Translations under genes and position numbers: made by a program
The notes under the pieces: generated by a model
What the model was told of the DNA's origin: nothing
The model's input: only the letters and a program-made list of their open reading frames with translations
Database searches by the model: none
In this document: one piece after another, positions 1-24,100 of the stretch
How positions within the stretch are numbered: the stretch's first letter is position 1
How the letters are laid out: every line of letters begins with the position of its first letter
DNA from: a virus
Strand: one strand, 5' to 3'
Length of the DNA stretch: 24,100 bases
Virus record (IMG/VR): IMGVR_UViG_3300025890_000156
Span: 1-24,100 of that record

Positions 1-2498
1 GCATCTTCAATCTTTATGTGTAACTTTTCATTGAAAACCATATCACTTTCAAGTTTATAATACTTTTCAATTTTTTCATCTAATACTTCTTTAACTCCTG
101 AAAGGGATGTTATTCTTTCTGATAAAATAGAAACTTTATTTTCTAAGTCTTTTGAAGAATCTTTGAACTGATTAAGTTCAATAACTATTTTATCTAAAGA
201 ATCTTTTTTGTCTTCATATCGTGTAAGTTCATCAATTTGTTTTGATACATCATCAAATTTTTTGACTAACTCATCACTAATTTGTTTATCAGTTTGTAAT
301 CCGTCTTGAGTCTTAATAGCATCTCGTACAAAAACATTATCCATACAATAATCACATTCAGGGTCATATTGTAAATCACCTAACTTTTTTATTTTGTCAA
401 GTTTATTTTGTACATCTATTTTTAATTTATCTATCTCAACTTTTATTTCGTGTTTTTCAGATTTCAAGTTAGATAATTTATTAAATTGATTTTCTACTTC
501 ATCAGGGCTCATATTTTCTAAATCAGATTCAAGATTATCAATAGTATTATCAACCCACTCTATCTTATCGTTTGCTGTAGTGTGTTCTTCGTCTACTTTA
601 TCTAATTCATCTGATACTTCTTGGTATTCTACTTCTAATTGTTTTATATCTAAAGTTTCATCAATGTTTTTTAATTGTTTAGTAAAAGATAGTAACTCTT
701 GTTCTTTGTCTGTTAAATCTTTTTCTAAATCTTCAATACCTTGATTAACTTCAATTAAATCTTTATTGTAACGTTTTGTTTCTTTGTCAATCTCACTTAA
801 CTCAACATCATAATCTGATTTCTCAAACTCTTTTAATATTGCTTGTATTTCATTTACTTCTTGATTTGCTAAAATATATAATTCATCAAAAACACCGAGA
901 CCCATAAATTGTGCCATTAACTCTTTTCTTTCTTTTTGAGTTTTATCAATAAAAACGGTGTTGTTGTTTTGTAGTGACATAGCAGTTAAAATAAAGTCTT
1001 CATAAGTGCCGATATATTTTCTTATATTAGCATCTGTAGTTCTTCTTTGTTCATCATTCAAACTTATTTTTTCACCACCATTGTCTAATGTCCAAAAGTC
1101 AACATCTACTTTTACGTGTTGTGTTCTTTTTATAAGTTTTGCTTTTCTTTCGATAAAAAATGATTTACCATCAATCTCTAATTCTGCTTTACAATGAAAT
1201 GTTTCTTTCTTATTGTTTAAAACATTTTTAGCTCGAGGTGCTCTACTTGATTTGTCATATAAACAAAATGTTAAAGCATCTAATAAAGAAGATTTACCTG
1301 AAGCATTTAATGCGAACAATCCTACAATACCATTTAGTTTACTAAAGTCAACAGAATTATCCTCACCATAACTAAACATATTTGAAAATTCAAACTTTTT
1401 AAGTTTCCATCTAAGATTTCGTGTAACATCACTTGACTTTAAAAAGTCTTGAAGATATTCATTAATTTTACGAACACCAACAGAAGTATCATCATCAATC
1501 ATAAAATTATTTTTTAGATACTCATCTATTAAAGAAAATCTATAATCTTCATCGTGTACATCACCTATATTAATAGCATCACTTCTAACTTTATCTTCAT
1601 CTAATAATCTGTCAGTTCGTGTTACGGTCATTTCTTCAATGCCATATATGTCACGAATTTCTTTCATAGCTTTTTTAAGTTTAGTACTTGTCGTGTCTTT
1701 TACACGAAGTCTTAGTCTTGCTTTCTTAGGCATATCTGTCACATCGGGAACTACACCTTTATCAATATCTAAAGTATAATAACCATAATCATTCGGCACT
1801 TCAACATATGTAGATTTTCGAGTAGGTACATCCCATCTTAGATATCCGTGACCTAATTCTTCACCGTGATTTTGTTGAACTAAAGAACCACAATAAGCAA
1901 TTGTTTTTTCTTTATTCATAAACTGCCTCTTATGAATATCGCCAAGTAACACAAGGTCGTATCCTTTCATTTGAGACATCTTAACATCTGATGGTAATTT
2001 AAATCCTAAATCAGTTTCAGATTTATCAACCGTTCCGTGAAACAATAATATTTTATTATCTCCGGGTACATCTTTTGCTTGTAAATATTTTGTAGAGTCT
2101 TCCCAAACATCCCATACAACAAAGTTAACATCAGCATAAGGATAAATGCCACTTTTCTTATAATAAAGTAAATTAGGATGTTTTAAATTGTCAACGATAG
2201 GAGTCAGTACATCTAAACGATTTAAATTATTTAAATTACAATCGTGATTACCTGCAATCAAAATAGTAGGACATATATCTGCGAGATTGACAAATAAATC
2301 TGATAACATTTTTACCAACTCAGGACTCATATCAGTTTTACTATGTGCTATATCACCGCCAATATAAACAACTGCATCATCTTTGTACTTTTCAATTTCT
2401 CTGTAAGTACGTTCAAATACTTCGTTAAATTCTTTATGTCTTTTTAGATTTCTGATTTGAATATCAGATATGTGATGTATGTATTTTAATTTATCCAT
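1..2498 (-). CDS. Fused SbcD-SbcC (gp47-gp46 / Mre11-Rad50) recombination nuclease-ATPase, 3' end outside the window
   Basis: I read this frame codon by codon from ATG at 2498-2496 to the left edge and found no stop in 832 codons. Residues 1-330 are a calcineurin-like phosphoesterase of the SbcD/Mre11/gp47 type: HISDIQ (9-14), GGDIAH (47-52), GNHD (83-86), an FHG histidine (His154) and GDIH (186-189). From about residue 355 the chain becomes SbcC/Rad50/gp46: a P-loop NASGKSS (398-404), a Q-loop SLQNNN (around Gln510), then long charged coiled coil with a zinc-hook C-x-x-C (Cys715 and Cys718). The return coiled coil and Walker B lie beyond the edge. In the family, the complex resects DNA ends and supports recombination-dependent replication. 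The start overlaps the primase stop by 8 bases, so the two are probably translationally coupled. Met333 has no convincing ribosome binding site. A sequencing error hiding a stop is possible, but the linker reads as ordinary protein. Confidence 0.9.
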   Translation of the reverse strand, partial: MDKLKYIHHISDIQIRNLKRHKEFNEVFERTYREIEKYKDDAVVYIGGDIAHSKTDMSPELVKMLSDLFVNLADICPTILIAGNHDCNLNNLNRLDVLTPIVDNLKHPNLLYYKKSGIYPYADVNFVVWDVWEDSTKYLQAKDVPGDNKILLFHGTVDKSETDLGFKLPSDVKMSQMKGYDLVLLGDIHKRQFMNKEKTIAYCGSLVQQNHGEELGHGYLRWDVPTRKSTYVEVPNDYGYYTLDIDKGVVPDVTDMPKKARLRLRVKDTTSTKLKKAMKEIRDIYGIEEMTVTRTDRLLDEDKVRSDAINIGDVHDEDYRFSLIDEYLKNNFMIDDDTSVGVRKINEYLQDFLKSSDVTRNLRWKLKKFEFSNMFSYGEDNSVDFSKLNGIVGLFALNASGKSSLLDALTFCLYDKSSRAPRAKNVLNNKKETFHCKAELEIDGKSFFIERKAKLIKRTQHVKVDVDFWTLDNGGEKISLNDEQRRTTDANIRKYIGTYEDFILTAMSLQNNNTVFIDKTQKERKELMAQFMGLGVFDELYILANQEVNEIQAILKEFEKSDYDVELSEIDKETKRYNKDLIEVNQGIEDLEKDLTDKEQELLSFTKQLKNIDETLDIKQLEVEYQEVSDELDKVDEEHTTANDKIEWVDNTIDNLESDLENMSPDEVENQFNKLSNLKSEKHEIKVEIDKLKIDVQNKLDKIKKLGDLQYDPECDYCMDNVFVRDAIKTQDGLQTDKQISDELVKKFDDVSKQIDELTRYEDKKDSLDKIVIELNQFKDSSKDLENKVSILSERITSLSGVKEVLDEKIEKYYKLESDMVFNEKLHIKIED

Positions 2499-3399
2499 AT
2501 AACCTGTGTTTTATAAAGTCTGCAAATGTTGTTTGATTCGTAGAATGTATAACATCCCAAACTTTGTTAAATCCTAATTCATTAGGGTCTTTGTCTTGTA
2601 ATTGTACAAAATACGCTTTTATGCCATCTTTCATTAATTTATCAACTAACTTAATACTATCTTTTCTTGCGTCTTCGTCTAATACGATGTATATTTCTTT
2701 TACGTTTTTTGTATAAATCTTTTTTAATAATTCTGTAGGTATTGTCTTACCAAATAATGGTATTGCATTTCTTTTAATACTCAAAGCATCAAATGGGCCT
2801 TCACATAAAATTATCGGTTCATTCCAATTAACAAAAAATTCAAATCCTATTACATCTTTACTAACAGGAGGGTTTTTGTATTTGTAATTTGAACCTGTAA
2901 AAGAACGTGCTGTAAAATAATTTAAGATACCATCGTTATCATAACTTGGGATTATTATTCTCTCAGAATAAGGCCCGTCTGTACAATATCCAATTCCATA
3001 TCTCGCAATCTCTGTAGCATCAACTCCTCTATCTTTTAAAAACTTTACAGCTTGTTTATAATATATTGTACTGCCTGGGTCGGTCATAAAATTTTTAAAT
3101 TCTTTAGGTAAGTATAAAGTTTGTTGTTCTTCAACTTTGTTTCTTTTATACTTAGGTTTATATTCACGTACTTCATCTATTAATGCTTTAGGAGCTCTGA
3201 TAAGTTTTAATAGTGTATAAAGTGAACGACCTTTTTTATCACATACCCAACAATGCCACTTTTGTGACAACAAACTAATTTGTAACTTAGGCTTATGGTG
3301 GTGGCAAAAAGGACAATGATAAATTACTTCTTGTCCTTGTTTAGCTTTCTTATAACGACTCCCTAAAGCACGAGTCAATACACTTATAACATCAATCAT
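2491..3399 (-). CDS. DnaG/gp61-like DNA primase
   Basis: This 302-residue protein has the two-part layout of phage primases (T4 gp61 is about 340 residues). Residues 29-53 form a zinc ribbon with Cys29, Cys32, Cys50 and Cys53, which in the family contacts template DNA. The C-terminal half carries the TOPRIM catalytic signature: a glutamate in LCEGPFDAL at about residue 200, and an acidic LDEDA motif around 237-241 that would bind metal. It should make RNA primers for the lagging strand, normally with a gp41-type helicase, which is not in this window. It starts 3 bases after the nuclease gene ends and its stop overlaps the start of the SbcD-SbcC fusion, so the three probably form one operon. 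No Shine-Dalgarno is evident before ATG at 3399. Family assignment is firm; activity is inferred from the intact motifs. Confidence 0.88.
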   Translation of the reverse strand: MIDVISVLTRALGSRYKKAKQGQEVIYHCPFCHHHKPKLQISLLSQKWHCWVCDKKGRSLYTLLKLIRAPKALIDEVREYKPKYKRNKVEEQQTLYLPKEFKNFMTDPGSTIYYKQAVKFLKDRGVDATEIARYGIGYCTDGPYSERIIIPSYDNDGILNYFTARSFTGSNYKYKNPPVSKDVIGFEFFVNWNEPIILCEGPFDALSIKRNAIPLFGKTIPTELLKKIYTKNVKEIYIVLDEDARKDSIKLVDKLMKDGIKAYFVQLQDKDPNELGFNKVWDVIHSTNQTTFADFIKHRLYG

Positions 3400-3402
3400 A
3401 TA

Positions 3403-3732
3403 TTAGAGTATGTCTAAAAAATCCTCAAGTGATAACGTAACGTATGTCTTTGAACGATTACGTTTAAATATTAATAATGGTTTATAGTCACCGCAATTTT
3501 CTTCGGCTTGTTCTAACGATGACCAAATGTTTAATTTTTCTTGATTTTTACATTCAACAGAAAACGGAAACTTCTGTCTTGCTCCATGAGCCATTTTTAT
3601 ATCTTCTCCTGATTCTCCCATAATTGCAGTCTTTATATCATCAGGATGGATGTCAAATTTTTCTATTAAAAGTTCTCGGACTTTGTTTTGTAAACGACGG
3701 CCTTTAGCCTTTCGTGCGGATGTTGAAATCAT
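3403..3732 (-). CDS. Small PD-(D/E)XK-type nuclease, Holliday-junction-resolvase-like
   Basis: The 109-residue product has a compact restriction-endonuclease-like signature: Glu20 in the first helix, Asp44 in GEDIKM, and E-x-K (Glu60-Cys-Lys62) in FSVECKNQ. This spacing fits the PD-(D/E)XK active site, where the acidic residues and lysine coordinate metal for phosphodiester cleavage. The basic N-terminus (ARKAKGRR) could contact DNA. Short proteins of this type recur in marine T4-like phages beside replication genes, usually annotated only as endonuclease or hypothetical. As first gene of the nuclease, primase and SbcD-SbcC operon, it may resolve recombination or replication intermediates; that role is inferred. 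It follows the long AT-rich intergenic region. No clear Shine-Dalgarno precedes ATG at 3732, but there is no competing start. Confidence 0.75.
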   Translation of the reverse strand: MISTSARKAKGRRLQNKVRELLIEKFDIHPDDIKTAIMGESGEDIKMAHGARQKFPFSVECKNQEKLNIWSSLEQAEENCGDYKPLLIFKRNRSKTYVTLSLEDFLDIL

Positions 3733-3753
3733 AAACTTTAGTTTAGTTAAGTT

Positions 3754-3777
3754 AATAGTTTTAAACTATTATAGTTT
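3754..3777. promoter_or_regulatory. Two overlapping perfect palindromes, possible operator
   Basis: AATAGTTT-T-AAACTATT (3754-3770) is a perfect 17-base inverted repeat. Its right arm also forms the left arm of a second perfect palindrome, AAACTAT-T-ATAGTTT (3763-3777). The result is three half-sites in alternating orientation within 24 bases. They overlap the minus-strand TATAAT at 3773-3768, the usual geometry of a repressor operator. No candidate binding protein is visible in the window. Confidence 0.4.
3768..3773 (-). promoter_or_regulatory. Possible -10 element for the DNA-metabolism operon
   Basis: The minus strand reads TATAAT here, 36 bases upstream of the nuclease start codon. The sequence 17 bases further upstream reads AATAAC, a poor match to the -35 consensus TTGACA. 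If it is a promoter it would need an activator or lean on the -10 alone. In DNA this AT-rich a TATAAT match is weak evidence; position ahead of an operon is its main support. Confidence 0.25.
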
Positions 3778-3876
3778 CTTTAAGTTATTAGTTATTAAGT
3801 TATAATAGTTATTTGTTAAGTAAAATTTATTAATTGTAAATTGTAATATGTTAGTATATGTCCATAAAGATATTAT

Positions 3877-3895
3877 AAGGTTTAAATGAAACCTT
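3877..3895 (+). terminator. Hairpin with T-tract, terminator-like
   Basis: AAGGTTT (3877-3883) and AAACCTT (3889-3895) form a perfect 7-bp stem around a 5-base loop. The T run 3894-3900 continues past the stem on the plus strand, so the canonical intrinsic-terminator orientation faces plus-strand transcription, opposite to every gene seen here. On the minus strand the hairpin is preceded by an A-tract and followed by ATAATATC, so termination of the virion operon that ends at 3949 would be weaker. It may act in both directions. The rest of the 3733-3948 gap holds the repeats listed separately and no ORF. Confidence 0.5.
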
Positions 3896-3948
3896 TTTTT
3901 GAGACAATGTATATAACGTTATTACAATAATAAGTAGTGGTTAAAATT

Positions 3949-4980
3949 CTAAAAATTCAATTTATTTTTAATCTTTTTAAATTGACTTATAGCCCATTTC
4001 TCAGCACGTTCTTCCCATTTATTATCATCGTGAGGGTCTAATCCTTTGTACTGAGCCATTGTACCTGCCTGAGCATATTTCTTTATAAATTTTCTTACTC
4101 CGAGTTGTTTAGCATCAAGAGCGTGTTTAATTTCGTGTAAAACGGTTATGATAAATTCTTTCATATTAGGATAAGAAGTTCTGATTTTTATAGTATCAGT
4201 TTCAGGTATATAATCACCAAAGTCTTTGCCTTTACTGAATCTAACTTTAGATTTGAGTCCGTATGCTTTAACTATTTCAGTAGCTATATGAAGATAGTCT
4301 ACTCTTTCTTGTAAAACATTTTCTTTTACATATTTTTCCCAAGATGTATCTTCAGAATCAAGTTGTGCTTCTACATCATCTATATATGCTTTTTTTATTA
4401 CAGAAAACTCTTCTTTTTCACCTTTACCATAAATGTAATCAGCTTTAGGAAAAACCATTTGTTTATAATCACCTCTGTTAAACCATAATTCAGGTTTACC
4501 TTTTAAAGTACCTAAAGTTCGTACATTATCTCCAGCTAAAAATCCTGTATCAGGTTCACCGTCATCAGCACCATATGTTTTTGTAGCTGATTCTACAGAA
4601 TACTTTTTTGTACTTGATTTAAAATTCTTTTTTCTCATAACCGTTTTTGATATCATATCTATTTCTTGATTTCTTTTGTCATATCTTAATACTACAGGTA
4701 CATTAATATCTGATTGCATATCTTTAAATAAAACATTTACACCATCAGGTAAAGAAGCTATATGTTTACCAAACTTTCTATACACAAGTCTAAATATCTT
4801 TATTACTTCAGCAGATGATATAGGTTTACCATTTCTTGTATCATTTACTCTGTCGTGAAAATGTCTTGTAAACTCTACATCAATACCTACTTTAGCCCAA
4901 ATCTTGTCAAGATGTTTTTCAACTTGACTAAGTTGACTTGGAGAGATATATTCATTTATTATATGTGTTAATTTAATCAT
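3949..4980 (-). CDS. Putative internal head protein with an HExxH zinc-metallopeptidase domain
   Basis: The 343-residue protein has three parts. Residues 1-10 (MIKLTHIINE) resemble the T4 capsid-targeting peptide and end in I-x-E, the cleavage signature of the gp21 prohead protease. Residues about 35-120 are a module of a kind I associate with marine phage proteins, with FTRHFHDRVND, KDMQSDINVPVVL and an MRKKNF end; its biochemical role is unknown to me. The C-terminal third contains HEIKH at 282-286, giving two zinc histidines and the catalytic Glu283. A downstream WEERAEKWA segment (about 326-334) could supply a glutamate third ligand, as in gluzincin-like peptidases. It is the last gene of the virion block, 23 bases after its neighbour. 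A peptidase packaged in the head and injected into the host is an attractive inference. The HExxH motif is seen; substrate and packaging are not. Confidence 0.6.
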   Translation of the reverse strand: MIKLTHIINEYISPSQLSQVEKHLDKIWAKVGIDVEFTRHFHDRVNDTRNGKPISSAEVIKIFRLVYRKFGKHIASLPDGVNVLFKDMQSDINVPVVLRYDKRNQEIDMISKTVMRKKNFKSSTKKYSVESATKTYGADDGEPDTGFLAGDNVRTLGTLKGKPELWFNRGDYKQMVFPKADYIYGKGEKEEFSVIKKAYIDDVEAQLDSEDTSWEKYVKENVLQERVDYLHIATEIVKAYGLKSKVRFSKGKDFGDYIPETDTIKIRTSYPNMKEFIITVLHEIKHALDAKQLGVRKFIKKYAQAGTMAQYKGLDPHDDNKWEERAEKWAISQFKKIKNKLNF

Positions 4981-5003
4981 AATTTATCATAAAGTCAAGC
5001 ATT

Positions 5004-5909
5004 TTAATCATCTAAAATACCTTCTCTCGCATTATACCATTTACGAAATTGTGCTGGTGTTCCTATCGAAACTTTACTCTCAGGTACAAACTTAAATAAG
5101 TCTTTTTTGTATGAGTCTTGTTTATAATCATCATATCCTGAATCTTTTTGAAAATAATAATCATCCCAAACTCGTTTCAAAACAAATACATCTATAACTT
5201 TTATTCCATACACAAGAACTTCATTCCACCAAGCAGAACCTTTATCTGCAGGTGTTCTTAGATTTTTGATTAACTCTTTTTTGTGTTGTTTTAAATATTT
5301 AGTTGAAGCATCAATATGTTTTTTAATTAATTTATTTGCTTTTGCATTCATTTCTGTTTTTACTAATCCGTTTAATTCTTTCCAATTTAAATCTTTGTTC
5401 CCAGGTTTATTTTTAATTTTATCTTGTAACTCCCACTCTTCATCTCTCCACGTAGAAGTATCAGGTATACCTTGTTTTGTTAGATAGTTTTTAAAATGTA
5501 ATCTATCTTGTGTGAGATAATGAACATCTACCCATCTCATACCTTTCTTATCAGGAACCGTGTCGAAATCCATATAATTTCTCGCTAACATAGTACCTTC
5601 TAAATAAAATATAACACCACCGCTTCCTGTTTGAACTCCACGACCTTTTGCAAGTTGTGAGCCTTTATTAGCACGTGTAAAAGTAGATATAGATTTTTTC
5701 TTACCTATCAATTCTCCAACATTCTTTATTGTACCAGGACCTGTAACGTGAAATGAATTTACTTGTTGTTTACCGACAAGTGATTCCATTTGTTTTGGGT
5801 ATAATGGTAAGTATTGTTTCATCGTTACCCAATTAATTGCTTGTTTTGTATGTGCGGGATAAAACTTATCGTTTTCTAATAGTAAATCTTTTAATTTAAT
5901 TATCTGCAT
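5004..5909 (-). CDS. Putative internal head protein, possibly ADP-ribosyltransferase-like
   Basis: The 301-residue protein begins MQIIKLKDLLLE, an amphipathic segment ending in L-x-E that resembles a gp21-cleaved capsid-targeting peptide. Residues 52-105 hold the most suggestive part: SFHVTGPG (His54), a KSISTFTR strand (72-79) and a hydrophobic VIFYLEG strand (99-105, Glu104). This order recalls ADP-ribosyltransferase folds: an N-terminal H or R strand, an STS-like strand, then a catalytic glutamate. I cannot confirm the fold by eye. The centre (about 165-215) is lysine-rich and helical, and the C-terminus is rich in aromatic residues. T4 Alt is a packaged ADP-ribosyltransferase with a similar targeting peptide, which makes the idea coherent. 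The gene overlaps its upstream neighbour by 14 bases, so translation is probably coupled. It could equally be a structural head protein. Confidence 0.45.
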   Translation of the reverse strand: MQIIKLKDLLLENDKFYPAHTKQAINWVTMKQYLPLYPKQMESLVGKQQVNSFHVTGPGTIKNVGELIGKKKSISTFTRANKGSQLAKGRGVQTGSGGVIFYLEGTMLARNYMDFDTVPDKKGMRWVDVHYLTQDRLHFKNYLTKQGIPDTSTWRDEEWELQDKIKNKPGNKDLNWKELNGLVKTEMNAKANKLIKKHIDASTKYLKQHKKELIKNLRTPADKGSAWWNEVLVYGIKVIDVFVLKRVWDDYYFQKDSGYDDYKQDSYKKDLFKFVPESKVSIGTPAQFRKWYNAREGILDD

Positions 5910-6345
5910 TTTTCATTAACTCAACAATTTTTTGCTTTATAGATTCTTTTACAGACTTTAACTTTGCTAATTTCTTCTCAGCATCTTTTATATCTTGTTG
6001 AATAAATTTTATATACTTTTTATACTTTGGATGTTTTTTAGCTAAAACTTTTGCATTGGATAATTCTTTATTTAAATCTATGATATAAAGAGCCATATCA
6101 TTTCTATCTTTTTGTACACCCTCAATAAATTTTACTAATTTCTTTTTATTCATAATATTCTCTTCTTTGTTTTTCACAATACGAAATGTAGTAACTTTTC
6201 TACCATTAATAGTAGGCATTCCGTGTTGGTCAGTTTCAATAGAATTTACTTTAGTCTTTTTATTCTTGAATCTTCCTGTAAGAATAGTATCACCAATCTC
6301 AACATCGATAGTAATTTTTTCGTTTAATATGTCTTTTAGTTTCAT
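5896..6345 (-). CDS. Small two-part protein with a capsid-targeting-like N-terminus
   Basis: The 149-residue protein starts MKLKDILNE, matching the pattern of a T4-type capsid-targeting peptide with L-x-E at 7-9. Residues 10-60 look like a small beta-rich module (IGDTILTGRFKN, then DQHGMPTINGRK and TFRIVK), a pattern I associate with short proteins of marine T4-like phages. After a short charged linker, residues 65-149 are lysine-rich and probably form a helical hairpin or coiled coil. Met65 (6153-6151) follows an AGAAGAG stretch that might support internal initiation, so the C-terminal part could also be made alone. No good Shine-Dalgarno precedes the main ATG at 6345, which lies 8 bases after the previous gene. 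Function is unknown; a packaged internal protein is my inference. Confidence 0.6.
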   Translation of the reverse strand: MKLKDILNEKITIDVEIGDTILTGRFKNKKTKVNSIETDQHGMPTINGRKVTTFRIVKNKEENIMNKKKLVKFIEGVQKDRNDMALYIIDLNKELSNAKVLAKKHPKYKKYIKFIQQDIKDAEKKLAKLKSVKESIKQKIVELMKNADN

Positions 6346-6353
6346 ATCTATAA

Positions 6354-7412
6354 TTATGAGTTAACATCAAATTTAACAACAAATCCAAGAGCTAACTCAT
6401 CATCGTTCTTAATCGCTCTGCCTAATTTAGCAACAGCCAACAGCTGATTTTGGTCGTTATAAAGACCAATTTGGGTGATATACGGTGCGAACGTTGAGTG
6501 GGTGACAAATGTGTTTATCTTATCTGTTGCAGTATATTTTCTTTCACCATACGAACTTGCACTCTTGGTATTTAAACCGTGTGTAGGTGCATTTCCTGGC
6601 GGGAAGAACTTATATGCAGAACCACTTTCAGGTACGGTTATAGAACCACTTCGTTGAAAAGTAGTTGTTATATTTGTAGATTTATTAAATTTAAATTCAG
6701 GAACATCGAGAAAATATTCGTATTCTAAGTTTTTTACAGACGATTGAAAATCTAATTCCCAACCATTACTACCTGAATCAACACCTACATTTTTGTATAA
6801 ACTTCCTGTATCTGTAATTGCAATTATTCCATCAGTATAAAATACGTTTCCTACAACTCCTCCTAATAACTGAGGTCCTCCTGAACCTGTAGCAGTTAGT
6901 TTAGTAGAGTCATATGATGAAGATTGATACGCGGCAAAAGAAGCAGAATAAGCATGGTCATATAAATTACCAAAACCATCATCTTTTAAAGTCACCGTTA
7001 AATGTGAAGGACTATTATCTGTTAGATTAATACTGAATGGCTTTATTTTCTCACCATAATATACAGAAGGTATAGATATTATATTTAATTGATTGTGTAA
7101 AGTAAGATTAGTATAAACATTAGAGCCACCAAAATTATTAAATGGTCCTATTGTTCTATCTGTAAAAGAATTATAATATCTGTTACGTGCCCAAAAGTAT
7201 GATGGCTTTTTATAATAGTATTGAGTTGTACCCTCACTCGAAGTCGGTGCAAAAGAAACCGCATCACTTTCACTCACATAATTCCAAGTAGAAGATGATA
7301 CTGCTTTATAACCATACACTCCTGAGCCTGAATCTACGTGTGTAAAAGAAAACGCTTTGTGGCTCTGAAAAGGAGTTACACTAACATCTTTTGGGTCTAT
7401 TCTTCTGAACAC
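6354..7412 (-). CDS. Virion structural protein, tail-fibre or baseplate type, GTG start
   Basis: The 352-residue protein is rich in Ser, Thr, Gly, Tyr and Asn, with many short polar beta-like stretches and almost no charged helices, as is typical of phage fibre or baseplate surface proteins. The initiator is GTG at 7412-7410, chosen because a strong Shine-Dalgarno (AAGGAGGG) lies 6 bases upstream. Near residues 308-325 it has ITQIGLYND followed by QLLAVAKL, closely matching the end of the gene just upstream (7428-8468). The two are probably paralogues with a shared attachment module. The exact role (fibre, wedge accessory or decoration) cannot be told from sequence. It lies 15 bases downstream of that neighbour and is the last clearly virion-type gene before the cassette with targeting peptides. 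Confidence 0.7.
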   Translation of the reverse strand: MFRRIDPKDVSVTPFQSHKAFSFTHVDSGSGVYGYKAVSSSTWNYVSESDAVSFAPTSSEGTTQYYYKKPSYFWARNRYYNSFTDRTIGPFNNFGGSNVYTNLTLHNQLNIISIPSVYYGEKIKPFSINLTDNSPSHLTVTLKDDGFGNLYDHAYSASFAAYQSSSYDSTKLTATGSGGPQLLGGVVGNVFYTDGIIAITDTGSLYKNVGVDSGSNGWELDFQSSVKNLEYEYFLDVPEFKFNKSTNITTTFQRSGSITVPESGSAYKFFPPGNAPTHGLNTKSASSYGERKYTATDKINTFVTHSTFAPYITQIGLYNDQNQLLAVAKLGRAIKNDDELALGFVVKFDVNS

Positions 7413-7418
7413 CCTAAA

Positions 7419-7426
7419 CCCTCCTT
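7419..7426 (-). promoter_or_regulatory. Strong ribosome binding site fixing a GTG start
   Basis: The minus strand reads AAGGAGGG here, 6 bases before GTG at 7412-7410. This near-perfect Shine-Dalgarno sequence is the reason for calling the 6354-7412 gene from GTG. Confidence 0.8.
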
Positions 7427-7427
7427 A

Positions 7428-8468
7428 TTAAAAATCGAGTTTTACTTTTACGATAGCTTCTCTTGCAAATGATTTTAATAGAGGCTTACTTAACTTAGCA
7501 ATTGCTAATAATTCGTTAGCATCGTTATATAGTCCAACTTGTGTTATGTAAGATTTAGGATTCTTAAAAAACGTAGGTTGTGTAAACGAACCGTCTGAAG
7601 CAGTAAAGTAAGTCGGGTTACTTGAAAAGTTAAATTTCTTATTACCAACTCTACAAAAATAATGTGTAGAACTTATTACTTCTTCTCTACGAGCTGTAAA
7701 GTAATTTGAAGAACTTATTGCATTAAAGAACTTCACGGTATTCCCGCCGTTAGAATTACTACCTGTTGAAAATCCAAGATGTGTTGTTGCTTGTCCTTTA
7801 AGATAATGTGGATTAAAAACTAACACACCTAAGTCAGGATAAAATAGTCCTACACTACCACTTGCTGTTTCAAGTGCGGCTGTCTTATGTATTGTCGCAG
7901 TACCACCTGAGATAGAACCACTAACAATATTAAAAACTCTTCCACCTTGATTCACCGTAGGGTCTGTAGTAGCACCTGAATCATCTATAAATTTTACCGT
8001 ATTGTTTGAACCGGACATATGTAGTTCCCAATTACCTGGGTCCATCTTTTCACGTAATCTTGCTCTTTGTAAAGCTATAAAATATGCGTGATTAAGAACT
8101 TTACCATCTCCCATAACAAATTTATCTTCGCCTGGTCCTAATAATATGTTAGACATCTGACCATATATCGCCGCAGCTGCTCTATTTCCTGCTATACCTC
8201 TACCGCCTATAGAGCCACTACCATTGAAGTGACCATAAGCTACACTAAACTGAATTTCAGCTGTAGTATCAGTAGCCGGACTTGTTGAATATACATCTAA
8301 GTAATATGCACCTGTCGAGCCTGATTGTGTAGAAGATGAATAAAATGATTGGAGAGTGCCTGAACCACCTGTCCACATACCTGAAGATATAACATCTCTA
8401 ATTCCTGATAGTACATCAGGATTATCAGGGTTATCTGCTTCAGTTTGAAATCTTTCGTAAATTGCCAT
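7428..8468 (-). CDS. Virion structural protein, paralogue of the next gene
   Basis: The 346-residue protein opens MAIYERFQTEADN and is otherwise Ser/Thr/Gly-rich with many SGS-type turns, consistent with an extended beta-rich tail or baseplate component. Residues about 95-145 (RAAAAIYGQMSNILLGPG and the DKFVMGDGK region) are more ordered and helical. The C-terminal 45 residues contain ITQVGLYND and ELLAIAKL, shared with the 6354-7412 product. AGGAGGAA stands 6 bases before ATG at 8468, so the start is secure. It follows the 8488-9168 gene by 19 bases. Proteins of this type recur in marine T4-like structural clusters, usually annotated only as virion structural protein. I cannot assign it to a specific T4 gene product. 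Confidence 0.7.
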   Translation of the reverse strand: MAIYERFQTEADNPDNPDVLSGIRDVISSGMWTGGSGTLQSFYSSSTQSGSTGAYYLDVYSTSPATDTTAEIQFSVAYGHFNGSGSIGGRGIAGNRAAAAIYGQMSNILLGPGEDKFVMGDGKVLNHAYFIALQRARLREKMDPGNWELHMSGSNNTVKFIDDSGATTDPTVNQGGRVFNIVSGSISGGTATIHKTAALETASGSVGLFYPDLGVLVFNPHYLKGQATTHLGFSTGSNSNGGNTVKFFNAISSSNYFTARREEVISSTHYFCRVGNKKFNFSSNPTYFTASDGSFTQPTFFKNPKSYITQVGLYNDANELLAIAKLSKPLLKSFAREAIVKVKLDF

Positions 8469-8487
8469 TAGTCATTCCTCCTATGGT

Positions 8488-9168
8488 CTATGGTAGAAAA
8501 CCTGATGGTGGATTAGCTGCTGAAGCTACACCAAAAGTTCTATTACGATTAACGGTTAAGTTGATTGTAGTAGTCGCTGCGGTTTCATTACCAACAATAG
8601 TTAATTGTGTGGTCTGTGTTCTTGTTAATCTTTTAGGTCTAATCTCTACACTCTTACCAACTACAGAAATGCTGTTTGGTAAATCATCTTCATCTAAGAA
8701 GAAAGGTACCGTTGTACCGCCTGCAGAGACTTGTGCACCTGCTCTAACTCTAAGTCTTGCTACTGATTGATTATGAAGAATAAAAGTATATCCTAAAGTA
8801 TCATCAGACCCGTTTTGTGTACTTGGATTGATTATACTTACGGAATTCAATCTTCTCAAAGTAACTGCACTTTGTGCTACTTCAAGTATAGGCATCGCTT
8901 GAGTTGATTTAGGTAGAGTTACTAACTTATATCGCATTACGTGATTTTCATCAGGAAACGCTTCGAGTAACGGCATATTTTCAATTACCGTCCCATAGTA
9001 ATCACTACCATTAGGATGTGTTACATCCCATAAGCGATAATCTACTTCGTCATCTGCTAAAGCAAATTTTGTTATGTTGAACTGATTCTCACCCTTAGCA
9101 AGAAGTTCTCTACCCTTTTTAGTGAGTACAGCATCAACGGTTATATTTGTATTATTTAAAAATCCCAT
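8488..9168 (-). CDS. Virion structural protein starting MGFLNN
   Basis: The 226-residue product starts MGFLNNTNITVDAVLTKKG, continues with NITKFALADDEVDY and NGSDYYG, then ENMPLLEAFPDE. I associate this N-terminal pattern with a conserved structural protein in tail clusters of marine T4-like phages. The C-terminal half looks beta-sandwich-like: it is poor in helix-forming stretches, and residues 160-215 alternate hydrophobic and Thr/Asn residues in an Ig-like way, ending at PPSGFLP. The start is supported by AGGAG 8 bases upstream. It follows the giant gene after a 76-base gap, the third-largest gap in the window. Its location suggests a baseplate or tail-tip protein, but the specific role is unknown. 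Confidence 0.7.
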   Translation of the reverse strand: MGFLNNTNITVDAVLTKKGRELLAKGENQFNITKFALADDEVDYRLWDVTHPNGSDYYGTVIENMPLLEAFPDENHVMRYKLVTLPKSTQAMPILEVAQSAVTLRRLNSVSIINPSTQNGSDDTLGYTFILHNQSVARLRVRAGAQVSAGGTTVPFFLDEDDLPNSISVVGKSVEIRPKRLTRTQTTQLTIVGNETAATTTINLTVNRNRTFGVASAANPPSGFLP

Positions 9169-9244
9169 CTTAAAGCTCCTAAGATAATATGAAATTATAG
9201 ACTATTCTTCTATATTAAATATTGGTTTATTAAGTTTTTATTCA
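9169..9244 (-). other. Intergenic gap with a small hairpin and a TATAAT
   Basis: On the minus strand this gap has a 6-bp inverted repeat, TATAGA and TCTATA separated by 7 bases, lying upstream of the AGGAG ribosome binding site. A TATAAT at 9199-9194 overlaps the hairpin, but no -35-like element stands at the right distance. It may hold a secondary promoter or an RNA processing site for the three downstream virion genes. The evidence is weak. Confidence 0.25.
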
Positions 9245-12200
9245 TTATTCGATGTCAAGTTTCGAATCTCCTGGCTCTTTTGTTATGATTCTTGTCGGTG
9301 AAGTTAATTTTACTATTACAGGTTCGAGCTTATCTGTTGTAGTAAGTTTAGTATTTTTTACTCCTTCAAAAAATAATCTTCTCATAGCAGTAGATGAGTC
9401 CGCAGGAACATTTACTTCTGCTGGTTCATAAGAAAAACTTGATGGCATATGCATCGATGCACTTAACCAACCAAATTTTCCACTACCACTATAAAATAAA
9501 TTAATTTTACTTCGTTTTGGATTTAAACGAGAACTTGAGTAAAATGCTTGTAAAGGTTGTTGGTCTTTAAATGCGTCTCCAAAAGTAACAGACGCGCTTA
9601 CATAGTCTCCTGGAGTACCTTGTACTTCGTATATAGAATGTTCAAAGTTTTCTAATCTACTCTGTGATAGTACTCCTTGATAATATGTTGATTCGCCTCG
9701 AATCACTAAAGCACTTGAACTCGGGTCATTCGTATAAAATTGTATTGCTTGATTTATGTCATCAAAACTTGTATCAGTAGACGGTGCGTATGGTTGACCA
9801 AACATTTTGTAGTCAGCAGATTCACTATACTCGTTATCCATCTTAATAGTTTTACTATAAAATCTTTCAGTAAATGTTGGTCGTTTTCCTAAAACTTCTT
9901 TACTACGTTCAAGTAAATTAGGTTCTATTAAAATACCGAATCTTGCATTAGCACGTGCTGGAAGTAATTTCTTTAATTGTGGAAATATACTTTGGTCGTA
10001 TGTTTTTAGTAATTTTAGATACTGCCAAAAGTTAAAAGGTGCATTATATTTTTGCCAATATTTATCTTGTGCTAATGATAAACCACGATATGTTTCTTTA
10101 TTAGAATCACGAGCGTCACCAAGATAGTTATCAAAATTTATATTAGCTAATGATTCAATTATATCTTGATTTATTGCATCTGATGGTGAAAAATATATGC
10201 CAACTCTATTACTATCATTCGGTGCGAAATCATATCTACCTCGACCAATCGGAACTTCAGATTGTAATTCAATATATCTACCATCACTACCACTTACAAA
10301 TTTAAACTCAGGTCTGATTTCATCATTTTCTACACGCATCTTGTTAGAAGACACTTTTGATGGACCTAAATTAGGTATTAAACTTTTTGTTCTATCTACT
10401 ACATCGTGAAAAGAATTTCTTGTAAATCCGTTAGCTGTAGCGTTTACTAAATCAGTTGTTTTAGCAGAGACATCTGCTATACTCGTGTCGGAACTTAAAT
10501 CTTTATTATCATCAAAAGAATATCTTGTTGCGATAGATTCATATGAAGACGAAATACTATTACCATCATATGCTTTTGGATTGCTAACGTGATTATCAAA
10601 CGAGCCTGTATTTAATACTTCTGTCCAAACACGATATTCCATTAATGAACCTGAAAATCTTTGTACGGTTCGACCTCCAAAATTTAATGAACCTGTTGCA
10701 GCACCACTAAATGTTCCATCACCACCTATAGAAGCTGTAGCATTAGCATCCCAAGACGCATTATAAGATTGTGATGCGGCATTCGCACCATTAACATTTA
10801 AAGTAGTAGATGATACATATTGAAATCTGTCGATACCCGCATCATATTTCTTTACAACTAAATTATAGTTTACGTTACTTGTCAAAGATGCACTTGCAGG
10901 ACTTCTACGAATCATAGCACTATAAAATTCATTATCGTAAATAGGCATATCAGAAGACGAAACAACTTTGTATTTGTTAGCGCCTGAACCTGATATAAAA
11001 AATAATAGACTACCGATATTATCAGCACCACCATTATCTTTCATTATTACACCCATTTGATTGTTACCTTTTTCCCAAATAAATTGGTCTTGACTAAATG
11101 GTGCTTTAAATCTAAACTCAAACGTATCAGGTGATTGTGATTTATTCTCAGCATTTATTCTGTTCTCTGAAACAAACGATACTTTTTGACTACCATCAAA
11201 CCCAAGAGCTTTAGTGAATTTTCTATCAACAGCATAATTAATAGAACTTGGAGTATCAGGTCCGCCATATTCACGAACTCTTAAAATTGAACTCGGTATA
11301 CCATAACAATTAATTAAACCTTTTAATGCTCTTACGGTACCTTTTGTTTTTAAAAAGTACGGCATATTAGAAATCAATCTTGACCATATCTCTCGTGAAA
11401 TATCTTGTTCAGTTCTTTCTATTTCTTCAAATGTTCCTACAGAACCACTTGCTCGTTGACCTAAAATATAATTAGGTAAATCGATTAAATCTTTACCATC
11501 GTGTAAACTCCATCCAAGACTTTTAGCTACAGAATAGTATAATTGTTTTGAAAGACCTTCAGTTACACTTTCTCTTCTATCATTAATCTTACCCATATGT
11601 TTTGTAAACAACCAAATCTTATCAAAGAAGTGACCGGTCATTTTCATAAAATCTAAGTATGCTTGATTATCTTGTGTATTTAAAAACTCAGGTGTATTGT
11701 TTATTAAATAATTTCCGTTTTTAGTATCATATAAAGAAGAACTTGTTATTTGTCTATCATACCAATTTACTGCTACTGATTCTGAAATAGAATATAACAC
11801 ATAAGGATTATTTCCACTGCCATTACCACTTTTCTTTGGCCACGAATTATCATAAAATTGACCCATTGAAGATGTAGCGTTTGAACTTGATTGAAAGTAC
11901 ATATAAGATTCGAAACCATCAAAACTATTTTTAACATCACGTATTCTATTATGCCAAACATCACTTTCTTTTCTGTTTGTATCATAAGATGCTTGAGTCA
12001 ATGAAGCAGCACTCGCAGATTCAACATTATAAGTTTCTATTAAATTTAATTTATGTTTAAAGTTACTGATTCTTTTTTCCGCAGAAGAAAAATGTACAAA
12101 TTCTTCAAATCCTTTAGAATATTCTACGTTTAGTTCAGCGTTATCTAAAGAGCCTGATAAAACTTTATCTTGTAACGCTTCTTTAATAAAATCATTTGAA

Positions 12201-15200
12201 GTCAGTATATCATCTTCTTTTTTGAAAGTAGTAGGTCTTGCTCTAACAGGACCATCTGTATCTTCAAGTTTAGGACTTAATAAAACCGTACCATTTATTG
12301 GTTGTGGAACATAATCAATTAAGTCTATAGAATCTTCATATGGCTCTAACATTTCTTTTACAATTTTCACACCATCAAATTCAGATACATCACTTTGTAA
12401 TGGTTCATATAATTTATAAACTATACCATGTGGATAATCTACTTCACTTATAGTGTCTATTTTAAAATTTGTTGTAAGATATTTTTGTCCTCGTACTTCT
12501 AAATATGTTCTTAATTCTTCATCATCATTTACACGATAACGTATTTCAAAATTGTTAAAAGCTTTTGTTACATCTCCTGGAAGTCCTTGTCTTGTTACTG
12601 AAGTTCTTCCTGTATTAGAAGGCGTTTGTAATGCACCAACTTGTTGCCCTACTTCATCAAAACTCTTATCAAGTTTTACAATATCAGTTCCTTCTACATT
12701 TACTATATTACCAATATAATCAGCATATAAATTTTGTTGTGAAGTTTGTCCTGGTTTTTCAAATCTTAAATCAAAATCATCAACCCATACGATACCTTGA
12801 GAAGAATTTCCTAATACACCGCCTACACGATGACCTTCAACTACAAGTTCCATAGGCTCGTTTAATAAAATATTATTCGGTATTAATGCTTTACCTTCAG
12901 CAGATTTCCAAACATTAGAAGTCTCATTTAGTACAGAGTTTTCATCATCAGTTCCTACTAAATCTGCGTATCCATAAGTTACAGAAGCAGGTGAATCTCC
13001 TTGAAATTCCCAAGTAGCATCAGGACCATTCCATTTCCATTTACCTGAAGGCGAAAGTGTGCCGTCTCGTAACGGGTCATTACTAACTGAAAAGTCACAA
13101 TTACCACCATCGATATTAGGAGCTCCAAAACTTCTTAACATACTGATAGTCGGCTGTTGTAATGTATTTTGAAGAGACTCTTTAGTTCTTATGTTATGAG
13201 GTCTACCTTGGATTATATTTCGATTTTGGTTTGATGTTCCTACTTCAACGAATGATGTAGAATAGACAGGCCAAGGTATTACAGCACCTATCTCTGAATT
13301 TTCTATGTTATCTTTTGCTGTTTGTATAGGATTTTCGCCTACATCTTCTTGAGGAGAATCAGCTGAATCACCTTCACTAATTTGTCCATAGTTATTTGCA
13401 TATGGATTAGCACATCCATATTTTACATATAAATCTTTAACACCTACTCCTGGATACGCATCAGATATAGGCTTAGGGTATCCTGGTAAAAACGATGTTA
13501 TAGAACTACCCACAGAATTTTCTGTAGCAAACACTTGGTCTCCTGAAATACCTATTACTTTATCTGCGCTTTCATCACCAAATATTGCATCGTAAGAACC
13601 TAAGTTACCCATCCAAACAGGAAAATAATCTTCATCAGTTCTGTATTGGTCTAATATACCTGAACCACCTTCTGCTTTTGCTCTTTCGGGTGGACCTGTA
13701 GTACTCAATAGCCAATGTCTTGGCCCAGCACCACTTTCTCCATTATCTTCCATTACAGAATGTCTAAACTCATCCATATTTCCTATAGATGCGTCACCTT
13801 GAACTTCTTTTGACCAAGTTTCAATTTCCTGTACTCCTCTATAAGATTTGTCATTTGAACCTATCTCCATTATACAACCCTGTTCTTGGTCGTCTATAGC
13901 ACCTTTTTCTTTTAAGAAATCTCTGTAGTCTTGATTAAATGTTACAAATACTAATAAAACTTTTTTCTTACCACCGCCATCGTTACCCGGCTTATCATAA
14001 AATGTTATATCTTTTATCCTACCAAAATCTTTCATTAATGCAATAGCACCTGGATTGTCTTGGTTTACTGCACTACTTATTTTATTATTTTGAGTTTTCG
14101 CTACTTGTACAGAACTATCTCCTAATGTATGAACGCTTTCTTGCTTCATATTAGAAAAGAGTGTCATTATTCCATAAGAATAATTTACTTGACTTTCAGA
14201 ACCTCCAAGTTTTGTTTGCCAAATATGATAGTCACCTAAAGTTTCATCATATTTCATAAAAAAAGTAGAGTAGCTTCCGTTAAATTCAACCCACGGACTA
14301 TGCGTACTCTGAAAAAACTCTTGATGTCTAATTCTAAATACTACATCAAAATCACTCGGTGATGCAAGAACTGATTGTTGATATATACAAGAGCCTTCTA
14401 AAAATTCAGTTGCATAACTTTGAAAGTTTAATGCTCGAGCGTCATTACATCCTGCTATGTTTGGAGGATTTTTAGGTGTCCAAGTTACTCCTCGCCAAAT
14501 CCACGTTGTTTCAGGTGCACCTGAACCCGGGTCTTCTATTCCTACTTTTCGTATGCCTAAAGGTAAAGTATTATCAGTACCATCAGATAAATTATATTTA
14601 TCGTAATTAGGTTCCCATACATATAATCCACTTTGTATAGAACTAACAAACCATTGTTTTCCAGGTGACAAATCATCTTCACCTATACCATCTACTAATT
14701 GTGTTGAAGGCATAGCTTCTGCTGGTTCTGCTAAATAACCCTCAGGCGCATTTAATGGTGAATCATTTAATTGTTCATCTGAACCAGGTAGATGATATCC
14801 CGCCGGCGGTTCAATTGGTCTTGGTTCACCTATTCCGAATCCTGTAGCATATTTAATTCTTATAGTAGCGCCTTTATTTATATTAGAACTCTTTTGATAA
14901 AATTTCAAGAAAAATAAATCTTCACCTGGTGTAACACCAAAGTTTGAAATAGAAGGTAATGAAGTAGTAATAACTAATGGTCTATGTATACTCGCACCTG
15001 CGGGCCATAAAGAATCATTTCTATATATAGCATTTGTATCAACAAACTTTATACAAGAACCACCATTACGACCTTCATTTTGTACCCACTTAGCGTGACT
15101 ACCTACAGCAGCTGTTCCGTAATGTTCATCTAACGTACTTTGAAAAGGTATAATACCATCTGACCAAGCTTCTACGGTAATAGCATCTGTGTGTAACTCT

Positions 15201-16114
15201 GTATCATAAACACCTGATGGAGATAAAGGATTAAGCGCATCATCAAATACTATCGTATCACCGCCCGGGTTAGTTAAAATATTTCGGTCTGTAATTAATG
15301 TAGTCTCTACTTCACCAATAACATAAGCATTTTTTATTCGTATAGAAGCACCATCCATTAAATCTTTAAAATAAAATTGACCACCATCCTCTAAAATTAT
15401 ATGAGAAGCCGTAGGGTCGTCATCAACGGGCGGGTGGCCTGTACCCGCATTAAATCCTGCATTAGCAGTTGAAGACATATTAGGATTAAATGGATTATAA
15501 AATCTTAATTTAGGTTCTTCATTTCTTTTTAATCTATAATCTTCATCAATTACAACATTTTTAAAAGCAAACGCCCTATCGTATAAGTCGTCTTTATAAA
15601 CTTCGTCATTTATATTTCTCGCACGTATTCTAATTTCATCACTATTAGAACTTATTTCAGATACTTCATAGTTCATCTTTAAAGGTTGTAATTCAACTTG
15701 AGTGCCTGTATCTTGTCCAGGAGCTCCTGAGTAATATTCACCTTTAGGATTTATAAAGTATGGACCATCATATATTTCACCTGCTTGTTGTTGTTTTGTA
15801 TTGACTAAAACTATTTTATCACTACCTGCTAATGTTCTGAAAAATTCATACTTAAAATTAAATCTTCCTGATACAAAACCCATTTCTCTTATATCAATTC
15901 CAGGCTTTACAATTACTCTATCACCTTCTGTTGTAGGTTCAAGTTCTTTTGTTAAAATTACTCTATCGGTTGAAGGTTCTATTATAGATAATAAAGCGTA
16001 ATCTCTATCTTCACCATTACCATAAACACCGCCTTCATACTTTCGTGTACCGGGAGTAAATGTACCGCCGGCTTTTAATAAAATCTTATCTCTATCTGAT
16101 AGTTTACTTGACAT
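9245..16114 (-). CDS. Giant virion structural protein (2289 residues) with a LamG-like region
   Basis: This single frame takes up more than a quarter of the window. Residues 1-550 are beta-rich and acidic with many Gly/Asn/Pro turns. At about 554-579 is a cysteine-bounded unit beginning GCNDARALN and ending EGSCIY, the pattern of a repeat common in secreted Bacteroidetes-type and phage proteins. A degenerate copy, GCANPYANNYG, lies near 900. Residues about 1500-1620 are helical and include SNMPYFLKTKGT and GLINCYGIPSS, a block I associate with large marine phage structural proteins. About 1640-1845 looks like a LamG/concanavalin-type sandwich (ALGFDGSQKVSF, closing with SGSLMEYRVWTE). The C-terminus is again beta-rich. 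The start overlaps the previous stop as TAATG. Its size and place between the gp6-type wedge gene and smaller virion genes suggest a long tail-fibre or baseplate-associated protein, perhaps glycan-binding. No T4 equivalent is evident. Confidence 0.75.
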   Translation of the reverse strand: MSSKLSDRDKILLKAGGTFTPGTRKYEGGVYGNGEDRDYALLSIIEPSTDRVILTKELEPTTEGDRVIVKPGIDIREMGFVSGRFNFKYEFFRTLAGSDKIVLVNTKQQQAGEIYDGPYFINPKGEYYSGAPGQDTGTQVELQPLKMNYEVSEISSNSDEIRIRARNINDEVYKDDLYDRAFAFKNVVIDEDYRLKRNEEPKLRFYNPFNPNMSSTANAGFNAGTGHPPVDDDPTASHIILEDGGQFYFKDLMDGASIRIKNAYVIGEVETTLITDRNILTNPGGDTIVFDDALNPLSPSGVYDTELHTDAITVEAWSDGIIPFQSTLDEHYGTAAVGSHAKWVQNEGRNGGSCIKFVDTNAIYRNDSLWPAGASIHRPLVITTSLPSISNFGVTPGEDLFFLKFYQKSSNINKGATIRIKYATGFGIGEPRPIEPPAGYHLPGSDEQLNDSPLNAPEGYLAEPAEAMPSTQLVDGIGEDDLSPGKQWFVSSIQSGLYVWEPNYDKYNLSDGTDNTLPLGIRKVGIEDPGSGAPETTWIWRGVTWTPKNPPNIAGCNDARALNFQSYATEFLEGSCIYQQSVLASPSDFDVVFRIRHQEFFQSTHSPWVEFNGSYSTFFMKYDETLGDYHIWQTKLGGSESQVNYSYGIMTLFSNMKQESVHTLGDSSVQVAKTQNNKISSAVNQDNPGAIALMKDFGRIKDITFYDKPGNDGGGKKKVLLVFVTFNQDYRDFLKEKGAIDDQEQGCIMEIGSNDKSYRGVQEIETWSKEVQGDASIGNMDEFRHSVMEDNGESGAGPRHWLLSTTGPPERAKAEGGSGILDQYRTDEDYFPVWMGNLGSYDAIFGDESADKVIGISGDQVFATENSVGSSITSFLPGYPKPISDAYPGVGVKDLYVKYGCANPYANNYGQISEGDSADSPQEDVGENPIQTAKDNIENSEIGAVIPWPVYSTSFVEVGTSNQNRNIIQGRPHNIRTKESLQNTLQQPTISMLRSFGAPNIDGGNCDFSVSNDPLRDGTLSPSGKWKWNGPDATWEFQGDSPASVTYGYADLVGTDDENSVLNETSNVWKSAEGKALIPNNILLNEPMELVVEGHRVGGVLGNSSQGIVWVDDFDLRFEKPGQTSQQNLYADYIGNIVNVEGTDIVKLDKSFDEVGQQVGALQTPSNTGRTSVTRQGLPGDVTKAFNNFEIRYRVNDDEELRTYLEVRGQKYLTTNFKIDTISEVDYPHGIVYKLYEPLQSDVSEFDGVKIVKEMLEPYEDSIDLIDYVPQPINGTVLLSPKLEDTDGPVRARPTTFKKEDDILTSNDFIKEALQDKVLSGSLDNAELNVEYSKGFEEFVHFSSAEKRISNFKHKLNLIETYNVESASAASLTQASYDTNRKESDVWHNRIRDVKNSFDGFESYMYFQSSSNATSSMGQFYDNSWPKKSGNGSGNNPYVLYSISESVAVNWYDRQITSSSLYDTKNGNYLINNTPEFLNTQDNQAYLDFMKMTGHFFDKIWLFTKHMGKINDRRESVTEGLSKQLYYSVAKSLGWSLHDGKDLIDLPNYILGQRASGSVGTFEEIERTEQDISREIWSRLISNMPYFLKTKGTVRALKGLINCYGIPSSILRVREYGGPDTPSSINYAVDRKFTKALGFDGSQKVSFVSENRINAENKSQSPDTFEFRFKAPFSQDQFIWEKGNNQMGVIMKDNGGADNIGSLLFFISGSGANKYKVVSSSDMPIYDNEFYSAMIRRSPASASLTSNVNYNLVVKKYDAGIDRFQYVSSTTLNVNGANAASQSYNASWDANATASIGGDGTFSGAATGSLNFGGRTVQRFSGSLMEYRVWTEVLNTGSFDNHVSNPKAYDGNSISSSYESIATRYSFDDNKDLSSDTSIADVSAKTTDLVNATANGFTRNSFHDVVDRTKSLIPNLGPSKVSSNKMRVENDEIRPEFKFVSGSDGRYIELQSEVPIGRGRYDFAPNDSNRVGIYFSPSDAINQDIIESLANINFDNYLGDARDSNKETYRGLSLAQDKYWQKYNAPFNFWQYLKLLKTYDQSIFPQLKKLLPARANARFGILIEPNLLERSKEVLGKRPTFTERFYSKTIKMDNEYSESADYKMFGQPYAPSTDTSFDDINQAIQFYTNDPSSSALVIRGESTYYQGVLSQSRLENFEHSIYEVQGTPGDYVSASVTFGDAFKDQQPLQAFYSSSRLNPKRSKINLFYSGSGKFGWLSASMHMPSSFSYEPAEVNVPADSSTAMRRLFFEGVKNTKLTTTDKLEPVIVKLTSPTRIITKEPGDSKLDIE

Positions 16115-16428
16115 TATAACTCTTCAAATTCTCTGTTAATTATTTCGTTTAATTTTTCACCACGTACTAACTTAGTTTGTTTTCTTGAAAGTTTTACCCA
16201 GGTAGTAGGACTATTGTCCGCAGCACCCGTTTCAGGATTCTCATAACTCTGAATAGGGGCTGTAGGAATATTATTTAATCTCATAACTTGATTATTATCG
16301 TCTAAAGAAGAAGATGCTTCAAACTCAGCAATAGAAAGTTGTCTCTCTTCTTCATATTCACGGATGTTTTCAAGTTTTAAATTTTGAAAATATTCGTTGT
16401 TTTCAAGTTGTTCTTTTGTATAAGGCAT
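16114..16428 (-). CDS. Small conserved-looking virion-cluster protein, function unknown
   Basis: The 104-residue protein is charged and probably helical at both ends: LENNEYFQNLKLENIREYEEE at the N-terminus and KLVRGEKLNEIINREFEEL at the C-terminus. A polar, proline-containing centre (IPTAPIQSYENPETG) joins them. It has no signal peptide, membrane segment or recognisable domain. Both junctions are TAATG overlaps, so it is translationally locked between the DNRLRE-like protein and the giant structural protein. That arrangement suggests an adaptor or assembly partner for one of them, which is only inference. Confidence 0.6.
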   Translation of the reverse strand: MPYTKEQLENNEYFQNLKLENIREYEEERQLSIAEFEASSSLDDNNQVMRLNNIPTAPIQSYENPETGAADNSPTTWVKLSRKQTKLVRGEKLNEIINREFEEL

Positions 16429-17546
16429 TATTTTATGAAAAATGTAAATTTATTATCTATAACTTCTGTGTCTGTTCCATTGCTACCTGCAAAAGAACCA
16501 CTTATTACTTTTATTAATAATTTATATTCTCTCTGAACTTGCAACCCTGAAGTGTTTAAATCAATAAAGTTTCCACGTGAGTCACACGATATGTACGAGC
16601 CTGTACCATATGGTATAACAACATCATCTGAGTAATTATCTAATACAGAATATTGAGAACCTGTTGGTAAGTACTTTACTACACTATATGCAGATGCTGT
16701 AGGAGAATTACTTAATGTTGGATTATTAGTTCTACCTACAATTCGTATTTTACCATCAAACTCATTTGAATATCTTGATTTTAAATTAGTACTATAAATT
16801 TGTAAATCTTCTAAATCACTCGCATCTAACTTCTGAAGACTACCTGTATTCCAAACGTGTGAGTTCCAAACTGCTTCTAATCTCGGAGAGTATATAGTAT
16901 GTGTATCTCGTGAAAAGAATTTAAAATTACCTAATTGTGTACTTGAACCTTCATCTAATAGTACATTATTATTTCCAATAGAACCTGAACGTTTAACCAT
17001 AAATCCGTTATTAGTAATATTATTACTAAACCATTTATTAACAATATCAGTAACATCCATTCTCATATCAAGTTCAGTATCTGTATGTATAAAACTTTGA
17101 GATGCTTCATATCCTGAACCACTAATCCAAGCACCGCCTGTGTCTTTTATATCTGCTTTAGTCCAATACGTTTCTTCATTCTGCCCTGTTCTATAAGCCC
17201 AACTACACCCTTCTGTTTCCGCAGGACTATAAGTAGTTTTGCCTCTTCCCATATTCCAACTACCACTTGTAGGATAAGCATACAAACTTTGTGAAGTAGT
17301 TAAATTATCACTACCAGCATCATACATATTTAAATAATATTTAGCAGTCGCACCTGCGTTAGCTCTAACTACACTTTGACTCATAGCTTGTAAATCAAAA
17401 CGTGCTAAAATTCTTGAAACATTGACAGACACACCAGCATCATCAACATCTTTTCGTACTTCAATTATTTCATCTAATCCAAAATTATTAGATTCAGATG
17501 CTTCGTATAAAACCGTATCTTCTGTTGCGAATGTAAAAAAGTGCAT
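16428..17546 (-). CDS. Virion structural protein with a DNRLRE-like N-terminal domain
   Basis: The 372-residue protein opens with TFATEDTVLYEASESNN, then GLDEIIEVRKD and RILARFDL. This is the D-x-T-x-[YL] ... N-x-G ... RxLxRFDL arrangement of DNRLRE/CBM-like beta-sandwich domains. Further sandwich features follow: AKYYLNMYDA, Trp-rich turns around 90-135, and TDIVNKWFSN near 190. The second half (from about 235) is another beta-rich region beginning at PRLEAVWNSHVW. Such proteins occur in tail clusters of marine phages and may bind surfaces or glycans. The start has AAGGAG 7 bases upstream, and the gene lies 10 bases after the gp6-type gene. The place in the order suggests a baseplate-periphery or fibre-attachment protein, taking a position near that of gp7/gp8 in T4, but I see no homology to those proteins. 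Confidence 0.68.
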   Translation of the reverse strand: MHFFTFATEDTVLYEASESNNFGLDEIIEVRKDVDDAGVSVNVSRILARFDLQAMSQSVVRANAGATAKYYLNMYDAGSDNLTTSQSLYAYPTSGSWNMGRGKTTYSPAETEGCSWAYRTGQNEETYWTKADIKDTGGAWISGSGYEASQSFIHTDTELDMRMDVTDIVNKWFSNNITNNGFMVKRSGSIGNNNVLLDEGSSTQLGNFKFFSRDTHTIYSPRLEAVWNSHVWNTGSLQKLDASDLEDLQIYSTNLKSRYSNEFDGKIRIVGRTNNPTLSNSPTASAYSVVKYLPTGSQYSVLDNYSDDVVIPYGTGSYISCDSRGNFIDLNTSGLQVQREYKLLIKVISGSFAGSNGTDTEVIDNKFTFFIK

Positions 17547-17556
17547 TACTTACTCC

Positions 17557-19530
17557 TTAGTACCCGGCGCCACTTGATGAATCGCCTATACAATTACCTT
17601 CTATATCTTTATTTGGAAATTTTAATTCAAAGATACTTGGGTCGATTGAAGGATAAATTACACCATCTTTAGTTGCTGAACCGATGTCATAAATGTTACC
17701 TGAATAATTTGAACCCTTTTCATAACGATTATAAATTATTACCTGAGACTTATCAGGATTATCTTCGAGAGGAGGAACTACTGATGCAACTCCATCTACT
17801 AATGCTATTTCTCTAACTAAATCAGCAACAACAATTGGTTGATTGATTTGCCAATCGTCAGGTCTAAAAAAGAATTTTATAGCATTTATACATCTTAACA
17901 AAACTTCATCTTTGTTAAATCCTACTCTTGCTATAATACTAAATCTAACTCCTAAATTAATTATGTAAGCGTCTTTAATATTTACAGCATCTGTTACAGG
18001 ACGATATTCACTTAAATATGTAGCAAGATTTCTCTTCACAACATCATTACAAACTACTAATTTTTTAGCAGGTGTATATCCTAAAACATACATATTAAGT
18101 GCTAATGGATTTGCTACTCGTGTATTAGTATTAGGTAAGTTTGCTTTTGTTTTACCATCTGTACCACTATCTAATGATTTACCTTCTTGTAATTGTTCAT
18201 CTTGAACAATATAAACTTTTGCCATACTACCATATCTACCTGGCATAGTCATAGCTCTCATCATATAGTCTTCTTTAGTTATTGTTCTTTGTTGTGCTTG
18301 AAAATATGCAAGAGAATTATTCTTCACTTCAATTACAGATTCACGACCTTTTCCTCCCATTGCAGGTAATGCGTTATTACAAGCAACACTTGCTTTTGCA
18401 GTTGCTATTAAAGAACTATTAACACCTGGCTTATTCGGGCCGTATAAAGCACCTACTACTTTATTAATTGTATTAGATGGTACGTTATGTGAAAGTCCAC
18501 CACCGTATCTATATGTTATAGTTAATGTAGTATTTCCAGGTGCGAGTCCGTATGCTTTTGTATTTAAAAAATTACTTGGGTCAAAAGCAGTATCTAAACC
18601 TGATACACCGGAAGGTAAACTTGAACCAACATTATCAGGATTAGGAATAATTTCTTCATCAGGATTTGAACTATTTCCTGCACCGAATCTTAACTCTACC
18701 AATCCGTCTTCAGTTATATAAGTGTAGAATCTTCTTGATGTCTTTTTTAATTTTAATAGATATGGAGCTTTATCAGAAAATTGAGAATCTTGTGGACTTA
18801 AATCTGCTGTATTGTTTGATTCAATGAATACCGTATCTTGTGCTAAGTATGGAACTTGACTCCACTCGTTACCATCACTATCTTTACAAGAAATTATTTC
18901 AGTTACGCCACTTTGTTTTAATCTTATTTTGTCATATCGTTTAGCAGCACCGAAAACAAAACGTTCTGTTTTTTGTTGACCTGAAGTTGCTGATGCAGAT
19001 TTTTTTAGTAGATATGTAGTAGGTTCTCCTCCTGCACTTTCATACACACTAACATCTATCTTAGATGCACTACCTGAATATTGAAAATTAACATCTTCGT
19101 TTAAGAAAAAATCAGGGCCACTTGAAGATTTTAAATTAGAACCTCCTTTTAATACTAAACCGTAATTTAAATCAGGTCTGTTTGCCGCACCTGAACCAAT
19201 AGAAGGCACCGTTTGAAAGATATCTACATCTGCAGACGCTGCGGTAACAATTTTAGGTTTATAACCCATTGATTGCGCAATCTGATAAACGTTTTTAGTT
19301 TCTTCAGCATATGCTAATAAACTTTCTTTAAATTGATTATCTATATAGTAAGAAAGAACATCACCAACATATGCGGCCATTTCAATAAACATCATACCAG
19401 GAGAAGTTTCATTAAAATCATTGTATGCAGAAGGAAAGTATGTCTTTGCGTGTTCCATCAAAGAATCTTTAAGTTGATTAAAGTCTTTATTTAAATACTT
19501 AACTTCTTTTTGCTTTACTGCTTGAGCCAT
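17557..19530 (-). CDS. Baseplate wedge protein, gp6-like (baseplate J family)
   Basis: At 657 residues this matches T4 gp6 (660). The N-terminal 100 residues are typical: KEVKYLNKDFNQLKDSLME, then SPGMMFIEMAAYVGDVLSYY and NVYQIAQSMGYKP. The middle has RTITKEDYMMRAM and PGRYGSMAKVYI (about 410-445), and the C-terminal domain has INQPIVVADLVREI and VDGVASVVPP (about 560-590), as in J/gp6 proteins. In T4, gp6 dimers form the continuous ring of the inner baseplate that joins the wedges and changes shape on contraction. AGGAGAAGG lies just before ATG at 19530. It follows gp25 by 16 bases, keeping the conserved gp25-gp6 order. The C-terminus ends in a Ser/Gly run closing with GAGY, like the GGGGY end of the product of 20335-20988. 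Confidence 0.93.
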   Translation of the reverse strand: MAQAVKQKEVKYLNKDFNQLKDSLMEHAKTYFPSAYNDFNETSPGMMFIEMAAYVGDVLSYYIDNQFKESLLAYAEETKNVYQIAQSMGYKPKIVTAASADVDIFQTVPSIGSGAANRPDLNYGLVLKGGSNLKSSSGPDFFLNEDVNFQYSGSASKIDVSVYESAGGEPTTYLLKKSASATSGQQKTERFVFGAAKRYDKIRLKQSGVTEIISCKDSDGNEWSQVPYLAQDTVFIESNNTADLSPQDSQFSDKAPYLLKLKKTSRRFYTYITEDGLVELRFGAGNSSNPDEEIIPNPDNVGSSLPSGVSGLDTAFDPSNFLNTKAYGLAPGNTTLTITYRYGGGLSHNVPSNTINKVVGALYGPNKPGVNSSLIATAKASVACNNALPAMGGKGRESVIEVKNNSLAYFQAQQRTITKEDYMMRAMTMPGRYGSMAKVYIVQDEQLQEGKSLDSGTDGKTKANLPNTNTRVANPLALNMYVLGYTPAKKLVVCNDVVKRNLATYLSEYRPVTDAVNIKDAYIINLGVRFSIIARVGFNKDEVLLRCINAIKFFFRPDDWQINQPIVVADLVREIALVDGVASVVPPLEDNPDKSQVIIYNRYEKGSNYSGNIYDIGSATKDGVIYPSIDPSIFELKFPNKDIEGNCIGDSSSGAGY

Positions 19531-19546
19531 TTCCTTCTCCTAAATA

Positions 19547-19966
19547 TTAATACTCACTAAAGTCCGCACCCGGCATATCTAAAGATACAATTATTTCGTC
19601 ATTAAATTCGGTACTAAATTTTGCTAATATATTTAAAGTATTCCCGTTGTCTATAAGTTCAGTTTTAACTAAACTAACAAAAGGTAAAAATAAATCTAAC
19701 GCTTCTTTTATAGATTCTTCAACTTGCGGTTTTAGTATAGCTGGGTCGTTTTGTTCAAAAACAATTTCTGATAAACGACATCCAAATTCAGGTATCGCTG
19801 GTCGTTCTCCTACCTTTGTTAACAATAAATTTTTTATATTATCTTGTATCTGTTCGTAATAACTATAGTTAGTTTTGAAAAAGCCATAAGTCTCTCTGTT
19901 GTAATTTAACGGAAAGCCTATTCCAAAGGCTTTGTCAGGGTCTAAGTCTATATCTCTTACGCTCAT
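19547..19966 (-). CDS. Baseplate wedge subunit, gp25-like
   Basis: The 139-residue protein (T4 gp25 is 132) belongs to the GPW/gp25 family. Diagnostic segments are GIGFPL near 15-20, YEQIQDNIKNLLLTKVGERP (37-56) and PEFGCRL (59-65), the conserved turn that anchors it to the wedge. The C-terminal beta region (SLVKTELIDNGNTLNILAK) also fits. In T4, gp25 joins the gp6-gp53 wedge core and contacts the first sheath ring, so it helps trigger contraction. Its ATG overlaps the upstream stop as ATGA, indicating coupling, and gp6 follows directly. No residues look unusual for the family. Confidence 0.93.
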   Translation of the reverse strand: MSVRDIDLDPDKAFGIGFPLNYNRETYGFFKTNYSYYEQIQDNIKNLLLTKVGERPAIPEFGCRLSEIVFEQNDPAILKPQVEESIKEALDLFLPFVSLVKTELIDNGNTLNILAKFSTEFNDEIIVSLDMPGADFSEY

Positions 19967-20319
19967 TTATTATTCATTTTATTCATAAGTTCACGATAAT
20001 CTTTAGTGATAGCTTTTTGTACATCAGGGTCAACTTGGTCAGGTGAAACTCCTGCTTTTTGTGCTATTTCTGCTACACCTGCATTTGTCATACCGCCTCC
20101 ATTAGATTTCATATCACCATAGCCTAATAAGTCAGCCATATCGTTTGTACCAAATGTTTTTCCACCCATTGTCGGATATTCTTCTTTTGTCTTAACAGAC
20201 TCTTGAATTGGCGTAGACCTTTTAGACTTAATTTCATTAATAAATATCTCGCCGAGTTGTTTTTTGACTTCTTCATTGACTAATCTACCGATTATTTTTT
20301 TTAACTCGTTTGCCTTCAT
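19963..20319 (-). CDS. Small protein upstream of gp25, function unknown
   Basis: The 118-residue product begins MKANELKKIIGRLVNEEVKK, a basic amphipathic helix. It then has a low-complexity Lys/Ser/Thr/Gly centre (YPTMGGKTFGTNDMADLLGYGD) and a helical C-terminus with DQVDPDVQKAI and RELMNKMNNK. The N-terminus resembles the short targeting-like peptides of the 3949-6345 genes but lacks a clear (L/I)-x-E site, so I do not group it with them. AGGAGG lies 6 bases before ATG at 20319, a strong start. It overlaps gp25 by 4 bases. Its position suggests a baseplate assembly factor or minor tail protein; no domain supports this directly. Confidence 0.6.
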   Translation of the reverse strand: MKANELKKIIGRLVNEEVKKQLGEIFINEIKSKRSTPIQESVKTKEEYPTMGGKTFGTNDMADLLGYGDMKSNGGGMTNAGVAEIAQKAGVSPDQVDPDVQKAITKDYRELMNKMNNK

Positions 20320-20334
20320 AATACCTCCTAAGTA

Positions 20335-20988
20335 TTAATATCCACCGCCACCGGTACTTGTTGAAGTTCCCGTTGCAGTAGTAGTTGTTGTTATTGTTGT
20401 TACACCGTCACCGCCATTGCCATCATTATTTTGATTAGATTCTTCAGCTTCAGATAAAGCAACTAATGAATCTAATTCTTGTTGTGTTGATTCCAAATCA
20501 TCGTCACCTGTATCTTTGCCGTTTCCTTTTCCATTAGCTAAACTTGCAAGTTTTATTGCTAATAAAGCTATTATAGTTTCTACAGCTAAAGCTTTTAATT
20601 GTTTAATTAAAAAATCTGTATTTTTTAATGCGGCTGATGCATCTGAAATTTCTTCTTTTACTTTTTCTATAATTTTATCTTGTAGAACACCTGCAGCTGC
20701 AACAGGAGGAACTAAAGCAGAACCTATCTTACCCGCATCAGCGGCCGCTCCTGCTATTGCTTTAGCAACTTTAATTCCTGCTATTGTATTTCGTATTGCC
20801 TTTAATGTAGGTTCTACACTTTCTGCTAATTTTTTTATCTTTTTTATTTTTTCTATATCTTTAGGTAAATTTTCCGGCATTTCACCTTGTGATGCTTTAC
20901 CTTGATATAAAGGTATCTTTCGGTCTTTGTACCCTCTTAAAAAATCGATAGGCGCAGACATCTTATCATTTATCACTTTAGTTATCAT
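20335..20988 (-). CDS. Ala-rich helical protein with a Thr-rich, GGGGY-ending tail
   Basis: The 217-residue protein has three zones. Residues 1-55 are basic and polar (MSAPIDFLRGYKDRKIPLYQ). Residues 60-150 are long Ala/Ile/Lys helices, with hydrophobic stretches around 66-100 and 133-150 that could insert in a membrane or pack as a bundle. From 151 the chain is disordered: acidic, then Asn/Gly-rich, then a Thr run ending in GGGGY. The start overlaps the upstream stop as ATGA. The protein lies between the hub-like gene and the gp25 module, so a baseplate or tail-tube-lumen role is possible, perhaps involving membrane contact. I recognise no family. A start at Met10 is possible but lacks a ribosome binding site. 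Confidence 0.6.
   Translation of the reverse strand: MITKVINDKMSAPIDFLRGYKDRKIPLYQGKASQGEMPENLPKDIEKIKKIKKLAESVEPTLKAIRNTIAGIKVAKAIAGAAADAGKIGSALVPPVAAAGVLQDKIIEKVKEEISDASAALKNTDFLIKQLKALAVETIIALLAIKLASLANGKGNGKDTGDDDLESTQQELDSLVALSEAEESNQNNDGNGGDGVTTITTTTTATGTSTSTGGGGY
20341..20402. repeat. Low-complexity Thr/Ser/Gly-coding tract
   Basis: On the minus strand this stretch is a degenerate run of ACN and GGN codons encoding the Thr-rich tail of the 20335-20988 product. The nucleotide pattern (GTTGTTGTTATTGTTG on the plus strand) is prone to slippage, so tail length may vary between related phages. Confidence 0.6.
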
Positions 20989-22268
20989 TCTACAAATACC
21001 TTCTTACTAACATCACCTGTCCATACTGATATTCCGTCTGCTTCGATTTGTGTACCTAATATTTTATTATGTAAACTTTTAATACTATCTTTTATAGGTT
21101 TAGATATAGCACTAATATCACTTTTCGATACACCGTTTCCATCAACAGCAATCCCACCATTAGCTAAATTATCTAATGCATCAGTTAAGTTTTTCAATAT
21201 TCCTAACACACTTCCATCTCCTAATTTAGCTCCTTCAGTATCACTCGCTTTTGAAATTCCTACCATAGTATTTAAATAATTTAATCCTCTTACTGCTGGT
21301 TGCATTGGCGAGTTTGGAAGTAATCCACGATTCTCACTTGTACCTATATAAATAAAACCACTTTTCTCATCTTCATCTACTGCAGGTGTAGTTATAAAAA
21401 TATTCTTCATAGAATTTAAACTTAAATGTCCTGAAGATAGTACACTTATATTATGATTGTTATAGTTAGCACCCTTAGTATAAATAAATATACTATTAGA
21501 AGAAAGTAACATCTTATCGTTAACAGATTTATTTTGCGCAAACGTAGCACCTACCGGTGACGATAATACTTTCTTTTCGTAATCTACAATTCTTTCTGTT
21601 CCGTTTAGTTTTGCTTCAGTTTTTAAATCTATACCAGGAGAAGAATTTTTCAAAAGATAAATAGAACTACCATCTACATTCGGGTCAAAGAAATTAGGTA
21701 TAGATGCGTTAGAGTTTTGTGCTGAATTTAATTCAGAAGAAAACTCATCTGCATTAAATACTTCAACATCAGAAGCGTCTCGTGAACGAAATCCGTTTCC
21801 TATTCTTATTGTTGGTCTACTTTCTTTATCACTTAATACTATAGCGTGTCCATATCTACCTTGAACAGCTACATCTCCTGGAGTTATTTGTATAGGAGAA
21901 ACACCAAAGTCAGGCTTATACTCGCTCGTAGCAGTAGGAACAAGTTGTGCTGAATTTGTTATCGAATCATATATAGGAAGAGGAGGCCCATAAAATCTAC
22001 TACTATCATATGCAAAAACAGGAACCATTTCGTTTATTACAGGTGACGATATGAAGTGCATAGAAGAAGGCTTCATATTATTCATCTGAGAGTCTTCTGT
22101 AAACGTAGAAATTTTTTGTTGATTGTCAGCCGGATTGACACTACTTATAACTTTAGCAGATGGTATCTTAAATGCTATTCGTATAGCATCTACAGCCTCA
22201 TTTACCTCTTGTTTGATAAAATGATAAGCTTTACTAAAATTTAATAAACCGCCTGTATCTTTATCCAT
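20985..22268 (-). CDS. Virion structural protein, probably baseplate hub/spike-associated
   Basis: The 427-residue protein contains PGDVAVQGRYGHAIVL and PTIRIGNG (about 128-160). The GD-x-x-x-x-GR-x-G ... P-x-I-x-I-x-NG pattern recurs in marine T4-like virion proteins near the central hub and resembles the OB-fold/spike modules of gp5-VgrG proteins. The region around 255-310 (LLSSNSIFIYTKG, ISVLSSGHLSLNSMKNIFITTP) has the regular alternating strands of a beta-helical spike. The C-terminus (about 345-410) turns helical. I see no lysozyme domain like that in T4 gp5. It starts 2 bases after the previous gene with a weak GAGAG ribosome binding site and overlaps the next gene by 4 bases. A hub or spike role is inferred from context and pattern. 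Confidence 0.6.
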   Translation of the reverse strand: MDKDTGGLLNFSKAYHFIKQEVNEAVDAIRIAFKIPSAKVISSVNPADNQQKISTFTEDSQMNNMKPSSMHFISSPVINEMVPVFAYDSSRFYGPPLPIYDSITNSAQLVPTATSEYKPDFGVSPIQITPGDVAVQGRYGHAIVLSDKESRPTIRIGNGFRSRDASDVEVFNADEFSSELNSAQNSNASIPNFFDPNVDGSSIYLLKNSSPGIDLKTEAKLNGTERIVDYEKKVLSSPVGATFAQNKSVNDKMLLSSNSIFIYTKGANYNNHNISVLSSGHLSLNSMKNIFITTPAVDEDEKSGFIYIGTSENRGLLPNSPMQPAVRGLNYLNTMVGISKASDTEGAKLGDGSVLGILKNLTDALDNLANGGIAVDGNGVSKSDISAISKPIKDSIKSLHNKILGTQIEADGISVWTGDVSKKVFVE

Positions 22269-22270
22269 TG

Positions 22271-22678
22271 TTAACTCTCAGGAAAAGCAGTAGAAGTTTT
22301 TTTAGTTTCTATATCTTCGTTTATCCTATCACTTTCGCTCTGTATTTCTTGAATAGAATCTGATAACCCGGACATTAATTGTTCTTTTTCAAGTTCACTT
22401 AATCCAAATTCACTATCAGAACCTTTAGCTTCAGCTGAAGCAAGTTTTTGTACAATAGCCGCTACTTTAATTAATTGTTCGTCATTCTTTACTGCTACAT
22501 CAAGATAATCCTTTAATATAGGTACAAGTGCTACTGCAGATGCGGTATCTGTGACAAACTTCAAGAGGTCCTTCATCAGAACCTCTATCTGTTGTTTGTT
22601 ATTCTCTGAGTTTTTGTAGATATCTTTGAAAACATCTGATAACGTTTTGCCTTCAAAGACTTCAAAAGAGTCCGACAT
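22271..22678 (-). CDS. Acidic helical protein, function unknown
   Basis: The 135-residue protein is acidic and almost wholly helical: FEGKTLSDVFKDIYKNSE at the N-terminus, a hydrophobic helix VPILKDYLDVAVKNDEQLIK (about 53-72), then KVAAIVQKLASAE and an acidic C-terminus. It has no signal peptide or catalytic motif. It is probably oligomeric and may be a chaperone or scaffold for the hub-like protein encoded 2 bases downstream, but this is inference from position. Its ribosome binding site AAGGAAG lies 6 bases from ATG and falls inside the hairpin at 22681-22727, so its translation may be controlled. Confidence 0.65.
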   Translation of the reverse strand: MSDSFEVFEGKTLSDVFKDIYKNSENNKQQIEVLMKDLLKFVTDTASAVALVPILKDYLDVAVKNDEQLIKVAAIVQKLASAEAKGSDSEFGLSELEKEQLMSGLSDSIQEIQSESDRINEDIETKKTSTAFPES

Positions 22679-22680
22679 AT

Positions 22681-22727
22681 ATATCTTCCTTAATTAATAA
22701 TAAATATATATAAATCAAGAAAGATAC
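22681..22727 (-). promoter_or_regulatory. Hairpin that sequesters the ribosome binding site of the 22271-22678 gene
   Basis: In minus-strand RNA, the arm encoded at 22727-22717 (GUAUCUUUCUU) pairs with the arm at 22691-22681 (AAGGAAGAUAU). This gives an 11-bp stem including two G-U pairs, with a 25-base AU-rich loop. The second arm contains the whole AAGGAAG Shine-Dalgarno. The structure fills the gap between gp55 and the virion block. It could lower translation of the first virion gene until the stem opens, or serve as an RNA processing or attenuation site. There is no U-tract after it, so it is not a standard terminator. Confidence 0.45.
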
Positions 22728-22731
22728 GATT

Positions 22732-23490
22732 TTAAGTGAATACTGAGCCGGTTACATTGTTTTTGAATGATATTCCCTTATCTCTGAAGTCAGTAACTAA
22801 AGAATTTTGTTTACGTTTCATTACATTTATAACTCGTGTTATATGTTGAGTATTAGAACCACTCATTTCACGAATTAAGATATAAAGTGCTTTCTTATTA
22901 AAGTTTTCAATACTTTTATTATTTCTCATTAAATAAAGAAGAGCATCAACTACAGCAATATCTTTCTTTTTCTTAAAAATTTTAAAAATATTATCTTCCC
23001 AATAGAATAACATTTGTTTAAAGACTTCTAATTTAAAGTCTAAAACGTTAGCAGAACTTGATTCACCATCAGTATCTCTGTTATAATCCATAACATCTAT
23101 TTGGTCGTGTATTTTACCCATCTTATAATTTTTATTATTATTTAAAATAAGATAGTTTTTAGCAACAACTGAAAAATAACTAAATGCTTTGCCTTTACCT
23201 TGTACATACTTGTGCATATTAATTACCATATTAGAGACTACTTCTTCAATTACTTGTTCTGTAGGCTCATCAAAATAGTAAAACTTATAAGTATGAATTA
23301 AGTTTTCAGATATTTTTCTGATAGGGAGATAAATACTTTCAGCAAAAAGTCTATTTCTTTCAGGGTCACCTGGTTCCATAGAATTATACTTTACGATTGC
23401 ATCTTCAGTTTTTTGTCCAAAGTACATTTTACTTTTCTTTCTTCGTTTGATTTTTTTTCTAACCGGTAAGTTACTTGCTGGTGTTGCCAT
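22732..23490 (-). CDS. Late-transcription sigma factor, gp55-like
   Basis: The 252-residue protein matches the gp55 family of reduced sigma-70 proteins (T4 gp55 is 185 residues). The sequence shows MYFGQKTEDAIVKYNS (22-37), a helical core with RNRLFAESIYLPIRK, and KAFSYFSVVAKNYL (101-114), corresponding to the sigma region-2 part that binds core RNA polymerase and the -10 DNA. A basic N-terminus (RKKIKRRKKSK) may contact DNA. The C-terminal half is Lys/Asn-rich and helical. In T4, gp55 with gp33 and the sliding clamp gp45 directs late transcription from TATAAATA promoters. Here it would drive the virion genes beside it. The ATG overlaps the previous gene by 20 bases, with AGGAGTAGAAGA just upstream. 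Confidence 0.88.
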   Translation of the reverse strand: MATPASNLPVRKKIKRRKKSKMYFGQKTEDAIVKYNSMEPGDPERNRLFAESIYLPIRKISENLIHTYKFYYFDEPTEQVIEEVVSNMVINMHKYVQGKGKAFSYFSVVAKNYLILNNNKNYKMGKIHDQIDVMDYNRDTDGESSSANVLDFKLEVFKQMLFYWEDNIFKIFKKKKDIAVVDALLYLMRNNKSIENFNKKALYILIREMSGSNTQHITRVINVMKRKQNSLVTDFRDKGISFKNNVTGSVFT

Positions 23491-23740
23491 CTTCTTCTAC
23501 TCCTGTGTATTTTTGTATTTTATTTAAACTAAGTTTTAGACGCTCAAACGTATCACCGACTTCATCGTCTGATTCAAACATTTTCTTTTCATCGATTATT
23601 AAAAATTCTTTCTGAACTTTATCTAAATCACTTGACATATCTTCGAACCAAGTTTCTAACGTTTCTTGTCTTTTTAATTGAATTATATTAGCACTTATAC
23701 TTGTAAGTAGTAATATACCTAATATTATTTCTATAATCAT
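23471..23740 (-). CDS. Small single-pass membrane protein
   Basis: The 89-residue protein begins with a strong hydrophobic segment (MIIEIILGILLLTSISANII, about residues 2-21), then QLKRQETLETW and a highly charged helical domain (SSDLDKVQKEFL, DDEVGDTFERLKLSLNKI). The basic residues right after the segment suggest an N-out/C-in topology with the soluble domain in the cytoplasm; it could be a membrane anchor or an uncleaved signal. GGAGA lies 6 bases before ATG at 23740, which overlaps the upstream stop. Its position between an unidentified gene and gp55 gives no functional clue, and I recognise no family. Confidence 0.6.
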   Translation of the reverse strand: MIIEIILGILLLTSISANIIQLKRQETLETWFEDMSSDLDKVQKEFLIIDEKKMFESDDEVGDTFERLKLSLNKIQKYTGVEEDGNTSK

Positions 23741-24100
23741 TTTTTATCTCCAAACAAATCATCAAATAGTTGATTCTTATAATCTTTATCTACTTTAGGT
23801 TTTGTTTTTTTAGATTTCGGTTGACTTTGTCCTAAATCCGCACTAGGACGAACCTCCTCAACCTCATCTTTTTCAACACCTAAAATATCAGAATAAGGTA
23901 TGTTAGCATCTTCACTAAACATATAACGTTCCATCTCAAAACGAGTAGCAACCATATCTGCTTGATGAACTAACTGAGCAATATTTGATTTTATCTTTTT
24001 GCCTTCACCAAAACCCATTAGATAAGTTTTGTTAGCTTCTTCATACATACCATCAGCAAGTCTTAATCCTAAATACTCTTGTTCAGAATATGTAACACCA
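23737..24100 (-). CDS. Unidentified protein, 5' end beyond the window
   Basis: The frame stays open past ATG at 24048 to the right edge, adding residues such as YSEQEYLGLRLADG. No Shine-Dalgarno precedes that ATG, so it is probably an internal methionine and the gene starts outside the window. The visible part is helical and charged (EEANKTYLMGFGEGKK, QLVHQADMVATRFEMERYM), followed by a Lys/Pro-rich linker (QPKSKKTKPKVDK) and a short acidic end (QLFDDLFGDKK). That terminal peptide could be a docking motif like those used to contact sliding clamps, but this is speculation. It overlaps the membrane-protein gene by 4 bases. No function can be assigned. Confidence 0.55.
   Translation of the reverse strand, partial: GVTYSEQEYLGLRLADGMYEEANKTYLMGFGEGKKIKSNIAQLVHQADMVATRFEMERYMFSEDANIPYSDILGVEKDEVEEVRPSADLGQSQPKSKKTKPKVDKDYKNQLFDDLFGDKK

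Follow-up and report, generated by a model that had tools for sequence, protein, structure and literature searches.

A three-gene cassette with capsid-targeting-like leaders in an uncultured Far-T4-like phage clade

Results

Three adjacent genes follow the baseplate genes

The window, a 24.1-kb fragment of a viral genome, contains three adjacent genes on the minus strand, numbered 3, 2 and 1 in reading order (Table 1). An earlier reading of the letters without database searches (the sequence-only reading) had singled them out for capsid-targeting-like N-termini, and all three open reading frames are present, adjacent and on the minus strand. Gene starts were assigned automatically as the first ATG. 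The preceding virion-block gene ends 8 bases before the start of gene 3, gene 2 overlaps gene 3 by 14 bases, and a 23-base gap separates genes 2 and 1; this tight spacing is consistent with late co-expression of the cassette. Its upstream neighbours in the same direction are gp25-like and gp6-like baseplate genes, and downstream of it lie genes for a PDDEXK/RusA-like resolvase and a DnaG-type primase. The identical three genes also occur on a 49-kb contig. A T4-type late promoter (TATAAATA) ahead of the cassette was considered and dropped, since the window holds three such sites, which is below the chance mean, and none is close to the cassette. Elsewhere in the window, the gene at 19963-20319 (minus strand) has a longer amphipathic start, MKANELKKIIGRLVNEE, with the same motif at Glu16; it adjoins a gp25-like gene, and a similar gene is likewise placed in Flavobacterium phage immuto (gp114).

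Table 1 Features of the cassette (positions in the window)
Feature	Position	Strand	Basis or remark
Gene 3	5896-6345	minus	149 aa ORF, leader MKLKDILNE
Gene 3 leader MKLKDILNE, residues 1-9	6319-6345	minus	h..hhxE register, E9; predicted cut after Glu9
Gene 3 layout	5896-6345	minus	after the leader, a short conserved stretch at about residues 10-61 and then a helical C-terminal part
Gene 2	5004-5909	minus	301 aa ORF, leader MQIIKLKDLLLE
Gene 2 leader MQIIKLKDLLLE, residues 1-12	5874-5909	minus	predicted cut after Glu12
Gene 1	3949-4980	minus	343 aa ORF, leader MIKLTHIINE
Gene 1 leader MIKLTHIINE, residues 1-10	4951-4980	minus	sequence; conserved in homologues; predicted cut after Glu10
Gene 1 domain A, residues 12-122, FTRHFHDRVND...KTVMRKKNF	4615-4947	minus	PHROGs match
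Gene 1 segment B1, about residues 129-215, GEPDTGF...	4336-4596	minus	in some relatives a gene of its own, with a leader
Predicted internal protease site VLQE, residues 222-225, before R226	4306-4317	minus	hxE at junction, 52/52 homologues
Gene 1 zincin metallopeptidase domain (predicted), residues 226-343	3952-4305	minus	HEIKH, Pfam, Foldseek
HEIKH, residues 282-286	4123-4137	minus	zincin motif, conserved in homologues
WEERAE, residues 322-327	4000-4017	minus	candidate Glu third ligand, assigned by position only

Microcystis phage Mel-JY01 and Flavobacterium phage immuto are relatives by both capsid and baseplate protein, and Rhodothermus phage RM378, which serves as reference for the Far-T4 group (PMC4360716), is a relative by capsid protein. 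The clade of the cassette phage is Far-T4-like, uncultured and marine.

The leaders share the register of the T4 head signal

In the capsid-targeting sequence of T4 IPIII, mutations assign targeting to residues 4 and 7 and processing to residues 8 and 10, and T4 head leaders are cleaved after L/I-x-E (PMC9026906). The pattern common to the three genes can be written as h-x-x-h-h-x-E, with hydrophobic residues at -6, -3 and -2, Glu at 0 and its end at residue 9-12. Its register is that of IPIII residues 4, 7, 8 and 10, so the shared amphipathic (L/I)-x-E pattern proposed in the sequence-only reading coincides with determinants mapped by mutation. The leader observation is real. The pattern ends at residue 9 in gene 3, 12 in gene 2 and 10 in gene 1; of the 19 minus-strand genes in the window that start with ATG, only these three match, the other 16 having no pattern that ends at residue 9-12. 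The chance of three adjacent matches is about 2e-5 at the internal background rate of 0.0106, 2.3e-4 if 6/252 T4 ORFs are taken as background and 1.4e-3 if all 11/252 are.

Those 11 T4 ORFs, found by a scan with the same rule, include ipII, ipIII, alt, gp24 and gp2. The first four are known cleaved or packaged head proteins, the gp24 start MAKINELLRE having the same pattern. About half of the 11 correspond to no known head protein, which makes the motif alone moderately specific, and the rule misses ipI, gp22, gp67 and gp68. Because of the unexplained T4 matches we put the motif-only argument aside and treat the rule as useful, insufficient alone. Two T4 starts that fit the head-leader pattern are MKTFKEFIKE of gp61.1 (NC_000866, 18966-19130, gene 61.1) and MAIFQIINE of gp2 (NC_000866, 76061-76885, gene 2).

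One leader stands before many unrelated proteins

Searches of viral contigs gave 80 related loci for gene 1, 52 for gene 2 and 9 for gene 3, and about 2.6 Mb of this DNA encodes 549 protein families. As the loci were retrieved for holding relatives of these genes, per-family counts are fairer than per-gene counts; the families are themselves mutually non-independent. A positional scan of the 549 families gave a single sharp peak, with 17.7 family-equivalents at E10 compared with a mean of 1.27 at positions 20-60. In 29 of the 549 families at least one member has a stricter form of the leader. Internal-Met controls give an expectation of 1.28 such families (no more than 4 in any of 200 draws) and shuffled N-termini one of 2.18; a small number of the 29, for example the primase family, look like chance matches. 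Overall, the leader MIKLKDLLxE stands on approximately 25 unrelated protein families, and leader genes lie side by side in runs of up to four.

Conservation ends abruptly at the glutamate. We compared 18 families, one protein per family, selected with the pattern MIKL..hhxE, which fixes residues 2, 3, 4 and 10, limits 7 and 8 to hydrophobic residues and leaves 5, 6 and 9 free. Residues 5-6 resemble one another across the families, residue 9 varies freely (3.2 bits), and the entropy stays at 3.1-3.6 bits immediately past Glu10. In 16 of the 26 M[IV]KL families, which were chosen with no further constraint, the first Glu from residue 9 onward lies exactly at residue 10. The A/T-richness of the leader starts and the biased choice of Ile and Lys codons could point to a DNA-level origin of the shared start, for instance translation-start context or a recombination seam, with no peptide function. 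We give this explanation next to no weight, because all six Leu codons are in use at the Leu positions, Glu10 is fixed next to a free residue 9, and in the distant phage immuto a different peptide, MKKSQLRQIIKE, has similar hydrophobic-Glu spacing.

Some leader-bearing or leader-like genes in these loci have recognizable domains or stand beside relatives of the cassette genes. The product of L196:4909-5394 has the leader-like start MIKLTLLIE and then a hydrolase that is HD_4/SpoT-like (Pfam, E 7e-12; a phosphohydrolase PHROG, E 7e-33), and is possibly an injected alarmone hydrolase. The leader MIKLKDLL is found on PAP2-family phosphatases (L042:9173-10366 and L036:10381-10998). Directly downstream of a gene 2 relative, L164:1017-1541 encodes the leader MIKLLDILLE and then the HAD-like motif RVFDFDDTLV. 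Two proteins of 691 and 663 aa with the leader-like start MNKITNLNKILVEWAY (L148:6911-8986 and L152:5874-7865) also adjoin gene 2 relatives.

The leader recurs beside the prohead protease

The sequence-only reading had made its interpretation depend on a gp21-type prohead protease in the genome. Of 25 related contigs, 13 encode Peptidase_S77, the gp21-type family, at scores over its curated cut-off; one of them is G006, a contig of 126 kb that also holds relatives of genes 1 and 3. Peptidase_S77 has no match in the 24-kb window or in the 49-kb contig with the identical genes, and we infer the protease of this phage from its relatives. In five contigs (G003, G005, G014, G017 and G006) the leader is present on core-type genes near Peptidase_S77, in the forms MIKLKDILLE, MIKLKDILNE, MANIKLKDLLNE, MKIKDIIKE and MIKITDILNE. 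The two contigs that were read through, G003 and G006, have leader core genes between the protease and the scaffold/capsid genes, in the T4 order, which runs from terminase and portal through core genes, the protease and further core genes to scaffold and capsid protein. Capsid proteins of the clade have LIKE/A, LVKE/A or LIDE/S where T4 gp23 has FLTE/A (slash, cut position).

The strongest case for a head address comes from this location of the leader, next to the protease and ahead of the capsid gene. Together with the presence of the leader on approximately 25 families, the sharp Glu end, the varied Leu codons and the tandem runs, this location strongly supports the capsid-targeting reading. 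The position of the cassette after tail and baseplate genes would suit a signal that docks or loads proteins onto the tail or some other part of the virion, but the same leader on genes in the head region and the identity of its register with the T4 head signal make such a role very improbable. The leader might also target the core on proteins that are morphogenetic core or scaffold factors, degraded or structural, and not injected effectors. Several of the leader genes beside the protease do resemble core proteins, and T4 core proteins are mostly degraded (PMC9026906). We nevertheless consider this unlikely for the cassette, since the same leader precedes zincin, PAP2, HAD-like and HD_4 domains, gene turnover is strong, and the cassette lies outside the head module and adjoins the primase, all of which fits accessory cargo better. 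Our searches found no virion proteomics for this clade.

Genes 3 and 2 encode proteins of no recognized family

Gene 3 has no credible family match in Pfam or PHROGs, and an enzymatic activity for it is unsupported. Its leader also occurs in homologues with different C-termini; relatives keep the N-terminal segment, and the helical C-terminal part is replaced. The gene 3 segment also lies within large multidomain phage proteins of 1337 and 1051 aa (L077:9110-13123 and L076:1572-4727), each of which contains domain A of gene 1 as well; the 1337-aa protein also matches a cytidylyltransferase family.

In 36 homologues of gene 2, residues K5, L6, L9 and E12 are invariant or nearly so, and between the leader and a conserved WYPAHT, the start of the body, lies a gapped linker that varies in length. 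Homologues start at an in-frame MIKL, which indicates that the gene 2 leader is the standard 10-mer. An AlphaFold2 model (mean pLDDT 86.7) has one ordered alpha/beta domain and pLDDT below 50 at residues 1-13, and we counted this combination of a disordered leader and an ordered body in favor of capsid targeting. Gene 2 is therefore modelled as a well-folded protein, without a detectable relative of known function: no match of weight was obtained in Pfam, PDB sequences or Foldseek, and there were no relatives in a one-genome-each set of 84,980 species or in a cultured-phage collection, the family coming from uncultured phages only. A weak ADP-ribosyltransferase-like order of motifs (FHVT 53-56, SISTFT 73-78, NE 229-230) was examined. 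Comparison with T4 Alt by hhalign gave a probability of 0.1%, Foldseek reached a toxin with an ADP-ribosyltransferase domain only at E >3, and the Pfam and PDB sequence comparisons were likewise negative or too weak. We rejected the identity and keep the motif order as a lead only. The sequence-only reading had credited two of the three genes with possible enzymatic domains. This holds for gene 1, described below, and for gene 1 only; enzymatic activity of gene 2 is unproven.

Gene 1 is a modular fusion with a predicted protease site at its junction

Gene 1 is a modular fusion of leader, domain A, a linker segment and an IrrE/minigluzincin-like HEIKH zincin. Domain A matches phrog_23027 and phrog_14518 (E 1.7e-19 and 5.8e-9), PHROGs of T4-like phages with no assigned function, with relatives in Methylophilales phage Melnitz, Sinorhizobium phage phiM12 and Flavobacterium phage immuto. 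In phiM12 it forms the C-terminus of the 602-aa gp159, annotated as hypothetical, whose neighboring gene is annotated as a virion structural protein; we found no open paper on the phiM12 virion proteome. A check of domain A for a BECR-fold RNase gave a model with pLDDT of only about 55-60 and no Pfam match to such a family. Segment B1 is mostly disordered in its model.

The C-terminal domain is well modelled and combines an HExxH motif, a zincin fold and a third ligand assigned by position only. Gene 1 matches the Pfam family MPTase-PolyVal (PF18818) at E 0.0099 and 16.4 bits, under the curated cut-off of 27.5 bits. The family is found below E 0.1 in 41 of 47 homologues (best 1.7e-5), and two relatives score 20.2-20.6 bits, also under the cut-off. 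Foldseek matched PprI/IrrE (prob 0.99, E 0.007) and minigluzincins (prob 0.97), these matches spanning E-values 0.007-0.04, and its best five zincin matches had prob 0.92-0.99 and E-values 0.007-0.07. Enzymatic activity of gene 1 is likely.

Some phages encode the zincin and B1 as separate genes, each behind a leader of its own, and in other phages the zincin is joined to different partners, for example the PAP2 phosphatase. A (hydrophobic)-x-Glu motif lies directly before the zincin in 52 of 52 homologues scanned, 15/15 where it is N-terminal and 37/37 where it is internal; as the sequences are related, this conservation does not represent 52 independent events. Variants are LLLE, LNE, VLQE, LVSE and LIE, in which P2 varies, and in the PAP2-zincin fusion of L042 a full second leader, MIKLKPLLE, is retained mid-protein. 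In the gene 1 model, residues 206-226 around VLQE225 have pLDDT <50 (disordered). This internal junction is an addition to the sequence-only reading, which had dealt with N-termini.

The simplest reading is that gene 1 would be a cargo polyprotein cut by the head protease. Alternatively, the junction might be cut by the zincin itself or stay uncut, its (L/I)-x-E motif being an inherited remnant of fusion. Zincin autoproteolysis has been proposed for polyvalent proteins (Iyer et al. 2017, PMC5512222), and the L042 protein demonstrates that a leader can be carried along in a fusion. We regard this as a serious alternative that is nonetheless doubtful, since across fusions with different partners P2 and P4 change and just the hydrophobic P3 and the Glu at P1 are kept, which suggests selection on the junction site.

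Discussion

We propose that, in a Far-T4-like myophage, the three genes encode capsid-targeted virion cargo that is processed by the head protease and injected, with gene 1 also cut internally, and that they form an exchangeable cassette; we put the probability of this reading at about 0.84. It builds on the leader and its register, the sharing of the leader with core genes beside the protease, the modularity of the domains and the conserved junction motif, all of which can be read in the sequences, and it is from these that we infer packaging, cleavage, injection and host targets. The leader, comprising the first 9-12 residues, would dock each protein in the prohead core, and the gp21-type protease would cut after the Glu of (L/I)-x-E, freeing the mature protein inside the head. 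Mature proteins would exit together with the DNA and exert their effects in the host during the first minutes of infection. At VLQE225/R226 of gene 1 the same protease would separate domain A (with B1) from the zincin metallopeptidase. Leaders, domains and gene order would be reshuffled between phages.

A broader proposal is that the head protease processes cargo polyproteins: leader genes fuse, their inner leaders become cut sites, and several injected enzymes are delivered per chain. We hold this tentatively, judging its chances to be slightly below even. If true, it would account for both the assembly and the reshuffling of leader-bearing cassettes.

The cassette had been presented in the sequence-only reading as the best candidate in the window for an undescribed host-takeover set. 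The proteins are undescribed; the delivery route is that of the known T4 internal-protein system. Leader-directed packaging of variable internal proteins is established in T-even phages, in which IPI, IPII and IPIII inhibit restriction enzymes (PMC12373910), and the principle of delivery is thus known. What appears to be new is a clade-wide leader consensus, different cargo and putative leader-derived cut sites inside fusions; we found no earlier report of these in the searchable literature, which covers few of the subscription journals. The T4 internal proteins came to light by way of their leader, and IPI, IPII and IPIII proved to be restriction-enzyme inhibitors (PMC12373910). Here, the consensus makes dozens of anonymous genes into a short list of candidates for injection and early action, among them genes for a zincin protease, a PAP2 phosphatase, a HAD-like protein and a SpoT-like HD hydrolase. 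The consensus also makes a specific and cheaply testable prediction, cleavage after a named Glu and at the site between fused domains.

Comparison with known systems

The predicted C-terminal fold of gene 1 resembles ImmA/IrrE (PprI) and minigluzincins in its HExxH motif and a downstream Glu-bearing helix, but Foldseek E-values are at least 0.007, sequence identity is at most 20% and no regulatory domains were seen. Polyvalent proteins of phages and plasmids (PMC5512222) likewise carry an MPTase-PolyVal-like zincin in exchangeable multidomain proteins thought to be injected, and domain A and the gene 3 segment do occur together in the large multidomain proteins of L076 and L077. In contrast to polyvalent proteins, the cassette proteins are small, with one to three domains, and each has its own head-targeting leader; their junctions carry a head-protease motif and do not rely on the zincin alone, and the Pfam cut-off is not reached.

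Phage immuto has a comparable cluster, gp095-gp077 (NC_055915), with a pre-terminase run of leader-like starts (MKKSQLRQIIKE, MISIYNILKE, MRLLELLRE), domain A (gp080), a gp21-type protease and the capsid site IVSE/A. It differs in its leader consensus, and none of the cultured phages searched encodes a counterpart of gene 2. The immuto genes from tail spikes to terminase (L134:26295-41593, gp095-gp078) include this leader-like cluster of the MKKSQLRQIIKE type, and the phage, being cultured, is good experimental material.

In a comparison with the T4 internal proteins, we detected no T4 relative of the cargo, the leader consensus is MIKLKDLLxE here versus MKTYQEFIAE in T4, and several cargos of this uncultured Far-T4-like clade are fused with internal protease-type sites. 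The leader itself is alike, since IPI, IPII, IPIII and Alt have a 10-residue leader with the same hydrophobic/Glu register and (L/I)-x-E end. Also common to both systems are a gp21-type protease, present here in the related genomes, and variable cargo behind one leader.
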